Of a DNA stretch of 64,000 nt, positions 1 through 64,000 are shown piece by piece. Made by a program: the position numbers and the translations under genes. Position 1 is the stretch's first letter, and each line of letters starts with the position of its first letter. Origin of the DNA: Isosphaera sp. (GTDB lineage: Bacteria > Planctomycetota > Planctomycetia > Gemmatales > Gemmataceae); NCBI GenBank assembly GCA_013822345.1, contig PNKH01000011.1:1-64000 (forward strand), in the 5' to 3' direction. The notes beneath the pieces are model-generated. The model was given only the letters and a program-made list of their open reading frames with translations, was not told where the DNA came from and did no database searches.

Positions 1-17
1 GTAGTCATCGGTCACCG

Positions 18-96
18 GTCATTGGTCAGTGGTGTTGGTCATGGGTCGACCTCTCGTGATGTGGCGATCGACGGCTGCCGACCAATGACCAATGAC
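18..96. repeat. Imperfect palindrome ahead of the chemosensory operon
   Basis: An 11-bp arm at 18-28 is the exact reverse complement of 86-96. The surrounding sequence is rich in short GGTCA/TTGGTC units on both sides. It lies directly upstream of the first cheW start at 109. It probably belongs to the dispersed palindromic repeats seen at many other junctions here; a regulatory role is not shown. Confidence 0.5.
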
Positions 97-108
97 TAAG
101 GACTAAAG

Positions 109-576
109 ATGCTCGCCCTCACCTTCCAGGTCGGCAGGGACCGCGTCGCGGTGGACGTCCGCCGCGTCCGGGAGGTCGTCCCGCGGGTCCGGCTGTCGGC
201 CACCGCCGGCGGGCCGCCGGGCATGGCCGGGGTGTTCGTGTACCGCGGGCGCGTCGTGCCGGTGGTCGACCTCCACAAGCTCACGGGGGCCGGCGACTGC
301 CCGCCGCACCTGAGCAGCCGGATCATCCTCGTGCCGTGGCCGCCGGACGACCCCGGGGGCCTGGTCGGGATCCTCGCCACCCAGGTCGCGGAGGTGCGGG
401 AGGTGCCGGACATCGCCGCCCAGCCGGTCCCCGGCGACCCCGCCCGGCCGGGCCTCGGGCCGGCCGTCCCGGACGGGGACGGGATCCTCCGGCTGCTCGA
501 CCCGGACCGGCTGCTGGCCCGGGTCGAGGTCGGGGTCGGGTCCGTGCCGGCGCTGCCGCCGGGGGTGGCGGGATGA
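109..576 (+). CDS. cheW: CheW-like chemosensory coupling protein (WspB-like)
   Basis: A 155-residue single-domain CheW protein. CheW couples membrane chemoreceptors to the CheA kinase in the cytoplasmic array. The sequence opens directly with the SH3-like CheW fold (FQVGRDRVAVDV, then VVPRVRL) and has the usual mid-domain VVPVVDLHKL strand. The ATG at 109 follows a weak purine-rich stretch. The stop overlaps the next start in an ATGA (573-576), so the two genes are translationally coupled. The operon order cheW-cheR-cheW-cheA-cheB matches Wsp-type systems, in which this position is WspB. The receptor gene is presumably just upstream of the window; that is inference. Confidence 0.85.
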   Translation: MLALTFQVGRDRVAVDVRRVREVVPRVRLSATAGGPPGMAGVFVYRGRVVPVVDLHKLTGAGDCPPHLSSRIILVPWPPDDPGGLVGILATQVAEVREVPDIAAQPVPGDPARPGLGPAVPDGDGILRLLDPDRLLARVEVGVGSVPALPPGVAG

Positions 577-1820
577 ACCTGGCCGACCTCGACGCGGCGG
601 TCCGGGCCCGCCTCGGCCTCGACCCGGCGACCCTCGGCCCGGCCGCGCTGGGGCGGGCCGTCCAGGTCCGCATGGCGGCCCGCGGGGTGACCGCCCCGGA
701 CGCCTACCTCGGCATGTTCGCGACCGACCCGGCCGAGCCGGAGGCCCTGGCCGTCGAGCTGGCGGTGCCGGAGACGTGGTTCTTCCGCGGCGGCCGGGCG
801 CTGTTCGACCACCTCGCCCGGTCCATGGCCGCCCGGGCCGCCGCCCGCCCCGCCGGTGACCCGGTCCGCGCCCTCACCCTGCCGTGCAGCACCGGCGAGG
901 AGCCGTACTCGCTGTCGATGGCCCTGTTCGACCGCGGTCTCGACCCCGAGCGGTTCCGGATCGAAGGCGTCGACCTGTCGGTCCGCCACCTCGACCGGGC
1001 GGCCGCCGGCCGGTTCCACCCGTTCTCGTTCCGGGAGCCGGGTCCCGACCCCCGGCCGACGCACTTCCGCCCGGCCGGCGATTGGTGGGAGATCCTGCCG
1101 CACGTCAAGGCGCCGGTCCGGTTCCGCGCCGGGAACGCGACCGACCCCGCGTTCCTCCAGGGCGAGAAGCCGTTCGACGTGGTCATCTGCCGGAACCTGT
1201 TCATCTACCTGACCCCGGCCGGGCGGGCGGCGGCGATGGCCACGCTCGACCGGCTGCTCGCCCCCGACGGGTGGCTGTGTCTTTCGCCGGCCGAGGCCGA
1301 CCGGCTGCCGCCGGGCCGGTTCGCCCCGGAGGGGTCCGGGGCGTTCGGGGTGTACCGCCGGACGGGCACCCCCCCTTCCCCGTCGCCGGTCGTCATCACC
1401 CCGCCCCCGCCGTCCGCCCGCACGGCCCCAGTCAAGCCCCCGCCGCCTTCGGCCGTCCGGATGCCTCCGGCCCCGCTGCCGCCGCACACGCCCCTGCCGC
1501 CGCCGGCCGCGCCGTCCCTCGACGCGGCCCGGACCCTGGCCGACGCCGGGCGGACGGCGGACGCCCGGGCGGCTTGCCAGGCGGTGCTCGCGGCCGACCC
1601 GGAGCGGGCCGAGGCGCACACCCTGCTCGGGGTGATCCACCTCGCCGACGGGCGGCTCGGCGACGCCCGGGAGGCGTTCCGCCGGGCCATGTACCTCGAC
1701 CCCGACAACCCGGACGCGCTGTTCCACATGGCCGTCCTGTGCGACCGGGAGGGCCGCCCGGCCGAGGCAGCACGGTACCGCGAGCGGCTCGCCCGCGCCC
1801 GCCGGGAGGACGGCCCGTGA
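573..1820 (+). CDS. cheR: CheR-type methyltransferase with C-terminal TPR (WspC-like)
   Basis: A 415-residue SAM-dependent protein-glutamate methyltransferase that would methylate receptor glutamates. Roughly residues 1-255 are CheR: an N-terminal helical part, the SAM motif around CSTGEEPYS, and the FDVVICRNLFIYL segment typical of CheR. A proline-rich linker (about residues 265-315) leads to tetratricopeptide repeats (about 315-405; AEAHTLLGVIHLADG and DNPDALFHMAVL). CheR with a C-terminal TPR is characteristic of WspC/FrzF-type proteins. The start ATG at 573 overlaps the previous stop; an upstream in-frame extension to 336 lies inside cheW and is rejected. The end overlaps the next GTG (1817-1820). 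Confidence 0.88.
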   Translation: MNLADLDAAVRARLGLDPATLGPAALGRAVQVRMAARGVTAPDAYLGMFATDPAEPEALAVELAVPETWFFRGGRALFDHLARSMAARAAARPAGDPVRALTLPCSTGEEPYSLSMALFDRGLDPERFRIEGVDLSVRHLDRAAAGRFHPFSFREPGPDPRPTHFRPAGDWWEILPHVKAPVRFRAGNATDPAFLQGEKPFDVVICRNLFIYLTPAGRAAAMATLDRLLAPDGWLCLSPAEADRLPPGRFAPEGSGAFGVYRRTGTPPSPSPVVITPPPPSARTAPVKPPPPSAVRMPPAPLPPHTPLPPPAAPSLDAARTLADAGRTADARAACQAVLAADPERAEAHTLLGVIHLADGRLGDAREAFRRAMYLDPDNPDALFHMAVLCDREGRPAEAARYRERLARARREDGP

Positions 1821-2488
1821 CCGCCACCCCGCTCCCGCTGGCTACCGCCGACCCGTGCTGGCAGACCGTCGGGGTGTGGGGCGACCGCACCTGCCCGCAG
1901 CTCGCCGAGGTCACCCACTGCCACAACTGCCCGGTGTTCGCCGCCGCCGGGCGGCGGTTCCTCGACGCCCCGTCCCCGCCCGAGTACCTCGACGAGTGGA
2001 CCGCCCGGCTGGCCAAGCCCGGCGAGGCGGCCGCGGCGGACATCGCCAGCGTCCTGGTGTTCCGCCTGGCCGACGAGTGGCTGGCGATCCCGGTCGGGGT
2101 GCTGGTCGAGGTGACCCGGCCGCGGCCGCCGCACCGGGTGCCGCACCGCGGCGGGCTGCTGGCCGGGGTGGTGAACATCCGCGGCGAGCTGCACCTGTGC
2201 GCCCGGCTCGAGCTGCTCCTCGGGGTCGGGACTGCCGACCCGCAGGCGGCCCGGTCCGACAACCCGCGGCTCGTCGTCGTCCGCCGGGACGGGGAGAGCT
2301 GGGCGTTCCTGGCCGACGAGGTCGACCAGGTGCGGCGGCTGCCGGCGGCGGAGCTGCGGCCGCCGGCCCCGACCCTGGCCCGGGCGGCCGCCCGGGCGAC
2401 CCGCGGGGTGTTCTCGGCCGGGTCGCGGTCGGTCGGGCTGTTGGACGACGCCCGGCTGTTCCAGGCGCTGCGGGAGCGGGTCCGATGA
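1817..2488 (+). CDS. Second CheW-like protein with N-terminal Cys cluster (WspD-like)
   Basis: A 223-residue coupling protein. Residues ~1-45 carry four cysteines (DPCW, RTCPQL, THCHNCPVF), and a CheW domain follows from about residue 75 (VLVFRLADEWLAIPV, NIRGELHLCARL). An N-terminal HCxNCP motif ahead of CheW is, from memory, a feature of WspD-type proteins. The cysteines could bind metal or sense redox state; this is inference. The GTG start at 1817 sits in a GTGA overlap with cheR, and the stop overlaps the cheA ATG (2485-2488). Confidence 0.82.
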   Translation: MTATPLPLATADPCWQTVGVWGDRTCPQLAEVTHCHNCPVFAAAGRRFLDAPSPPEYLDEWTARLAKPGEAAAADIASVLVFRLADEWLAIPVGVLVEVTRPRPPHRVPHRGGLLAGVVNIRGELHLCARLELLLGVGTADPQAARSDNPRLVVVRRDGESWAFLADEVDQVRRLPAAELRPPAPTLARAAARATRGVFSAGSRSVGLLDDARLFQALRERVR

Positions 2489-5319
2489 GCAACCCCGGGG
2501 CGTCCCTGTTCGACCTGTTCCGCGAGGAGGTGCGGTCCCACGCCGACACCCTGACCCGCGGGCTGCTGGACGCCGAGGCGGACCCGGCGAACCCGTCGCG
2601 GGTCGAGCCGCTGATGCGGGCGGCGCACTCGATCAAGGGGGCCGCCCGGATCGTCGGGATCGACGCCGCCGTCCGCCTGGCCCACGTCATGGAGGACGCG
2701 CTGGTCGCGGCCCAGACCGGCAAGGTCCGGCTCACCCCGGCCGACATCGACGACCTCTTGAAGGGGACGGACCTGCTGGCGAAGCTGGCCGACCTGACCC
2801 CGGAGACGGCCGACGGGTGGGGGGCGGCGCACGGGCCGGCGGTCGCGGCGCTGGAACCGGCGTTCGCCGCGATGGCCGCCGGGAAGCCGCGCGCGGCCGC
2901 GCCAGCCACGCCCCCGGCGGCCCCGCCCGCGCCGGACGACCCGTTCCCCCCGCCCCCGCCGTTCACCCCGGCCCAGCTGCCGCACGACCCGCTGCCGCTG
3001 CCGCCCGACCACTCGATGCACGACCTGTTCCGCGAGGAGCTGCGGTGGCACCTGCGGGTGGTGGCCGGCGGCGAACTCGACGCGTCGCTAGAGAGCCTGA
3101 AGCAGATCCGCGGGGCGGCGCGGGTGGTGAAGTGCGTCCCGGTCGAGCGCGCCGCCGCGGGACTCGGCGCGTTCCTCCAGGCGGTCCGCGAGGGGCGAAC
3201 GACCGCCTCCCCGCGGGCCGGGGACTGGGCCCGGGCGGCGGTCGCGGCGCTGGCCGGGGCGGTCGGCACCGACGAGGAGTCGTTCCCGACCTGGCTGGCC
3301 GCCGCGACCCCGACCCTGGCGCAAGTCGCCGACATCTTCGAGCGGGCGGCCCGGTCTTCCCCCTCGCCCCCGCAGGGGGAGAGGGTGGCGAGCGGCGTCA
3401 GCCGCGAGCCGGGTGAGGGGGGAGGCGCCAACGGACGACCGGGTACGCCCGCCCCCCCGCCCGGCCCGGCCCTGCGGGCCTCGCCGCCCCCGCCCCCGAA
3501 AGGGGGCGAGGGGGAAGACCCGGCCGCCCTCGTCCCGGCCCGTCCGCCGGAACAGCCGGTCGCGCCGTCGCCCGCGGCCCAGTCCGAGGCGGTGGTGCGG
3601 GTCACCGCCCGGAGCCTGAACCGGCTCATGGGGCTCGCCGGCGAGTCGCTCGTCCAGGCCCGGTGGCTGCCGTCGTTCTCGACCGCCCTGCTCGCCCTCC
3701 GCAAGCACCACGACCGGCTCGCCGCCCTGATCGACGAAAGCTACCAGGCGGCCGCCGCCGGGGCCGCCGCCGACCACCTCGCCACGGTCCTGGCCGACGC
3801 CCGCCGCGAGGCCGCCGCCTGCCGCCTCGCCCTGACCGACCAGGCGGCCGAGTTCGACGACCACGCCGCCCGGGCCGAGGACCTGAACGCCCGCCTGTAC
3901 CGCGAGGTCATCACCAGCCGGATGCGGCCGTTCGCCGACGGCGTCCACGGCCTGCCGCGGCTCGTCCGTGACATGGCCCGGGCGCTCGGCAAGGAGGTCC
4001 GGCTGGTGATCGAGGGCGAGGGGACGGAGGTCGACCGGGACGTGCTGGAGAGGCTGGAGGCGCCGCTGTCGCACCTGATCCGGAACGCGGTCGACCACGG
4101 GGTCGAGATGCCGGACGCCCGGGTGCGGGTCGGCAAGCCGGCCGGCGGGATCGTCCGGCTCGAGGCCCGGCACCGGGCCGGGATGCTCCAGGTCACCGTG
4201 TCGGACGACGGCGGCGGGGTCGACCCGGAGCGGCTGCGGCGGAAGGTCGTCGACCGCGGGTTGAACACCGCCGAGGTGGCCGCCCGGCTGACCGAGCCGG
4301 AGCTGCTCGAGTTCCTGTTCCTCCCCGGGTTCAGCACCGCCGCCGCGGTCACCGAGTTCTCCGGCCGCGGGGTCGGGCTGGACGTGGTGCAGGACACGGT
4401 GCGGAAGGTCGGCGGGAGCGTCCGGGTGACCACCCGGGCCGGCCGCGGGACGACGTTCCACCTGCAACTGCCGCTGACGCTGTCGGTCATCCGGGCGGTG
4501 GTGGTGGAGGTTGCCGGGGAGCCGTACGCGTTCCCGCACACCCGGATCGACCGGCTGGTGCGGGTGCCGCGGACCGGTGTGCGGTCGCTGGAGCACCGGC
4601 AGTTCGTGTCGGTGGACGGGCAGAACGTCGGGCTGGTGGTGGCGGCGCAGCTGCTCGACCTGCCCGGCGGGCCGCCCCCGGACGACGACCTGGCGGTGGT
4701 GCTCCTGAGCGACGCGTCCGGGGTGTACGGGCTGGTGGTCGACGCGTTCCGGGGCGAGCAGGACCTGGTGGTCCGGCCGCTCGACCCGCGGCTCGGGAAG
4801 GTGCCGAACCTGAGCGCGGCGGCGATCCTGGACGACGGGTCGCCGGTGCTAATCGTTGACGCCGAGGACTTGGTTCGGTCGATGGACCAGTACATCCAGG
4901 CGGGGGCGCTGGCCCGGTGCGACGTGCGCGCGGCCGGGCCGGCCCGGAAGAAGCGGGTGCTGGTGGTCGACGACTCGATCACGGTGCGGGAGGTAGAGCG
5001 GCAGCTGCTGCTGCACAAGGGGTACGAGGTGGCGGTGGCGGTGGACGGGGTGGACGGGTGGAACAAGGTGCGGGCGGAGCCGTTCGACCTGCTGGTGAGC
5101 GACGTGGACATGCCGCGCATGTCGGGGCTGCAGCTGGTCGCCGCGGTCCGGGCGGACCCGAACCTGCGGGAGCTGCCGGTGGTGATCGTGTCGTACAAGG
5201 AGCGGGAGGAGGACCGGGTCCGCGGGCTGGAGGTGGGGGCGAACTGCTACCTGACGAAGAGCAGCTTCCACGACAACCGGTTCGCCGAGGCGGTCGAGGA
5301 CCTGATCGGGCCGGCGTAG
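2485..5319 (+). CDS. cheA: Hybrid CheA histidine kinase with receiver domain (WspE-like)
   Basis: A 944-residue chemosensory kinase. Domains in order: HPt/P1 (1-110) with phospho-acceptor His48 in AAHSIKGAAR; a second HPt-like segment (~170-280) whose equivalent motif SLKQIRGAAR has Lys206 in place of His; a low-complexity linker (290-345) encoded by a palindromic element; dimerisation region (~365-500); HATPase (HLIRNAVDHG N-box, DDGGGVD, GRGVGLDVV, GRGTTF); CheW-like P5 (~670-800); and a receiver domain (~820-940) with Asp873 in LVSDVDMP and the LTKSS lysine. A CheA-REC fusion is the WspE architecture. The ATG overlaps the preceding stop. Confidence 0.9.
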   Translation: MSNPGASLFDLFREEVRSHADTLTRGLLDAEADPANPSRVEPLMRAAHSIKGAARIVGIDAAVRLAHVMEDALVAAQTGKVRLTPADIDDLLKGTDLLAKLADLTPETADGWGAAHGPAVAALEPAFAAMAAGKPRAAAPATPPAAPPAPDDPFPPPPPFTPAQLPHDPLPLPPDHSMHDLFREELRWHLRVVAGGELDASLESLKQIRGAARVVKCVPVERAAAGLGAFLQAVREGRTTASPRAGDWARAAVAALAGAVGTDEESFPTWLAAATPTLAQVADIFERAARSSPSPPQGERVASGVSREPGEGGGANGRPGTPAPPPGPALRASPPPPPKGGEGEDPAALVPARPPEQPVAPSPAAQSEAVVRVTARSLNRLMGLAGESLVQARWLPSFSTALLALRKHHDRLAALIDESYQAAAAGAAADHLATVLADARREAAACRLALTDQAAEFDDHAARAEDLNARLYREVITSRMRPFADGVHGLPRLVRDMARALGKEVRLVIEGEGTEVDRDVLERLEAPLSHLIRNAVDHGVEMPDARVRVGKPAGGIVRLEARHRAGMLQVTVSDDGGGVDPERLRRKVVDRGLNTAEVAARLTEPELLEFLFLPGFSTAAAVTEFSGRGVGLDVVQDTVRKVGGSVRVTTRAGRGTTFHLQLPLTLSVIRAVVVEVAGEPYAFPHTRIDRLVRVPRTGVRSLEHRQFVSVDGQNVGLVVAAQLLDLPGGPPPDDDLAVVLLSDASGVYGLVVDAFRGEQDLVVRPLDPRLGKVPNLSAAAILDDGSPVLIVDAEDLVRSMDQYIQAGALARCDVRAAGPARKKRVLVVDDSITVREVERQLLLHKGYEVAVAVDGVDGWNKVRAEPFDLLVSDVDMPRMSGLQLVAAVRADPNLRELPVVIVSYKEREEDRVRGLEVGANCYLTKSSFHDNRFAEAVEDLIGPA
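3354..3519. repeat. 166-bp palindromic element inside cheA
   Basis: An 18-bp arm at 3354-3371 is the exact inverted complement of 3502-3519. The interior resembles the element family at 19783-19957 (shared reading SPPQGE/REPGEGG). It is read through in the cheA frame as a Pro/Gly-rich linker between the pseudo-HPt and dimerisation regions, residues ~290-345. It has the look of an intergenic repeat that inserted in a tolerant linker. Confidence 0.75.
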
Positions 5320-5320
5320 G

Positions 5321-5426
5321 AGTTTCGAGTTTCAAGTTCCCGGTTTCAAGTCGCAGACCGCCGTCAGCGGGGAACGGGTGTGTCGGTCGTATTGAACTTG
5401 AAACCTGGAACTTGAAACTTGAAACT
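5321..5426. repeat. Palindromic element between cheA and cheB
   Basis: A 30-bp arm (5321-5350) pairs with 5397-5426 with two mismatches. The arms are tandem variations of the unit TTTCAAG. It starts immediately after the cheA stop and ends 7 nt before the cheB ATG, so it fills the only real gap in this operon and leaves no room for a normal ribosome-binding site. Confidence 0.75.
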
Positions 5427-5433
5427 GATTCCC

Positions 5434-6468
5434 ATGCGGATCGGCATCGTCAACGACCTGGCGCTCGCCCGGGAGGTGCTCCGGCGGGTGGTCGCGTCCG
5501 TGCCGGGGTACGCGGTGGCGTGGACCGCCGGGGACGGCGAGGAGGCGGTCCGGCGGGCCGCCGCCGACCCGCCGGACGCGGTCCTGATGGACCTGGTGAT
5601 GCCGAACGTCGACGGGGCCGAGGCGACCCGTCGTATCCTGAAGGATCTCGCCTGCCCGGTCCTGGTCGTCACCTCGACCCTGACCGGGAACTACGACCGG
5701 GTGATCCGGGCGATGGGAGCCGGGGCGCTGGACGCGGTCGAGACCCCGGTCCTCGGCCCGGGCGGGGAGGTGCGGAACGAGGCCCCGCTCCTCGGCCGGC
5801 TCGCCAAGCTCGCGGCCACCCGGCGGGCGATGTCCGCGTCCGATGTCCTCCCCAAACTCCCCGCCCGGGCGACCGGCCCGGCCCCGGCCGGCCGGCCGCC
5901 GCTCGTCCTCCTCGGGGCGTCGACCGGCGGGCCGGACGCCCTGGCCGCGGTGCTCGCCGCCTTCCCCGCCGACTTCCCGGCCGCCGTCCTCGTCGCCCAG
6001 CACATCGGGGCCCAGTTCGTCCCGGCCCTGGTGAACCTCCTCGCCTCGCGGTGCTCGCTCCCGGTCCGGGCGGCCGCGGACGGCGACCGGCCGGTCCCCG
6101 GCCAGGTCCTGGTCGCGGCCACCGACGACCACCTGGAGGTGACCCCCGGGCTGGCGGTCTCCTACACCGCCAGCCCGCGGGCCTACCCGTACCGCCCGTC
6201 GGTCGACGTGCTGTTCGGCAGCGCGGCGGCGGCGTGGCCGCGGCCCGGGGTGGCGGTGCTGTTGACCGGGATGGGGCCGGACGGGGCGGCCGGGCTGCTC
6301 CACCTCCGCACCCTGGGGTGGCACACCATCGCCCAGGACGAGGGGTCGTGCGTGGTGTACGGGATGCCGAAGGTGGCGGCCGAGCGCGGGGCGGCGGCCG
6401 AGGTGCTGCCGCTGTCCCGGATCGGCCCTGCGGTGGCCGCGACGATTCGGACCGGGTTCCGTCCCTGA
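5434..6468 (+). CDS. cheB: CheB/WspF-like methylesterase response regulator
   Basis: A 344-residue receptor methylesterase that counteracts CheR. Receiver domain at residues 1-120: the first acidic site reads IVND, as in WspF, and the phospho-acceptor Asp is in LMDLVMP. The CheB catalytic domain (~150-340) has the Ser in GASTGGPDAL, the His in AQHIG and the Asp in TGMGPDGAAG. The ATG at 5434 begins MRIGIVND. A TTG at 5419 is in frame but lies inside the palindrome. No Shine-Dalgarno sequence is visible. It is the last gene of the chemosensory operon; no WspR-like diguanylate cyclase follows. Confidence 0.88.
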   Translation: MRIGIVNDLALAREVLRRVVASVPGYAVAWTAGDGEEAVRRAAADPPDAVLMDLVMPNVDGAEATRRILKDLACPVLVVTSTLTGNYDRVIRAMGAGALDAVETPVLGPGGEVRNEAPLLGRLAKLAATRRAMSASDVLPKLPARATGPAPAGRPPLVLLGASTGGPDALAAVLAAFPADFPAAVLVAQHIGAQFVPALVNLLASRCSLPVRAAADGDRPVPGQVLVAATDDHLEVTPGLAVSYTASPRAYPYRPSVDVLFGSAAAAWPRPGVAVLLTGMGPDGAAGLLHLRTLGWHTIAQDEGSCVVYGMPKVAAERGAAAEVLPLSRIGPAVAATIRTGFRP

Positions 6469-6513
6469 CCACCGGGCGGCGATTCCGTCCCGGCGAAAGT
6501 TGTCTGATTTTAC

Positions 6514-6542
6514 TTGACGGGGATTTCAGGGGTGGGTTAATT
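6514..6542 (+). promoter_or_regulatory. Putative sigma-70 type promoter for the DUF1559 gene
   Basis: TTGACG at 6514-6519 and TTAATT at 6537-6542 are separated by 17 bp in a locally AT-richer stretch, 57 bp upstream of the DUF1559 start. This fits a housekeeping promoter. It was read by eye and is not tested. Confidence 0.4.
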
Positions 6543-6598
6543 GTGATGCTGCACTTCTCATCCGACCGCCGGTTGTTTTCCCCGCCTGGAGGTCCGTT

Positions 6599-8056
6599 AT
6601 GTCTGGCTGCCGAAGGGTCCGAACCGGGTTCACGCTGGTCGAGCTGCTGGTGGTGATCGCGATCATCGCGATCCTGATCGGGCTGCTGCTGCCCGCCGTG
6701 CAGAAAGTCCGCGAGGCGAGTGCCCGGGCGAAGTGCCTGAACAACATGAAGCAGGTGGCGCTGGCGATCCACTCGTACCACGACGTGATCGGGCAGTACC
6801 CGACGTACAACGGGATCGCCCCGGCCCCCGGGGGCAAGACCCTGCGGACCGACAACGTCAAGGCGGTCTACGGCAGCTGGGTCGTCCACATCCTGCCGTA
6901 CCTGGAACAGCAGGACTTGTACGACGCCATCAAGTCGGACGTGGACCAGGTCGACAACCGGGGGACCACCGTGAACATCCCCGGCGGGCCGATCATCACC
7001 CCGGCCGTCCCCGCGGTGCCGGCCGTCTATGACAGGACCGGGATGACGTTCGTGCCGGGCACCCCGGCGATCCCGGCGACCTTTAACCAGTACGTCGGGT
7101 CCCAGCAGTATGTGAGCACGACGAACGGGAACGGGTACACCGTCTCGGTGCTCCAGTGGGTCCCGCCGCGGAACCCGGACCCGGGCACCGGCATCCCGGC
7201 GGTGCCGGGGTACTGGCGGGACGACGCGACCGGGGCGAACATGGGGCAGGGGCGACTGGTGACCCCGCCGGTGCCGGCCCAGCCGGCCGTGTACGGCCCG
7301 CCCGGGGCCCCGCGGACCGACTACATCGGGGTGTTCGACTACGAGCACCGGATGAAGATCGTCCCGACCCTGATCTGCCCGTCGGACCTGAGCGTCGGGA
7401 GCGACGCGAACGCGTCGTCCGCCCAGCGCGGCCTGGTGTACACCGCGACCCCGAACGCCACGACGCCCCGCCCGTGGTCGGCGACCAACTACCTGGCCAA
7501 CTGGAACGCCCTGACCGACGGCGACTTCAACCGGTTCACGGACGACACCAAGCGGGGGTTCACGGCCCCGCCCCAGAAGATGACCGCGATCACGGACGGG
7601 GTGTCGAACACCGTCCTGCTGGGCGAGGCGTACGAGTGGTGCGAGGGCCGGGGCCGGACCGCGTTCATGGCGTGGCACGAGAGCAACTGGGGCGGGATGA
7701 GCGTGTCCCGCCGCGGGGTGCACAACTTCGGGCTGACCTACGAGCTCAACCCGGCCCAGCTCACGATCGACGGGGGGACGCCCCAGGTCGTCACCCGGGC
7801 CCGCGGGTTGGGTCACCCCGGCGACAACCCCGGCCCGGACGTGACGTTCATGTTCCAGGTCCGCCCGCTGGCGAAGGCGCCCAACCAGTGCCCGGCCGGG
7901 GCCGACTGCTGTAACAGCCTGACCGTCCAGACCGGGCACAATGCCTTGAACATCGCCCTGGGGGACGGCAGCGTCCGGTCGCTGCAGGCCGGGATGAACC
8001 CGGAGGCGTGGCGGCGGCTGATGATGCCCCGCGACGGCCTGCCGAACCTGGAATGA
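6599..8056 (+). CDS. DUF1559 prepilin-like protein
   Basis: A 485-residue planctomycete DUF1559 protein. Its N-terminus is a type IV prepilin/pseudopilin signal: the cleavage context is [22 protein letters not shown] and it continues as the N-terminal helix (residues ~11-40). The DUF1559 signature follows ([18 protein letters not shown], residues ~46-63), and the C-terminal H-X9-DG region is present ([15 protein letters not shown]). An unusual Pro/Ala/Val-rich stretch with repeated VPAVPA-type units lies at about residues 130-245. The start has a good GGAGG at 6587-6591. These proteins are highly paralogous in planctomycetes; surface or secretion roles are inferred, not known. Confidence 0.9.
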
Positions 8057-8086
8057 CCCGCGGACAGGAAACTCTGAAGTGACTCC

Positions 8087-8114
8087 GACCCCGGCGGCGC
8101 GAGCTGCCGGGGTC
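8087..8114 (+). terminator. Stem-loop after the DUF1559 gene
   Basis: A 12-bp GC-rich stem (8087-8098 with 8103-8114, one mismatch) and a GCGA loop lie 30 nt after the DUF1559 stop. There is no U-run, so it may act as a Rho-assisted terminator or 3' stabiliser. Confidence 0.35.
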
Positions 8115-8140
8115 GTGCCGTTTCCCCCGGTCCGGTGGTG

Positions 8141-8218
8141 TCTCGTTGTGGGAGGGCGAGGCTCCCGCCGAGCCGTGTGCGTCCGGCTCGGCGGGAGCCT
8201 CGCCCTCCCACAACGAGA
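8141..8218. repeat. Perfect 34-bp inverted repeat (GGCGAGGCTCCCGCC family)
   Basis: The arms 8141-8174 and 8185-8218 are exact reverse complements with a 10-nt loop. The inner 25 bp recur at 37610-37687. It lies between the DUF1559 gene and the next cytochrome gene. Confidence 0.85.
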
Positions 8219-8331
8219 CCCCATCCCCGGTCCCGCGGACTGTGGCGATTTCCCAACGCCACGCTCCCACCCGCGTTATTCTGAGGAGCAGAGTACCGGC
8301 GCCCCGTCCCGTCACGTCCGGGGGTTCCCCG

Positions 8332-10401
8332 ATGAGCACGCCCGCCCGCAGGTTCGTGGTGGCCGGTTCGGTCGCGGCCCTCGCCGCCGCCGTCGTCGGG
8401 CTGCAAGGCCCGGCCGGCGCGGCCGCCGGGGACACGCCCCCGCCGCCGGCCCTGGAACGGTACTACCCGATGCCCGCCCCCGAGGCGGTGGCGGTCGCCC
8501 CGGCCCCGGTCCTGAAGGACAGCCGGTTCACCCACACCGCCCTCGGGGCGGTCGTCCGGGCGAACCGCGGTAAGGTGCCGGCGAGCGGCGAGGAGCTTGT
8601 CGCCGCGCTGAACACGCTCGGCCCGGTCGCGCAACTCCCGGTCCCGTTCTCGGCCGTCGCGCTGAACTCCGGCCTGGCGAACCCGCGGGTGGTCATCGCC
8701 CCGTGCGCCGTCGACCCGCAGGTGAGCCGGGCCGGGGTGGCGGGGGTCGGGCTCAAGGTGTTCGGCGGGTTCGGCCTGGACGGTCCGCTCGACCAGTTCG
8801 GCGCCTTCACCCAGGCGCTGGCCGCAGCCCGGCCCGGGCCGCTCGGCCGGGCGGCCGTGACCGCCCCCGCCGGGCTCGACGGCCGGCTGTTCCTGGCCGC
8901 CAACCTGGTGCAGGACGTGACCGGGAAGCCGCGGGTGAGGGCGGTCGAGTTCATCTCCTGGAACGCCCGCGGGAAGCGGTTCGACTTCGGGGTGATCGAG
9001 ATGGGCGGGGCGGAGCCGGAGGTGCAGTTCCTCGACGGGGTGCGGTGCTTCGCCTGCCACAAGAACCGCGGCCCGATCCTCGGCCAGGGGCCGTGGTCGA
9101 ACTCCACCCACAACGACGTGGCCCGGCAGGCGGTCCTCCAGAACTTCTCGGCCAACCCGGCGATGGCGGCGGCGGTCCCGCCGGCGTGCGGGGTGCCGTT
9201 CCCGGAACTGGCCCCGACCGCCCGGCGGCAGTTGACGTTCGACGGGGTGTCGGTGGTCGTCCCGGACCCGGAGGCGTGCGACGCGGCGGTCCGCCGCGGG
9301 TCGGACCTGCTCCGGGACCGGGAGGTGTTCCGGGCGATGGCCAAGTACCCGGACGGGCGGAAGGCGCTGGCCGTGCTGTTCGCCGCGGTCGCCTCCCCCG
9401 GCCCGATCGAGCAGGCCGACACCCAGTCCCGGAACGCCGTCGACCTCGCGTTCAACGTCACCGGGGCGAGCTTCTGCCGGGACGTGGCGGCGATCGACCA
9501 GGCGGCGTCCGGCGTCCTGGCCGACTTCAGCCCGTCCGGGTCGATGGGGGCGCTGAGGAGCGTCACTACCAACCTGCCGACCGGGTGGGGCGGCGGGAGT
9601 TCGCAGCGGACGGACGTGGTCATCGTCTGGGGCTCGGACCCGAAGAAGGTGGCCGAGTACGACGCCCGCCGGGCGGCCGGGGACGCCGGGCTGCCGAGCC
9701 ACCGCCGGCCGAGCAACCCGAAGGCGTTCGTCCGCCCGCCGGCCGCCCCGGCCCCGAAGCCGTCGGCGGCGGTCAACGCGGTGTCGCTGGCCCGGGCGCT
9801 GGGGGTGACCGAGGGCGACCGGGCGTTCCTGGCCGGGTCGCTGGCGGACCTGGCGAAGCGGGTCGGGAAGCGGACGACGGCCGCCGGGCTGGCCCGGGAG
9901 GTGTTCGGGACGGCGGCGTTCACCACCGGGGTGAGGGCGAACGGCCTGCCGGACCGGGAGGAGTTCAAGGAGCTGTTCGCGTCGGCCCTCGCGGAGGTGG
10001 CGGCGGCCCACCAGGCGGACGGGCACCCGATCGCCCGGGAGGCGTACGCCAGCGGCCCGCTGCCGGGCGCGGACGAGGGGCGGGCGGACGCGGTGGTGCC
10101 GACGACGGCGTGCCTGCGGTGCCACGACGTACGCGGGGCCGGGCGGCCGGTGTTCAACCCGATCCCGGCGCTCGCCTTCGACCCGTTCGACCGGGCCGGC
10201 CGGGAGGCGTGGCTGACCCGGGCCGGGGCGAAGGAGAAGGCCGACGTGCTCGGGCTGCTGCTCCGGCGGCTGGCGGTCGACAAGGACATGCCGCCGGAGG
10301 ACGCGGCCGAGTACGACCGGTTCCGGGTGCGGGAGGCGGCGGCGTTCGACGCGGCCCGGGAGTGGCTGGAGGCGGAGGCGAAGAAGGCCGGGGTGAAGTG
10401 A
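8332..10401 (+). CDS. Secreted diheme cytochrome c-like protein
   Basis: A 689-residue exported protein. Residues 1-30 form a signal peptide (FVVAGSVAALAAAVVGL, with an AxA-type site near GAAAG). Two CxxCH heme-binding motifs are visible: FACHKN (~residue 243) and CLRCHD (~595). No other enzyme domain is recognised. The long spacing between hemes is typical of large planctomycete cytochrome-like secreted proteins. The start ATG at 8332 is chosen because it begins the signal peptide; the reading frame extends upstream through the palindrome at 8141-8218 but lacks support there. A periplasmic electron-transfer role is inferred from the heme motifs. Confidence 0.72.
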   Translation: MSTPARRFVVAGSVAALAAAVVGLQGPAGAAAGDTPPPPALERYYPMPAPEAVAVAPAPVLKDSRFTHTALGAVVRANRGKVPASGEELVAALNTLGPVAQLPVPFSAVALNSGLANPRVVIAPCAVDPQVSRAGVAGVGLKVFGGFGLDGPLDQFGAFTQALAAARPGPLGRAAVTAPAGLDGRLFLAANLVQDVTGKPRVRAVEFISWNARGKRFDFGVIEMGGAEPEVQFLDGVRCFACHKNRGPILGQGPWSNSTHNDVARQAVLQNFSANPAMAAAVPPACGVPFPELAPTARRQLTFDGVSVVVPDPEACDAAVRRGSDLLRDREVFRAMAKYPDGRKALAVLFAAVASPGPIEQADTQSRNAVDLAFNVTGASFCRDVAAIDQAASGVLADFSPSGSMGALRSVTTNLPTGWGGGSSQRTDVVIVWGSDPKKVAEYDARRAAGDAGLPSHRRPSNPKAFVRPPAAPAPKPSAAVNAVSLARALGVTEGDRAFLAGSLADLAKRVGKRTTAAGLAREVFGTAAFTTGVRANGLPDREEFKELFASALAEVAAAHQADGHPIAREAYASGPLPGADEGRADAVVPTTACLRCHDVRGAGRPVFNPIPALAFDPFDRAGREAWLTRAGAKEKADVLGLLLRRLAVDKDMPPEDAAEYDRFRVREAAAFDAAREWLEAEAKKAGVK

Positions 10402-10407
10402 GTGTGC

Positions 10408-10454
10408 CGCCGCTTGCGGCGTTGCGGGCACCTCCCGCAACGCCGCAAGCGGCG
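10408..10454. repeat. Palindrome (CGCCGCTTGCGGCGTTGCG family) at convergent gene ends
   Basis: A 21-bp stem (10408-10428 with 10434-10454) lies between two convergent genes ending at 10401 and 10474. The same unit recurs at 14646-14696 and 18078-18123. As a strong hairpin at a convergent junction it could serve both strands as a terminator. Confidence 0.8.
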
Positions 10455-10473
10455 AACCTGAGCGGCGACCCGA

Positions 10474-13400
10474 CTACTTCTTCCGCCTCTCGACGTACAG
10501 CGCGTCCTTCGGGTCGTCGCTCACCACGTACGGCTTGCCGCCGTACAGGTGCATCTTCCGCTGCTCGGCCCCGTTCAGCGGCCGGGCCCCGACCCGCCCG
10601 AACACCCCGACCTGGTTCCCACTCTCGTCCACCGCCCGGTCCCGGTCCAGGCCGCGGGCGACCGACAGGATCTCGCCCCCGTGCGGCGGGCGGTAGGTCG
10701 CCACCAGCCGCGGGGTCGGCTTCGGGCTGAACCCGTCGTACCCCGGCGTCTCCGGCGAGGTCAGCTGCACCACCCGCATCCCGTTCTTCCCGTCCGCCAC
10801 GTAGGCGAACAGCGAGTTGTAGGTGATCCCGATCTTGATGTCCTTCACGTCGTTCAGGTGCCCGCCGGCGTCGTACACCTGGTCGACCTTCGGCTCCTCG
10901 GCGTTGGTGGCGTCGAGGATGACCATCCCGCGGTGCCCGGCGGCGACGTACGCGTAGGTCCGGGCGAGGTACACCATGTGGGCGTCCGGGATCCGGATCA
11001 TCGACTTCCCGACCGGCTTCGCCGGGTCGGTGATGTCCAGTACCTTCACCCCCTCCTCGTCACAGACGTAGGCGTACCGGAACTGGGCCGCCACCCACTT
11101 CGGCTTCTTCACCACCTTCTCCCCGACCACCGACACCACCTTCGGGGTCTTCGGGTCGTCGATGTCGACGACCACCAGGCCGGCGTCGCAGGAGACGTAG
11201 ATGTAGTGGCCGATCACCTGGGCGTGCCGCGCCCCGCACAGGAGCCCGTCCGGGTTGAACGTCAGCTCCCGCTTCAGGAAGTTGTTCACCGGGTTCCCGT
11301 CCAGCAGGCTGGCCGCCCCGGTCAGGATCAGCCCCTCGTGCTTGTCGCACACGTACAGGTACCCGAACAGCGGGTGGATCTTCTGCTCCTTGTTCTCCGG
11401 CAGCTGCGTCCGGACCGGGTCCAGGGCCGGGGTGCACGGGGCGGCGACGAAGGTGGCGTACTTCGTCTCCAGGTAGAACTTCTGCCCGACCGGCGACACC
11501 GGGGCGGTGGTGATCCGCTCGGCGAACGCCTTGTCGTCGATGAACGCGATGTCGAAGATCCGCACCCCCGCGCTGCCGCACGCGGCGTACAGGAACTCAC
11601 CGCGGTTCTGCAGGTTCAGGATCTCGGCCGGCTTGAACGGCTGGCCGATGCTCCGGGAGATGTCCTTGCCCGGGTGCTCGTGGTAGAACTTGAGCAGCCC
11701 GCCGGCGGACGCGTGCTTCTTGTAGTTGTCCGGGAACGCGAACCGGTGCAGGTCGCTCCCGAACACCGCCTGCGGCTCGGCCTGCTCGGTCACCTGGATC
11801 CCGAACAGCCCCTCCTCCCCGGCCGCCGCCCAGGCCCACTTCCCGACGAAGTTCATGAACCCGGTCCCGTGCATCAGGAGCTGCGTCATCCAGGCGTTGT
11901 TGTCGTTATTCTTCGACACGTGGCAGTCGGTGCACTGCCTGGTCTCCCGGGCCCCGCGGCCGCGGACGGTGTGCGGGACGTTGGTGCTGAACGCGGTCCC
12001 GCTGAACCCCTCCGCCGACACGGTCTGCTGCTGGACGTAGATCGACTCGCGGTTCCCGTTGTAGCTGCCGACGTGGATCGCGCAGCTCGACCGGGCCGGG
12101 CCGGTCTTGTTCCCGGTCACGTTCCCGTCCTTGGCCAGCATGTAGGTGTCGGCCCGGAGGGTCTGGAAGTTGTACGCGGTGAAGTTCCGCTGGGTGTCGC
12201 CGTCCCCGTGCAGCATCGGCAGCTTGACGTTCGCCCGCTGCGGCAGGTGGCACCCGAAGCAGCTCGGGTTCCAGCTGGAGTGGCAGGCGATGCAGCTCAT
12301 GTTCTCGTTCGTGTGGGCGGTGCACTTCTCCCCGCCGGCCGGCAGGTCGCCCCAGGTCATCTTCCCGTCCTCCCACCGGACGGTCTTGGCGATCGCCGAC
12401 TTCTCGTTGTACCGGGCGTGGGTCTTCGTCACCGTGTCCTTGGTCTGGACGATCTCCCACCGCAGGCCCTTCTCGACCATCGAGTTCTGGAAGAACCGCC
12501 TGGTCCCGTCGGCCAGGTCCTGGACCTCGAACCGCGGCACCCCGAAGTCGGTCTTCAGGCTGAGCAGGTTGCGGCCCTTCCCGTCCGGGGCGGACGTGTA
12601 GCTGGCCGGGCCGGAGGTCTTCAGCGTGGTGTACTTGTCGGTGGTCCCGTGGCAGTCGATGCACGCGATCTCGGTCCCGGCCCGGACCTCCATCTGGAGC
12701 CGGTTGTTCCCGTGCATGTCCTGGGAGAAGTGGCAGTCGACGCAGTGCATCCCCTTCTCCATGTGGATGTCCATCAGGTGGACGGGGGCGCCGCTGCGGC
12801 ACTGGTCGAGCTTCGTCTCCGCCTCCCGGGCGGCCTTCGGGCCGGTCACCGGGTCGGGGAACTTGTACTCCTGGTGGAACTTCCGGGCGGCGTTCGGCCA
12901 GTCCATCCCGGCCGCCAGCTTGGCCGGGTCGGGCGGGCCGACGAGGCCCCCGTAGTGGTCGGTCAGGTTCCCCTTCCGGTCCTGCTTGAACACCGCCCGG
13001 AACGCCCACCCGTGGCTGTGGAAGTCGCCGAACTGCTGCTTCGACATGTGCGGGTTCAGGTCGACCAGGTTGGCGACGAAGGCCGGGTCGGCGAGGTTGC
13101 TCCGGGCGGCCGACTCGTTCGGGTTGCGGGCGAACGACGCCACCTGCTGCGCCCCGGTCACGTTCCGCTGCTTCGCCGGGTACAGGAGTTGGGCCTCGGT
13201 CTCCTCGTCGTACCACATGTACCCGATGTAGCTGTTCATGACCGAGGTGCCGGGGTGGATGTGGCAGACCATGCACTGGCTGGTCGGCACCCCGTTGACG
13301 AACTCGTGCTTGATCGGGTGGCCCGGCTCGTCCTTCGGGATGGTCGGGTCGGGGTTGAAGCTGAGCCCGCGGTTCCCGTACTGGGCGAACGGCCCGGAGT

Positions 13401-14517
13401 GGATCCGGGACCGGTCGTTCGCGTACACGAAGTGGCAGGCGGTGCACCCGCTACTGCGGAAGTCGCCCGGGTGGTCGTTGGTGCCCATGAAGTTCAGCGT
13501 CGGGTCGAACAGCCGGGCCTTGTTCAGGCTGACCCACACCGGGTCGGTCCGGTTACTCGTGCCGAGCCCGCGGATCGACAGCCGGGTCCGCGGCCGGCCG
13601 GGCTCCTCCATCCGCTCCGGGATGCCGATCTCGCCGAAGAACCGCCCGCCCGGCTCGAAGATCCGCAGGACGTTGCCCGGCTGGCTCATCTCGTACCGGG
13701 GGAGCGGGTCGAGGTACGGGACCACGCCCTTCTTCTCCATCTCCTCCTCGGTCGGGGACGGGTGGGTGCGCATCCGGAGCGGGGCCCCGAGCATCCCGTA
13801 CGCCTCCCCGTACCGGGCCCGCTTGGTCGGGATCGACCCGTTGTTGTACAGGGCCGCGCCCCACAGCATGCACCCGTTGCTCATCATCTGCTTCCGGTTC
13901 GTCTGCACCTCCTTCGGGTGGCACCCGGCCGTCCCGCAGGAGATGTGCGCGATCCGGAAGTCGCCCGGGTTGACGAACCGGACGAACGCCGGGGACTCGT
14001 TGTTCAGCAGGGTGTAGCTCCGGACCGGGTTGGCCGCGGTCGGCCAGAACTGCGGGTTCCGGGGGAGGACGTGGGCCTTCTCCTTGAGGGCGGCCGACGC
14101 GTCCCCGCCGTGGCAGTCGGTGCACCCGAGCGGGACGGTGTTCCCGCGGTGCGGGTTGCCGACGTTCTGGTGGCAGACCACGCACCCGGCGGACTTCGCC
14201 TGGATGTCGGCCGGGGTCTGCTTCATCAGCTCGACCCCGCACAGCTCCGGCGGCATCGGGAACGGGTCGGACGGGTCGCTGGACCAGTCCGGGTTCTTCC
14301 GGTCCCGGGTCCCGTCGCCGAACGGGAGCCACGGGTTGGCCGGCTTCTCCGGGTCGGCCGCCTTCGGGGCGTCCGTCTTCCGGTCCAGGGGGGCGGCCCC
14401 GGGCTGGGCGGCGTACGCGGCCAGGCAGAACAGGAAGGGCAGGGCGACGGCGGCCCCCCGGGCGGCGCGCCCGGGACGGGACATCGGATTCGGAGCCGGC
14501 GTGTCGGCCGCGTCCAT
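10474..14517 (-). CDS. Multiheme cytochrome c with C-terminal LVIVD-type propeller
   Basis: A 1347-residue exported protein. A signal peptide (VALPFLFCLAAYA, residues ~20-33) is followed by nine CxxCH motifs with Cys at residues 112, 132, 358, 415, 592, 619, 742, 753 and 862, plus one atypical CGTAGCH (194). The C-terminal third (~950-1320) has repeated LVIVD-like beta units (AGVRIFDIAF, AGLVVVDIDDP, EGVKVLDITDP, RGMVILDATN, NGMRVVQLTSP), which form propellers. The ATG at 14517 is preceded by GGGAGGTG. It probably carries electrons outside the inner membrane; substrate unknown. The propeller may dock a partner or form the outer face. Confidence 0.8.
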   Translation of the reverse strand: MDAADTPAPNPMSRPGRAARGAAVALPFLFCLAAYAAQPGAAPLDRKTDAPKAADPEKPANPWLPFGDGTRDRKNPDWSSDPSDPFPMPPELCGVELMKQTPADIQAKSAGCVVCHQNVGNPHRGNTVPLGCTDCHGGDASAALKEKAHVLPRNPQFWPTAANPVRSYTLLNNESPAFVRFVNPGDFRIAHISCGTAGCHPKEVQTNRKQMMSNGCMLWGAALYNNGSIPTKRARYGEAYGMLGAPLRMRTHPSPTEEEMEKKGVVPYLDPLPRYEMSQPGNVLRIFEPGGRFFGEIGIPERMEEPGRPRTRLSIRGLGTSNRTDPVWVSLNKARLFDPTLNFMGTNDHPGDFRSSGCTACHFVYANDRSRIHSGPFAQYGNRGLSFNPDPTIPKDEPGHPIKHEFVNGVPTSQCMVCHIHPGTSVMNSYIGYMWYDEETEAQLLYPAKQRNVTGAQQVASFARNPNESAARSNLADPAFVANLVDLNPHMSKQQFGDFHSHGWAFRAVFKQDRKGNLTDHYGGLVGPPDPAKLAAGMDWPNAARKFHQEYKFPDPVTGPKAAREAETKLDQCRSGAPVHLMDIHMEKGMHCVDCHFSQDMHGNNRLQMEVRAGTEIACIDCHGTTDKYTTLKTSGPASYTSAPDGKGRNLLSLKTDFGVPRFEVQDLADGTRRFFQNSMVEKGLRWEIVQTKDTVTKTHARYNEKSAIAKTVRWEDGKMTWGDLPAGGEKCTAHTNENMSCIACHSSWNPSCFGCHLPQRANVKLPMLHGDGDTQRNFTAYNFQTLRADTYMLAKDGNVTGNKTGPARSSCAIHVGSYNGNRESIYVQQQTVSAEGFSGTAFSTNVPHTVRGRGARETRQCTDCHVSKNNDNNAWMTQLLMHGTGFMNFVGKWAWAAAGEEGLFGIQVTEQAEPQAVFGSDLHRFAFPDNYKKHASAGGLLKFYHEHPGKDISRSIGQPFKPAEILNLQNRGEFLYAACGSAGVRIFDIAFIDDKAFAERITTAPVSPVGQKFYLETKYATFVAAPCTPALDPVRTQLPENKEQKIHPLFGYLYVCDKHEGLILTGAASLLDGNPVNNFLKRELTFNPDGLLCGARHAQVIGHYIYVSCDAGLVVVDIDDPKTPKVVSVVGEKVVKKPKWVAAQFRYAYVCDEEGVKVLDITDPAKPVGKSMIRIPDAHMVYLARTYAYVAAGHRGMVILDATNAEEPKVDQVYDAGGHLNDVKDIKIGITYNSLFAYVADGKNGMRVVQLTSPETPGYDGFSPKPTPRLVATYRPPHGGEILSVARGLDRDRAVDESGNQVGVFGRVGARPLNGAEQRKMHLYGGKPYVVSDDPKDALYVERRKK

Positions 14518-14561
14518 GCGGCACCTCCCGAGTGTCCAGCGGCAACGGACCTGAACCCGGG

Positions 14562-14589
14562 CATATACCACCGGTCGCGCCCGGGTCAA
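14562..14589 (-). promoter_or_regulatory. Putative promoter of the multiheme cytochrome gene
   Basis: On the minus strand TTGACC (14589-14584) and TATATG (14567-14562) are 16 bp apart, about 45 bp upstream of the ATG at 14517. This is a plausible sigma-70 type promoter in otherwise GC-rich sequence. Confidence 0.4.
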
Positions 14590-14645
14590 GACGGTTCCGC
14601 CCGGGTCGCGCCTTTTTCCCCCGCGCCCCGGACCCCCGAAAGCCA

Positions 14646-14696
14646 CGTCCGCCGCTTGCGGCGTTGCGGGCGACGCAACGCCGCAAGCGGCGGACG
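14646..14696. repeat. Palindrome (CGCCGCTTGCGGCGTTGCG family) between divergent genes
   Basis: A perfect 23-bp stem (14646-14668 with 14674-14696) and 5-nt loop lie in the divergent region between the cytochrome and the outer-membrane protein gene. It is the second of three copies in the window. Confidence 0.85.
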
Positions 14697-14771
14697 CGGA
14701 ATCCGGTCTTGCTTCTTTCCCCCGGGGGGGATATGGGCCGCCGACTCTACATGCCATTGGGGGGGCATACC

Positions 14772-15911
14772 ATGCCGCGGGGGAGCTGGCTGGGGATCGT
14801 CGTTGGGGTGGCCGCGGTCGCGTCGCCGGCCGCCAGTCTGGGGGCGGACGTGCCGGCCGCCCCGCCCGGGGCACCGGCCGCCCTGCCCGGCGGGCCGCCG
14901 GCGCACGTCGGGCCTCCGGTACACAACGGGGCCCACGGGGAGGTGAAGGACCTGACCCCGCCCGGGTTCGCGGACCTCCACCCGCCGCCGGACAAGCACC
15001 ACGGCGGCCACCACGTCCCGGGCCACCTGGCCCCGACCGTCCCGGAGCACTCCGGGTTCTACGCCCAGGCCGAGTACACCCTGTTCCGCCCGCGGTCCGG
15101 CGGGTTCGACTACACCCTGATCAACGGGACCGGGCTGGCCACGGCCGGCGGGCTGGAGGCGCTGAAGTACGACCGCGGGAACGGGCTGCGGGTCGAGGGC
15201 GGGTATCGGTTCGGGGCCGGGTGGGACGGCGGGTTCGTGTACAGCTACCTGAAGGCGGACGGGCGCAACAGCGTCCTGGCCGGGCCCGGCCAGGTGCTCC
15301 TCCCGACCCTGACCCGGCCGGGGCTGACGGACGCCGCCACCTCGGCCTCCGCGTTCTCGGACCTGACGTACAACACCTACGACCTCCTGCTCGGGAAGCG
15401 GTTCCTGGTGGACGAACACACCGCCCTGCGGGGCCTGGCCGGGTTCCGGTTCGCCGAGGTCCGGCAGCGGTTCGAGGTCCGGTACGACGGGCTGGACGCG
15501 GTCGGGGCGGTGGTCACCAACCGGAACCAGTTCGAGGGGTTCGGGCCGTTCGTCGGGGGCGAGGGGGTGGTCGGCGGGTGGCACGGGCTGCACGGGTACG
15601 TGCGGACGTTCGGCGGGCTGCTGACCGGGCGGTCGATGAACGCCCTGCTGGAGACGAACAACAACGGCGGGACGACGCTGGTGGACAACCGGTTCGGGTT
15701 CCGGAAGGTGGTCCCGTTCGGGTCGGTGGCGGTCGGGGCCGGGTGGCAGTACCGGACGGTGTCGCTCCGGGCCGGGTACGAGATCGTCCACTACTGGGGG
15801 CTGACCGAGCCGGTCCGGTTCACCGACACGGTCAGCCAGGGGAAGCTGGTCACCCGCCCGTCGGACCTGTCGCTGGAGGGGTTCTTCGTCCAGGCCGGGT
15901 TCGCGTTCTGA
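14772..15911 (+). CDS. BBP7-like outer-membrane beta-barrel protein
   Basis: A 379-residue predicted outer-membrane barrel. It has a signal peptide (LGIVVGVAAVASPAASLGA, residues 6-24), a Pro/His-rich spacer (PDKHHGGHH) and then alternating amphipathic strands from YAQAEYTLFRP onward, ending in the aromatic FVQAGFAF typical of barrel C-termini. Strand pairs with GYRFGAGWDGGFVYSYL and GLAGFRFAEVRQRF are like the planctomycete BBP7 family. The start at 14772 (MPRGSW) is chosen for the signal peptide and a G-rich stretch upstream; ATGs at 14733 and 14751 are possible. It could be a structural porin-like protein; the substrate is unknown. Confidence 0.72.
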   Translation: MPRGSWLGIVVGVAAVASPAASLGADVPAAPPGAPAALPGGPPAHVGPPVHNGAHGEVKDLTPPGFADLHPPPDKHHGGHHVPGHLAPTVPEHSGFYAQAEYTLFRPRSGGFDYTLINGTGLATAGGLEALKYDRGNGLRVEGGYRFGAGWDGGFVYSYLKADGRNSVLAGPGQVLLPTLTRPGLTDAATSASAFSDLTYNTYDLLLGKRFLVDEHTALRGLAGFRFAEVRQRFEVRYDGLDAVGAVVTNRNQFEGFGPFVGGEGVVGGWHGLHGYVRTFGGLLTGRSMNALLETNNNGGTTLVDNRFGFRKVVPFGSVAVGAGWQYRTVSLRAGYEIVHYWGLTEPVRFTDTVSQGKLVTRPSDLSLEGFFVQAGFAF

Positions 15912-15935
15912 CCGCGGGCCGGGGGTGCGGGCGCG

Positions 15936-15981
15936 GCGGGCCGCGGCCGCCGGGGTGGGGTACCCGGCGGCCGCGGCCCGC
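15936..15981 (+). terminator. Strong GC stem-loop after the outer-membrane protein gene
   Basis: A perfect 19-bp stem (15936-15954 with 15963-15981) begins 25 nt after the stop codon. No U-run follows. Its position suggests transcription termination or mRNA 3'-end protection. Confidence 0.5.
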
Positions 15982-16090
15982 GGTGCGCGCGGGGCGACCC
16001 TTCCCCCCGGGGCCCGGCATGGGCTATGATGGGTGCAGGTCCGGAGCGGCGGCGCCGCTACACCGGGACTCGCACGGGAGCTTGCGCCCC

Positions 16091-18067
16091 ATGGCCGAGC
16101 TGGAAGCGTTGGCGGAGATCAAGGCCGTCCCGCCGGGTTCCAACCCGGGCCAGTACACGTGGCGGCGGACCCTCCCCGAGGGGAAGGTGATCAAGCTCGG
16201 GAGCGACGCCGCCGAGGCGGACTGGGTCGTGCCCGAGGACAAGATGATCTCCCGCCTCCACGCCACCCTGGAGTGGGACGGGGAGAGGCTGGCCGTCGCC
16301 CGCCGCCCGGTGTCGGAGAAGTTCCCGCGGCCGCCGGGCAACCACATCTGGTTCCGGAACACCCCGGTCGAGCGGTGCGAGGTCCGCCCCGGGGAGTGGT
16401 TCGTGATCGGGCAGACCCGGTTCGCCGTCCGCGGGGACGGGGACGCGGCCCCGCCCAGCCCGGTCGACGCCACCCAGGTGCGGGCCCAGGTCGAGCGGTC
16501 CCGGGCGGAGCTGGAGAGCCTGCCGTTCCCGGCCGCCCCGCCCGACCCGTCGGCCCCGCAGCTGACGGTGGCCGAGCCGGGGGCCGACCCGGTCCCGTTC
16601 GCCAACCTCGGCCCGCTCCTGTCCGGGCTGGAGGGGCTCCTGAGCGCGATGCGGGTGGCCCGGGACGAGGCCACCCTGTTCCGGGTGGTGGTGCGGACGG
16701 CGATGACCGCCCTCCCCCGGGCCGACGCGGTGGCGATCGTCCGGGTGCTCCCGTCGTCCGGGGCCGGGGAGGCCCGGGTGGCGGTGGTCGAGCAGCACGT
16801 CCGGGCCGGGGCCGGGGGGTCGGCCGACCCGGCCGGGGGGGCGGCGTTCGCCCCGTCCCGCCGGCTCGTCCGGCGGGCCGTCCTGGACCAGCGGCTGAGC
16901 TGCCTGTACGTGTGGTCGACCGAGCCCGGCCCGGGCGGCGGGGGCGAGGACCACACCATGACCACGGTCATGCGGCCGGAGCACGGGTACAGCCCGTGGG
17001 CCGTCTGCACCCCGTTCCAGGACGGGTCGGACTTCGCCCTGTACATCGACGGCCGGATCGCCAACCGGGAGGCGGCCGCCGGCCCGGCCGAGGACCTCCT
17101 CACCCCGTACCAGAAGTTCGCCGAGATCCTGGTCGGGCTGATGGAGGGGGCCCGGCAGGCGTTCCGGCTGAACCGGCAGAACAAGCTGCTCCAGGTGGCC
17201 TGGCCCGGGGCCCTGCGGCAGCGGCTCGGGGACCCGGACCGGCTGGAGGAGCTGCTCCGCCCGCGGGAGACGGACATCACCGTCCTGTTCTGCGACCTGC
17301 GGGACTACTCGAAGTTCGCCCAGGAGCAGGCCGGCGGGCTGACCGAGGCGTGGCAGACGATCCAGATGGCCCTGCACGAGATGAGCGGGACGGTGACCGA
17401 GCGGGGCGGGATCGTGGCCGGGTTCCGCGGGGACGCGGTCCTCGGGTTCTGGGGGTGGCCGGACGGGGACCCGGGCCAGGTGGAGGCGGCGGCGGTCGCC
17501 GCCCTGCGGATCCGGGAGCGGCTGCACGGGCTGCGGTCGGCCCGCAAGCACGGGCTCGGGCTGACCCACGGGCGGGCCCTGGCCGGGCGGCTCGGGGCCC
17601 TCGACCTGGGCGTGGTCGACCTGTACGGCCCGGTCGTCAACCTCGCCTTCCGGCTGGAGGAGATGACCAAGGCGTTCGAGGCCGGGGTGGTGGTGAGCGA
17701 CGAGGTGGCGACCCGGCTGACCGCCGCCGACCCGGACGGGCGGCGGTGGCGGCCCCGCCGGCTCGGGAAGGTTAAGCCGCGCGGGATGAACCCGCTGGTG
17801 GCCTACGAGCTGTCCCCGGCGGCGGCCGTCGGGGAGGAGACGTGGATCACCAAGCCGGGGTACCGGAACCACCTGAAGCACTGGGACGAGGCGGTCGCGT
17901 GGTTCACCGCCGGGGAGTGGGAGAAGGCCCGGGACCGGCTGCAGATGATGTTCATCGGCGACCCGGTGGCCGAGTGCCTGCTCCGGCACATGGAGGCGAC
18001 CCGGTGGCGGCCGCCGCCGAAGTGGGACGGCACCTACTCCCCGCCGCCGAAGGTCGTGCCGACGTGA
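16091..18067 (+). CDS. FHA-GAF-class III adenylate/guanylate cyclase
   Basis: A 658-residue cytoplasmic signalling enzyme. Residues ~25-115 are an FHA phosphothreonine-binding domain (KLGSDAAEADWVV, ISRLHATLEWDG). Residues ~175-355 look like a GAF domain. Residues ~395-580 are a class III cyclase: ITVLFCDLRDYS and FRGDAVLGFWG supply the metal-binding Asp residues, and VVNLAFRLEEM has the Asn/Arg pair. The C-terminal ~75 residues resemble the tail found on cyclases that end in a workload or TPR-like segment (LKHWDEAVAWFTAGEWEKARD). The usual substrate-specifying Lys before the second Asp reads Phe-Arg, so ATP versus GTP use is unclear. Weak GGGAG upstream of the ATG. Confidence 0.85.
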   Translation: MAELEALAEIKAVPPGSNPGQYTWRRTLPEGKVIKLGSDAAEADWVVPEDKMISRLHATLEWDGERLAVARRPVSEKFPRPPGNHIWFRNTPVERCEVRPGEWFVIGQTRFAVRGDGDAAPPSPVDATQVRAQVERSRAELESLPFPAAPPDPSAPQLTVAEPGADPVPFANLGPLLSGLEGLLSAMRVARDEATLFRVVVRTAMTALPRADAVAIVRVLPSSGAGEARVAVVEQHVRAGAGGSADPAGGAAFAPSRRLVRRAVLDQRLSCLYVWSTEPGPGGGGEDHTMTTVMRPEHGYSPWAVCTPFQDGSDFALYIDGRIANREAAAGPAEDLLTPYQKFAEILVGLMEGARQAFRLNRQNKLLQVAWPGALRQRLGDPDRLEELLRPRETDITVLFCDLRDYSKFAQEQAGGLTEAWQTIQMALHEMSGTVTERGGIVAGFRGDAVLGFWGWPDGDPGQVEAAAVAALRIRERLHGLRSARKHGLGLTHGRALAGRLGALDLGVVDLYGPVVNLAFRLEEMTKAFEAGVVVSDEVATRLTAADPDGRRWRPRRLGKVKPRGMNPLVAYELSPAAAVGEETWITKPGYRNHLKHWDEAVAWFTAGEWEKARDRLQMMFIGDPVAECLLRHMEATRWRPPPKWDGTYSPPPKVVPT

Positions 18068-18077
18068 CCGGTCGGGT

Positions 18078-18123
18078 CGCCGCTTGCGGCGTTGCGGCAC
18101 CGCCCGCAACGCCGCGAGCGGCG
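18078..18123. repeat. Palindrome (CGCCGCTTGCGGCGTTGCG family) at convergent gene ends
   Basis: A 20-bp stem with one mismatch (18078-18097 with 18104-18123) lies between the convergent cyclase and DUF1549 genes. It is the third copy of this unit in 8 kb; like the first copy, it sits exactly between two convergent stops. Confidence 0.8.
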
Positions 18124-18134
18124 GACGCGACGCC

Positions 18135-19715
18135 TCAGTGGTTGAACCGGAACTCCGGGACGGTCACGAGCGCCCAGACCACGTCCTCGCACGCCTCGGC
18201 CCGCTGCGGCCCCGCCGTCCCCGCCAAGTGCTTCCCCACCCTCCCCGCCTCGGCCGCGGTCGGCGGCCGGGACAGCACGGCCAGGAACGCCAGGTCCGCC
18301 GCCTCCGCGTCCTTCAGCTTCGCCATCGCCGCCGACAGCGACCCCGGCCCGGTCTTCACCATCCCCTTGACCGCCGGGTTGTAGGTCAGGAACAGGGCGT
18401 GCGCGGCGTTCGCCTCGAACGCCCCGCCGTCCTGCCGGAACCGGCCCACCAGGGTGTCGTACTCCCGCTCCTTCTCGAACCGCGTCCGGACGGCCACCGC
18501 CGTCGTCCCGGGCTTCTGCTTGTCGTACTTCGCCCGCAGCACCTCGGTGTACCCGGTCGAGGTCGCCAGGGACAGGGCGAGCTGGTGCGGCGACAGCGGG
18601 CGGAGGGCCGCCGCCGCGTGGGCGTTGTCGGCGGGGCGGGTGCCGGCCGCGGCCCACCGGCTGGACCGCAGGTACGCGTCCGAGTGCATCACCCCGGCGA
18701 TCAGGTGGCGGAGGTGGAACCCGCCGGCCGCGAACTCGTCGGCCAGCCAGGTCATCAGCTCGGGGTGCGCCGGCGGGTTCGCGTCGTGGATCTGGTCGAC
18801 CGGCTCGACCAGCCCGACGCCCGTGAGCTGCTTCCACACCCGGTTGGTGATCGACCGCTTGAAGTACGGGCTGTCCGCGTTCACCCCGGCGGCGATCAGG
18901 GCGGCCCGGCGGGTCCCCTTCATCGCCGCGGGGTCGAACTCGCGGTTGTCGAGGAACCGCGGCCTGGCGGCCACGTCCTTGTCCTTCCGGGACGAGTACT
19001 TCACCTCGGCCCCGCCCTTCTCGGCCAGCACCGCTGCCCCGCCGCCCTTCCGCTCGGCGGTGGTGCGGGCGAAGAACGCCGCGATCCCGTAGTAGTTGGC
19101 CTGGGTCCAGTCCTTGACGAACGGGTGGTCGTGGCACTTGGCGCACTGCATCTGCACCCCGAACAGCGAGCTCGACACCGCCACGGTGACGGCGTCGAGC
19201 TGGGACGCCCGGTCCCCGCCGGTGAGCCGGCTGGCGAGGAAGTACGACGCCCCGCGGCCGACCGGGTCGGCGTCGTCCGGCTCGAGCAACTCCCGGGCGA
19301 TCTTGTCCCACGGGGCGTCCGCCGCGAGCCGGGCCTCCAGGTAGGCGTTGAACTCGTCCGCCCCGGGCACCTTTTCGGTGAGGCTCCCGGTCAGCCAGTC
19401 GCGGACGACGATCCGCCAGTGGACGGCCGACTCGGGGTGGGTGAGGAGGGCGTCGATGAGCGTGTGGTGCTTGTCCGGGTCGGCGTCCTTGAGGAAGGCC
19501 GCCGCCTCGTCGGCGGTCGGCACCCGGCCGAGCAGGTCGAGGTAGACGCGGCGGAGGAGTTGGTGGGCCTCGGCGCGCGGGGCGGGGGTGAGGCCGGCGG
19601 CCTTGTGGGCGGCGGCCAGGCGGGCGTCGATCCCGGCGCTGAGGTCGCGCGGGCCGGCCGCCGGCGCCGCGGCCGGGGCGAGGAGCAGGAGTGCGGCGGC
19701 GACTCTGGCGATCAT
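18135..19715 (-). CDS. DUF1549/DUF1553 secreted protein
   Basis: A 526-residue exported protein of a family abundant in planctomycetes. A signal peptide (MIARVAAALLLLAPAAAPA) is followed by DUF1549 (~30-250; LLRRVYLDLLGRVPTADE) and DUF1553 (~260-520; SPYFKRSITNRVWKQLTG, LMTWLADEFAAGGFHLRHLI). The motif QCAKCHDHPF (~residue 170) is the usual conserved CxxCH of this family. The N-terminal cytochrome domain found in longer relatives is missing. The start at 19715 has GGAG 8 nt upstream; an upstream extension to 19790 is unsupported. DUF1501 and WD40 genes lie upstream on the same strand, the usual partners; function unknown. Confidence 0.88.
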   Translation of the reverse strand: MIARVAAALLLLAPAAAPAAGPRDLSAGIDARLAAAHKAAGLTPAPRAEAHQLLRRVYLDLLGRVPTADEAAAFLKDADPDKHHTLIDALLTHPESAVHWRIVVRDWLTGSLTEKVPGADEFNAYLEARLAADAPWDKIARELLEPDDADPVGRGASYFLASRLTGGDRASQLDAVTVAVSSSLFGVQMQCAKCHDHPFVKDWTQANYYGIAAFFARTTAERKGGGAAVLAEKGGAEVKYSSRKDKDVAARPRFLDNREFDPAAMKGTRRAALIAAGVNADSPYFKRSITNRVWKQLTGVGLVEPVDQIHDANPPAHPELMTWLADEFAAGGFHLRHLIAGVMHSDAYLRSSRWAAAGTRPADNAHAAAALRPLSPHQLALSLATSTGYTEVLRAKYDKQKPGTTAVAVRTRFEKEREYDTLVGRFRQDGGAFEANAAHALFLTYNPAVKGMVKTGPGSLSAAMAKLKDAEAADLAFLAVLSRPPTAAEAGRVGKHLAGTAGPQRAEACEDVVWALVTVPEFRFNH

Positions 19716-19782
19716 CGCGTCATCTCCACGTCGGCGGCAAGCACCGAGGGCAGGGCGTGGCTGGTTACTTCGTGAGGTGGTG

Positions 19783-19957
19783 CCCCTCACCCGGCCCGGC
19801 GAAGCGCCGGGCCGACCTCTCCCCAGCGGGGAGAGGTGGGGCTCCAGCGGCCCCGTTCAACGCACCCGAGCCGTGTAGCTGCCGAGGAGGCCCGAGGCCC
19901 CCACCTCTCCCCGCTGGGGAGAGGTCGGCCCGGCGCTTCGCCGGGCCGGGTGAGGGG
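19783..19957. repeat. 175-bp palindromic element (CCCCTCACCCGGCCC family)
   Basis: A 59-bp arm (19783-19841) is the exact reverse complement of 19899-19957, with a 57-bp centre. Each arm also contains shorter internal hairpins. It separates the WD40 gene (stop 19998) from the DUF1549/1553 gene (start 19715). A related copy is at 22481-22668. No coding capacity is apparent; it looks like a non-autonomous MITE-like or REP-like element. Confidence 0.88.
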
Positions 19958-19997
19958 CGCCACGCACCCGGACGATCCGAGGCCGACCCCACCCGGG

Positions 19998-21011
19998 TCA
20001 CGACACCTCCCACACCTCGACCGTCCCGTTGCTCCGCCCGAGGCCGAGCCGCCGGCCGTCGGCGGAGAACCGCATCCCGAGGGCGAAGTCGCCGAGCTTC
20101 ACCTGGCCGAGTTCCTTCCCCGGCACCGACCCGACCTTCGCCTGCTTCCCCTGGGGGAACTTCGCCGCGTCGTACGCCCACACCTTGACGTTGTTCGACC
20201 CGGCCGCCAGCACGTCCGCGGCCGGGCTGAACGCCGCCTGGGCGTCCGCAGTCGCCTCGGCCGCGACGGCCGTCCCGGTCGCCACGTCGTACACCGCCAT
20301 CCGCTTGTTCCCGGCCGCCGCGAGCCACTTGCCGTCGCGGCTGAGGTGCAGCCGGTGGACGCCGCTCAGCCCCGGGTTCTGGCCGAACTGGTCGTTCGCG
20401 TCGCCGAAGTCGATCAGCCGCACCCGGGCGAGCGTCTTCGCGTCCCAGACGATCAGCTTCCCGTCTTCGCCGCCGGACACGAACACCGACCCGTCGGGGG
20501 ACCAGGCCACGTCACGGAGGTAGTTGGTGTGACCGTCGAGGCTGGCGACGAGGGTGAGCTTCTCGTCCCACACCCGCACCCGCCGGTCGGCCCCGACGCT
20601 GACCAGCCGCTTGCCGTCCGGGGCGAACGCCACGCCCTCCACCCACCCCTCGTGGGCTTCGACATCCCGGGCCGCGGACGCGGCCGGCTTGCCGTCGGCC
20701 CACGCCCACAGCTTCAGCCGGCGGTCCGACCCGCCGGTCGCGAGCCACTTGCCGTCGGCGGAGAAGTCGGCGCACCGGACCCAGCCGGCGTCGTGGGCCG
20801 CGGTCAGCGTGCCCGGTACGGACGACACGTTCCGTACCTTCACCTCGGCGGCGTCGAGGTCCCAGACGGCGACCCGGCGGTCCCCGCAGCAGGCGACCAT
20901 GTGCCGCCCGGCCGGGTGGAACCGCAGGTTCGCGACGGTCAGCGGGCCGCGCTTCGCCCCGTCGTCCACCCCGTAGGTCTTCGCCGCCTTGGTCAGCTTC
21001 GTGGGCGTCAC
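19998..21011 (-). CDS. WD40 repeat protein
   Basis: A 337-residue WD40 beta-propeller. About six to seven repeats are visible, with typical endings RRVAVWDLD, RRLKLWAWAD, RRVRVWDEK, GKLIVWDAK, NVKVWAYD and GTVEVWEVS. No signal peptide or other domain is seen. The GTG start at 21011 overlaps the stop of the DUF1501 gene in GTGA and follows an AAGGAGGT ribosome-binding site, so the pair is translationally coupled. WD40 genes coupled to DUF1501/DUF1549 genes are common in planctomycetes. A scaffold role is inferred. Confidence 0.88.
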   Translation of the reverse strand: MTPTKLTKAAKTYGVDDGAKRGPLTVANLRFHPAGRHMVACCGDRRVAVWDLDAAEVKVRNVSSVPGTLTAAHDAGWVRCADFSADGKWLATGGSDRRLKLWAWADGKPAASAARDVEAHEGWVEGVAFAPDGKRLVSVGADRRVRVWDEKLTLVASLDGHTNYLRDVAWSPDGSVFVSGGEDGKLIVWDAKTLARVRLIDFGDANDQFGQNPGLSGVHRLHLSRDGKWLAAAGNKRMAVYDVATGTAVAAEATADAQAAFSPAADVLAAGSNNVKVWAYDAAKFPQGKQAKVGSVPGKELGQVKLGDFALGMRFSADGRRLGLGRSNGTVEVWEVS

Positions 21012-22318
21012 GACAGCACCTCCTTCACGGGGCTGCCCTTGCCGTTCTCGGTCAGCGGGATCGGCCGGCCCTCGAAGTCGAGCTCCTTCCGGTAGTCGAT
21101 CCCGAGGACCGTGTAGAACGTGGCGAACAGGTCCGGGATCGTCACCGGCCGGTCCTTCACCGCCGTCCCGTCCTCGTTCGTGCTCCCGACCACCGCCGGC
21201 CTCACCCCGCACCCGCCGAACGCCAGCGACCAGCTCTTCGTCCAGTGGTTCCGGCCGGGGGGCCCCTGCCCCATGATCTCGGGCGTCCGGCCGAACTCGC
21301 CCATCAGCACGACCAGCGTCTTGTCCCACAGCCCGCGGTCGCGGAGGTCGTCGATCATCGCCCCGACGGCGGTGTCGAACTCGCGGGTCAGGTGCCGCTG
21401 GCTGTCGAACGCCCGGCGGTGCTTGTCCCAGGCGAGGCCGCCCTGGTGCTGGACGCGGACGAACGGCACCCCCTGCTCGACCAGGCGGGCGGCGAGGAGG
21501 CAGTCCCGGCCGAGGGCCGTCGGGCCGTACGTCTCGGCCCGCTTCGCCGGCTCCTTCGACAGGTCGAACAGGGCGCGGTTGCCGAGCAGCCGGCCGACCC
21601 CGGCGAACGCCGCCTCGTGGCTGCGGACGCCGGAGGTGTCGCGGCCGGGGGCGAAGGCGGCCCCGAGGTCGCGGCGGAGGCCGTCGCGGCGGGCGAACGC
21701 GGCCCGCTCGGCGTCGGTCCCGGCGGGGAGGTCCTCTGGCCCCTGCCCCTTACCCGGACAGTGCAGCCCCTGATACCTGGCCCCGAGGAACCCCGCCCCC
21801 GGGACCGACATCCGGGTCTCGAAGTTCTCGAGCCCGAGGACGACGTAGGCCGGCAGGCCGTTGGCCGGCGGGGCCTCGTGGGCGGCCATGCTGAGCCAGT
21901 GCGGGGCGGTGGCGACCACGTTCGTCGGCTTGTGCCCGGTCTGGGCGAGGAAGTGGGCGTCGGCGTGCTCGCCGAGGTCGCTGGTCATGCTCCGGATCAC
22001 CGCCATCCTGTCGGCGAGCCGGGCCAGGTTCGGCAGGTACTCGTCGAACCGGACGCCGGGGACGGCGGTCTGGGTGCTCAGGTGCGGCCCGCCGGTCGGC
22101 CGGCCGGTCTTCGGGTCCCACGTCTCGAACTGGCTCGGCCCGCCGGACATGAACACCAGGATGACGTGCTTCCCCTGCTTCGTCGCGGCGGCCGCGTGGT
22201 CGGCGGCGAACAGCCGGCCGAACCCGGCGGTCCCGACGGCCGCGGCCGCCGACAGGAACCGGCGGCGGGAGACGGCGTGGTCCGCGCGGCGGCAGACGGC
22301 CGGGGTGGTGTGTGTCAT
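21008..22318 (-). CDS. DUF1501 (sulfatase-like fold) Tat-exported protein
   Basis: A 436-residue DUF1501 protein. The N-terminus has a Tat-like signal (RRRFLSAAAAVGTAGF, residues ~18-33), then the conserved VILVFMSGGPSQFETWDPK start of the domain, which belongs to the alkaline phosphatase/sulfatase-like superfamily. Later motifs include VLMGEFGRTPEI and GRNHWTKSWSLAFGGCGVR. The ATG at 22318 begins the signal region; the open frame extends through the palindrome upstream but that is unsupported. It is the first gene of a minus-strand set with WD40 and DUF1549/1553; the precise activity of this family is unknown. Confidence 0.9.
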   Translation of the reverse strand: MTHTTPAVCRRADHAVSRRRFLSAAAAVGTAGFGRLFAADHAAAATKQGKHVILVFMSGGPSQFETWDPKTGRPTGGPHLSTQTAVPGVRFDEYLPNLARLADRMAVIRSMTSDLGEHADAHFLAQTGHKPTNVVATAPHWLSMAAHEAPPANGLPAYVVLGLENFETRMSVPGAGFLGARYQGLHCPGKGQGPEDLPAGTDAERAAFARRDGLRRDLGAAFAPGRDTSGVRSHEAAFAGVGRLLGNRALFDLSKEPAKRAETYGPTALGRDCLLAARLVEQGVPFVRVQHQGGLAWDKHRRAFDSQRHLTREFDTAVGAMIDDLRDRGLWDKTLVVLMGEFGRTPEIMGQGPPGRNHWTKSWSLAFGGCGVRPAVVGSTNEDGTAVKDRPVTIPDLFATFYTVLGIDYRKELDFEGRPIPLTENGKGSPVKEVLS

Positions 22319-22480
22319 GGGGGAGCGGGGCGTCTGGCGGGGCGGCCGGGCGGGGTTCCGGCTCGCGTGGGGTAGGATACCGGCGAGGGCGATTGTAGGA
22401 ATGAACCCCGCAGCCCGAAATCGCAGACACGCGGCGCGGCCGCACCGGGCCGGAGTCGGCACCCGGTCGGCTCCATGCGT
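22319..22480. other. Divergent upstream region of DUF1501 and the alpha/beta hydrolase
   Basis: The gene-free stretch 22319-22714 holds a promoter-bearing part next to the DUF1501 start, with TATCCT-like sequence on the minus strand near 22376, and then the palindromic element described separately. No ORF in this part has coding features. Confidence 0.4.
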
Positions 22481-22668
22481 GGCGCCCCTCACCCGCCGCC
22501 CGTCGCGTTGCTCCCGGCGGCGACCTCTCCCCAGCGGGGAGAGGTGGGGGCACCGCGGCCCCTCAACACGCGCCCAACTCGGGAAGCTGGCGAGGCGGCC
22601 GGTGGCCCCACCTCTCCCCGCTGGGGAGAGGTCGTCCCGGCGCTTCGCCGGGCCGGGTGAGGGGCGCC
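22481..22668. repeat. 188-bp palindromic element (second copy of the CCCCTCACCC family)
   Basis: The outer 14 bp (22481-22494 with 22655-22668) and an inner ~29-bp block around the GGGGAGAGG motif are inverted copies; the left arm has diverged between them. The right arm matches the right arm of the 19783-19957 element closely. It lies 47 bp before the hydrolase start. The two elements bracket the DUF1501-WD40 gene pair. Confidence 0.8.
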
Positions 22669-22714
22669 ACCTGCGGAGACGCACTACCGCGTCACACCAC
22701 ACCGAGGGTCCCCC

Positions 22715-24298
22715 GTGAAACACCTCCCCGCCGCCGTCGCGCTACTCGCCCTCGCCGCCCCGGCCCCGGCCGCCGTGTACCAGCACGCCGTCCCGGTGAC
22801 GGCCCCGAACGGCAAGGAAGTGACCGCCTTCCTGTGGGTGCCTCCAGACGCCGACCGGATCCGCGGGGTGGTCGTCGGCGGGTCGATCCTGATGGAGCCG
22901 GCGTTCGCCGCCGACCCCGCCATCCGCAAGGTGTGCGCCGCCGAGCAGCTCGCCATCGTCCTGTTCCACCCGCACCTCGACGCCGTCTTCGACTACGCGG
23001 AGAAGAAGTCGGACGCCCTGCTCCAGAAGGCCCTCGACGCCCTCGCCCAGGCGTCCGGCTACCGCGAGTTGTCGGCCGCCCCGCTGTTCCCGTTCGGCCA
23101 CTCGGTCGCGAGCATCTTCGCCAGCCACGTCGTCTGCCGGTGGCCGGACCGGTGCTTCGGGGCGCTGCTGTTCAAGGGCGGCATCCGCACCCCGGCGAAC
23201 GACCCGGCCGCGAGCCTGGCCGGCGTGCCGGTCCTGGTCGTGAAGGGGCAGTTCGAGGAGTTCGGGCCGGGACCCGGCGGGGCTCTGCGCGAGAACGAGG
23301 ACCGCGAGACGGCGTGGAAGACGATGCGCGACAACATCCTCGCGCTGCGGGCGAAGGACGCCCGACACCTCGTCAGTTACCTGGTCGAACCCGGGGCGGG
23401 CCACTTCGCTTGGTCCGAGTCGGTGTCGGCCCACGCCGCGACGTTTCTCGCCGCCGCGGCGAAGGCCCGCATCCCCGACTGGCCGATCGACGCGAAGCAA
23501 CCGGTGACCTGCACCAAGGTCGACCCGGCGTCCGGGGCGCTCACCGACGCCGACATGAAGGGGGCAGCCGCCGTCGCGCCGGCGAAGGCGTTCTGGCACC
23601 CGACCGCGGAGCTGGCGAAGTCCGCCGACGCGGTGCACGCCGGCCTGTTCGACCGCAAGCCGCAGTTCGTCACCTTCGCCGACCCGGCGGGCAAGCCGAT
23701 CTTCGTCGGCCACGACCTGCGGCTGCGGCTCAACCCGACGTGGACCGGGCCGGACACGTTCAAGGTCGGCGGGACGTTCCTGGAGAAGTCGCCGGACAAG
23801 TACCCGAAGGCGGAGAAGGCCGGGCACGCGGCCGGGCCGGTGCGGTTCCGGGTGTTCGGCGGGGCGGCCGAGCAACTCGGGCCGGACGAGTTCCGGGTCG
23901 GGATGAGCGGGCAGGAGAAGGTGCGGGCCGAGATCCTCGCCTGGCACCCCGGCGACAAGGAGTACCGGTGGGCCGAGCAGCAGGGGCGGGTGAACGTCCC
24001 CGAGGTGCTGAAGGACGGAAAAGTGCAGGCGATCACGTTCGACGCGCCGGGAGACCTGAAGGTCGGCGGCCCCGGGCTGAAGCTGCAGGCGACGAGCGAC
24101 GCCGGGCTGAAGGTGCGGTTCTACGTCGAGAGCGGCCCGGCGGTGATCGACGGGGACACGCTCGTGGTTCGCGAGTTGCCGAAGCGGGCGACGTTCCCCG
24201 TCGCGGTGCGTGTGGTGGCGTACCAGTACGGCAGCGCGGTCGAGCCGCGGGTGCAGTCCGCGGCACCTGTCGTGCGGACCGTCGGCGTGACGAAGTGA
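22715..24298 (+). CDS. Secreted alpha/beta-hydrolase-like protein
   Basis: A 527-residue exported protein. It starts (GTG at 22715) with a signal peptide (PAAVALLALAAPAPAA). Residues ~20-270 resemble an alpha/beta hydrolase: a nucleophile elbow FGHSVAS (~residue 127), KGQFEEFG at the acid position and GAGHFAWSES for the catalytic His. The C-terminal ~250 residues are a separate beta-rich part of unknown role with sequences such as DLRLRLNPTW and LKLQATSDAGL. It resembles uncharacterised planctomycete hydrolases; the substrate cannot be told. No clear ribosome-binding site. Confidence 0.65.
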   Translation: MKHLPAAVALLALAAPAPAAVYQHAVPVTAPNGKEVTAFLWVPPDADRIRGVVVGGSILMEPAFAADPAIRKVCAAEQLAIVLFHPHLDAVFDYAEKKSDALLQKALDALAQASGYRELSAAPLFPFGHSVASIFASHVVCRWPDRCFGALLFKGGIRTPANDPAASLAGVPVLVVKGQFEEFGPGPGGALRENEDRETAWKTMRDNILALRAKDARHLVSYLVEPGAGHFAWSESVSAHAATFLAAAAKARIPDWPIDAKQPVTCTKVDPASGALTDADMKGAAAVAPAKAFWHPTAELAKSADAVHAGLFDRKPQFVTFADPAGKPIFVGHDLRLRLNPTWTGPDTFKVGGTFLEKSPDKYPKAEKAGHAAGPVRFRVFGGAAEQLGPDEFRVGMSGQEKVRAEILAWHPGDKEYRWAEQQGRVNVPEVLKDGKVQAITFDAPGDLKVGGPGLKLQATSDAGLKVRFYVESGPAVIDGDTLVVRELPKRATFPVAVRVVAYQYGSAVEPRVQSAAPVVRTVGVTK

Positions 24299-24358
24299 AC
24301 CTTCGGGCCGGCTCGGCCGTCCGGGAGGTGGCCGGGCGGAACCGTAACCGGAGGAGTC

Positions 24359-25420
24359 ATGCGGAAGCTGGCCAGCGTCCAAGTGGTGAACGCCGCCGAG
24401 CCGATCCCGAACGCCGACGCGATCGAGCGCGTCCGCGTCCTCGGCTGGTGGGTGGTCGTCAAGAAGGGCGAGTTCCGGCCCGGCGACCCGGTCGTGTACT
24501 GCGAGATCGACTCGCTGCTGCCCGAACGGCCGGAGTTCGAGTTCCTCCGTCCGAGCAGCTTCAAGCCGGCCCAGACGGACGCGGCCGGGGCGGTCACCCT
24601 GCCGTCGGGGTTCCGGGTCAAGACGGTCCGCCTCCGCGGACAGGTGTCGCAGGGGATTTGCTTCCACCCGTCGGTCCTGCCGCCGGGGGCACCGGCGGAG
24701 GAAGGCGCGGACGTGACCGACCTGCTGGGGGTGCGGAAGTGGGAGCCGCCGGCCCCGGTCGGGCTGAGCGGGCGGGTGAAGGGCGGGTTCCCCGGGTTCC
24801 TGCCGAAGACCGACGAGACGCGGGTGCAGGTGCTCGAGCCGGTGTTGGCCCGGAACCGCGGCAAGACGCTCGTCGTCACCGAGAAGCTCGACGGCACGTC
24901 GTTCACGGCGTTCCTGCGGGCCGGCGAGTTCGGGATCTGCAGCCGGAACCTCCACCTGGACGAGACGGACCCGGGGAGCCTTCTGGCGCGGCTCGCCACG
25001 AAGCTCGGGCTGGCGGACCGGCTGCGGGCGGTCGGGGCGGCGCGCGGGTTCGACCCGGCGGTCCAGGCCGAGGTGATCGGCCCCGGGGTGCAGGGGAACA
25101 AGTACGCCGTGCCGGAGCTGACCCTGCGGGTGTTCAACGTCCTCGACGTCGGCACCTACCGGCTGCTCGACCACGCGGTGATGCTGGAGGTGGTCCGCGA
25201 GCTGGGTCTGGAGCCGGTGCCGCAGCTCGGCACGGTCGTGCTGAACCACACCGTGGACGAGTTGGTCGCGCTGTCGGAGGGGGTGAGCGTCCTGAACCCG
25301 AGGGCCCAGCGGGAGGGGATCGTGCTGCGGCCGGCGGTCGAGGAGTTCGACGCCGACCTCGGCGGCCGACTCAGCTTCAAGGCGATTAACCCGAAGTTCC
25401 TGCTGAAGTACGACGAGTGA
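24359..25420 (+). CDS. RNA ligase, DRB0094 (Rnl5-like) family
   Basis: A 353-residue nucleotidyltransferase-fold ligase. Residues ~1-125 are the N-terminal domain seen in DRB0094-type ligases (VQVVNAAEPIPNADAIERV, RVKTVRLRGQVSQGI). Motif I with the AMP-accepting Lys is EKLDGTSF (~residue 178), motif IV is REGIVLRP (~320) and motif V is SFKAINPKFLLKYDE at the C-terminus. Length matches Deinococcus DRB0094 (about 340). Such enzymes seal breaks with RNA 3'-OH ends, and the family is linked to repair; the role here is unknown. GGAGG lies upstream (24349-24353). It may be co-transcribed with the hydrolase 60 bp before it. Confidence 0.82.
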   Translation: MRKLASVQVVNAAEPIPNADAIERVRVLGWWVVVKKGEFRPGDPVVYCEIDSLLPERPEFEFLRPSSFKPAQTDAAGAVTLPSGFRVKTVRLRGQVSQGICFHPSVLPPGAPAEEGADVTDLLGVRKWEPPAPVGLSGRVKGGFPGFLPKTDETRVQVLEPVLARNRGKTLVVTEKLDGTSFTAFLRAGEFGICSRNLHLDETDPGSLLARLATKLGLADRLRAVGAARGFDPAVQAEVIGPGVQGNKYAVPELTLRVFNVLDVGTYRLLDHAVMLEVVRELGLEPVPQLGTVVLNHTVDELVALSEGVSVLNPRAQREGIVLRPAVEEFDADLGGRLSFKAINPKFLLKYDE

Positions 25421-25450
25421 CCGCCCGACCGGGTGCGGCAACCCACCCGG

Positions 25451-26731
25451 TCACCTCCCACCCTGCCGACCCTTCCAAGCCGCGTAGCGCGCCATCGCCG
25501 CCGCCCGCTTCTCGTCCGAGGCGAAGGCGTAGTACCCCCAACTGACCCAGTCCGGGTCCTTGAACCGGGGCTCTTTGGAGTCCGTCTCGAACCCGTAGCT
25601 CGCGATGTCCTGACCGGCCGCGTACAGGAGGAACGCGAGGGCCAGGTCCCGCACCTGGGTCTGGCGCGCCCCGACGGTGCCGTCCGGTCCCGGCAGCCGC
25701 ACCGCGTGTACGGCCGTGGCGTCGGTCAACGCGGCCTCCACGGCCGGCGTCCCGGCGTTGTTCGGGAAACCCGTGAGCTGCCACATCGCGTCACCCTTGG
25801 CCCGGCCGTTCACGCCGGGAGTGGCCACGACCCTGCGCAACGCGGGGAGACGTTCCTCGAACCCCTCCAGGCGGAGGTGGCCGAACGCCAAGGGGAGGGG
25901 GTCGAGCTCGGCCGGGGTCGACCGGGTGTCGAGCCACCTCCCGAAGATCGCCTTGTGGGCCGCGGGGTGCGGGCCGGAGGTGAACACGTCTTGGTACGAC
26001 GTGCCGTCCACCAGGTGGCACCCGGTCACCCACCCGTACTCCCGCGGGACGGGGATGTCGGCGGAGGAGATGGCGACCTCGGCGACGAGGACCGCGGCGA
26101 CATCCGCCGGGTCCGGCACCGCCTGGAGCGACCCGCCGCCGGGGGACGGCCGGAACATGGTGTGGTAGACCCGGAGGCGGCGGGCGGCGAGCGCCTTGCC
26201 GCCCTCGGCCTTCCCCGCCTCGACCGCCGAGAGCAGGTCGCGGTTGTCCGCCGACCTCGTCACCTCGGCGTGCAGCTGCGGGCCGCCGGGGGCGGCCCCG
26301 GCGCACCGGCGGAACAACTCGGCGCCGGGCCGGGTGTAGTCGTAGTCCAGGTAGCGACCCCGGAGGACCGCCGCGCACCGCGCCCGCACCTCATCGCTCG
26401 GGTCGTGGGCCGCGGCCGCGAGCACCGCCGGCTTGACCGCCCGCCCCATCCGGGCGAGCGCCGCCTGCGCGGCCTCGCGGTCCCGGTAGTCGTCGCCGCC
26501 CAGCCGGCGGATCAGGTCGCGGGCCTCGGGCGGGACCGGAGGCGGGCTCGGGGCCGCGGCCGGCGGGGCGGCCGGCGGCTCCGCACGGGCGGCTCCGACC
26601 GGGAGCGGCTCGCGGGCCTCGGGGGGCTCGGCGGCCGGGCCGACCGGATCGCCCGTACCCGCGCAGGCCGTGAACACCAGCGCGCCCGCCGCCGGGGCGA
26701 ACAGAAACGGAAGCGCGAGATGCCGTCTCAT
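25451..26731 (-). CDS. Lipoprotein-like exported protein, function unknown
   Basis: A 426-residue protein with an N-terminal signal (LALPFLFAPAAGALVFTAC) ending in a Cys that could be lipidated, though the residue at -3 is Phe and not a canonical lipobox. A Pro/Ala-rich stretch (~35-70) is followed by a HEAT-like helical segment (RDLIRRLGGDDYRDREAAQ, AVLAAAAHDPSDEVRARC). The remainder (~125-426) is unrecognised and has an ending with DPDWVSWGYYAFASDEKRAAA. It is last in the minus-strand run, 33 bp after the carboxyltransferase stop. It converges with the RNA ligase gene. Confidence 0.6.
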   Translation of the reverse strand: MRRHLALPFLFAPAAGALVFTACAGTGDPVGPAAEPPEAREPLPVGAARAEPPAAPPAAAPSPPPVPPEARDLIRRLGGDDYRDREAAQAALARMGRAVKPAVLAAAAHDPSDEVRARCAAVLRGRYLDYDYTRPGAELFRRCAGAAPGGPQLHAEVTRSADNRDLLSAVEAGKAEGGKALAARRLRVYHTMFRPSPGGGSLQAVPDPADVAAVLVAEVAISSADIPVPREYGWVTGCHLVDGTSYQDVFTSGPHPAAHKAIFGRWLDTRSTPAELDPLPLAFGHLRLEGFEERLPALRRVVATPGVNGRAKGDAMWQLTGFPNNAGTPAVEAALTDATAVHAVRLPGPDGTVGARQTQVRDLALAFLLYAAGQDIASYGFETDSKEPRFKDPDWVSWGYYAFASDEKRAAAMARYAAWKGRQGGR

Positions 26732-26764
26732 GCCTATCCCTCGCGGGCCATGCGGGGCGGTCCG

Positions 26765-28372
26765 CTACACCTGCAGCACGCCCGTCTTGAACGGCCGGCC
26801 GTCGTCGTGCCGGGTCGCCACCGCCAGCGCCTCCAGCAGCGCCGCCCGCGTCTCCTCCGGCCGGACGATCGCGTCCACCCACAGCCGGGCCGCCGCGTAC
26901 CGCACGTCCGTCTGCTCGTCGTAGCTCGCCTTCACCCGGTCCCGCAGCTCCGCCAGCTCGGCCGCGTCCGGCTCCTTCCCGGCCCGCTTCAGCGCCTGCA
27001 CCTGGATGTCCAAGAGCGTCCCGGCCGCCTGGTTCCCGCCCATCACCGCGTACTTCGCCGTCGGCCACGCCAGGACGAACCGGGGGTCGAACGCCTTGCC
27101 GCAGAGGGCGTAGTTCCCGGCCCCGTAGCTCCCGCCGGTGATCAGCGTCAGCTTCGGCACCACGCTGTTCGAGATCGCGTTCACCAGCTTCGCCCCGGCC
27201 CGGATGATCCCCGCCTGCTCCGACTCCTTCCCCACCATGAACCCGTTCACGTTCTGGATGAAGAGGATCGGCACCCGCAACTGGTTGCAGTCCATCACGA
27301 ACCGGGCCGCCTTGTCGGCCGAGTCGACGTAGATCACCCCGCCGAACTGCATCGGCCCCTCGGCCGGCTTCACCCGCTTCTTCTGGTTCGCGACGACGCC
27401 GACGGCCGTGCCGCCGAGTTTGCCGAGGCCGCACACCAGCGTCTGCCCGTAGTCGGCCTTGTACTCGTCGAACGGGGCGTCGTCGAGGAGCAGCTTCAGC
27501 AGGTCGCGGACGTCGTACTCCGCTTGGGTGAACGGCCCGAAGTCTCCCGGCGAACCGCGACCGTCAGGGAGCGGGTGTCGAGATGCAACACCCGCTCCCT
27601 GACGGTCGCGGTTCGCCGGGTCGGCCGGCAGCGCCCCGACCAGCCGCCGCAGCCGCTCCAGACACGCCTCGTCGGTCGGCTCCCGGTAGTCGATCGTCCC
27701 GCTCACCGCGGCGTGCATCTTCGCCCCGCCCAGCGCCTCCGAGTCGACCACCTGGCCGATCGCCGCCTTCACCAGCGCCGGCCCGGCCAGGTACAGCCCG
27801 CTCCCCTCGGTCATCAGCAGGGTGTCGCACAGCACCGGCAGGTACCCGCCGCCGGCGACGCAGTTCCCCATGATCGCGGCGAACTGCGGCACCCCCGCCG
27901 CCGAGATCACCGCGTTGTTCCGGAAGATCCGGCCGAAGTCGTCCTCGTCCGGGAACACCTCGTCCTGCAGCGGCAGGAAGACCCCGGCCGAGTCGACGAG
28001 GTAGACGAGCGGCAAGCGGTTCTCCAGTGCGATCCGCTGCGCCCGGAGCACCTTCTTGCACGTCATCGGGAAGAACGCCCCGGCCTTCACCGTGGCGTCG
28101 TTCCCGACCACCATCACCCGCCGCCCGGAGACCGTGCCGACGCCGGTCACCACCCCGGCCGACGGCGCCCCGCCCCAGTCGGCGTACATGTCCCACGCGG
28201 CCCACAGCCCGAGTTCGAAGAACGCGGCGTCGGGGTCGACCAGCCGGGCGACCCGCTCGCGGGCGGTGAGCCGGCCCTTCTCGTGCTGGCGGTCGACCGC
28301 CTTCCGCCCGCCGCCGTCGCGGATGCGGGCTTCCTCGGCGGCCAGCGGGTCGGTGTCGGGAGTGGTGGGCAT
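26765..28372 (-). CDS. Acyl-CoA carboxylase, carboxyltransferase subunit (MCC/PCC beta-like)
   Basis: A 535-residue biotin-dependent carboxyltransferase. It transfers CO2 from carboxybiotin to an acyl-CoA; MCC-beta-like features are LVDSAGVFLPLQDEVFP and MGNCVAGGGYLP in the N-terminal crotonase-fold half and ITGGSYGAGNYALCGKAFDPRF in the C-terminal half. No biotin carboxylase or biotin carrier gene is nearby. Residues ~251-275 (NRDRQGAGVASRHPLPDGRG) are encoded by a perfect palindromic repeat inserted in frame and are foreign to the family. The ATG at 28372 lies 8 nt after the preceding gene's stop. Acyl-CoA specificity cannot be fixed. Confidence 0.87.
   Translation of the reverse strand: MPTTPDTDPLAAEEARIRDGGGRKAVDRQHEKGRLTARERVARLVDPDAAFFELGLWAAWDMYADWGGAPSAGVVTGVGTVSGRRVMVVGNDATVKAGAFFPMTCKKVLRAQRIALENRLPLVYLVDSAGVFLPLQDEVFPDEDDFGRIFRNNAVISAAGVPQFAAIMGNCVAGGGYLPVLCDTLLMTEGSGLYLAGPALVKAAIGQVVDSEALGGAKMHAAVSGTIDYREPTDEACLERLRRLVGALPADPANRDRQGAGVASRHPLPDGRGSPGDFGPFTQAEYDVRDLLKLLLDDAPFDEYKADYGQTLVCGLGKLGGTAVGVVANQKKRVKPAEGPMQFGGVIYVDSADKAARFVMDCNQLRVPILFIQNVNGFMVGKESEQAGIIRAGAKLVNAISNSVVPKLTLITGGSYGAGNYALCGKAFDPRFVLAWPTAKYAVMGGNQAAGTLLDIQVQALKRAGKEPDAAELAELRDRVKASYDEQTDVRYAAARLWVDAIVRPEETRAALLEALAVATRHDDGRPFKTGVLQV
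27546..27620. repeat. 75-bp perfect palindrome inside the carboxyltransferase gene
   Basis: The 33-bp arms (27546-27578 and 27588-27620) are exact reverse complements with a 9-nt loop. Its 75 bp equal 25 codons, so the frame is kept; it reads as a Pro/Gly/Arg-rich loop. It contains the HPLPDGRGSP reading that appears in planctomycete ORFs overlapping this type of repeat. Confidence 0.88.
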
Positions 28373-28380
28373 GGTCGGGA

Positions 28381-29172
28381 TTATACGACCGGCGGTCCGG
28401 CGAGCGCCCGCAGCTCGGCCAGGATCGGGCCGCGCAGGGCGTCCTCCATCGCCGCCAGCGCCCGGGCGACCACCGCCCCGTCGGCCACCCGGTGGTCGAA
28501 GAACACCCGCAGCGTCGTCGCCCCGTCCGCGGACACCGCCGCCGGCAGCAGGAACGAGGTGAGCATCGAGTACCCGAGGACCGGATCCGCCCCGGCCCGC
28601 GAGATGTTGCTGGCGGTGAACGTCCCGAAGAACTTCTGCCGCCACCACCCGCGGACGTACAACCCGAGCCACATCACGAACCGCCGCACCGGCCGCGGGT
28701 ACCGGACCAGCCGCAGCGCCCGGCGGAACGACTCGACCTCGTCGAGCGGGGCGGTCCGCAGCCGGGCCAGCTCGGCGTGCAGCTCCGGCAGCGGCTTCGC
28801 CTCCGGCCGGTGGAGCGGGTACGTCAGCACCGCCGGCTCCCCGTCCACCTCCCGCTCGACCGTCACCTGGCAGGTCGACCCGTCGTGCTGGTACAGGCGG
28901 AGCCGCGGGAACGTGAGGAGCGACCGGCGGAGGTCCGGCACCGCGAGCGCGGCCAGGGCGTACGCCTTGAGCAGGACCGCGAACCACCCCGGCCGCGGGT
29001 CGGCGGCCAGGCGGGCGGCCGCCACCTCCGGGAGCGACACCGCCCGCTCGACCGCGACCGTCTCGGACCGGCGGGAGAAGTGGAGCCAGTCCTGCACCAG
29101 CTTGCGGCCGCGGGACAGCCTCAGCACCCGGCCGTCGCTCGGACTGGGGTACTCGTCGGGCACAGTCGGCAC
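28381..29172 (-). CDS. E2-like (2-oxoacid dehydrogenase) acyltransferase domain protein
   Basis: A protein of about 263 residues matching only the catalytic domain of dihydrolipoyl/CoA-dependent acyltransferases. The catalytic signature FFDHRVADGAVVARAL is near the C-terminus (~residues 223-238), with SNISRAGADPVLGYSML earlier. No lipoyl or peripheral-subunit-binding domain is present and no E1 or E3 genes are near. The start is uncertain: in-frame GTGs at 29172 and 29163 lack a clear ribosome-binding site. The TAA is 8 nt from the carboxyltransferase ATG, so the two are probably one transcript. The acyl donor is unknown. Confidence 0.7.
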   Translation of the reverse strand: MPTVPDEYPSPSDGRVLRLSRGRKLVQDWLHFSRRSETVAVERAVSLPEVAAARLAADPRPGWFAVLLKAYALAALAVPDLRRSLLTFPRLRLYQHDGSTCQVTVEREVDGEPAVLTYPLHRPEAKPLPELHAELARLRTAPLDEVESFRRALRLVRYPRPVRRFVMWLGLYVRGWWRQKFFGTFTASNISRAGADPVLGYSMLTSFLLPAAVSADGATTLRVFFDHRVADGAVVARALAAMEDALRGPILAELRALAGPPVV

Positions 29173-29180
29173 CGTAGGAA

Positions 29181-29231
29181 AACGGAACGCGGACGCCGCG
29201 GGCTCCGATCCCGCGGCGTCCGCGTTCCGTT
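29181..29231. repeat. 22-bp perfect stem palindrome after rpoN
   Basis: The arms 29181-29202 and 29210-29231 are exact complements with a 7-nt loop. It sits between the rpoN stop (29247) and the E2-like start. It may terminate or attenuate the dnaX-ybaB-recR-rpoN transcript, but there is no U-run. Confidence 0.75.
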
Positions 29232-29246
29232 GTATCCTCGCCGCGG

Positions 29247-30767
29247 TCAGCCGTTCAGGGACCAGTCCTTCCGCTGCCGGCTGGACGGGATCTTCAGCAT
29301 CTTCCGGTACTTCGTCACCGTCCGCCGGGCGACCGGGTAGCCGGCGTCGTTCAGCCGGGTCACCAGCTCCTCGTCCGACAGCGGGCTCGACTTGTCCTCG
29401 TCGCTCACCAGCTCCAGCAGCTTCTGCTTCATCACCTCGTACGCCACGTCCTCGTGCGTCTCGCTGTTCTTCTTCCCGCCGCCGAAGAACCGCTTGAGCG
29501 GGAACACCCCGCGCGGGGTCTGCACCCACTTGTCGTCCACCGCCCGGCTGACGGTGGTCACGTGCACCTTCACCTGGTCGGCGATCTGCTGCATCTTCAG
29601 CGGCTGGATGTGGTCCATCCCGATGTCGAGGAACGCCCGCTGGTGGTCGATGATCGCCCGGGTGACCTTCAGCAGGGTGTTCCGCCGCTGCTCGACCGCC
29701 TTCACCAGCCAGTCGGCCGACTGGAGCTTCTTCCGCAGCTCCTCCTTCACCTTCTCGTCCAGGTCCCGGTTCTTGAGCAGCTCCACCGTCCGCCGGCTGA
29801 TCCGGATCTTCGGCACCCACTCGTCGGTCAGGCGGATGGCGAAGTCGTCGTCGTCGGTCCGCTCGACGATCACGTCCGGCATCACGTACTGGGTGCCGGC
29901 GTCGGCGAACTTCAGCCCCGGCTTCGGGTCGAGCCGGTGCAGGGCCTCGATCCCGTCCTGGATGGTCGGGATGTCGAACCGGGTGGCCTTCTGGATGAGC
30001 GGCACGCGGTTCCCGGCGATGTCCTCCAGGTGGTCCCGGACCAGCACCCGGAGGACGTCCCGCAGCGGCGTCTCGGGGGTGATCTGCAGCAGCAGGCACT
30101 CCTTCAGGTCGCGCGCCCCGACCCCGGCCGGCTCCAGCTTCTGGACGACGTGGACCAGGGCGTCCTCGACCTCCGTCTCGGTCACCAGCTCGTCGTACGA
30201 CCCGGCGATCTCGGCGAGTGTGACCGGGCGGAACGCGTCCCGGTCGTCGTCCTCCCGGGCCTTCTCCCGGGTGCCGAGGTACCCGGTCCGGTCGACGAAG
30301 CTGCAGATGTGCCGGGCGAGCCGCCGCTGCCCCTCGTCCAGCTCCAGTTCGCCGATCTGCTCGGCCAGGTAGTCCTGGAGCGACGGCGGGCGGTTGGCCA
30401 TGTTGGCCATGGCGTCGAGCTTCCGGTCGCCCTCCTCCTCGAGGGCGCCCCGGCTGAACCGGTGCTCCTCGTTGAAGTGGTCGTCCCAGTCCCGGTTCAG
30501 CTCGTCCAGGCGGTTGAACTCCAGGTCGCCGGTCTCGTCGTGCTTCAGCGGGGCGTCCGGGTTGAAGTCCGGGGGGACCTCGTCGGCCTCCCCGTGCTTC
30601 TCCTTCTGCTCCAGGAACGGGTTCTCCTGCAGCTCCTTCTCGACCTTCGCCTGGAGGTCGGCGATCGACAGCTGCAGGATCTCCATGGACTGGATCATCC
30701 GCGGCGCGAGCTTCATGGTCTGCTCGTGCCGCGGCTCCATCCGCATTCCGAGTCCGATCCCGCTCAT
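29247..30767 (-). CDS. rpoN: RNA polymerase sigma-54 factor
   Basis: A 506-residue sigma-54. Region I (~1-55) is typical (EQTMKLAPRMIQSMEILQLS), followed by an acidic region II (~60-130), the core-binding domain (~130-330) and the C-terminal DNA-binding part with the HTH (ADQVKVHVTTVSRAV) and the RpoN box ARRTVTKYRKML (~488-499). It requires AAA+ activators for open complex formation. It lies 18 bp after recR and is likely co-transcribed with dnaX-ybaB-recR. Start ATG 30767 gives the full region I. Confidence 0.97.
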   Translation of the reverse strand: MSGIGLGMRMEPRHEQTMKLAPRMIQSMEILQLSIADLQAKVEKELQENPFLEQKEKHGEADEVPPDFNPDAPLKHDETGDLEFNRLDELNRDWDDHFNEEHRFSRGALEEEGDRKLDAMANMANRPPSLQDYLAEQIGELELDEGQRRLARHICSFVDRTGYLGTREKAREDDDRDAFRPVTLAEIAGSYDELVTETEVEDALVHVVQKLEPAGVGARDLKECLLLQITPETPLRDVLRVLVRDHLEDIAGNRVPLIQKATRFDIPTIQDGIEALHRLDPKPGLKFADAGTQYVMPDVIVERTDDDDFAIRLTDEWVPKIRISRRTVELLKNRDLDEKVKEELRKKLQSADWLVKAVEQRRNTLLKVTRAIIDHQRAFLDIGMDHIQPLKMQQIADQVKVHVTTVSRAVDDKWVQTPRGVFPLKRFFGGGKKNSETHEDVAYEVMKQKLLELVSDEDKSSPLSDEELVTRLNDAGYPVARRTVTKYRKMLKIPSSRQRKDWSLNG

Positions 30768-30785
30768 CTCCGTCTCCGTCGGCGG

Positions 30786-31385
30786 TCAGAAGGCCCGGCG
30801 GCCGGCCAGGGCGTCGGCCAGCATCTGGGCGTTGGCAAGCTCCAGCGAACTCCCGCTCGGCAGCCCGCGTGCCAGCCGGGTCACCGAGACCCCGGTCCCG
30901 GCCAGCAGGTTGGCGGCGAACAGGGCGGTCCCGTCGCCCTCCAAGGTCGGGCTGGTGGCCAGGATCACCTCCCGCACCACCCCGCCCCGGGCCTTCTCGA
31001 CCAGCCCGGCGAACGCCAGCCGGTCCGGCCCGACCCCGTCGAGCGGGGCGAGCCGCCCGCCGAGCACGTGGTACCGGCCGCGGAACGTCCCGGCCCGCTC
31101 GAACGACCCGACGTCCCGCGGGGTCTCCACCACGCACACCACCGCCGGGTCCCGCCGCGGGTCGGCGCACACCCCGCACACGTCCCCGTCCGTGAGGTTG
31201 TGGCACTCGCGGCAGGCCCGGACCTTGTCGGCCACCGCCCGCAGCGCCCCGGCCAGGGAGACGGCGTTCCGCCGGTCCCCGGCCAGCAGGAAGTGTGCGA
31301 TCCGCTCCGCACTCTTCGGCCCGATCCCGGGGAGCTTCGTCAACTCCTCGAGCAGCCGGCCGATGACCCCGTTCGGCTCCGCCAA
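30786..31385 (-). CDS. recR: Recombination mediator protein RecR
   Basis: A 199-residue RecR of normal length. It acts with RecF/RecO to load RecA at single-strand gaps. Visible parts are the helix-hairpin-helix (LPGIGPKSAERIAHFLL, residues ~18-34), a four-Cys zinc finger (CRECHNLTDGDVCGVC, ~58-73), the Toprim start (VCVVETPRDV) and the C-terminal Walker B-like part. dnaX-ybaB-recR is a classic conserved gene order. A palindromic element lies in the 90-bp gap to ybaB. Confidence 0.96.
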   Translation of the reverse strand: MAEPNGVIGRLLEELTKLPGIGPKSAERIAHFLLAGDRRNAVSLAGALRAVADKVRACRECHNLTDGDVCGVCADPRRDPAVVCVVETPRDVGSFERAGTFRGRYHVLGGRLAPLDGVGPDRLAFAGLVEKARGGVVREVILATSPTLEGDGTALFAANLLAGTGVSVTRLARGLPSGSSLELANAQMLADALAGRRAF

Positions 31386-31413
31386 CGCCGCGCCTCCGTG
31401 CTGCCTGCTCGTC

Positions 31414-31465
31414 GCACAGGTCTCCAGACCTGTGCTTCACAGTACACAGGTCTGGAGACCTGTGC
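31414..31465. repeat. Nested palindrome between ybaB and recR
   Basis: The arms 31414-31434 and 31445-31465 are exact complements, and each arm is itself nearly self-complementary around ACAGGTCT/AGACCTGT. It can therefore fold as one long hairpin or two smaller ones. It is placed between two co-directional operon genes and may tune recR expression. Confidence 0.8.
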
Positions 31466-31475
31466 CACAAGAACC

Positions 31476-31829
31476 TCAGGCCCCGGCCCCCGGCAGCCCG
31501 CCGCCCATCACCCCGGCCGGCAGCCCCATGTTGGCCGCCAGCTTCGTACTCTCCTGGGCGACCTGCTCCCGGACCTTCGCCAGGGCCTGGTTGGTCGCCG
31601 CCGCCACCAGGTCCTCGAGCATCTCCCGGTCGTTCAGGGCCACCGCCTCCGCCGAGATCCGCACCGCCACCACCTCCTGTCGGCCGTTCGCCTTCACCGT
31701 GACGTACCCGGCCCCGGCCGACCCCTCCGCGGTGATCGCCCCGAGCTGCTCCTGGAACTTCTTCATCTCCTCCTGGATCTTGCCCCCGTTGCGGAGGAGG
31801 CTGACCATCGCCCCGAGTTCCTTGAACAT
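31476..31829 (-). CDS. ybaB: YbaB/EbfC family nucleoid-associated protein
   Basis: A 117-residue YbaB/EbfC DNA-binding protein. These are small homodimers that bind DNA and lie between dnaX and recR in many bacteria. Features include QEEMKKFQEQLGAI, the central beta part (GYVTVKANGRQEVVAVRIS), and NDREMLEDLVAAATNQALAKV. A Gly/Pro-rich tail (LPAGVMGGGLPGAGA) is typical. It starts 3 nt after the dnaX stop, consistent with coupling. Confidence 0.93.
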   Translation of the reverse strand: MFKELGAMVSLLRNGGKIQEEMKKFQEQLGAITAEGSAGAGYVTVKANGRQEVVAVRISAEAVALNDREMLEDLVAAATNQALAKVREQVAQESTKLAANMGLPAGVMGGGLPGAGA

Positions 31830-31832
31830 CCG

Positions 31833-33578
31833 TCACTCCTCGTCGGGGTCGGCCGGGCGGGGTTCCGCGGCCTCGGGCGGCGGGGCGGCAGGGTCGAACG
31901 CGTCGTCCAGGTGCCACACCTGCGCCCCGAGCGCCTCCCCCGCCTTCCGGAACAGGGGGAGTTGCATCAACTCCGCCTTCCGGTCCCGCGGCGCCGCCGG
32001 GGCCTGGCCGGCCCGCCCGGGGCCTACCGATTCGAAGCGGACGACGGCCGGTTTGCCGGTCACCTGCGCGAGCGCGGCCTCGATGCGGCGGGTGTTCTCC
32101 TCGGTCGCACACGAGTCCCGTGCATGACTATACTCGGCGGCGAACGCGATTGCCAGTGAATTTGGCCCGAAAATTGCACTTGACATTGCCAGTTTCAATT
32201 GTGCGGCCAGCATGGGCGACCGCCCGTTGAGGTGGCGGATGAGACGCTGCCACACCTCCGGCAGGGTCGCTCCCGTCAGCGGCACAACATCCGGCGAGCC
32301 GGGAGCGTGAGCGACCGGAGGGGTTGGAGCCTCCGGTCGCTCACGCTCCCGGCTCACCTGTCCGTTTTTTTTTACCCCCACGGCTTCGGCCGGCCCGCCC
32401 CGCGTCAGGGCGTGGGCCAACTGACCGACCGACAGCAACTCGCCCATCCGGCACAATCGCACCACTGCCATTTCGAGCAGCACCAGGCCGTGCGGCGTGT
32501 CGCGCATCCGCGCCCGGGTGTTCGTCCACACCTCAAGCCCGGCGAGGATCGTGTCGAGGCCGGCGGCTTGCGCGTGGGCCGCGACCGACTCGCGCTGCCC
32601 CGGGGCGACGGGGAGTTCCCGCACGCCCGGCCCGCCGCAGGCGACCAGCATCAGCGCCCGCCAGTACCCGACCATCTGGTCGACCAACTCGCCGACTTGC
32701 AGCCCGCGGTCGGCCCACCCGGCGAGGAGATCCAACGCGGCAGCCGGGTCGTGGCGCAGGATCGCGGTGGCGAGTTCGGTCACCCGCTCGTCGCCGGACG
32801 TGCCGAGGACCGCGTGGACCTGGTCGGCGGTCAGCCGGCCGCCGGCGGACGCGAGCAACTGGTCGAGCAGCGACTGCGAGTCGCGCATCGACCCGCCGGC
32901 CCGCCGGGCGATCAGCTTCAGCGCGTCGTCGTCGGCCTCGTAGCCCTCTCGGGAGGCGATCCGCTTCAGCTGCTCGAACACCTTGGCCGGGCCGACGTGG
33001 GCGAAGTCGAACCGCTGGCAGCGGGACAGGATGGTGACCGGGATCTTGCCGACCTCGGTGGTGGCGAAGATGAACTTGACGTGCGGCGGCGGCTCCTCGA
33101 GCGTCTTCAGCAGGGCGTTGAACGCCGGGGTCGAGAGCATATGGACTTCGTCGATGATGTAGACCTTGTAACGGCTCCGGGCCGGCTTGAACCCGACGTT
33201 CTGGCGGATCTCCCGGGCGTCGGCGACCAGGTTGTTGCTGGCCCCGTCGATCTCGACCACGTCCACGTCGTCCCCGGTGGCGACGGCCCGGCAGCTGTCG
33301 CACCGGTCGCACGGGGTCGGGCTGGTCCCCGCCGCGCAGTTCAGGGCCTTGGCGAGGATGCGGGCGGCGCTCGTCTTGCCGACCCCGCGGGCGCCGGTGA
33401 ACAGGTAGGCGTGGGCGACCCGGCCTGCCCGGAGGGCGTTGGTCAGCGCCGCCGCGACGTGCTCCTGGCCGATCAGGTCGGCGAACTGCTGCGGGCGGTA
33501 GCGGCGGGCGACGACGGTGTACTCGCCCCGGGCGGGGTCGGCGGCGGTCGGCGGGGTCGTCCCCTTCGCGGCGGGCAT
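31833..33578 (-). CDS. dnaX: DNA polymerase III gamma/tau subunit, with likely frameshift site
   Basis: A 581-residue clamp-loader ATPase. Residues ~20-240 carry the AAA+ core: Walker A GARGVGKTS, the zinc cysteines (CAAG..CDRCDSC), Walker B IIDEVHM and sensor LSRCQRF. Domain III runs to ~375. At residues 402-405 (VKKN) the mRNA has nine consecutive A, followed by a 25-bp stem; both shifted frames stop within 3-8 codons, giving predicted 407 and 412-residue gamma-like forms. Residues 408-428 are encoded by the repeat forming that stem. The C-terminal 150 residues (tau-specific) would bind polymerase/helicase. Operon with ybaB, recR and rpoN. Confidence 0.95.
   Translation of the reverse strand: MPAAKGTTPPTAADPARGEYTVVARRYRPQQFADLIGQEHVAAALTNALRAGRVAHAYLFTGARGVGKTSAARILAKALNCAAGTSPTPCDRCDSCRAVATGDDVDVVEIDGASNNLVADAREIRQNVGFKPARSRYKVYIIDEVHMLSTPAFNALLKTLEEPPPHVKFIFATTEVGKIPVTILSRCQRFDFAHVGPAKVFEQLKRIASREGYEADDDALKLIARRAGGSMRDSQSLLDQLLASAGGRLTADQVHAVLGTSGDERVTELATAILRHDPAAALDLLAGWADRGLQVGELVDQMVGYWRALMLVACGGPGVRELPVAPGQRESVAAHAQAAGLDTILAGLEVWTNTRARMRDTPHGLVLLEMAVVRLCRMGELLSVGQLAHALTRGGPAEAVGVKKNGQVSRERERPEAPTPPVAHAPGSPDVVPLTGATLPEVWQRLIRHLNGRSPMLAAQLKLAMSSAIFGPNSLAIAFAAEYSHARDSCATEENTRRIEAALAQVTGKPAVVRFESVGPGRAGQAPAAPRDRKAELMQLPLFRKAGEALGAQVWHLDDAFDPAAPPPEAAEPRPADPDEE
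32296..32355 (-). promoter_or_regulatory. 25-bp stem downstream of the dnaX slippery run (GAGCCGGGAGCGTGAGC repeat)
   Basis: The arms 32296-32320 and 32331-32355 are exact complements with a 10-nt loop. On the dnaX mRNA the stem begins 8 nt after the AAC of the slippery run, a spacing normal for frameshift stimulators. The sequence is a variant of a dispersed repeat also seen at 44662, 49782, 53977, 55360 and 59464. Confidence 0.75.
32364..32374 (-). promoter_or_regulatory. A9 slippery run in dnaX
   Basis: Nine T on the plus strand at 32365-32373 give nine A in the mRNA, read as GTA AAA AAA AAC. It contains the heptamer A AAA AAC. One extra A, or -1 ribosomal slip, reaches TGA after 8 further codons; one A less reaches TGA after 3. 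Thermus dnaX uses a nine-A run and transcriptional slippage, and E. coli dnaX uses A AAA AAG with a stem-loop. Confidence 0.7.
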
Positions 33579-33674
33579 TCGGCGTCGTCCTGCCGGGTTC
33601 GTCCGTCCGCCACATGCTAACCGGTCGCGGGGTGGGGTGACAACCGCGGAGGGGTCGGGAAGACGAGCAATCCG

Positions 33675-33742
33675 CGGATTCCGCGAACCGCCACCGCCGA
33701 CACGGCTTGCGGCTTTGTCCGACTCCCGGCCCGCGGAATCCG
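33675..33742. repeat. Short inverted repeat in the dnaX-sulfotransferase divergent region
   Basis: An 11-bp inverted pair (33675-33685 with 33732-33742) with GGATTCCGCG cores lies in the 207-bp divergent gap. It resembles dispersed repeats that read GGATTCCGC/GCGGAATCC. A weak minus-strand promoter for dnaX (TTGTCA at 33643-33638, TTAGCA at 33620-33615, 17 bp apart) is nearby. Confidence 0.4.
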
Positions 33743-33785
33743 TGTAATCTGGGGATCACTCCTCTTCCTCACGAGGCCGAGCCGG

Positions 33786-34898
33786 ATGCCGACGCCCGCG
33801 AAACGCCCGTCCCGCCGGTGGGCGCCCCGGTTCTTCCAGGGGACCGACGCGGTCACCTGGGCCCGGCTCCTGTACCGCAACCGGTTCGCGGTCTCCCCGC
33901 GGTACTGGTACATCGCCGGGATCGTGTCCGTCGCCTCGACCGCGAACCTCGTCCTCCGGTGGGTCCAGGAGGGGCTGTACGGCCGCGAACTGGCCCGCAC
34001 CCCGCTCGCCAGGCACCCGGTGTTCGTGATCGGCCACTGGCGGACCGGCACCACCCTGCTGCACGAGCTGTTGGTGCAGGACCCGCAGTTCAGCTACCCG
34101 GACTTCTTCGCCTGCTTCAACCCGAACCACCGGCTGCTGACCGAGCGGTTCTTCAAGACCTACGCCAACTGGATGGCGCCGCAGCAGCGGCCGATGGACA
34201 ACATGGCCGCCGGGTGGGGCCGGCCACAAGAAGACGAGTTCGCGCTGGCCCTGCTCGGCCTGCCGAGCACCTACACCGACCTGGCGTTCCCGCGCCGCCC
34301 GCCGCAGCACCCCGGCTCGCTCGACCTGTCCGGGCTGTCGGCGGGGGAGTTGGCCCGGTGGAAGCGGACGTTCGTCCGGTTCCTCAAGACGGTCAGCTTC
34401 CGCGACGGCCGGCGGCTGGTCTTGAAGTCGCCGCCGCACACCGCCCGCGTCCCGCACCTGCTCGACATCTTCCCGGACGCCCGGTTCGTCCACATCGTCC
34501 GCGACCCGCACGTCGTCTTCCCGTCCACGGTCAACCTGTGGAAGTCGATGGCCGGGCGGCACGGGTTCCAGCCGCCGCCGACCGAGGGGGTCGAGGAGCG
34601 GGTGTTCCGCGAGTTCCGGGTGATCTACGACCGGCTGGAGGAGGCCCGGCCGCTGTTCCGCCCGGGGCGGTTCCACGAGCTGCGGTACGAGGACCTGGTG
34701 CGCGACCCGGTCGGGGAGGTGCGGAAGGTGTACGCCGGGTTGGAGCTGGACGGGTTCGCGGCGGCGGAGCCGCGGCTGGAGGCGTACCTGCGGCAGACCG
34801 ACGGGTACGAGACGAACAAGTACGCGCTGACCGAGGGGCAGCGGGCGGAGGTCGACCGGCGGTGGGGCGACGTGATCCGCCGCTACGGGTACGGGTGA
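33786..34898 (+). CDS. Sulfotransferase family protein
   Basis: A 370-residue PAPS-dependent sulfotransferase-like protein. The 5'-phosphosulfate binding loop is IGHWRTGTTLLHELL (~residues 80-95) and the 3'-phosphate site is VHIVRDPHVVFPSTVNLW (~236-253). An additional KSPPHTARV lies between them. Residues 36-57 could be a membrane-associated helix (YWYIAGIVSVASTANLVL). It would transfer sulfate to a carbohydrate or lipid; the acceptor is unknown. The gene is followed by a 33-bp palindrome and a convergent outer-membrane protein gene. Confidence 0.85.
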   Translation: MPTPAKRPSRRWAPRFFQGTDAVTWARLLYRNRFAVSPRYWYIAGIVSVASTANLVLRWVQEGLYGRELARTPLARHPVFVIGHWRTGTTLLHELLVQDPQFSYPDFFACFNPNHRLLTERFFKTYANWMAPQQRPMDNMAAGWGRPQEDEFALALLGLPSTYTDLAFPRRPPQHPGSLDLSGLSAGELARWKRTFVRFLKTVSFRDGRRLVLKSPPHTARVPHLLDIFPDARFVHIVRDPHVVFPSTVNLWKSMAGRHGFQPPPTEGVEERVFREFRVIYDRLEEARPLFRPGRFHELRYEDLVRDPVGEVRKVYAGLELDGFAAAEPRLEAYLRQTDGYETNKYALTEGQRAEVDRRWGDVIRRYGYG

Positions 34899-34905
34899 CA
34901 CCAGT

Positions 34906-34973
34906 CCCGTTTAGCCGCGACGCGGAGCGGAGCGCGGACATCCGCGCTCCGCTCCGCGTCGCGGCTAAGCGGG
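34906..34973. repeat. 33-bp stem palindrome at convergent ends
   Basis: The arms 34906-34938 and 34941-34973 pair with one mismatch and a 2-nt loop. It is between the convergent sulfotransferase and outer-membrane protein genes. The first 16 bp of its left arm recur alone at 36075-36090, upstream of the next plus-strand gene. Confidence 0.85.
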
Positions 34974-34980
34974 GGCTTTA

Positions 34981-35919
34981 TCAGAACCGGAGGCCGGCGG
35001 TGAGCTGGAGCTGGTAGCCGTTGATGTTCCCCTGGAACGGCGGGATCAGGTTGTTCCAGTCGTACCCGTACTCGCCGCGCAGCCCGCCGAACAGGACGGT
35101 CGACCCGAGCGGGACCTCGGCCCCGACGTGGACGGCCCCGAACACCCCGTGGGTCACGTTCTGCCGGCGGGCGTACCCGTTCCGCGGGTCGTCCTGCGGG
35201 ATCAGGTCGACGTGGGCCGTCCCCCACCGCCCGCCGACCAGCACCCCGCACCGCAGGTTCCACCCCTCCGCCAGGCCGACGGACCCGGGCCCGTTCGCCC
35301 ACCAGTCCCGGCCGAGCGCGAAGTTGAAGTTCGTCCGGTGCAGCCCGCGGATGGCGACGGTGGTCAGGGCGTCCGGGCTGGCGACCTGCTGCCCGGTGAA
35401 CGGGTCCTGGGTCGGCGGCTGGCGGACGAAGATGTTCAGGAACCGGTTCTGCGGGCCGCCGTTGTACGCGTAGCTGAGCCCGATCTCGGCGACGTACGCG
35501 GCGTCGTGGGCTGGGTTGAAGAACAGGCTCCGCCCGCCCCCGCCGGTGGCCCACCCGACCCGCAGGTCGGCGAACGGGCCGTCCCCGAAGATGAACGCCG
35601 GGCCGGTGAACGCGAAGATCTCGTACCCGACCCGGCCGTGCCGGCCGAGCGGGCCGCAGCACCCGGGGCCGTCGGTGAAGTACGGGCTGGGGTACGCCCC
35701 GGCCGGCAGGCCCGGGGCCTGGCCGGTGAGCGTGCCGTACGGGTCGGGCGCGGCCCCGCCCGGGGCGGACACGCGGTCCAGGGCGGTCGGGGCGGAGGCG
35801 GCGGACGGGCGGCCCGGCGGCAGGTCGGCGGGCGGGGCGTCGGACCGGTACTGGGCGGCGGCCGGGCCGCCGGCCGCCAGCAGCAGGACCGCCCCGCACA
35901 GGATTCGGCTGGTCGTCAT
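34981..35919 (-). CDS. Predicted outer-membrane protein (BBP7-like)
   Basis: A 312-residue exported protein with a signal peptide (ILCGAVLLLAAGGPAAAQ, cleavage after AAA) and a Pro/Ala-rich region to ~residue 75. The rest has alternating strands and a C-terminal aromatic residue (GYQLQLTAGLRF), as for outer-membrane barrels. GCCGPLGRHGRVGYEIFAFTG is a notable Cys-Cys segment at ~90-110. Start 35919 has GAGGGG upstream; the open frame continues further but lacks support. Function not known; likely structural or porin-like. Confidence 0.6.
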   Translation of the reverse strand: MTTSRILCGAVLLLAAGGPAAAQYRSDAPPADLPPGRPSAASAPTALDRVSAPGGAAPDPYGTLTGQAPGLPAGAYPSPYFTDGPGCCGPLGRHGRVGYEIFAFTGPAFIFGDGPFADLRVGWATGGGGRSLFFNPAHDAAYVAEIGLSYAYNGGPQNRFLNIFVRQPPTQDPFTGQQVASPDALTTVAIRGLHRTNFNFALGRDWWANGPGSVGLAEGWNLRCGVLVGGRWGTAHVDLIPQDDPRNGYARRQNVTHGVFGAVHVGAEVPLGSTVLFGGLRGEYGYDWNNLIPPFQGNINGYQLQLTAGLRF

Positions 35920-36116
35920 TCGCCCCTCGCCCGGCCGTGAGCCGATTCGGACCCGTCCCGCCGGGTTGGATCGGCCCGGCGGGGCGGCGGACTTTAACGG
36001 TTCGCCCGGTCGTCGCGGTTGTCGGGGTGCCACGACGTTTGGCCCGCGGGGGGTTGGGGGGTATAAGTAAACATCCCGTTTAGCCGCGACCCGAAGGGGA
36101 GCGCGAGGTGACGCCG

Positions 36117-37553
36117 ATGGAGACGACCGAGCTGCGGGACCTGGACGCGGCCCGGCGGTACGTCGCCGAGGGGCTGTGGCTCCAGCGGGCGGTGAGGCCG
36201 TCGGCCGGGGCGGTCCGCCCGGTGCTGGAGTGGGCGATGGAGGTGGCGTCCGGCGGGCACCCGCTCCCGCCGGTCGGGTTCGTCGCCGATGTCGGGCACG
36301 TCGCCCTCGGGGCGGACGCCGAGCACCGGCTCCGCGACCCGCTCCCGGTCCCCGGGTGGCCGCCGGCCCTGGCCCGCACCTACGAGGACCACGTCCTCGG
36401 CAAGCTGTACGCCGACTGGGTGTTCGAGCGGGCCGGCGACGCCCTGAAGAAGTACCACGGGAAGGACCAGGTCAAGGGCGTCGCCTACGTCGTCAACCAG
36501 ATCCGGGAGCGGGCCGGGCTCGGCGGGGTGCTGCTCCCGCCGGCGGTGATCCGCGGGCTGTTGACCGGCAACCCGGACGAGGTGCTGGCGGCCGGGTGGG
36601 AGGCCCTGGAGCGGGACGGCCCGTCGCCGCTCCAGTTGCGGATGTACGAGGGGCTGGTGGCCGCCGCCCGGCGGACCGGCGAGGTGCTCGGCAAGGAGGA
36701 CGTGGACGCCCTGGAGGACCGGTCCGCCCTCGGCGACATGGGGCAGTACGTCGCCCTGCGGCAGATCCGCCAGACCACCGCCCGGCTGGAGGCCCGGCTG
36801 CCGGCCCGCCCGGTCCGCCCGCTGGTCGGCCGCAAGGAGGTGCCGACCCGGGTGCTGGACGAGGACCAGTACCCGGTCGGCGGGTACACGTCGATCGCCA
36901 CCCGCGGGTCGGTCGAGAGCCTCCTTCACTCGCAGCTGGCGTACATGGAGAACGAGTCCCCGGACCTGTTCGACGTGAAGTTCGTCCGGGACGAGCTGTT
37001 CTACTACTCGCGGGACGAGAACCAGTTCCTGCGGCGGCGGCGGGCGTTCGTGTTCGTGCTGTTCCCGGACCTGATCGCCGCCCGGTTCAAGGACCCGGAG
37101 CTGCCGCACCAGCGGATCGTGATGCTCCAGTCGGCGATCCTGGCGCTGGTCCGCCGGCTGAGCGACTGGCTGAGCACCGACGCGATCCGGTTCGAGGTGC
37201 TGTTCGTCCGGGACGGGGAGAAGAAGCCGCTGGCGGAGGAGGCGGCCCTGACGGAGTTGCTGTTGCGGGAGCCGGTCGAGCGCGGCGACGGGCTGGTGGC
37301 GTGGGTGCCGGACAAGGCGGCGGTGGTGGCGCACCTGAACCGGCTGGCCCGGTCCGCCCAGGTGCACTGCCTGGCGGCCGCGGCCGAGCCATTCGAGATG
37401 GACCTCGACAACGTGGTGGTGACCGAGTTGGTGGTCGGCGGGCCGCGGCCGGAGGTCGGCGGGGGCGACGGGGTGGTGGCCGAGCTGAACGGGGAGGACA
37501 CGTCCGAGGTGTGGCTCGCGACGGTCCTCCGGGTTTTGCAGCTCTGGGTCTGA
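36117..37553 (+). CDS. Unrecognised 478-residue protein
   Basis: I do not recognise this protein with confidence. There is no signal peptide or membrane segment. Three parts can be seen: an N-terminal helical part (~1-160), a central conserved-looking block (~250-345; GGYTSIATRGSVESLL, RDELFYYSRDENQFLRRRR) and an alpha/beta C-terminal part (RIVMLQSAILALVRRL, IRFEVLFVRDG) that could be von Willebrand A-like. The central block recalls vWA-associated components of AAA/FtsH-MoxR-type ternary systems, but this is only a resemblance. The start is taken as ATG 36117, with AGGTG upstream; GTG 36108 is also in frame. No partner ATPase gene is adjacent in the window. Confidence 0.6.
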   Translation: METTELRDLDAARRYVAEGLWLQRAVRPSAGAVRPVLEWAMEVASGGHPLPPVGFVADVGHVALGADAEHRLRDPLPVPGWPPALARTYEDHVLGKLYADWVFERAGDALKKYHGKDQVKGVAYVVNQIRERAGLGGVLLPPAVIRGLLTGNPDEVLAAGWEALERDGPSPLQLRMYEGLVAAARRTGEVLGKEDVDALEDRSALGDMGQYVALRQIRQTTARLEARLPARPVRPLVGRKEVPTRVLDEDQYPVGGYTSIATRGSVESLLHSQLAYMENESPDLFDVKFVRDELFYYSRDENQFLRRRRAFVFVLFPDLIAARFKDPELPHQRIVMLQSAILALVRRLSDWLSTDAIRFEVLFVRDGEKKPLAEEAALTELLLREPVERGDGLVAWVPDKAAVVAHLNRLARSAQVHCLAAAAEPFEMDLDNVVVTELVVGGPRPEVGGGDGVVAELNGEDTSEVWLATVLRVLQLWV

Positions 37554-37609
37554 AAGGCCGTTACCGGGACGCGGGGCGAGGCTTCCGCCGGGCCGCCGGC
37601 CTCCGGCTC

Positions 37610-37687
37610 GGGAGGGCGAGGCTCCCGCCGAGCCGCCGACCGTCACCGGGCCGCCGAACTCCGGCTCGGCAGGAGCCTCGCCCTCCC
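37610..37687. repeat. 25-bp stem palindrome (GGCGAGGCTCCCGCC family)
   Basis: The arms 37610-37634 and 37663-37687 pair with one mismatch; the core is the same as at 8141-8218. A further partial copy precedes it (37570-37600). It lies between the convergent 36117 and 37726 genes. Confidence 0.8.
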
Positions 37688-37725
37688 ACCCCCTCCCGGA
37701 ACGGCCTCTGAACGCGGCCCCGGGG

Positions 37726-39669
37726 TCACCCCCCGACCGGGGTCAGCTCCAGCGACGAGACGTGGACGGACGTGTGCGGGACCTCGCCGTGGAACCACCG
37801 CCGCCTCGCCGACCAGTAGTCGAGGAAGGTGAAGGTGACCACGGCCGGTGAGCGGGCGAGGGCGGCGGCCGGGACCACGACGGCCTGGTCCACCGGCACC
37901 ACGGACGGGAAGACCATCAGCCCGACCGGCTCGCCGTTGACGGCCACCCGGACCCGCTGAGGGCGGGAGGGGTGGTCACACAGCCCCCACGCCCGGACGG
38001 TCAGGCGGTGGTCCCCGGTGAGCGGCCCGCCGGTGTCGAGCAGCACCGTCGCCTCGCCCCCCCCCGACCGCCATTCGTCCCCCGACCACGTCGGGTGCCA
38101 CCCGGCGAGCGGCTTCGCCGCCCCCGGCCGGCTCCAGAACCCGACCGGGGTCGGCTCACCGGGCCGCAGCCGGGTGTCCAGCTCGCGGACCGAGATCCGC
38201 CCCGCCTCCGCCACCACCCGGCGGACGCGGCCCGGCGCGTCGTTCCGCGGGCCGACGTCGAGCTGCCAGAACGGCGGCGGGACGCCGACCGGCCGGAAGG
38301 CGTCGGTGAAGATCAGGTCGTAGTACCGGTAGACGACCCACGGCCGGTACCCGCGCCGCTCGAGTTGCAGGAGCACCGCGGCGGTCTCCGGCCACACGTC
38401 GTGGTCCAGGGTCAGGGCCGGCGGGCCGTCCGCCCACCGCGGGTCGGCCAGCACCGCCTCGGCCAGGGCCGGGGCCTCGGGCATGCCGGGGTAACGGTTG
38501 GCGAACTGACCGCTCACGGCGGCCCACGCGCCGACCGCCGCGAGGACGGCCACCGCGGCCGCCCGGAGCTGCGGCCGGCAGCGCAGCCGGGCCGCCACCC
38601 GGACTACCACGACCAGGCCCCACACCAGCAGGACCGCGCCGAAGTGGAGGCCGGCGTAAGTCAGGCTCAGGTCGTCCAGCCCGCGGCGGACGTACAGGAA
38701 CATCGCCCCACAGGCGACCAGCCCGACCGCCCCGAGCTGGGCCGCGAACCGCCGCCCCGGCCCGCCGGTCAGCACCGCCCCGGCCGCGCCCCCCGCCACC
38801 CCGAGCACCAGCCACCCGCCGAGCGGCGAGTCGGCGGTCAGCGTCCGCACCATGTAGTCGCCGACCGCATCCAGCGAGTGCCCGCCGGCCGCCTTCGACC
38901 GGCCGTACGCGATGTATTTGCCGACCTCCCCCGGGAAGTGCCGCCACGCGTGCAACACGATCGGCAGGAGGAACACCCCGGCGACGGCGGCGAAGATCAC
39001 CCACGCCCGCCGCTCCCGCCCGGTGAGGGCGCCGAGCCGGAGCCCGCCGCGGACCGCCGCGCAGGCCAGCGCGTACCCGGCGACCAGCACCGCGAACGGG
39101 ACCACGCTGACGTTGTTGTGGACCGCCAGCCCGCCCGCCAGGGCGAGCCACCCGAGGTGGGTCAGCCGCCCGGCCGCGACCGACGCGGCGGACACCATCA
39201 GGGCGAGGGCGATGGGGAACGCCGGGTACGCCGGCCAGTGCTGCCACACCGGGTCCCCGTACCGGGCGAAGTACCCGAGCAGGACGACCAGCGCCGCCGC
39301 CCCCGCCAGCCGGCCGCCAGACCGGGAGACGACCGCGACCACGACCCCGAGCAGGAAGGCGTTCAGCAGCAGCTGGCCGAGGATGTGGGCGTTGTGCGGG
39401 GCCGGGACCGCCCCGAGCCGGTCGTGGAGCACCCCCTCCGCCGCGGCCATGACGTACAACCCGGCCGGGCCCGGGTGGTGGAAGTTGTGCCGCGAGTAAT
39501 GCCCGTGCAGCAGCTCGAGCCGCTTCGCCCGCAGCACCAGGAGGGAGTTGGCCGCGTGGTCACCGTCCTCGTACACCGGCCGGTCGAACAGGTGGCGGTT
39601 GTGCCCGACCAGGACGGCGGCGAACAGCAGCGCCGACCCGACCAGCACCAGGAATGACCTGCGGGCCAT
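37726..39669 (-). CDS. Multi-span membrane protein, GT-C-like
   Basis: A 647-residue polytopic membrane protein. It has an N-terminal helix (FLVLVGSALLFAAVLVG), the motif YEDGDHAANSLLVLRA facing outside near residue 34, then about ten hydrophobic spans to ~residue 390, and a soluble C-terminal domain (~400-647). The early acidic motif and layout resemble GT-C type glycosyltransferases or O-antigen-like synthesis proteins; no catalytic assignment is certain. The ATG at 39669 has GGAGGT upstream. It is divergent from the epimerase gene and next to envelope sugar genes. Confidence 0.6.
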   Translation of the reverse strand: MARRSFLVLVGSALLFAAVLVGHNRHLFDRPVYEDGDHAANSLLVLRAKRLELLHGHYSRHNFHHPGPAGLYVMAAAEGVLHDRLGAVPAPHNAHILGQLLLNAFLLGVVVAVVSRSGGRLAGAAALVVLLGYFARYGDPVWQHWPAYPAFPIALALMVSAASVAAGRLTHLGWLALAGGLAVHNNVSVVPFAVLVAGYALACAAVRGGLRLGALTGRERRAWVIFAAVAGVFLLPIVLHAWRHFPGEVGKYIAYGRSKAAGGHSLDAVGDYMVRTLTADSPLGGWLVLGVAGGAAGAVLTGGPGRRFAAQLGAVGLVACGAMFLYVRRGLDDLSLTYAGLHFGAVLLVWGLVVVVRVAARLRCRPQLRAAAVAVLAAVGAWAAVSGQFANRYPGMPEAPALAEAVLADPRWADGPPALTLDHDVWPETAAVLLQLERRGYRPWVVYRYYDLIFTDAFRPVGVPPPFWQLDVGPRNDAPGRVRRVVAEAGRISVRELDTRLRPGEPTPVGFWSRPGAAKPLAGWHPTWSGDEWRSGGGEATVLLDTGGPLTGDHRLTVRAWGLCDHPSRPQRVRVAVNGEPVGLMVFPSVVPVDQAVVVPAAALARSPAVVTFTFLDYWSARRRWFHGEVPHTSVHVSSLELTPVGG

Positions 39670-39750
39670 GCCCGACCTCCGTCGGCTCGTGTGGGCCGCG
39701 TCGGTACCGCCGCGGCGCCGCCGGGTCAAGCCCGCCCCGGCACCCCCGCC

Positions 39751-39779
39751 TTGACTTTCCCCCCGGACTCCGGCATAAC
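39751..39779 (+). promoter_or_regulatory. Putative sigma-70 type promoter of the epimerase gene
   Basis: TTGACT at 39751-39756 and CATAAC at 39774-39779 are 17 bp apart, 37 bp before the epimerase ATG. This is one of the clearest promoter-like pairs in the window. Confidence 0.45.
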
Positions 39780-39815
39780 TGCCGCCCCGGCGGGCGTCCA
39801 AGGAGGGGCGGGGGC

Positions 39816-40769
39816 ATGCGGTGTGTGGTGACCGGGGCGGCCGGGTTCATCGGCTCCCACCTGTGCGAGCGGCTCCTCGCCGACGGCCACGAGGTGGCCG
39901 GCCTCGACGCGTTCGTCCCGTACTACCCGCGGGCGGTGAAGGAGGCGAACCTCGCCCCCGCCCGCGCCCACCCGCGGTTCCGGTTCCACGAGCTCGACCT
40001 GCGGCGCGACGACCTAGCCGCCGCCGTGGCCGGGGCGGACGTGGTGTACCACCTGGCGGCGATGGCCGGGCTGGCCCGGAGCTGGACCCAGTTCGACCTG
40101 TACGAGTCGTGCAACGTCACCGGCACCCACCGGGTGCTCGAGGCGGCCCGGGCGACCGGCACCCTGAAGCGGTTCGTCTACGCCTCCACCTCGTCCGTCT
40201 ACGGCAGGTACAGCTCCGGCGACGAGACCCTGCCGACCCGCCCGATCTCCCCGTACGGGGTGACCAAGCTGGCCGGCGAGAACCTGTGCCGGGCGTTCGC
40301 CGACGAGTGCGGGCTGCCGCTCGTCACCCTCCGGTTCTTCTCCGTCTACGGCCCCCGCCAGCGGCCCGACATGGGCTACCACAAGTTCGTCGCGGCGCTG
40401 CTCGCCGGGGACCCGGTGACGGTGTTCGGGGACGGCCAGCAGATGCGCGGCAACACCTACGTCGACGACTGCGTCGCGGCCGCGGCGGCGGCGGCGGCCG
40501 CCCCGGTCGGGGAGGTGTACAACCTCGGCGGCGGGGAGGTGGTGTCGGTGTGGGACGTGCTCCGGAAGCTGGAGCGGATCACCGGCCGGCGGGCGGTGGT
40601 GAAGGCGGCCCCGCCGCGGCCCGGGGACCAGCGGCACACCTGCGCCGACACCGGGAAGCTGGCCCGCCACCTCGGGTGGGCGCCGCGGGTCGGGCTGGAC
40701 GACGGCCTGGCCCGGCAGGTCGAGTGGCAGCGGGAGGCCGGCGAGGTGCCGGCCGCCCGGGCGGCGTGA
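39816..40769 (+). CDS. NAD-dependent nucleotide-sugar epimerase/dehydratase
   Basis: A 317-residue extended SDR. The Rossmann motif GAAGFIGSHL is at residues 7-16, the catalytic Ser/Tyr/Lys set is STSSVYG then YGVTKLAGE (~138-143), and the substrate loop RFFSVYGPRQRPDMG is as in UDP-glucuronate/UDP-glucose epimerases. GNTYVDDCV is the usual C-terminal motif. It probably interconverts UDP-sugars for surface polysaccharide. A strong AAGGAGG precedes the ATG. It is followed by a GT4 glycosyltransferase, likely in one transcript. Confidence 0.88.
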   Translation: MRCVVTGAAGFIGSHLCERLLADGHEVAGLDAFVPYYPRAVKEANLAPARAHPRFRFHELDLRRDDLAAAVAGADVVYHLAAMAGLARSWTQFDLYESCNVTGTHRVLEAARATGTLKRFVYASTSSVYGRYSSGDETLPTRPISPYGVTKLAGENLCRAFADECGLPLVTLRFFSVYGPRQRPDMGYHKFVAALLAGDPVTVFGDGQQMRGNTYVDDCVAAAAAAAAAPVGEVYNLGGGEVVSVWDVLRKLERITGRRAVVKAAPPRPGDQRHTCADTGKLARHLGWAPRVGLDDGLARQVEWQREAGEVPAARAA

Positions 40770-40782
40770 GAAGGGGTCGACG

Positions 40783-40897
40783 CTCCTGGACCGCGGCCGT
40801 CCCGGCCGCTGCTACCCATGACCCGAATCCGACCCGATCATCCCGGCGCGGCTGGAGTTGGGTTGGTAGAGCGGCCGGGACGGCCGCGGTCCAGGAG
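40783..40897. repeat. 28-bp inverted repeat bearing a ribosome-binding site
   Basis: The arms 40783-40810 and 40870-40897 are exact complements around a 59-bp centre. The right arm ends in CAGGAG and directly continues to GAGG, so the glycosyltransferase Shine-Dalgarno sequence is partly made of the repeat. If the hairpin forms, this site is occluded. Confidence 0.8.
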
Positions 40898-40906
40898 GAG
40901 GCGGCC

Positions 40907-42088
40907 ATGCGGGTGCTGCTGAACGGCACGGCGGCCGCCGGGCCCCACCGGTCGGGGGTCGGGCACTACGTCGCCGAGCTGGCCGCCGAGCTGCGGCGCG
41001 GGGCCGGCGGGGTGGCACTCACGACCTACCCGCCGCGGTGGGTGCGGACGGCCCTCGGGGCGTACGCCCGGCTCCGCCGCCCGCCCGCCGACAGCCCGGC
41101 CGCCGCGGCCGGCCCGGTCCGCCTCGCCCCGGCGGCGGTCGCCCGGCCCAGCGCCGCCCGGCGACTCCTGCACGCCCACTTCGCCCGGTTCGCCAGCCGG
41201 TCCGGGTGCGACCTGTACCACGAGCCGAACTTCATCCCGTTCCCGTGCGACCTCCCCGCGGTCGTCACCGTCCACGACATCTCCGTCATCCGGCACCCGG
41301 AGTGGCACCCGGCCGGGCGGGTGAGGGAGTACGAGGACCGGTTCCTCCCCGGCCTGGCCCGGGCCGCCCACGTCATCGCCGGGTCGGAGTTCACGCGCCG
41401 GGAACTGGCCGACCTCCTCGGGATCGCCCGGGAGCGGGTGACGGCGGTCGGGTACGGGGTCCGCCGGCACATCCGCCGCGTCACCCCGGACGAGTACCGG
41501 CCCGTGCTCGCCCGGCTCCGGCTGGCGGACGGGTTCCTGCTGCACGTCGGGACGGTGGAGCCGCGGAAGAACCTGGTCACCCTGTGCCGGGCGTACCTCG
41601 GGCTCGACCGGGGGCTGCGGGACCGATGCCCGCTGGTGCTGGCCGGCGGGTGGGGGTGGAACTACCGGGAGGTGGCCGAGTTCCTGGCGGCGGAGGGCCG
41701 GGCGGGCGGGGTGGTCCACCTCGGGTACGTCGCCGAGGCCGACCTGCCGGCCCTGTACTCGGCGGCCGTCGGGCTGGTGCTGCCGTCGCACTACGAGGGG
41801 TTCGGGCTGCCGGCGGCGGAGATGCTGGCGTGCGGCGGGGCGGTGCTGTCGTCGACCGCCGAGTCGCTGACCGAGGTGGTCGGCGGGTGTGGGGTCCGGA
41901 TCGCCCCGGGCGACGTGGACGGGTGGCGCGGGGCGATGCACCGGCTGATCGTCGAGCCGGAGTGGGCGGCGGTGCTGCGCGACGGGGCGGAGCGGCAGGC
42001 GGCCCGGCACACCTGGGAGCGGTGCGCCGCCGACACCGCCCGGGTGTACGAACGGGTACTCGGCCGGGCGGCGCGGCGGGTGGCCTGA
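40907..42088 (+). CDS. Group 1 (GT4) glycosyltransferase
   Basis: A 393-residue GT-B glycosyltransferase. The N-terminal donor-side motif HRSGVGHYVAELA is followed by DLYHEPNFIPF and VTVHDISVIRHPEW (GT4 acceptor domain), then LHVGTVEPRKNL, the PSHYEGFGLPAAEMLACG E-x7-E motif and a C-terminal helix. It transfers a sugar from a nucleotide donor; the acceptor is likely a growing polysaccharide. ATG 40907 has GGAGGAGG upstream, overlapping a palindrome. Downstream of an epimerase gene and near a sulfotransferase, suggesting surface glycan synthesis. Confidence 0.88.
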   Translation: MRVLLNGTAAAGPHRSGVGHYVAELAAELRRGAGGVALTTYPPRWVRTALGAYARLRRPPADSPAAAAGPVRLAPAAVARPSAARRLLHAHFARFASRSGCDLYHEPNFIPFPCDLPAVVTVHDISVIRHPEWHPAGRVREYEDRFLPGLARAAHVIAGSEFTRRELADLLGIARERVTAVGYGVRRHIRRVTPDEYRPVLARLRLADGFLLHVGTVEPRKNLVTLCRAYLGLDRGLRDRCPLVLAGGWGWNYREVAEFLAAEGRAGGVVHLGYVAEADLPALYSAAVGLVLPSHYEGFGLPAAEMLACGGAVLSSTAESLTEVVGGCGVRIAPGDVDGWRGAMHRLIVEPEWAAVLRDGAERQAARHTWERCAADTARVYERVLGRAARRVA

Positions 42089-42096
42089 GGTCGTGT

Positions 42097-42187
42097 GTAG
42101 GGTGGGCCGAGCCGGCGCTTCGCCGGCGAGTCCCACCTCGTATCGCGGTGGGACTCGCCGGCGAAGCGCCGGCTCGGCCCACCCTAC
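42097..42187. repeat. Perfect 41-bp inverted repeat (GTAGGGTGGGCCGAGCC family)
   Basis: The arms 42097-42137 and 42147-42187 are exact complements with a 9-nt loop. It begins 9 nt after the glycosyltransferase stop and ends just before the convergent oxidoreductase stop (42189). A related element is at 57322-57418. Confidence 0.9.
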
Positions 42188-42188
42188 C

Positions 42189-43403
42189 TCACCCCTTCCA
42201 CACCGCCACCTGCCCGGACCGCAACGACTGGTTCGCCTGGTGGGCGGCGCTCGCCGCGCCCACCCCCGCCTCGGCCGGGCACGCCACCTTCTTCGACCGG
42301 TCGCGGATGCACTCGACCCAGTTCAAGAGGTGCAGCAGCTCGCCGTCCGGCTTGTCGTAGAAGTCGAGCCCCTTCACCCCGGTCCCGAGCACCAAGGCGC
42401 TCGCCTCCGGCTTCGCCTTCCCGCGGTCCGGGATCACCTCGTACCGCCCGCGGTCGCAGTACAGCGTCGCCTCCGTCCCCATGAACTCGACCCTCGCCCC
42501 GTTCCGGTTGCTGCTGAACGTCCCCTCGAAGTGCACCTGCACTTCCTTCTCCGGGTAGCGCAGCAGCGTCTGCACCGTGTCCGGGGTGTCCCACACCCCC
42601 TTCGCCGAGAAGAAGTCGCCGGCGCTGGCCGCGGTCGCCGGGTGGTCGAGGTCCAGGAACCAGTGGACCACGTCGATCCAGTGGACCATCAGGTCGGTGA
42701 AGATGCCGCCGCCGAAGTCCCAGAACCACCGCCACTGGCGGAACTTGTAGGCGTCGAACGGCTGGTCCTTGGCGGTGCCGAGGAACCGCTTCCAGTCGAC
42801 CCCGGCCGGGTCCATCTTGTCCTTGAACCGCTGCGCCCGGGCGGCGTTCCGGTTCCACGAGCACTGCACCTTGTGGACCTTCCCGATCGTGCCCGCCTTC
42901 AGCACCTCATACGCCTTCAGCAGGTGGGTCATGCTCCGCTGCTGGGTGCCGACCTGGACCACCCGCTTGTTCTCGTTCTGGGCGGCGACCACCGCCTTCC
43001 CCTCGGCCAGTTCGTGGGTCAGCGGCTTCTCGACGTACACGTCCTTGCCGGCCTTGCAGGCGTCGACGGCGTGGGCGACGTGCCAGTGGTCCGGCGACCC
43101 GATCAGGACCGCGTCCACGTCCTTGCGGGCGAGCAGCTCCTCGTGGTGCCTGGTGGCGAACGCCTTCGGGTCGGCCAGCTTCTTCGCCTCCGCGAGGTTC
43201 TGGTCCCACACGTCGCAGACGGCGGTGACGGTGACGTTCGGCAGCCCCGGGAACGACTTGAGGAGGTGCTTCGTCCGCCCGCCGACGCCGACCAGGCCGA
43301 CCCGGAGGGTGTCGTTGGCGGCGAACCCGCGCGAAGATTCGGTGAGGACCCCGGCGGTCGCGGCGGCGGAGGTCGCGAGGAAGGTGCGGCGGTCGGAGGT
43401 CAT
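42189..43403 (-). CDS. Gfo/Idh/MocA family oxidoreductase, exported
   Basis: A 404-residue NAD(P)-binding oxidoreductase. The N-terminus has a Tat-like signal (DRRTFLATSAAATAGVL) with one Arg pair. The Rossmann motif is RVGLVGVGGRTK (~residue 35), with the EKPLTHELAEG Lys-Pro of this family (~residue 125) and a C-terminal GFO_IDH_MocA domain (IFTDLMVHWIDVVHWFLD). It would oxidise sugars or inositol-like compounds; the substrate is unknown. ATG 43403 starts the signal. A second family member is at 44729. Confidence 0.88.
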   Translation of the reverse strand: MTSDRRTFLATSAAATAGVLTESSRGFAANDTLRVGLVGVGGRTKHLLKSFPGLPNVTVTAVCDVWDQNLAEAKKLADPKAFATRHHEELLARKDVDAVLIGSPDHWHVAHAVDACKAGKDVYVEKPLTHELAEGKAVVAAQNENKRVVQVGTQQRSMTHLLKAYEVLKAGTIGKVHKVQCSWNRNAARAQRFKDKMDPAGVDWKRFLGTAKDQPFDAYKFRQWRWFWDFGGGIFTDLMVHWIDVVHWFLDLDHPATAASAGDFFSAKGVWDTPDTVQTLLRYPEKEVQVHFEGTFSSNRNGARVEFMGTEATLYCDRGRYEVIPDRGKAKPEASALVLGTGVKGLDFYDKPDGELLHLLNWVECIRDRSKKVACPAEAGVGAASAAHQANQSLRSGQVAVWKG

Positions 43404-43471
43404 GGGTGGACTCCGTGGGGATGCCCCCACGGTACCGGTCGGGCGGGAGGGAAGCGAGCGGGTACGGGGGA

Positions 43472-43505
43472 AAAAAATACCCCCGCGGGAGTGATCCCGC
43501 GGGGG
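43472..43505 (-). terminator. Intrinsic terminator on the minus strand (distal)
   Basis: On the minus strand an 11-bp GC stem (43505-43495 with 43490-43480) with a GTGA loop is followed by TATTTTTTT (43479-43472). It is ~260 nt beyond the stop of the TIM-barrel gene and follows another terminator at 43667-43697. Confidence 0.7.
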
Positions 43506-43666
43506 CCGGATGAAGGCGAAACCATCCGTTGAACGAGAGGGACGAAACAGACCCGATGCGAATCCCAGGCGCGAGTCGAATCTACTTCCGGGATGCCGCG
43601 TCGGGTCTTACTTGCGTTCGACGCGGGCGGTTTCGTCGAGTTCCAGGATTTTCCCGGGTTCACCAA
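43506..43666 (-). other. Inter-terminator region, no clear gene
   Basis: This ~160-bp stretch between two minus-strand terminators has no credible protein start. The minus strand includes complementary segments around GACCCGA (near 43616) and TCGGGTC (near 43549) that could pair. It could be a small RNA or a transcript tail; nothing in it identifies which. Confidence 0.3.
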
Positions 43667-43697
43667 AAAACGCGGTTCAGGTCTGACCTGAACCGCC
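43667..43697 (-). terminator. Intrinsic terminator after the TIM-barrel gene
   Basis: On the minus strand a ~12-bp stem with a very small loop (GCGGTTCAGGTC and its complement, 43697-43673) is followed by GTTTTTT. It lies about 67 nt after the stop of the isomerase-like gene (43764). Confidence 0.75.
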
Positions 43698-43763
43698 TGG
43701 CGTCACCCGGTGATACCGAACGAACGGACCGAGACATGATTGAGACCGACTATCTGGTTGCCG

Positions 43764-44636
43764 TCACAGCCCGAGCACCTTGTCCATCTGTGCGGAAACC
43801 TTCTTCAGCACGTCCTCCCCGCCGCCGCCGACCTCGGCCGTCGCCCACCCGTCGTACCCGACCTCGGCCAGGGCCTTGAGCACCGCCGGCCAGTCCTCGT
43901 CCCCCTCCCCGATCGGCACCCACTGCTTCGCCCTGCTGTACCCCTTGAAGTCGAACTTCAGCATCCGCTTCCCGAGCTTCCGGACCCAGTCCGCCGGCGG
44001 GACCCCGTACCTGATCATGTTCGACACGTCGAAGTACGCCCCGACCCACTCGCTCTTGAACGCGTCGACGTACTCGACCAGCTGCTCCGGCTTCGTGATG
44101 AAGTCGTTCCAGACGACCTCGATCGCGATCTTCACCCCGAGCTTCTCGGCGGTCGGCAGCGCCTTCCTCACCCCGGCCTGCGACCGCTCCCAGCACTGCT
44201 CGTAGGTCACGTCCTTGTTGACGACCCCCGGCACGAGCAGCACCGTGTCGGCGCCGACCGTCTTCGCGTCCTTCAAGGCTCCGAGGAGGGCGTCCAGCCC
44301 CTTCTGCCGGACCGCCTCGTCCGGGTGCGACAGGGTGTCCCGCCAGTGAACCGAGTCGATCACCCCGTGGACCACGACGCCGGTGTCCTTGCTCGCCTTC
44401 ACCAGCTCGTCCAGCCGGTCCGTGCCTGGGCTGTCGATCTCGACCCCGGCGAACCCGCACTTCTTCGCCAGCTCGAGGCGCTCGGCGTGCGACCCCTTCA
44501 GCCGGACCATGCCGTACTTCACCGCCTTCCTCAGCTTCGGCTTCGGGTCGGCGGCGACCGACACGCCGGTCATGACCGCGGCGGTGACGGCGGCGCTGGT
44601 GCGGAGGAAGTCCCGGCGACCGATGGGACGGGTCAT
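43764..44636 (-). CDS. Sugar phosphate isomerase/epimerase-like TIM barrel, exported
   Basis: A 290-residue xylose isomerase-like TIM barrel. The Tat signal is GRRDFLRTSAAVTAAVMTG (residues 6-24). Metal-ligand candidates are Glu in AIEVVWND (~residue 154), Asp in GAYFDVSN (~187), and Glu in TAEVGGG (~270), as in the AP_endonuc_2 family. It may epimerise or isomerise sugars or ketoacids outside the cytoplasm. It lies between two Gfo/Idh/MocA genes on the same strand, a common planctomycete sugar-processing arrangement. Confidence 0.85.
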   Translation of the reverse strand: MTRPIGRRDFLRTSAAVTAAVMTGVSVAADPKPKLRKAVKYGMVRLKGSHAERLELAKKCGFAGVEIDSPGTDRLDELVKASKDTGVVVHGVIDSVHWRDTLSHPDEAVRQKGLDALLGALKDAKTVGADTVLLVPGVVNKDVTYEQCWERSQAGVRKALPTAEKLGVKIAIEVVWNDFITKPEQLVEYVDAFKSEWVGAYFDVSNMIRYGVPPADWVRKLGKRMLKFDFKGYSRAKQWVPIGEGDEDWPAVLKALAEVGYDGWATAEVGGGGEDVLKKVSAQMDKVLGL

Positions 44637-44661
44637 GGGAGCCTCGGGGGGGAGGTGATTC

Positions 44662-44721
44662 GTCCGAGCCGGAAGCGTGAGCGACGGAGCGAAACCCTTC
44701 GCTCACGCTTCCGGCTCGGAC
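44662..44721. repeat. 23-bp stem palindrome (GTCCGAGCCGGAAGCGTGAGC family)
   Basis: The arms 44662-44684 and 44699-44721 are exact complements. It separates the TIM-barrel gene from the preceding oxidoreductase gene. Same family as the dnaX stem. Confidence 0.85.
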
Positions 44722-44728
44722 GGTCGGA

Positions 44729-46000
44729 TCAGACCTTGTACACGCCCGGGATCGGGACGGGGGCGACCGGCAGCGGGCCCCAGGCGAACGCCTTCGGGGC
44801 GAGCGACTTGTCGCTCGCGAAGAACTCCTTCCAGGTCAGCCGCTTCCCGCTGTACGCCGCCTCCCGGGCGAAGATCGCCAGTGCGCTGCTGTGGGCCGCC
44901 GCCTCCCCGTCGTTGATCGGCTTGCCGGCCCGGACCGATGCGAACAGCTCGTCGTGCTCGACCTGGTACATGTCCTTCGCCTCGCCGTCGTACTCCCACG
45001 CCTTCCCGCCGTACGGGCTGACCGTGTGCCGCATCAGCTGCGCCTGGCCCTTCGTCCCGTAGACGTGGTCGTTCACGTCCGACGAGCAGGAGGCCATCTG
45101 CCGGCAGGCGCTGAACAGCTTCACCCCGCCGGGGAACTCCAGGGTGCAGGCGAAGTGGTCGTAGACGTTCCCGAACCGCTCCTGGACCCGCGACTGCCGC
45201 CCGCCGACCCCGGTCGCGGCCACCGGCACCGCCCCCTTCAGCACCCAGTTCGCCTTGTCGAAGTTGTGGCAGTGCTGCTCGACGATGAAGTCCCCCGAGA
45301 GCCAGGTGAAGTAGTACCAGTTCCGCATCTGGTACTCCATCGTGGCGAACGGGTCGGCGGTGCCGCGGTCCCAGATCGGGCCGGTCAGGTAGGTGCAGTG
45401 GATGGCGTGGACGTCCCCGATGTCCCCGCCGTGGATCCGCTTCACCGTCTCCCGCTTCGGCTGGTGGTACCGCCAGCAGTACCCGGAGCACAGCCCGGTC
45501 CCCTTCTGCTTCGCGAGCTTCGCGCTCTCGATCACCGACTTCACCCCCGGCACGTCGACCGCCACCGGCTTTTCGCAGAAGACGTGCTTCCCGGCCTCGA
45601 CCGCGGCCCGGAGGTGGAGCGGGCGGAACCCGGGCGGGGTGGTCAGCAGGACCACGTCGACGCCAGAGGCGAGGAGCTTCTTGTACCCGTCGAACCCGTC
45701 GAAGCAGCGGTCCGGGGCGACGTCGATCTTGCCGGCGATGTCCTTGATGTTCCGGAGGTTCCCGAGGCTCCCCTGGAGGCGGTCCATGAACGCGTCGCAC
45801 ATGGCGACGAGCTTCACCTTCGGGTCGGCCCGGAGGGCCTGCTTGGCCGCCCCGGTGCCGCGGTCGCCGCACCCGACCAGGCCGACCCGGAGAACCTCGT
45901 CGCCGGCGGCCGCGTAGGCCCCGGGGAGGGCGGCGGTGGCGGCGACGGCGGACGCGGCTGAGGTCGCCAGGAACGCTCGGCGGGAGGTGGGTGCGGTCAT
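44729..46000 (-). CDS. Gfo/Idh/MocA family oxidoreductase, exported
   Basis: A 423-residue Tat-exported oxidoreductase (SRRAFLATSAASAVAATAAL). The Rossmann motif is RVGLVGCGDRGTG (~residue 39); the family EKPVAVDVPG Lys-Pro lies at ~135. The C-terminal domain includes NWYYFTWLSGDFIVEQHCHN. It probably acts on sugars or inositols together with the downstream TIM-barrel protein and the second oxidoreductase. The start ATG is at 46000; it is divergent from the esterase gene. Confidence 0.9.
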   Translation of the reverse strand: MTAPTSRRAFLATSAASAVAATAALPGAYAAAGDEVLRVGLVGCGDRGTGAAKQALRADPKVKLVAMCDAFMDRLQGSLGNLRNIKDIAGKIDVAPDRCFDGFDGYKKLLASGVDVVLLTTPPGFRPLHLRAAVEAGKHVFCEKPVAVDVPGVKSVIESAKLAKQKGTGLCSGYCWRYHQPKRETVKRIHGGDIGDVHAIHCTYLTGPIWDRGTADPFATMEYQMRNWYYFTWLSGDFIVEQHCHNFDKANWVLKGAVPVAATGVGGRQSRVQERFGNVYDHFACTLEFPGGVKLFSACRQMASCSSDVNDHVYGTKGQAQLMRHTVSPYGGKAWEYDGEAKDMYQVEHDELFASVRAGKPINDGEAAAHSSALAIFAREAAYSGKRLTWKEFFASDKSLAPKAFAWGPLPVAPVPIPGVYKV

Positions 46001-46102
46001 CGGGGTGGCCTCGGGAAGGTGGGGAGACGTGTATTCTGCACGCCGGGCGGGGCCGTGTCACCGGTTTTTTCGGGTCCCGTAGGAGAAACCGACCCGGGGG
46101 GT

Positions 46103-46131
46103 TTGACCGCCCCCGCACGCCGCCTGACAAT
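46103..46131 (+). promoter_or_regulatory. Putative promoter of the esterase gene
   Basis: TTGACC at 46103-46108 and GACAAT at 46126-46131 are 17 bp apart, 32 bp before the GTG at 46163. Confidence 0.4.
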
Positions 46132-46162
46132 ACGGGACACCCCCCCTTCCCCGAGGTCCCCC

Positions 46163-47047
46163 GTGCTCCCGTCACTCGCCGCACTCCTGGTCGTCACCCT
46201 CGGGCAGCCCGACCGGCCCAAGCTGACCGACGCCAAGGTCCGCACCTCCGACCACGTGTTCAAGAAGACGCCGGAGGGCGAGCTGACCCTGCACGGGTTC
46301 TTCCCGGCCGACTGGAAGGAAACCGACAAGCGGCCGGTGGTGGTGTTCTTCTTCGGCGGCGGGTGGCGGAACGGGGCGTACACCCAGTTCGTCCCGCAGG
46401 CCGAGTACTTCGCCTCGCGCGGGCTGGTCGCCCTGTCCGCCGACTACCGGATCGAGTCGAAGCACAAGACGACGCCGGACGTGGCGGTGGAGGACGCGAA
46501 GTCCGCGATCCGGTGGGTGCGGGCGAACGCCGGCAAGCTCGGGGTCGACCCGGGCAAGGTGGTCGCGGCCGGCGGGTCGGCCGGCGGGCACCTGGCGGCC
46601 GCGACCGCCCTGGTGGAGGGGTTCGACGCGAAGGACGACCCGAAGGGGTCGTGCCGGCCGGACGCGCTGGTGCTGTTCAACCCGTTCCTCGACGGGACCG
46701 GGCGGACGATCAAGGGGGTCGGCGGGGCGAACGTGGCCGAGGCGATCTCGCCCACCCGGTTCCTGGCCAAGGGCGCCCCGCCGGCGGTCCTGTTCTACGG
46801 GACGAAGGACGACATGCTGGGGCAGGGCCGGGACTACGCCGCCCGGTGCGGGAAGCTGGGGGTGCGGGCGGAGGTGTACACCGCCGCCGACCAGCCGCAC
46901 GGGTTCTTCAACCGCGCCCCGTGGCTGCACGTCACCGCCCGCCAGGCCGACGCCTTCCTCGCGTCGCTCGGGTACCTGAGCGGGCCGCCGGCGCTGAAGC
47001 CGCCCGCGGACGCGCCGGAGCTGAAGAAGGACGGGGCGAAGCCGTGA
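46163..47047 (+). CDS. Alpha/beta hydrolase (esterase/lipase-like), exported
   Basis: A 294-residue alpha/beta hydrolase. A short signal peptide (LPSLAALLVVTLGQ) precedes the domain. The oxyanion motif is FFFGGGWRNG (~residues 62-71; an HGG-like variant), the nucleophile Ser is in GGSAGGHLA (~137), the acid in GTKDDMLG (~216) and His in QPHGF (~250). The order fits the BD-FAE/hormone-sensitive lipase-like group. The start is GTG 46163 with weak upstream G-rich sequence; the frame upstream to 46019 overlaps the promoter and is rejected. Confidence 0.83.
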   Translation: MLPSLAALLVVTLGQPDRPKLTDAKVRTSDHVFKKTPEGELTLHGFFPADWKETDKRPVVVFFFGGGWRNGAYTQFVPQAEYFASRGLVALSADYRIESKHKTTPDVAVEDAKSAIRWVRANAGKLGVDPGKVVAAGGSAGGHLAAATALVEGFDAKDDPKGSCRPDALVLFNPFLDGTGRTIKGVGGANVAEAISPTRFLAKGAPPAVLFYGTKDDMLGQGRDYAARCGKLGVRAEVYTAADQPHGFFNRAPWLHVTARQADAFLASLGYLSGPPALKPPADAPELKKDGAKP

Positions 47048-47068
47048 GGGCGGCTCAGGTTTTCGCCC

Positions 47069-47129
47069 GGTGGGGCAGGCATTCCTGCCTGCCGTTGAAA
47101 CTGCGGCAGGCAGGAATGCCTGCCCCACC
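47069..47129. repeat. 26-bp perfect stem palindrome (GGTGGGGCAGGCATTCC)
   Basis: The arms 47069-47094 and 47104-47129 are exact complements with a 9-nt loop, starting 21 nt after the esterase stop. It resembles widespread GGTGGGGCAGGCATTCCTGCC repeats in planctomycetes. Confidence 0.88.
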
Positions 47130-47207
47130 CGATTGGTGGTTCCCCCGCCGCCCCGCCCCGCGTACACTGGATACGCCTACCCCCGCCGCACTTCGGAGCC
47201 TCCTCCC

Positions 47208-48683
47208 ATGCCCCGCCGGTTCTGCGCCTGTGTCCTCTGCGCGGTCGCCGCCGCCGTCGCCACCCTGCTGATGTTCGCCGGCCCCCCGTCCGCCTCCGCC
47301 CAGCCGGCCAAGCCGGTCAGCTTCATCACCGACGTGGCCCCGATCCTGAAGGAGAACTGCCTCGCCTGCCACGACTCGAAGAAGAAGTCCGGGAAGTACG
47401 ACATGACCACGTTCGAGCGGATCCTGGCCGGCGGGTCGAACGGCGAGCCGATCGTCCCCGGGAAGCCGAAGGACAGCGACTTCCACGACCTGATGGTGAC
47501 CGACGCCCAGCGGCGGATGCCGCCGCGGGACAAGGGCGAGGCGGTGCCGAAGGACAAGGCGGCGGTGATCGCCCGGTGGATCGCCGAGGGGGCGAAGCTC
47601 GACCCCGGCCTCGACCCGAAGGCCGACCTGGTGAAGGAGCTGCGGGTGCGGTGGCAGCCGCCGGCCCCGCCGAAGGCGTACCCGTTCCCGGCCGTCGTCA
47701 ACGCGCTGGCGTTCACCCCGGACGGGAAGCAACTCGTCGCCGGCGGGCACCACGAGCTGACCGTGTGGGAGGCCGACACCGGCAAGCTGGTGAAGCGCGT
47801 CCGGACCCGGGCCGAGCGGGCGTACGGGCTGGTGTTCCTGCCGGACGGCAAGCTCGCGGTCGCCGGCGGCCGGCCGGGCCAGGAGGGCGATGTCCGGGTC
47901 TACGACCTCTCGGCCAGCGGCAAGACCGAGGACGGCGTGACGGTGCTCGACGGGGTGAACGACAAGAAGGTGCTGGTGGCACACCTGTTCGACGTGGACG
48001 ACTCGGTCCTGTGCCTGGCGGTGTCGCCGGACGGCAAGACGCTGGCGGCCGGCGGGTGCGACCGGGCGGTGCGGGTGTTCGACCTGTCGGGGGGGGTGGC
48101 GAAGGCGAAGCTGGTGCAGACGGTCGAGAACCACGCCGACTGGGTGCTCGGGTGCGCCCTGACGGACGACGGCAAGTACCTGGTGACGGCCGGGCGGGAC
48201 AAGACGGCGAAGGTGTGGGACCTGAAGGCCCGGGAGTCGGTGGTGACGTTCCCGGAGCACCAGAACATCGTGTACGGGGTGGCGGTGAAGGCGGACGGGT
48301 CGGCCGGGTTCTCGGTCGGGGCGGACAAGAACATCCGGACGTGGAAGCCGGGCGGCGAGGGGAAGCAGGTGAAGTCGGCCGGCGGGCACGCGGACGAGGT
48401 GTTCAAGGTGGTGTCCCACCCGAAGCAGCCGATGCTCGCCACGTCCAGCGCGGACAAGACGGTCCGGCTGTGGAACGCGGCCGACCTGACCCCCGGGAAG
48501 TCGCTGGCCGGGTTGACCGACTTCGTGTTCGCGGTCGCCTTCAGCCCGGACGGGGACCTGGTCGCCGGCGGCGCCTACGACGGGTCGGTGTCGGTGTGGA
48601 AGGTGTCCGACGGGAGCGTGGTGAAGTCGTGGAACGCGAGCCCCGGGTTCGTGGCGAAGGAGCCCGAGCCGAAGAAGAAGTGA
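47208..48683 (+). CDS. Planctomycete cytochrome c (PSCyt1)-WD40 fusion protein
   Basis: A 491-residue exported protein. A signal peptide (CAVAAAVATLLMFAGPPSASA) precedes a PSCyt1-like cytochrome domain with the single heme motif CLACHD (~residue 47) and DAQRRMPPRDKGEAVPKDKAAVIARWIAEGA. Residues ~155-480 contain WD40 repeats (HHELTVWEADT, DRAVRVFDLSG, DKTAKVWDLKA, DKNIRTWKPGG, DKTVRLWNAAD, DGSVSVWKVSD), probably a seven-blade propeller. Such proteins are common in planctomycetes; their partners are unknown. ATG 47208 starts the signal. Confidence 0.9.
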   Translation: MPRRFCACVLCAVAAAVATLLMFAGPPSASAQPAKPVSFITDVAPILKENCLACHDSKKKSGKYDMTTFERILAGGSNGEPIVPGKPKDSDFHDLMVTDAQRRMPPRDKGEAVPKDKAAVIARWIAEGAKLDPGLDPKADLVKELRVRWQPPAPPKAYPFPAVVNALAFTPDGKQLVAGGHHELTVWEADTGKLVKRVRTRAERAYGLVFLPDGKLAVAGGRPGQEGDVRVYDLSASGKTEDGVTVLDGVNDKKVLVAHLFDVDDSVLCLAVSPDGKTLAAGGCDRAVRVFDLSGGVAKAKLVQTVENHADWVLGCALTDDGKYLVTAGRDKTAKVWDLKARESVVTFPEHQNIVYGVAVKADGSAGFSVGADKNIRTWKPGGEGKQVKSAGGHADEVFKVVSHPKQPMLATSSADKTVRLWNAADLTPGKSLAGLTDFVFAVAFSPDGDLVAGGAYDGSVSVWKVSDGSVVKSWNASPGFVAKEPEPKKK

Positions 48684-48746
48684 CGCTGGCGGTCCACCTG
48701 AGGCGCGGGTACGATGACTCCGATCCGGACCCTTGAGACCGTGCCC

Positions 48747-49244
48747 ATGTCCCGCGCGAGAACGACCGCCGCCCTAGTCCCGCTCCTCGCCCTCGTCGGG
48801 TGCTCCGGGGCCGCCTCACCCCCGGCGGCCGCCGTCGAGCCCGCGCCGGCCCCCCGGGAGTTGGTGTACTTCGAGGTAACCCCGGCCGCCGCACGGGAAC
48901 TGGCGGCCGCGGCCCGGGAGGCGAAGGTGGACCGGTGGTGGGTGCGGTACGAGATGGTCCCAGGCGGGTGTACCGGGGTGCTGAACAAGCTCTGGATGGA
49001 GACGGCCCCGCCGACCGACGGGGAGTTCGAGTACCGGACCGGTGGGGTCGCCGTCATCATGCTGAAGAGCCAGCGCGACCTCGTCCAAGGGACGCGGATC
49101 GACTTCGGACAGAAGGGCGGCGAGACCGGGTTCACGGTCACGTCGCCACACGCGGGCGCCCGGACGAAGGCGGCCGTGTCGAAGTGGGTTGAGGACGAGG
49201 CCGCCAAGCGCGGCCCCGTGTCGCCGGCCGACCCGGCGAAGTGA
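48747..49244 (+). CDS. HesB/IscA-like domain lipoprotein
   Basis: A 165-residue lipoprotein. The lipobox is LALVGC (Cys at ~19) and is followed by an Ala/Pro spacer. Residues ~40-140 resemble the A-type Fe-S carrier (HesB) fold: FEVTPAAARELAAAAREAKV, PGGCTGV, KSQRDLVQGTRIDF. The first conserved Cys (GGC) is kept but the terminal C-x-C pair is missing (TSPHAG instead), so cluster binding is doubtful. Export of such a domain is unusual. ATG 48747 is preferred over 48714 because it directly begins the signal peptide. Confidence 0.6.
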   Translation: MSRARTTAALVPLLALVGCSGAASPPAAAVEPAPAPRELVYFEVTPAAARELAAAAREAKVDRWWVRYEMVPGGCTGVLNKLWMETAPPTDGEFEYRTGGVAVIMLKSQRDLVQGTRIDFGQKGGETGFTVTSPHAGARTKAAVSKWVEDEAAKRGPVSPADPAK

Positions 49245-49263
49245 TGACCCGGCGGGGGCGGGG

Positions 49264-49803
49264 ATGCTCATCGCACTGGCCGGGCTGCCGGGGACGGGCA
49301 AGAGCACCCTGGCGGCCCGCCTCGCCGACGCCCTCGGCGGGGTGGTGCTCTGCAAGGACGTGGTCCGGGCCGCGCTGTTCCCGCCGCCGGTCCTCGACTA
49401 CTCGGCCGCCCAGGACGACACCGCGATGGCGGCCGTCTTCTCGGCCGCCCGACTCCTCCTCACGGCCGACCCGTCACGGGTCGTGATCCTCGACGGCCGC
49501 ACCTTCCGCAAGCCCCGCCAGGTCGCCGACCTCCTCGCGCTCGCGGACGCCGCCGGCCAACCGGCCCGCGTCATCGAGTGCGTGTGCGACGAGGCGACGG
49601 CCCGCGCCCGCCTCGACCGCGACGCAGCCGCCGGCGGCCACCCGGCCGGCAACCGCAACGGCGACCTGTATGCCGCGATGAAGGCCGGCGCCGAACCCCT
49701 CACCCTCCCCCGCCTCATCCTGGACACCGGCCGACTTCCACCGGACGAGTGCCTGGCGCGTTCCCTGGCGTACCTTGCGGCTCCGTCCGAGCCGGACGCG
49801 TGA
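49264..49803 (+). CDS. P-loop kinase (AAA_33-like)
   Basis: A 179-residue P-loop protein with Walker A GLPGTGKST (residues 7-15). It resembles small nucleoside/sugar kinases or zeta-toxin-like AAA_33 proteins: CKDVVRAALF, VVILDGRTFRKPRQV and RVIECVCDEATARARL (lid region). The last codons (PSEPDA) and the TGA lie inside a palindromic repeat, so the natural C-terminus may have been altered by insertion. The substrate is unknown. It starts 19 nt after the HesB-like gene, probably in the same transcript. Confidence 0.72.
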   Translation: MLIALAGLPGTGKSTLAARLADALGGVVLCKDVVRAALFPPPVLDYSAAQDDTAMAAVFSAARLLLTADPSRVVILDGRTFRKPRQVADLLALADAAGQPARVIECVCDEATARARLDRDAAAGGHPAGNRNGDLYAAMKAGAEPLTLPRLILDTGRLPPDECLARSLAYLAAPSEPDA

Positions 49804-49850
49804 GCGACTGTCTCGCTTCTCCCGTCGCTCACGCGTCCGGCTCGGACGGA
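49782..49850. repeat. 27-bp perfect stem palindrome ending the kinase gene
   Basis: The arms 49782-49808 and 49824-49850 are exact complements (GTCCGAGCCGG..GCGTGAGC family). The left arm contains the last codons and the stop of the kinase gene. Confidence 0.88.
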
Positions 49851-49990
49851 ACGGGTTCCGGATCCTCCGGCCGTCCGGGCTGTGACGCCCGGACCGGGCG
49901 AATCTTCACACCTCCGTTCCCGGTCCGGCGGAACGCGGCGTGCAGCGTTCGGCGATGATGGACGTTGGACGCTTCCCCGGGGGGGTACGC

Positions 49991-52900
49991 ATGGTCACCG
50001 CACGTCGCGTCGGGAAGTGGGGGCTGTACGCCGCCGGCGGGGCGGTGCTCCTGGTGGTGCTCGCCCGGGTCGGGCTCGGCGCCTACCTGTCGACCGCCGC
50101 CGGGAAGGAGATGGTCGCCCGGCGGATCGCGGACCAGATCGGGATGCCGGTCGAGGTGACCGCCGTCCGGGTCGGGCTGGTCACCTCCAGCATCGGGATG
50201 CGCGTCTTCGACCCGGCCGCCCCCGACCCGGGGCACGCCGAGGTGTTCTCGGTCGACGAGGCGAAGGCCGACATCTCCCTGTTCGCGCTCGTGCTCGGCC
50301 GGGTCGACCCGGACTGGGTGGACCTGCGCGGGGCGAACCTGACCCTCCACGTCAGCGCCGACGGGGACGTGATCACCACCCTTCCCAAGGCCCCGACCGG
50401 CGGCGGGGCGGGCACCGGGTTCCCGGTCATCCGCCTAGCCGACGCCCGCCTCACGATCCGCCAGGACGGCCGGCCGGAGTTCGCCCTGCAGAACCTCACG
50501 TTGACCGCCGAGCCGGCCGGCGACACGGTCAGGCTGACCGGGGCGGTCGACGACCCCGCCTGGGCGAAGTGGTCGGTCTCGGGCGAGATCAACCGGGCGC
50601 TGAAGACCGGGGCGGTCGAGCTGGCGACGGAGAACGGGCCGCTGACGATGGACCGGCTCGGGTCGGTCCCGTTCGTCCCGCCGGCGGTGTGGGAGAGCGT
50701 CCGCCCGGACGGCCGCGGGGCGATCGCCGTCCGGCTCTGGGCCGGGGCGGACCGCGAGGTGCAGTACGCCGTCGACATCCGGCCGGCCGCGGCCGCCCTC
50801 ACCCTGCCGGACGCCAGCGTCACCCTCGAGAACGTGACCGGCGTGATCCGGGTGGCCGGGGCGAAGGTGGAGCTGGTCGGGACGAAGGCGAACGTCGCCG
50901 GCGGGGCGCTGGCGATCACCGGGGAACTCGACTTCGGTCGTGAGCCGACGGTCATCGACCTGAAGGTCGCCGGGAGCGGGTTGGACATCCGCAAGCTCCC
51001 GCCGGAGTGGAAACTGCCCGACCCGAAGGTGTTCGAGGGGTTGCTCGGCGGCACCGCGGACATCGTCGTCCGCATCCACGCGGACGGCCGGGTCGAGTAC
51101 GACGGCACGGGCGAGGGGGCGATCACCGGGGTGAAGGTGCTCGGGGTGCCGCAGGAGGACGACATCCCCATCACACTGCGAAAGCGCGGCAAGCGGTTCG
51201 AGTTCCAGCAGGACAAGCCGACCCCCAAGAAGGTCGGGTTCGTGGCCCGTGAGCAGGTCCGGTGTACCTCGCCGCGGCAGGACAAGAAGGACCCGCCGAA
51301 GAAGGACCCGCCGAAGAAGGACGACGACGGCCCGACCACCCTCGACGCGACCGTCCGGTTCCGCGACATCGACGTGGCCGAGCTGCTCGACAAGCTGAAC
51401 GTGAAGCTCGGGTACAAGCTCGCCGGGAAGGTGACGGTCGAGGCGGCCCTGGCCGTCCCGCTCGGCCAGGCGGCGAGCCTGTCGGCGTACCAGTTCACCG
51501 GGTCGGTGTCGTCGCCGGCGCTCACCTTCGAGGGCCTCACCGTCCGCGACGCGTCGGCGAAGATGACGTACCGCGACGGCAAGCTGACGCTCACCGACCT
51601 GAGCGGCAAGATCGACCCGCCCGGCAAGGCGGGCGGCGTCCCGGGGACGTTCCGCGGCACCGCGACGGCCGCCGTCAGCCCGCCGGGCGACGCCACCGCC
51701 AGCCTCGTCGTCGACCGCGTCCCGCTCGGCGAGGCGCTGAAGGCGGTCCCCGGGTTCGCCGCCGACATCCGCGGCACCGTTTCCGGCAAGGTGAACCTCA
51801 AGGCCCCCTACGAGAAGCTGTGGGACACGACCCTGTGGAGCGGGTCGGCCGACTTGTCCGCCCCGGAGCTGGTCGTCGAAGGCCGGACGGCCAAGGACGT
51901 GCGGGCGCGGGGCACGGTCGCCAAGGGCGTGCTCACGATCTCCGACGCGGCGGTGACCGTCGAGGGCATCCCGGTGACGGCCGAGGCGACGGTCGGCCTG
52001 GCCGACACGTACGCGTTTACCGCCGTCGTCCGCACCACCGGGACGGACGTGACCGACCTGCGGAAGCTGGTCCCCGAGGTCGAGATCCCCGCCCCGATCT
52101 CCGGCGTGCTGGAGACGGAGACGAAGGTGACCGGGACGGCGTCCCCGCTGACGTACCGGGCGACCGGGACGGTCAAGGCGTCGAAGCTGACGCTGGCGAA
52201 GTCGACCGCGAACCAGGTGACGGCCGCGTGGGAGCTGACCGAGGAGCGGCTGAGGGTCTCGAGCCTGAAGGCGGAGGCGTTCGGCGGCACCCTGACCGGG
52301 TCGGCGGACGTGCCGTTCGACCGGGCCAAGGCCGGGAAGTTCGAGGTCGCGTTCAAGGACGTGGACGCGGCCGGGGCGACCGAGCTGGTCCCGGACTTCC
52401 CAGTGCGGATCGCCGGCAAGGTGTCCGGCAAGGTCGGCGGGGCGATCCCACCGGCGAAGCCCGGCCAGGCCCGGGTCGGGAACATCGACCTGGAGTTGAC
52501 CGCCCCGCGGCTCACCGTCCAGGGGGTGCCGGCCGAGAAGCTGGTCGGGACCGCGAGCTACGAGGCCGGGGTGGTGAGGTATTCGCTGGAGGGGAAGACG
52601 CTCGGCGGGTCGTTCGAGATCACCGGCCGGTACCCGGGCCAGAAGAAGAAGGACGAGAAGGAGAAGGCGCCCGGTCCGGAGCGCGGGTCGCTGCGGGTGA
52701 CCGGGGTCGACCTGGCCCGGATCTCGCGGGACGTGGGCATCCCGGCCCTCGCCCCGCTCCGCGGCCGGGTCGACGCCAACTTCACCTTCGCCGACGACCT
52801 GTCCGCCGGGTCCGGGCGGGTGGTGTTGACCGGGCTGAAGTGGGGCGACACCCCCGTCTCCCGTGAGCTGACCGGGGTGCTGATCCTCCGCGAGGGCCGG

Positions 52901-53968
52901 CTGGAGCTGGCCGACGTGAGCGGGGCGCTGGCCGGCGGGTTGGTCCGCGCCCGGGCGAGCGTCCGGCTCGACGACACCACCCGGAACTTCTTCTCGATCA
53001 CCGTCACCGGGGCCGACCCGAAGCGACTGCTCGCCCCGTTCGGGGCGTCGGAGGTCGACATCGACGGCCCGGTGAGCGTGGCGGTCCGCGGGCGGGTCGG
53101 GCGGGAGACGCGGGCGTCCGGGAGTTTGACGCTGCCGCGCGGGTCGGTGAGCGGGGCGCAGGTGACCGACCTGCGGGTGCCGTTCGAGTTCGCGTCGGCC
53201 CGCGGCGGGTACGGCCGGCTGACGATCCGGGAGGCGATGGCCCAGGCCGGTTCCGGGCGGGCGCGGGCCGACCTGACGGTCGACTTCGGGTACGAGACGA
53301 AGGTGGACGGGCTGGTGACGTTCGTGGACGTGCCGCTGCGGGCGGTGGTCCCGAGCCTCGGGGAGGGCGGGCTGTTCGGGAACGGCCGGATCACCGGCCG
53401 GTTCGACGTGGCCGGGCGGAACGTCCGGTCGGTGGCCGACCTGACCGGGACGCTGAACGCGACGCTGAACCAGACCTCGGTGCGGGAGATCCCGCTGCTG
53501 CGGCAGGTGACGCCGTTCCTGAACCCGTCCGGGCTGACCAAGCCGTTCGACGCCGGGGACGTGAAGGGGCGGCTGGCGAACGGCGTGTTCCGGGTGGAGC
53601 GGCTGGCGCTGGCGAACCCGGCGGCGCAGCTGTTCGCGGAGGGGAGCGTGACGCTCGGCGGGCGGGTCGACCTGGACGTGGTCGCCCACACCGGGCCGAT
53701 CGGCCCGGACGCCGGTGGGCTGCGGGTGCTGATCCGCCGGCTGCCGCTGTTCGGCCCGATCCCGGTCGGGCTGGTCCGGGACGTGACCAACTTCCTGTCG
53801 AACCGGACGGTCCGGCTGACGGTGACCGGGACGACGGCGAACCCGGTGGTGCGGGTGAACGTCGGGGCGCTGTTGACGGAGGAGGCGGTGCGGTTCTTCC
53901 TGACGCGGTACGTGCTGCCGGCGGGGCTGGCGGGCGGGGTACTCGGCGGGTCGGAGATGCGGAGGTGA
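49991..53968 (+). CDS. AsmA/TamB-like large envelope protein
   Basis: A 1325-residue protein with an N-terminal membrane anchor (GLYAAGGAVLLVVLARVGLGAYL, residues ~9-31) and a long beta-rich periplasmic part. The start resembles AsmA (MPVEVTAVRVGLVTSSIG). Repeating beta segments such as SGSADLSAPELVVEGRTAK and LRGRVDANFTFADDLSAGSG continue to the C-terminus, which ends like AsmA-like_C domains (TVTGTTANPVVRVNVGAL). A Lys/Asp-rich linker (KKDPPKKDPPKKDDDG) is at ~435-455. Such proteins move lipids or assist outer-membrane assembly. The start is taken at ATG 49991; ATG 49955 is in frame. Confidence 0.78.
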   Translation: MVTARRVGKWGLYAAGGAVLLVVLARVGLGAYLSTAAGKEMVARRIADQIGMPVEVTAVRVGLVTSSIGMRVFDPAAPDPGHAEVFSVDEAKADISLFALVLGRVDPDWVDLRGANLTLHVSADGDVITTLPKAPTGGGAGTGFPVIRLADARLTIRQDGRPEFALQNLTLTAEPAGDTVRLTGAVDDPAWAKWSVSGEINRALKTGAVELATENGPLTMDRLGSVPFVPPAVWESVRPDGRGAIAVRLWAGADREVQYAVDIRPAAAALTLPDASVTLENVTGVIRVAGAKVELVGTKANVAGGALAITGELDFGREPTVIDLKVAGSGLDIRKLPPEWKLPDPKVFEGLLGGTADIVVRIHADGRVEYDGTGEGAITGVKVLGVPQEDDIPITLRKRGKRFEFQQDKPTPKKVGFVAREQVRCTSPRQDKKDPPKKDPPKKDDDGPTTLDATVRFRDIDVAELLDKLNVKLGYKLAGKVTVEAALAVPLGQAASLSAYQFTGSVSSPALTFEGLTVRDASAKMTYRDGKLTLTDLSGKIDPPGKAGGVPGTFRGTATAAVSPPGDATASLVVDRVPLGEALKAVPGFAADIRGTVSGKVNLKAPYEKLWDTTLWSGSADLSAPELVVEGRTAKDVRARGTVAKGVLTISDAAVTVEGIPVTAEATVGLADTYAFTAVVRTTGTDVTDLRKLVPEVEIPAPISGVLETETKVTGTASPLTYRATGTVKASKLTLAKSTANQVTAAWELTEERLRVSSLKAEAFGGTLTGSADVPFDRAKAGKFEVAFKDVDAAGATELVPDFPVRIAGKVSGKVGGAIPPAKPGQARVGNIDLELTAPRLTVQGVPAEKLVGTASYEAGVVRYSLEGKTLGGSFEITGRYPGQKKKDEKEKAPGPERGSLRVTGVDLARISRDVGIPALAPLRGRVDANFTFADDLSAGSGRVVLTGLKWGDTPVSRELTGVLILREGRLELADVSGALAGGLVRARASVRLDDTTRNFFSITVTGADPKRLLAPFGASEVDIDGPVSVAVRGRVGRETRASGSLTLPRGSVSGAQVTDLRVPFEFASARGGYGRLTIREAMAQAGSGRARADLTVDFGYETKVDGLVTFVDVPLRAVVPSLGEGGLFGNGRITGRFDVAGRNVRSVADLTGTLNATLNQTSVREIPLLRQVTPFLNPSGLTKPFDAGDVKGRLANGVFRVERLALANPAAQLFAEGSVTLGGRVDLDVVAHTGPIGPDAGGLRVLIRRLPLFGPIPVGLVRDVTNFLSNRTVRLTVTGTTANPVVRVNVGALLTEEAVRFFLTRYVLPAGLAGGVLGGSEMRR

Positions 53969-53976
53969 GGTTCCTG

Positions 53977-54037
53977 GTCCGAGCCCGAGCGCGAGCGAGG
54001 TTAAACGCCTGACCCTCGCTCGCGCTCGGGCTCGGAC
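53977..54037. repeat. 24-bp perfect stem palindrome (GTCCGAGCCCGAGCGCGAGC variant)
   Basis: The arms 53977-54000 and 54014-54037 are exact complements. It starts 9 nt after the AsmA-like stop. It is a diverged member of the family also used in dnaX. Confidence 0.85.
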
Positions 54038-54049
54038 GTTGGGGCACAA

Positions 54050-54358
54050 CGACCCCGCGTCCAGATCACCCGGAACATCGTGTCCAGGCAGACCCTGCGG
54101 TCGAACCCGCCGTTCCCGGTCCGGAACAGCGGGAACGCCACCGACTGGAGGCCGAGCGTGTCCGCGTGGTAGTAGCAGCCGTCCATGACCTCGTACAGGA
54201 GGTCGTGGCTCGGGCCGACCCACCCGCCCTCCCCTCGTCCACCCGCTCCCCATCTCGCCGCGGCCGACCTGGTCCAGCAGCTCGTACTTCGCCGACGGCT
54301 CTCTCGGGTTGGAGGCGGTCCGGGCGGCGCCTCGCGGGTCGGTGTAGGTCGGGTCCAT
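54050..54358 (-). pseudogene. Remnant of a protein kinase / macro-domain gene
   Basis: On the minus strand an ATG at 54358 begins a reading frame with AKYELLDQVGRGEMGSG, the start of a bacterial Ser/Thr protein kinase with its glycine-rich loop. After ~17 codons the frame is lost. In another frame ~20 bp on, LLYEVMDGCYYHADTLGLQSVAFPLFRTGNGGF and CLDTMFRVIW read like the C-terminal part of a macro domain. The kinase body is gone. It therefore looks like a decayed kinase-macro gene with an internal deletion and a frameshift. Assignment of the macro part is moderately sure. Confidence 0.55.
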
Positions 54359-54494
54359 CGTCGCGTTCCACCCCGCGGCCGGACGGCAGTTCCCTCGGAG
54401 ATCGTTCCCACCCGGCCCGATCGCTTCAAGCGCCCGACCCGGCCGACCCGATAACTCCGACAACCCCGGTAAACCGGGACACGGAGGTGGAAAC
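54359..54494. other. Gene-free end of the 53969-54494 gap
   Basis: Upstream of the kinase remnant, to the export lipoprotein start, there is no credible ORF. A GGAGGTGG ribosome-binding site for the next gene is at 54483-54490. Confidence 0.4.
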
Positions 54495-55352
54495 ATGGGT
54501 AAGCATGTCCGGCGGGTCGCGGCGGCCGGGGTGTTCCTCCTCGCCGCCGCCGGCTGCTCGACGCTCGGGGAGACGCTCGGCATCAGCTCGCCGACCAACC
54601 CGCTGAGCAAGGACGCCAAGGCGATCCGCGACACCGTCCCGAGCCCCGCCCCGGTGCCGCGGGAGCTAGCCCTGGAACTCCTCCCGGCCCACGTCGTCGA
54701 GCCGGGCGACACCCTGCTGGTCCAGCCGGTCGAGCTCGACTCCCCTCTCCGGCTGCCGCCGGACCAGCCGGTCCAGCCGGACGGGACGATCGACCTCGGG
54801 CTGTACGGCCGGCCGCTGGTCGCGGGGAAGACGCTGGCGCAGGTGGAGGAGTTGGTGCGGGCCGCGATCCGGGCGCGGGAGAAGGACGCGAAGGACCGCG
54901 ACCCGAAGGACCTGGCGGTGACGGTCCGGCTGGTCGGCCGGGCCGGGAAGGTGTTCTACGTGCTCGGGGAGGTGAACGCCCCCGGGGCGTTCCCGATCAC
55001 CGGCCGGGACACCGTGCTGTCGGCGATCACCCAGGCCGGCGGGCCGACCCGGCGGGCGTCGGTCGACAACACGGTGCTGTCGCGGCCGACGCTCCCGGAG
55101 GGGTGCCGGGTGGTGCTACCGGTCTGCTACACGAACGTGGTGCAGCTCGGGGACACGTCGACGAACTACCAGCTGCACCCCGGCGACCGGGTGTTCGTGC
55201 CGAGCAAGACGACGCGGGAGAACCTGCTCCCGGCGCGGTTCCAGCAGACGCCCGGGGCGTGCTGCGGGACGCAGGTGTCGTGCTACGCCGTCGGCGGGTG
55301 CGCCCCGCAAGGCAAGGCAGTGATCCAGGCCGCCCCGGCGGCGCTGCCGTGA
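54495..55352 (+). CDS. Polysaccharide export lipoprotein (Wza-like)
   Basis: A 285-residue outer-membrane polysaccharide export protein. The lipobox is AAAGCS (Cys at residue 21). A Poly_export domain (~65-140; VVEPGDTLLVQPVEL, VQPDGTIDLGLYGRPLVAGKTLAQVEELV) and a SLBB segment (~150-240; VFYVLGEVNAPGAFPITGRDTVLSAITQAGG) follow. The C-terminus has six cysteines in about 40 residues, including CCGTQVSC, which is unusual. It fits export of the glycans made by the transferases in region 6. A GGAGGTGG ribosome-binding site precedes the ATG. Confidence 0.87.
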   Translation: MGKHVRRVAAAGVFLLAAAGCSTLGETLGISSPTNPLSKDAKAIRDTVPSPAPVPRELALELLPAHVVEPGDTLLVQPVELDSPLRLPPDQPVQPDGTIDLGLYGRPLVAGKTLAQVEELVRAAIRAREKDAKDRDPKDLAVTVRLVGRAGKVFYVLGEVNAPGAFPITGRDTVLSAITQAGGPTRRASVDNTVLSRPTLPEGCRVVLPVCYTNVVQLGDTSTNYQLHPGDRVFVPSKTTRENLLPARFQQTPGACCGTQVSCYAVGGCAPQGKAVIQAAPAALP

Positions 55353-55359
55353 CCCCGCG

Positions 55360-55421
55360 GTCCGAGCCGGAAGCGTGAGCGACGGTCTTTGCCTTCCGTC
55401 GCTCACGCTTCCGGCTCGGAC
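55360..55421. repeat. 26-bp perfect stem palindrome (GTCCGAGCCGGAAGCGTGAGC family)
   Basis: The arms 55360-55385 and 55396-55421 are exact complements. It lies between convergent genes that stop at 55352 and 55428. Confidence 0.88.
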
Positions 55422-55427
55422 GGCACG

Positions 55428-57233
<1,806 letters not shown>

Positions 57234-57321
57234 GCTCGGCCCTGCGGGGAAGGTACGGGGGAATTGTACGGGCGGTCTCGGACCGCCGGGGTCGGTACAC
57301 TACCGCGGGCCGGGTGGTAGC

Positions 57322-57418
57322 GGTGGTGGGCCGAGCGGGCGCTTCGCCCGCTCGGCCCACCACCGCCCCGCACGGTGGGACTCGCCCGGCGAAGCGCCGG
57401 GCTCGGCCCACCCTACCC
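57322..57418. repeat. Compound palindrome (GGTGGGCCGAGC family)
   Basis: A first perfect stem (57322-57341 with 57345-57364, 3-nt loop) is followed at 57375-57418 by a segment like the right arm of the 42097-42187 element. It sits directly upstream of the SDR start (57436) in the divergent ABC-F/SDR region. Confidence 0.8.
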
Positions 57419-57435
57419 CATGGAGAGCCGCCGCG

Positions 57436-58221
57436 ATGACCCCCGCCCCGAAGACCGGCCTCGGACTGTTCGACCTCACCGGCCGGGTCGCGGTCGTGAC
57501 CGGCGGGTCGAAGGGGCTCGGCCTGGCCATCGCCTCCGGCCTCGCCGCCGCCGGGGCCGACCTCGTCCTCGTCAGCCGCACCGAAGACCAGGTCCGCTCG
57601 GCCGCCGGCCAGCTCGCCGCGGCCACCGGGCGGAAGGTAGTCGGGCTGCGGGCCGACGTGACGAACCCGGCCGACACCGAGGCGATGGCCGCCCGGGCGC
57701 TGGCGGAGTTCGGGCGGATCGACATCCTGGTGAACAACGCCGGGGTGAACATCCGCGGGCCGATCGACGGGCTGTCATTGGAGCAGTTCCGCGAGGTGAA
57801 CCGTGTGAACGTCGAAGGGGTGTGGCTGGCGTGCCGGGCGGTCGTCCCGCACATGAAGGGGCGGAAGGCGGGCCGGATCATCAACCTGTCGAGTGCGCTC
57901 GGCGTGGTCGGCCTGGCCGACCGCACCCCGTACTGTGCCAGCAAAGGGGCAGTGGTCCAGCTCACCCGGGCGCTGTCGGCCGAGCTGGCCGCGTTCGGGG
58001 TCACGGTGAACGCGATCCTGCCGGGGCCGTTCCTCACCGAGATGAACGAGGCGGTCAAGGACGACCCGAAGTTCCGCCAGTTCATCCTGGGGGCGACGAC
58101 GCTCGGGCGGTGGGGCGAACTCCACGAGATCCAGGGTGCGGCGCTGTTCCTGGCAAGCGACGCCAGCAGTTACGTCACCGGCGCCCTCCTCCCGGTCGAC
58201 GGCGGGTGGACGTCCCGGTAG
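57436..58221 (+). CDS. Short-chain dehydrogenase/reductase
   Basis: A 261-residue classical SDR. The NAD(P) motif TGGSKGLG is at ~residues 22-29, NNAG at ~97-100, the catalytic Ser in NLSSALG and the Tyr/Lys in YCASKGA (~163-167). The C-terminus (ASSYVTGALLPVDGGW) is typical of FabG-like SDRs. The start ATG gives the full Rossmann fold; longer upstream reading is the palindrome. Substrate unknown. Confidence 0.92.
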   Translation: MTPAPKTGLGLFDLTGRVAVVTGGSKGLGLAIASGLAAAGADLVLVSRTEDQVRSAAGQLAAATGRKVVGLRADVTNPADTEAMAARALAEFGRIDILVNNAGVNIRGPIDGLSLEQFREVNRVNVEGVWLACRAVVPHMKGRKAGRIINLSSALGVVGLADRTPYCASKGAVVQLTRALSAELAAFGVTVNAILPGPFLTEMNEAVKDDPKFRQFILGATTLGRWGELHEIQGAALFLASDASSYVTGALLPVDGGWTSR

Positions 58222-58366
58222 GGCCGGGAGACTGGGCGGCCGCCCCCACCCGCGCTTGGCAACCGGCCGGCCGGAGGGTACAACGGAATGGGGCTCGGAC
58301 GCCCCTCGCCTTCCGACGGACCCGCCGCAGGACGCGGCCGGCCGGCTGCCAAAGGATCCTCCCACT

Positions 58367-59458
58367 ATGGCGCGCCCCAGCGCCGACCCGGACAGTGCAA
58401 CCCGGTCCTCGGCCGGCATGAGGCGGTCGGACCGGTTCCTCGCCGGGCTCCAGTACTTCGACCGCGTCGTCCTCGTCGCCCACGTCAACCCCGACCCGGA
58501 CAGCCTCGGGGCGATGCTCGGGCTGGCCCACCTGGTCGAAAACCGCCTCGGCAAGCCCGCGGTCCTCACCCGGGACGGGCACGTCGGCCGGGCCGAGAAC
58601 CGGGCCATGATCGACGGCCTCGGCCTCGAACTCGTCCCGGTCGACGAGGTGGCCTGGCGGCCGGACGACGCGGTGGTCATGGTCGACAGCCAGCCGCGGA
58701 CCGGCCGGCACAGCTTCCCCGACTCGCTCCCGCTGTACGCGGTCATCGACCACCACGACACCCCCGGGGACCTGTCCGGGGTCGCGTTCTCCGACATCCG
58801 GGCGACCGCCGGGGCGACCTGCACCGTCGTCACCCGGTACCTGACCGACCAGGCGGTGCCGATCCCGGAGCGGGTCGCCACGGCACTCCTGTACGGGATC
58901 GAGACCGAGATAACCGGGTACCCGCGCGAGGCCGGCCCGTCCGACGACGACGCCCTCCTCCACCTGTACCCGCTGGCCGACAAGGACCTGCTCGCCAAGA
59001 TCCGCAACGCCCGCCTGCCGCACAGCCACTTCGAGGTCCTCCTCCAGGCCCTACAGAGCTCGTTCGTCTACGACCGCCTCATCATCAGCTGGGTCGACGA
59101 CCTCTCCCAGCCGGAGCAGGCGGCCGAGGTGGTCGACTTCATGATCCGGTTCGAGGAGGTCGACTGGGCGGTCTGCGGCGGCGTCTGCGGGGACAAGCTG
59201 GTGCTGTCGGTCCGGGCGGCGATCGAGAACGCCGGGGCCGGGGACCTCCTCCGGCAGGTGGTCGGGAAGCTCGGCCGGGCCGGCGGCCACGAGCGGCGGG
59301 CCGGCGGGTGCATCCGCCTGGCGAGCACGGCGCCGTCCGCGGTCGACGAGCTGCAGGCCGAGTTGCGGCGGCGGTTCCTGAAGGCGTTCAAGATCGTCGA
59401 CACCCGCGGCCAGCGGCTGGTCCCGCTCCGGGAGATGTTGGAAAACCTGCAGTCGTGA
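58367..59458 (+). CDS. DHH-family phosphoesterase (NrnA-like)
   Basis: A 363-residue DHH/DHHA1 phosphoesterase. DHH motifs: VAHVNPDPDSLGAMLG (motif I), AVVMVDSQP (II), YAVIDHHDTPGD (III), and RATAGATCTVV. The C-terminal part with AGGHERRAGGCIRL is the DHHA1 domain (GGG-like). Candidates are nanoRNA or pAp degradation. ATG 58367 follows a purine stretch AAAGGA. It may be co-transcribed with the following peptidase gene, across a palindrome. Confidence 0.88.
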   Translation: MARPSADPDSATRSSAGMRRSDRFLAGLQYFDRVVLVAHVNPDPDSLGAMLGLAHLVENRLGKPAVLTRDGHVGRAENRAMIDGLGLELVPVDEVAWRPDDAVVMVDSQPRTGRHSFPDSLPLYAVIDHHDTPGDLSGVAFSDIRATAGATCTVVTRYLTDQAVPIPERVATALLYGIETEITGYPREAGPSDDDALLHLYPLADKDLLAKIRNARLPHSHFEVLLQALQSSFVYDRLIISWVDDLSQPEQAAEVVDFMIRFEEVDWAVCGGVCGDKLVLSVRAAIENAGAGDLLRQVVGKLGRAGGHERRAGGCIRLASTAPSAVDELQAELRRRFLKAFKIVDTRGQRLVPLREMLENLQS

Positions 59459-59463
59459 CGTGC

Positions 59464-59528
59464 CGTCCGAGCCGGAAGCGTGAGCGACCGGTCGTGCCTG
59501 ACCGTCGCTCACGCTTCCGGCTCGGACG
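59464..59528. repeat. 25-bp perfect stem palindrome (GTCCGAGCCGGAAGCGTGAGC family)
   Basis: The arms 59464-59488 and 59504-59528 are exact complements. It lies between the DHH and SppA-like genes, 5 nt after the DHH stop. Confidence 0.88.
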
Positions 59529-59546
59529 ATCCCCGCCGCGTGAGCC

Positions 59547-60671
59547 ATGTCTACCACCCCGCCCGCCCCGCCCCCCGCGCCCCGAGCCCGCCGCGGCTGC
59601 CTGTTCGCCGCCGTCCTCCTCGTCCTGTTCCTCTCCCTCCTCCTCAACCTGGCCGTCGGCCTCGTCGCCGTCGGGGTGGTCGACGACCCGTTCAACCCCG
59701 ACCCCGCGGCCCTGACCGAGCGGCACCTCCTCGGCGACCCGAAGGCCCGCGACAAGATCGCGATCGTCCGGGTGACCGGCGTCCTCACCGGGGACGGCAT
59801 CCAGTACCCGGTCCGCCAACTGGAGGCGGCGGCCCGTGACCCACAGGTCCGGGCCGTGGTCCTCCGCGTCGACACCCCCGGCGGGACGGTCACCGCGAGC
59901 GAGGAGCTGTACCAGAACGTCGTCAACCTGCGCGACAACACCGGCCGGCGGTTCAAAGCGACCGGGCCGAAGCCGGTGAGCGTGTCGATGGGCGGCCTGG
60001 CCACCTCCGGCGGGTACTACGTCGCCGCCGCCGGCCGCCCGATTTCGGCGGAGCGGACCACCATCACCGGGTCGATCGGGGTGTTCGTCGCCATCCCGAA
60101 CGTCGCCGAACTGGCCAAGGAAAACGGGGTGAAGTTGGAACTCATCAAGGCCGGCGGGATCAAGGCGGCCGGGTCGTTCTTCCACGAACTGTCGCCGCAG
60201 GAGCGGCAGACGTGGCAGGACACCGTCGACTCGGCCTACGACCGGTTCCTGGAGGTGATCGCCGCCAACCGCCCCGGGCTGACCGGGAAGGGGCTGCGGG
60301 ACGACGTGGTGATCGACCGGCCGATCCCGAAGCGGGACGACAAGGGGAACCCGCTGGCCGAGCAGGTGCGGTACACCCGCACCCTGGCCGACGGCGGGAC
60401 GTACACCGCGGCCGACGCCCAGAAGTTCAAGCTGGTGGACCGGATCGACGACCTGCCGGCGGCGGTGCGGGCGTCCGCCGAGGCGAACGGGCTGGGGTCG
60501 TTCCGGGCGGTGGTGTACGACCGCACCCCCGGGTGGCTCGAACGGCTCACCGGCCTGAACCTCCGGAACCGGGCTCCGGGGCTCGACCCCGGCGACCTGG
60601 CCGCCACCCTCACCCCCCGGTTGTGGTACTTGTCCCCGGCCGTCGATGTCGGCCTGCTGTCCGGGCCGTAA
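59547..60671 (+). CDS. sppA: Signal peptide peptidase SppA-like (S49)
   Basis: A 374-residue membrane-anchored serine protease. One N-terminal span (FAAVLLVLFLSLLLNLAVGLVAVG, residues ~22-45) precedes the S49 domain. The Ser nucleophile is in GLATSGGYYVA (~residue 155) and the general-base Lys in AGGIKAAGS (~212), the Ser/Lys dyad of the family. GSIGVFVAIPN is the other conserved region. It cleaves remnant signal peptides or other membrane peptides. The Pro-rich extreme N-terminus is cytoplasmic. Confidence 0.9.
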   Translation: MSTTPPAPPPAPRARRGCLFAAVLLVLFLSLLLNLAVGLVAVGVVDDPFNPDPAALTERHLLGDPKARDKIAIVRVTGVLTGDGIQYPVRQLEAAARDPQVRAVVLRVDTPGGTVTASEELYQNVVNLRDNTGRRFKATGPKPVSVSMGGLATSGGYYVAAAGRPISAERTTITGSIGVFVAIPNVAELAKENGVKLELIKAGGIKAAGSFFHELSPQERQTWQDTVDSAYDRFLEVIAANRPGLTGKGLRDDVVIDRPIPKRDDKGNPLAEQVRYTRTLADGGTYTAADAQKFKLVDRIDDLPAAVRASAEANGLGSFRAVVYDRTPGWLERLTGLNLRNRAPGLDPGDLAATLTPRLWYLSPAVDVGLLSGP

Positions 60672-61023
60672 CCAGCCACAGGTCTCACGCCACCCACGTT
60701 TCCACTCCGACGCCGTTATATTTGTCCGTGCTGTGGGTATTTGCAGGTAACGCTCGGTGATCGGGAACGTGTCCACCTAACTGTCTAGTCCACCTCCGGC
60801 ACCACTTTCGCACCTGCTTTCCCAGATTATCGCCGCCGCCCGGCTTCGATACTGGTTTTAGAATGGAGTGGCGGACCGGTTTTTTCAGATTTCCTGCGAA
60901 CAAACGGGGTTGGGGCTCGTCCAAAACGTTGGGCTTGGTCTAAGGTTTGAGTGATGCGTTCGGGACAACCTGTCGAAGCTGTCGGCAGTGTCGGAGAATC
61001 CGTGAGGGAATCGCTGCGATTTT
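60672..61023. other. Gene-free, AT-richer region before dksA-like gene
   Basis: From 60672 to 61197 there is no supported gene. The sequence is clearly less GC-rich than its neighbours and holds several T-runs (60880-60885, 61019-61025). Short ORFs on the minus strand (such as 60685-60924) have no recognisable coding features. A promoter is described at its right end. Confidence 0.5.
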
Positions 61024-61052
61024 TTGAATTGGCAAGACTTGACCTCTATAGT
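61024..61052 (+). promoter_or_regulatory. Putative sigma-70 promoter of the DksA-like gene
   Basis: TTGAAT at 61024-61029 and TATAGT at 61047-61052 are 17 bp apart. This is the best promoter pair in the window and would give a ~140-nt 5' leader before the ATG at 61198. Confidence 0.55.
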
Positions 61053-61197
61053 GGGTGGTGGGGGAAAGAGAAGTAACTCAGGACGGATTCGACCCGAACC
61101 GACCTTGAAACCATTTTCGCCTGCCGAGCGTATCTAAACCGATCAAGCTCCCACGGTTACACCGGTCGGAAGCTGCAGACCTGGGAGGTGTTTGACC

Positions 61198-61662
61198 ATG
61201 GCCCGTCAAGACGCCCTACTCCGGCTCCACAAGACACTCGTGAACCGTCGTACCGAGTTGCGGAAGCGGCTCGGGATGGAACTCGAAGACTTGGCTCACG
61301 TTAAGCACTCCTCGGCCTCCGGGGACGCGGCCGACGCCGCGTTCGACTCCTCCGGCGAGGAAATCGCCTCCACCCTCGCCGAACTCGAGTCGAAGGAGCT
61401 GGCACAGGTCGAGCGGGCGATCCGCCGCCTCAAGTCCGGTTCCTACGGCAAGTGCGAGGTCTGCTCCGTCCGCATCCCGGTCGCGCGGCTGAACGCCCTC
61501 CCGTTCAGCACGCTCTGCATCAAGTGCCAGCGGGAGATGGAGAAGGAGGGCGGCTGGCTCGCCGGCCGGTCGGCCGAGGACTGGGGGCGGATCACCGACG
61601 GCTCCCCGATGGAGGACCGCGAGGTCCGGCTCTCGGACCTCGAGATCGACCTCAGCAAGTGA
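61198..61662 (+). CDS. DksA/TraR-type zinc-finger protein
   Basis: A 154-residue protein of the DksA/TraR family. An N-terminal helical coiled-coil-like part (~1-85; DALLRLHKTLVNRRTELRKRLGMELEDL, with acidic SSGEEIASTLAELESKEL) is followed by a four-Cys zinc finger C-x2-C-x17-C-x2-C (CEVC at ~86, CIKC at ~107) and a C-terminal tail. DksA-like proteins bind RNA polymerase in stress responses. GGGAGGTG lies upstream of the ATG at 61198; TTG 61192 is less likely. Intrinsic terminator 34 nt after the stop. Confidence 0.88.
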   Translation: MARQDALLRLHKTLVNRRTELRKRLGMELEDLAHVKHSSASGDAADAAFDSSGEEIASTLAELESKELAQVERAIRRLKSGSYGKCEVCSVRIPVARLNALPFSTLCIKCQREMEKEGGWLAGRSAEDWGRITDGSPMEDREVRLSDLEIDLSK

Positions 61663-61695
61663 ACCCCGACCGGCCGGCTCTGCCGGTCGTCGCGA

Positions 61696-61727
61696 GCCCG
61701 CGGCCTGCACAGGCCGCGGGCTTTTTT
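61696..61727 (+). terminator. Intrinsic terminator of the DksA-like gene
   Basis: An 11-bp GC stem (61696-61706 with 61711-61721) with a GCAC loop is directly followed by six T (61722-61727). This is a textbook Rho-independent terminator. Confidence 0.85.
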
Positions 61728-61858
61728 CGTCCCCTGCCGCCCCGCCGCCCGGAAACCGCGCCGGCCCGACCGATCCTGCCGCCTGTCCGACCGCGCCGCC
61801 GCGTAGAGTGTCGGAAGGCGGCAACCAGGCTCAAGTCGCGCGGTCCGCGGGGTCGGTC

Positions 61859-63004
61859 ATGAACGCGAAGCTCCGGCTGGTCGTGGCGTGCGGCGGCGGT
61901 GCGTTCCTCGGCGGCCTCGTCGTCGGCTCCGGCCCGTCGCCGCACGCCACCGTGGCCGCCCACGCCCCGCCGCTCCCCCCCGTCGCCGCGGCCTGGCCGG
62001 CCGCCGCCGACCTTGTTCCCGCCGACCCGACCGAACGCTTCCAGGCGACGATCCGGAGGGTCGGTCCGGCGGTCGTGGCGGTCGACGCGGTCAAGCCGCC
62101 GGGCGCCGACCCGACCGCCAAGGGGAAGCCGGTCGAGGAGTCCGGGTCCGGGGTGATGGTCAAGTTCCCTGGGGTCGCCGGGGTGGTCGCGGTCACCAAC
62201 CACCACGTCGTCGGCGCCGCCGACCCGTCCAAGGTCTACGTCACCCTGTCCGACGGCCGCATCCTCCGCCCGACCCGCATCCTGGCCGACCCGGAGTCCG
62301 ACCTCTCCCTCCTCGTGCTCGACGACGCCGGCCTCCCGGTCGCCGAGCTGGGCGACAGCGACAAGGTCCGCCGCGGCCAGTGGGTGCTCGCGTTCGGCAG
62401 CCCGTTCGGGCTGAACCAGACGGTCACCCACGGCATCATCTCGGCCACCGACCGCGGGCAGATCAACCTCGGGTCGACGATCCGGGTGAAGGAGTTCCTG
62501 CAGACCGACGCGGCGATCAACCCCGGGTCGAGCGGCGGCCCGCTCGCCGACCTCGACGGCCGGGTGGTCGGGATCAACACCGCGATCGCGTCGAAGAGCG
62601 GGGACAACAGCGGGGTGTCGTTCAGCATCCCGGCGAACCTGGTGAAGCGGATCGCCGGCCAACTGATCGAGAAGGGGGCGGTGACCCGCGGGTACCTCGG
62701 GGTTCAGCTGGCCGGGTCGCTGGAGCCGGCGGAGGCCCTACGGCTCGGGCTCACCCGGGTGACCGGGGCATTGGTCGAGATCGTCCACCCGGGGACGCCG
62801 GCGGAGGCGGCCGGGCTCCGGCCGGGGGACGTGATCCTGCGGCTCGAGGACGTGCCGCTGCGGGACGAGAACCACCTGATCAACCTGGTCACGGCCCTGC
62901 CGCCGGGCCAGAAGGTGACGCTCGGCGTGTGGCGGGACCGGAAGTCACAGGCGGTGGCGGTGACGGTCGGGGAGTACGCGGCGGGGAAGGCGCGGCCGCG
63001 GTGA
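61859..63004 (+). CDS. HtrA/DegP-like serine protease with PDZ domain
   Basis: A 381-residue trypsin-like protease. It has an N-terminal membrane anchor or signal (LRLVVACGGGAFLGGLVVG). The catalytic triad is His in TNHHVVG (~residue 113), Asp in DPESDLSLLVL (~145), and Ser in NPGSSGGPL (~225). A C-terminal PDZ domain (~275-370; RGYLGVQLAG, GTPAEAAGLRPGDVILRLEDVP) follows. It degrades misfolded envelope proteins. ATG 61859 begins the anchor. A possible AT-poor ribosome-binding site only. Confidence 0.9.
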   Translation: MNAKLRLVVACGGGAFLGGLVVGSGPSPHATVAAHAPPLPPVAAAWPAAADLVPADPTERFQATIRRVGPAVVAVDAVKPPGADPTAKGKPVEESGSGVMVKFPGVAGVVAVTNHHVVGAADPSKVYVTLSDGRILRPTRILADPESDLSLLVLDDAGLPVAELGDSDKVRRGQWVLAFGSPFGLNQTVTHGIISATDRGQINLGSTIRVKEFLQTDAAINPGSSGGPLADLDGRVVGINTAIASKSGDNSGVSFSIPANLVKRIAGQLIEKGAVTRGYLGVQLAGSLEPAEALRLGLTRVTGALVEIVHPGTPAEAAGLRPGDVILRLEDVPLRDENHLINLVTALPPGQKVTLGVWRDRKSQAVAVTVGEYAAGKARPR

Positions 63005-63069
63005 CGGGGGTGGCCGGGTCGCCGTCCGTGGCGGCCCGCGGCGCGGGGTTGCTGGCGGCACGGCGGCGG

Positions 63070-63189
63070 TCACTCCTCGTCGCGGGGCTTCATCCGCAGG
63101 AAGATCATCACCCCGATCAGGGCGACCAGGGCCACGCCCATCCCGACCATCACCCAGGTCTGCCCCAGGAAGTCCATAATCCGGTCCAT
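63070..63189 (-). CDS. 39-residue single-span membrane protein
   Basis: A short minus-strand ORF from an ATG at 63189 to a TGA at 63070. It reads MDRIMDFLG, a hydrophobic helix of ~20 residues (VMVGMGVALVALIGVMIFL) and a charged tail RMKPRDEE. A GAGGGA ribosome-binding site is 7 nt before the ATG. It converges with the HtrA-like gene (66-bp gap) and diverges from glutamate synthase. The hydrophobic helix, charged tail and ribosome-binding site support a real gene. Function unknown; its codon use and the absence of a competing frame make it more likely than chance. Confidence 0.6.
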   Translation of the reverse strand: MDRIMDFLGQTWVMVGMGVALVALIGVMIFLRMKPRDEE

Positions 63190-63436
63190 CGAACGGTCCC
63201 TCGGTTGCGAGTGGAGATGACGGCGGGTGGGGTCCGGAAACCCTCCCGGGCTCGCCCGGCCGCCGGCTTGTGCCGAAAAGCACCCGTGTTCTAGCCGCCG
63301 GGTGTTACAGGTGCAAGTGTCCGCGGGAAAAACTTCTCCCCGGCCTCACACGGGCGCATCTCGACGCCCCCACACGCCTTCCCTAAGAACAGCGATTGCG
63401 GCCGAGACGTGGTCGCGGTGCGATTTGAACGTTCGA

Positions 63437-63465
63437 GGTCGAGAGACTCTCCCCGCCTCTCGACC
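63437..63465. repeat. Short stem-loop upstream of glutamate synthase
   Basis: A 9-bp stem (63437-63445 with 63457-63465) and 11-nt loop, GGTCGAGAG/CTCTCGACC, lie 19 nt before the GTG start. It could be part of the leader and affect translation. Confidence 0.4.
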
Positions 63466-63483
63466 CCAACCCGGAGTACGACG

Positions 63484-64000
63484 GTGAACCCGACGGGCGG
63501 GCTGGAGCGGGTGCGCGGCGGCGGGCTCCTCTACACGGACGAGGTCGGGCACGACGCCTGCGGGATCGGCGGGGTCGCCGCCCGCGACGGCACCCCCTCC
63601 CCGGAGGTGCTGAAGAAGGCGGTCACCGCCCTCAAGGCGATGGAGCACCGCGGCGGGGTGTGCGGGGCCGCCGGCGACGGGGCCGGCCTCACCGCCGCCG
63701 TCCCGCGGTCGTTCTTCCGCGAGGAGGCGAAGCGGCTGAAGCTCGACGGCGCCCGCCACCTCGCCCCCGAAGACGTCCTCGCCGTCGGCGTCTTCTTCCT
63801 GTCCGAGCCGGACCCGGCCCGCCAGGAGCAGGCCCGCGCCCTGATCCGCGAGACGCTCGCCGGCGGGCCGGTGCAGCTCCTCGGCACCCGCCCCGTGCCG
63901 ACGAACGAGGACGCCCTCCCCCCGCGGGCGAAGGCCACCCGCCCGGCGGTCGTCGAGCAACTCCTCTTCAAGGTCGGCGGCGACCCCGACGCGGCCGAGC
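63484..64000 (+). CDS. gltB: Glutamate synthase large subunit, N-terminal part (cut by window end)
   Basis: The first 172 codons of a glutamine amidotransferase class II protein. The GTG start at 63484 gives a propeptide of ~23 residues before Cys-24 in DACGIGGVA, the N-terminal nucleophile of mature GOGAT that would be exposed by cleavage. The motifs MEHRGGVCGAAGDGAG and VFFLSEPDPARQEQA match the glutamate synthase amidotransferase domain. The rest lies outside the window. No strong ribosome-binding site; alternative starts upstream are not supported. Confidence 0.85.
   Translation, partial: MNPTGGLERVRGGGLLYTDEVGHDACGIGGVAARDGTPSPEVLKKAVTALKAMEHRGGVCGAAGDGAGLTAAVPRSFFREEAKRLKLDGARHLAPEDVLAVGVFFLSEPDPARQEQARALIRETLAGGPVQLLGTRPVPTNEDALPPRAKATRPAVVEQLLFKVGGDPDAAE

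Follow-up and report, generated by a model that had tools for sequence, protein, structure and literature searches.

Title: A conserved nine-adenine run in a planctomycete dnaX as a probable transcriptional-slippage site, with a dispersed palindromic repeat inserted beside it

Introduction

Does the dnaX gene of an Isosphaera species yield a shorter gamma form besides full-length tau and, if so, is it the RNA polymerase or the ribosome that slips on the run of nine A's (A9) carried by this gene? The gene lies in a stretch of 64,000 nucleotides, hereafter the window, for which a preliminary description had pointed to the run, to a strong stem next to it and to a likely gamma form. Original work on transcriptional slippage in Thermus thermophilus dnaX is reportedly that of Larsen et al. 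(2000). In Thermus dnaX, tau is encoded by a single open reading frame (ORF) that contains nine A's, and each of the other two frames is closed by a stop (PMC1088944, PMC5009743). Additionally, transcriptional slippage has been proposed for the dnaX genes of a GeneTack cluster, which consist of two ORFs with a poly-A stretch of 7–10 (PMC3711429); these genes need slippage for tau, whereas tau is the zero-frame product of the window dnaX. A literature search on dnaX recoding in planctomycetes found no paper.

Results

The window dnaX occupies positions 31833..33578 on the minus strand, with a full-length tau reading of 581 aa (ORF; TIGR02397, E 1.3e-127) and the domains PF13177, PF22608 and PF12169, the last of which represents domain III (residues 249–387). 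The A9 run, defined by sequence and conservation, is located at 32365..32373 (minus strand) in codons 402–405, which read GTA AAA AAA AAC and are placed past the end of domain III near residue 387. Two TGA codons close the other frames on the minus strand. Specifically, the frame reached by loss of one A ends at 32354..32356, on the outer edge of a repeat copy, giving 407 residues, and the frame reached by gain of one A or by a −1 ribosomal shift ends at 32341..32343 after 412 residues, within the repeat (GCGTGAGC). The run, its place after domain III and the lengths of all three products thus agree with the preliminary description.

Pattern searches of the whole genome, a draft of 226 contigs, find two A9 runs on both strands of 7.47 Mb, one of which is the dnaX run, and A9 runs are low in number across the genus. 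Under the codon usage of the window dnaX itself, the probability that the residues VKKN are encoded with an A9 is 0.00025 (median 0.02 in 36 genes), and AAA accounts for only 2 of its 15 Lys codons when the run is left out. Together, the two genomic occurrences and this probability place the dnaX A9 well beyond chance. The other A9 of the genome (L059:2550-2558; G000:C43:20049-20057) precedes a small ORF with a signal-like start and is apparently non-genic.

We collected dnaX genes from relatives and located long A runs in each. Although these relatives are not independent samples and the counts should be read accordingly, the run stands at the same place in all 19 genomes of the genus (18 with A9, one with A8). 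Outside the genus, 16 further members of the family gave a dnaX match; an A9–A10 follows domain III in 13 of them, and one more has A7. In the other Planctomycetia families, 14 of 18 genomes likewise carry an A9–A10 after domain III. A sequencing or assembly error is unlikely, since the run recurs in the 19 genus genomes. Codons 380–480 contain all but one of the A runs of at least nine in 50 dnaX genes. The same A9 is also carried by dnaX of Gemmata sp. IIL30, which is the strain name of the Gemmata massiliana type strain (PMC4672568). On the other hand, family f2 of the same order is without the A run in dnaX in all seven of its genomes (L036, L040, L041, L043, L046, L047 and L049), and this, together with the four genomes of the class that also lack it, implies that gamma is not made by the run everywhere. 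In f2, a whole sister family, the run has been lost or was never present.

A phylum-wide trait is unsupported, as an even sample outside the class is mostly without the run and contains scattered occurrences. Records labelled Phycisphaerae, Sedimentisphaerales, Lentisphaerae and Kiritimatiellales, among others, have A9–A11 near the same dnaX position (L272, L274, L279, L281, L283, L284, L285, L289 and L290), which hints at a wider or repeated origin. In a separate pair of dnaX genes (L125 and L126, from G054 and G050), two A9 runs are found four codons apart at codons 425 and 429, and stops follow each of them closely in the two other frames.

Within the conserved position, the sequence around the run is variable in its residues and constant in its A's. 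The codon before AAA AAA is GTA, GCA, TCA, GGA, CCA or CTA (V, A, S, G, P or L), and its third-base A is retained in 18 of 19 genus members despite the residue changes; codons ending in A make up 4–21% of those for the same residue in the 18 genes for which this was measured. Between lineages the run differs in phase and length while keeping at least nine A's, with A9 and A10 each occurring in all three phases, and its end remains an in-frame A AAA AAC or A AAA AAG in the majority of relatives. In the protein alignment, KKN or KKK is conserved and so are the residues after the run, which implies that tau is made too.

The off-frame stops are likewise shared. In 32 of 38 dnaX genes a stop is reached within 12 codons in each of the two non-zero frames, the joint within-gene percentile averages 0.034, and a TGA placed like 32354..32356 relative to the run is found in many relatives of the genus. 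When the protein is held fixed, the enrichment of stops weakens (joint p averages 0.13), indicating that part of the stop signal sits in the amino-acid sequence. Conservation of the run, its length and both off-frame stops lends good support to the earlier proposal that the A9 would give rise to a gamma form.

The strong stem described directly after the run is present, with two arms of 29 nt found by an inverted-repeat search. In the mRNA, the 5' arm corresponds to 32330..32358 and the 3' arm to 32293..32321 (both minus strand); the arms are 97% complementary and 8 nt apart, and their sole mismatch forms a U.G pair in RNA. The stem starts 5–8 nt downstream of A AAA AAC, the 70 nt past the run fold at −63 kcal/mol, and a 60-nt stretch has a z of −7.9. 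However, the stem is restricted to this genome: no other dnaX examined has it, those of the genus included, and in 36 relatives the 60 nt downstream of the run are no more structured than expected (median z −0.07). We therefore reject the stem as a conserved signal.

The stem is a copy of a 66-bp palindromic repeat (32293..32358) of the subfamily GGCGAGCCGGGAGCGTGAGCGACCGGAGG-loop-reverse complement, which has 61 perfect copies in the genome. Of the perfect copies, 40 were assessed by a crude ORF and GC3 criterion, which places the dnaX copy alone within a gene and the other 39 outside, several directly upstream of start codons. The repeat arms are also present in other genus members, in none of their dnaX genes. 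REP-like repeats are short and palindromic, with many dispersed copies that otherwise lie outside genes. The window repeat resembles them in its palindromic form, copy number and mostly extragenic placement, and differs in having a copy inside dnaX. The idea that the stem is part of the recoding signal is thus unsupported on two grounds, its absence from all other dnaX genes and its origin from a dispersed, otherwise intergenic palindrome.

The dnaX copy preserves the tau frame because its length is 66 bp. Its GCGTGAGC provides the TGA that closes the 412-residue frame. The TGA of the 407-residue frame falls at the outer edge of the copy, which has GGT there in place of GGC, and the T may be either a mutation in the repeat or a pre-existing junction base. 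The presence of both stops after the insertion fits continued selection for gamma. Earlier, the stem had been taken for a copy of a dispersed repeat, which holds, and of the GTCCGAGCCGG(A/C).. kind, which has to be replaced by subfamily GGCGAGCCGGGAGCGTGAGCGACCGGAGG. As for the suggestion that a mobile palindrome either became a recoding element or arrived beside one, arrival is the better half and the gain of a recoding role the less likely one. Searching the literature for palindromic repeats that affect the frame within coding regions turned up nothing specific.

The GTCCGAGCCGGAAGCGTGAGCGACGG copies elsewhere in the window constitute a sister subfamily, GTCCGAGCCGG(A/C)(A/C)GCGTGAGCGACGG, with four window copies at 44666-44717, 49789-49843, 55364-55417 and 59469-59523; assignment of the dnaX stem to the GTCCGAGCC type was rejected, the two being sister subfamilies. 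A second kind of dispersed palindrome, at 34906-34973, has arms of 33 nt separated by 2 nt (CCCGTTTAGCCGCGACGCGGAGCGGAGCGCGGA) and lies between convergent ORFs. REP-like repeats may be linked to a REP-associated tyrosine transposase, and Y1_Tnp (PF01797) has five matches in the genome.

Discussion

The dnaX A9 is most probably a programmed transcriptional-slippage site of the T. thermophilus type and the source of gamma. We propose that RNA polymerase slips on the T9 template in the linker past domain III and gains or loses A's in the transcript. Tau of 581 aa would be read from mRNAs whose run has nine A's or exceeds nine by a multiple of three, and all others would run into a nearby TGA and give gamma of 407–412 aa; actual slippage and the accumulation of gamma are the inferred step of this reading. 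The hairpin is a genome-specific insertion of the dispersed palindromic repeat into the linker, after which tau can still be read through and each of the other two frames still meets a stop, and it is not needed for the predicted site in relatives. Four observations point to transcription rather than translation: the run is kept longer than a heptamer, stops are kept in both frames where a −1 shift needs just one, phase and length vary while at least nine A's are kept, and the 36 relatives have no downstream structure. Ribosomal slippage may also take place at the same run, given the in-frame A AAA AAC or A AAA AAG in most relatives.

The window gene resembles Thermus dnaX in its nine sense-strand A's, a tau encoded in one ORF, close stops in both other frames and a run located past the clamp-loader part. 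It differs in being a planctomycete gene with predicted slippage and a repeat inserted just downstream. mRNAs of varying A number, and tau and gamma in comparable amounts, are further traits of the Thermus type.

Among the alternatives, old transcriptional slippage could be combined with the newly inserted repeat hairpin, which would stimulate ribosomal slippage and alter the tau:gamma ratio in this species. The position, the spacing and the uniqueness of the in-gene copy speak for such a combination, but a flexible linker may simply have tolerated the stem there by chance, and we consider this reading unlikely.

We give still less credence to an E. coli-type mechanism, in which hairpin-stimulated −1 ribosomal frameshifting at A AAA AAC would make gamma in the window species. 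The window gene does share with E. coli dnaX (PMC5009743, PMC3711429) the gene and product logic, a stem-loop past the shift site and a close −1 stop: its heptamer is in frame, the spacer is suitable, the stem is very stable, the −1 frame closes within eight codons, and an in-gene repeat copy is exceptional (1 of 40). However, relatives without excess structure keep the run, and a heptamer requires neither the conserved third-base A nor the other-frame stop, which is kept here together with a run of nine. Additionally, the window heptamer is A AAA AAC and that of E. coli A AAA AAG, and in E. coli A_AAA_AAC is reported to shift far less readily than A_AAA_AAG; very strong stems may be roadblocks (PMC5009743). 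The window stem also differs from that of E. coli in its lack of conservation, and a GGGGGT, a possible Shine-Dalgarno-like stimulator, stands ~4 nt upstream of the heptamer rather than at the spacing known from E. coli, without a counterpart common to relatives. Finally, a mere coding accident of a lysine-asparagine linker without recoding, although the conserved KKN or KKK would allow it, is scarcely credible and was rejected on the rarity of AAA among the Lys codons, the retained third-base A, the near absence of A9 from the genome and the low synonymous probability.

Taken together, the window dnaX would join a known type of recoding site, the odd part being the lineage-specific repeat insertion. 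The inserted hairpin is a natural experiment, in which the same predicted slippage site is followed by a strong stem in one species and lacks it in its sisters. Transcriptional slippage in dnaX, best known from Thermus, would extend to most of the class Planctomycetia, which includes cultured species such as Gemmata massiliana that permit direct testing.
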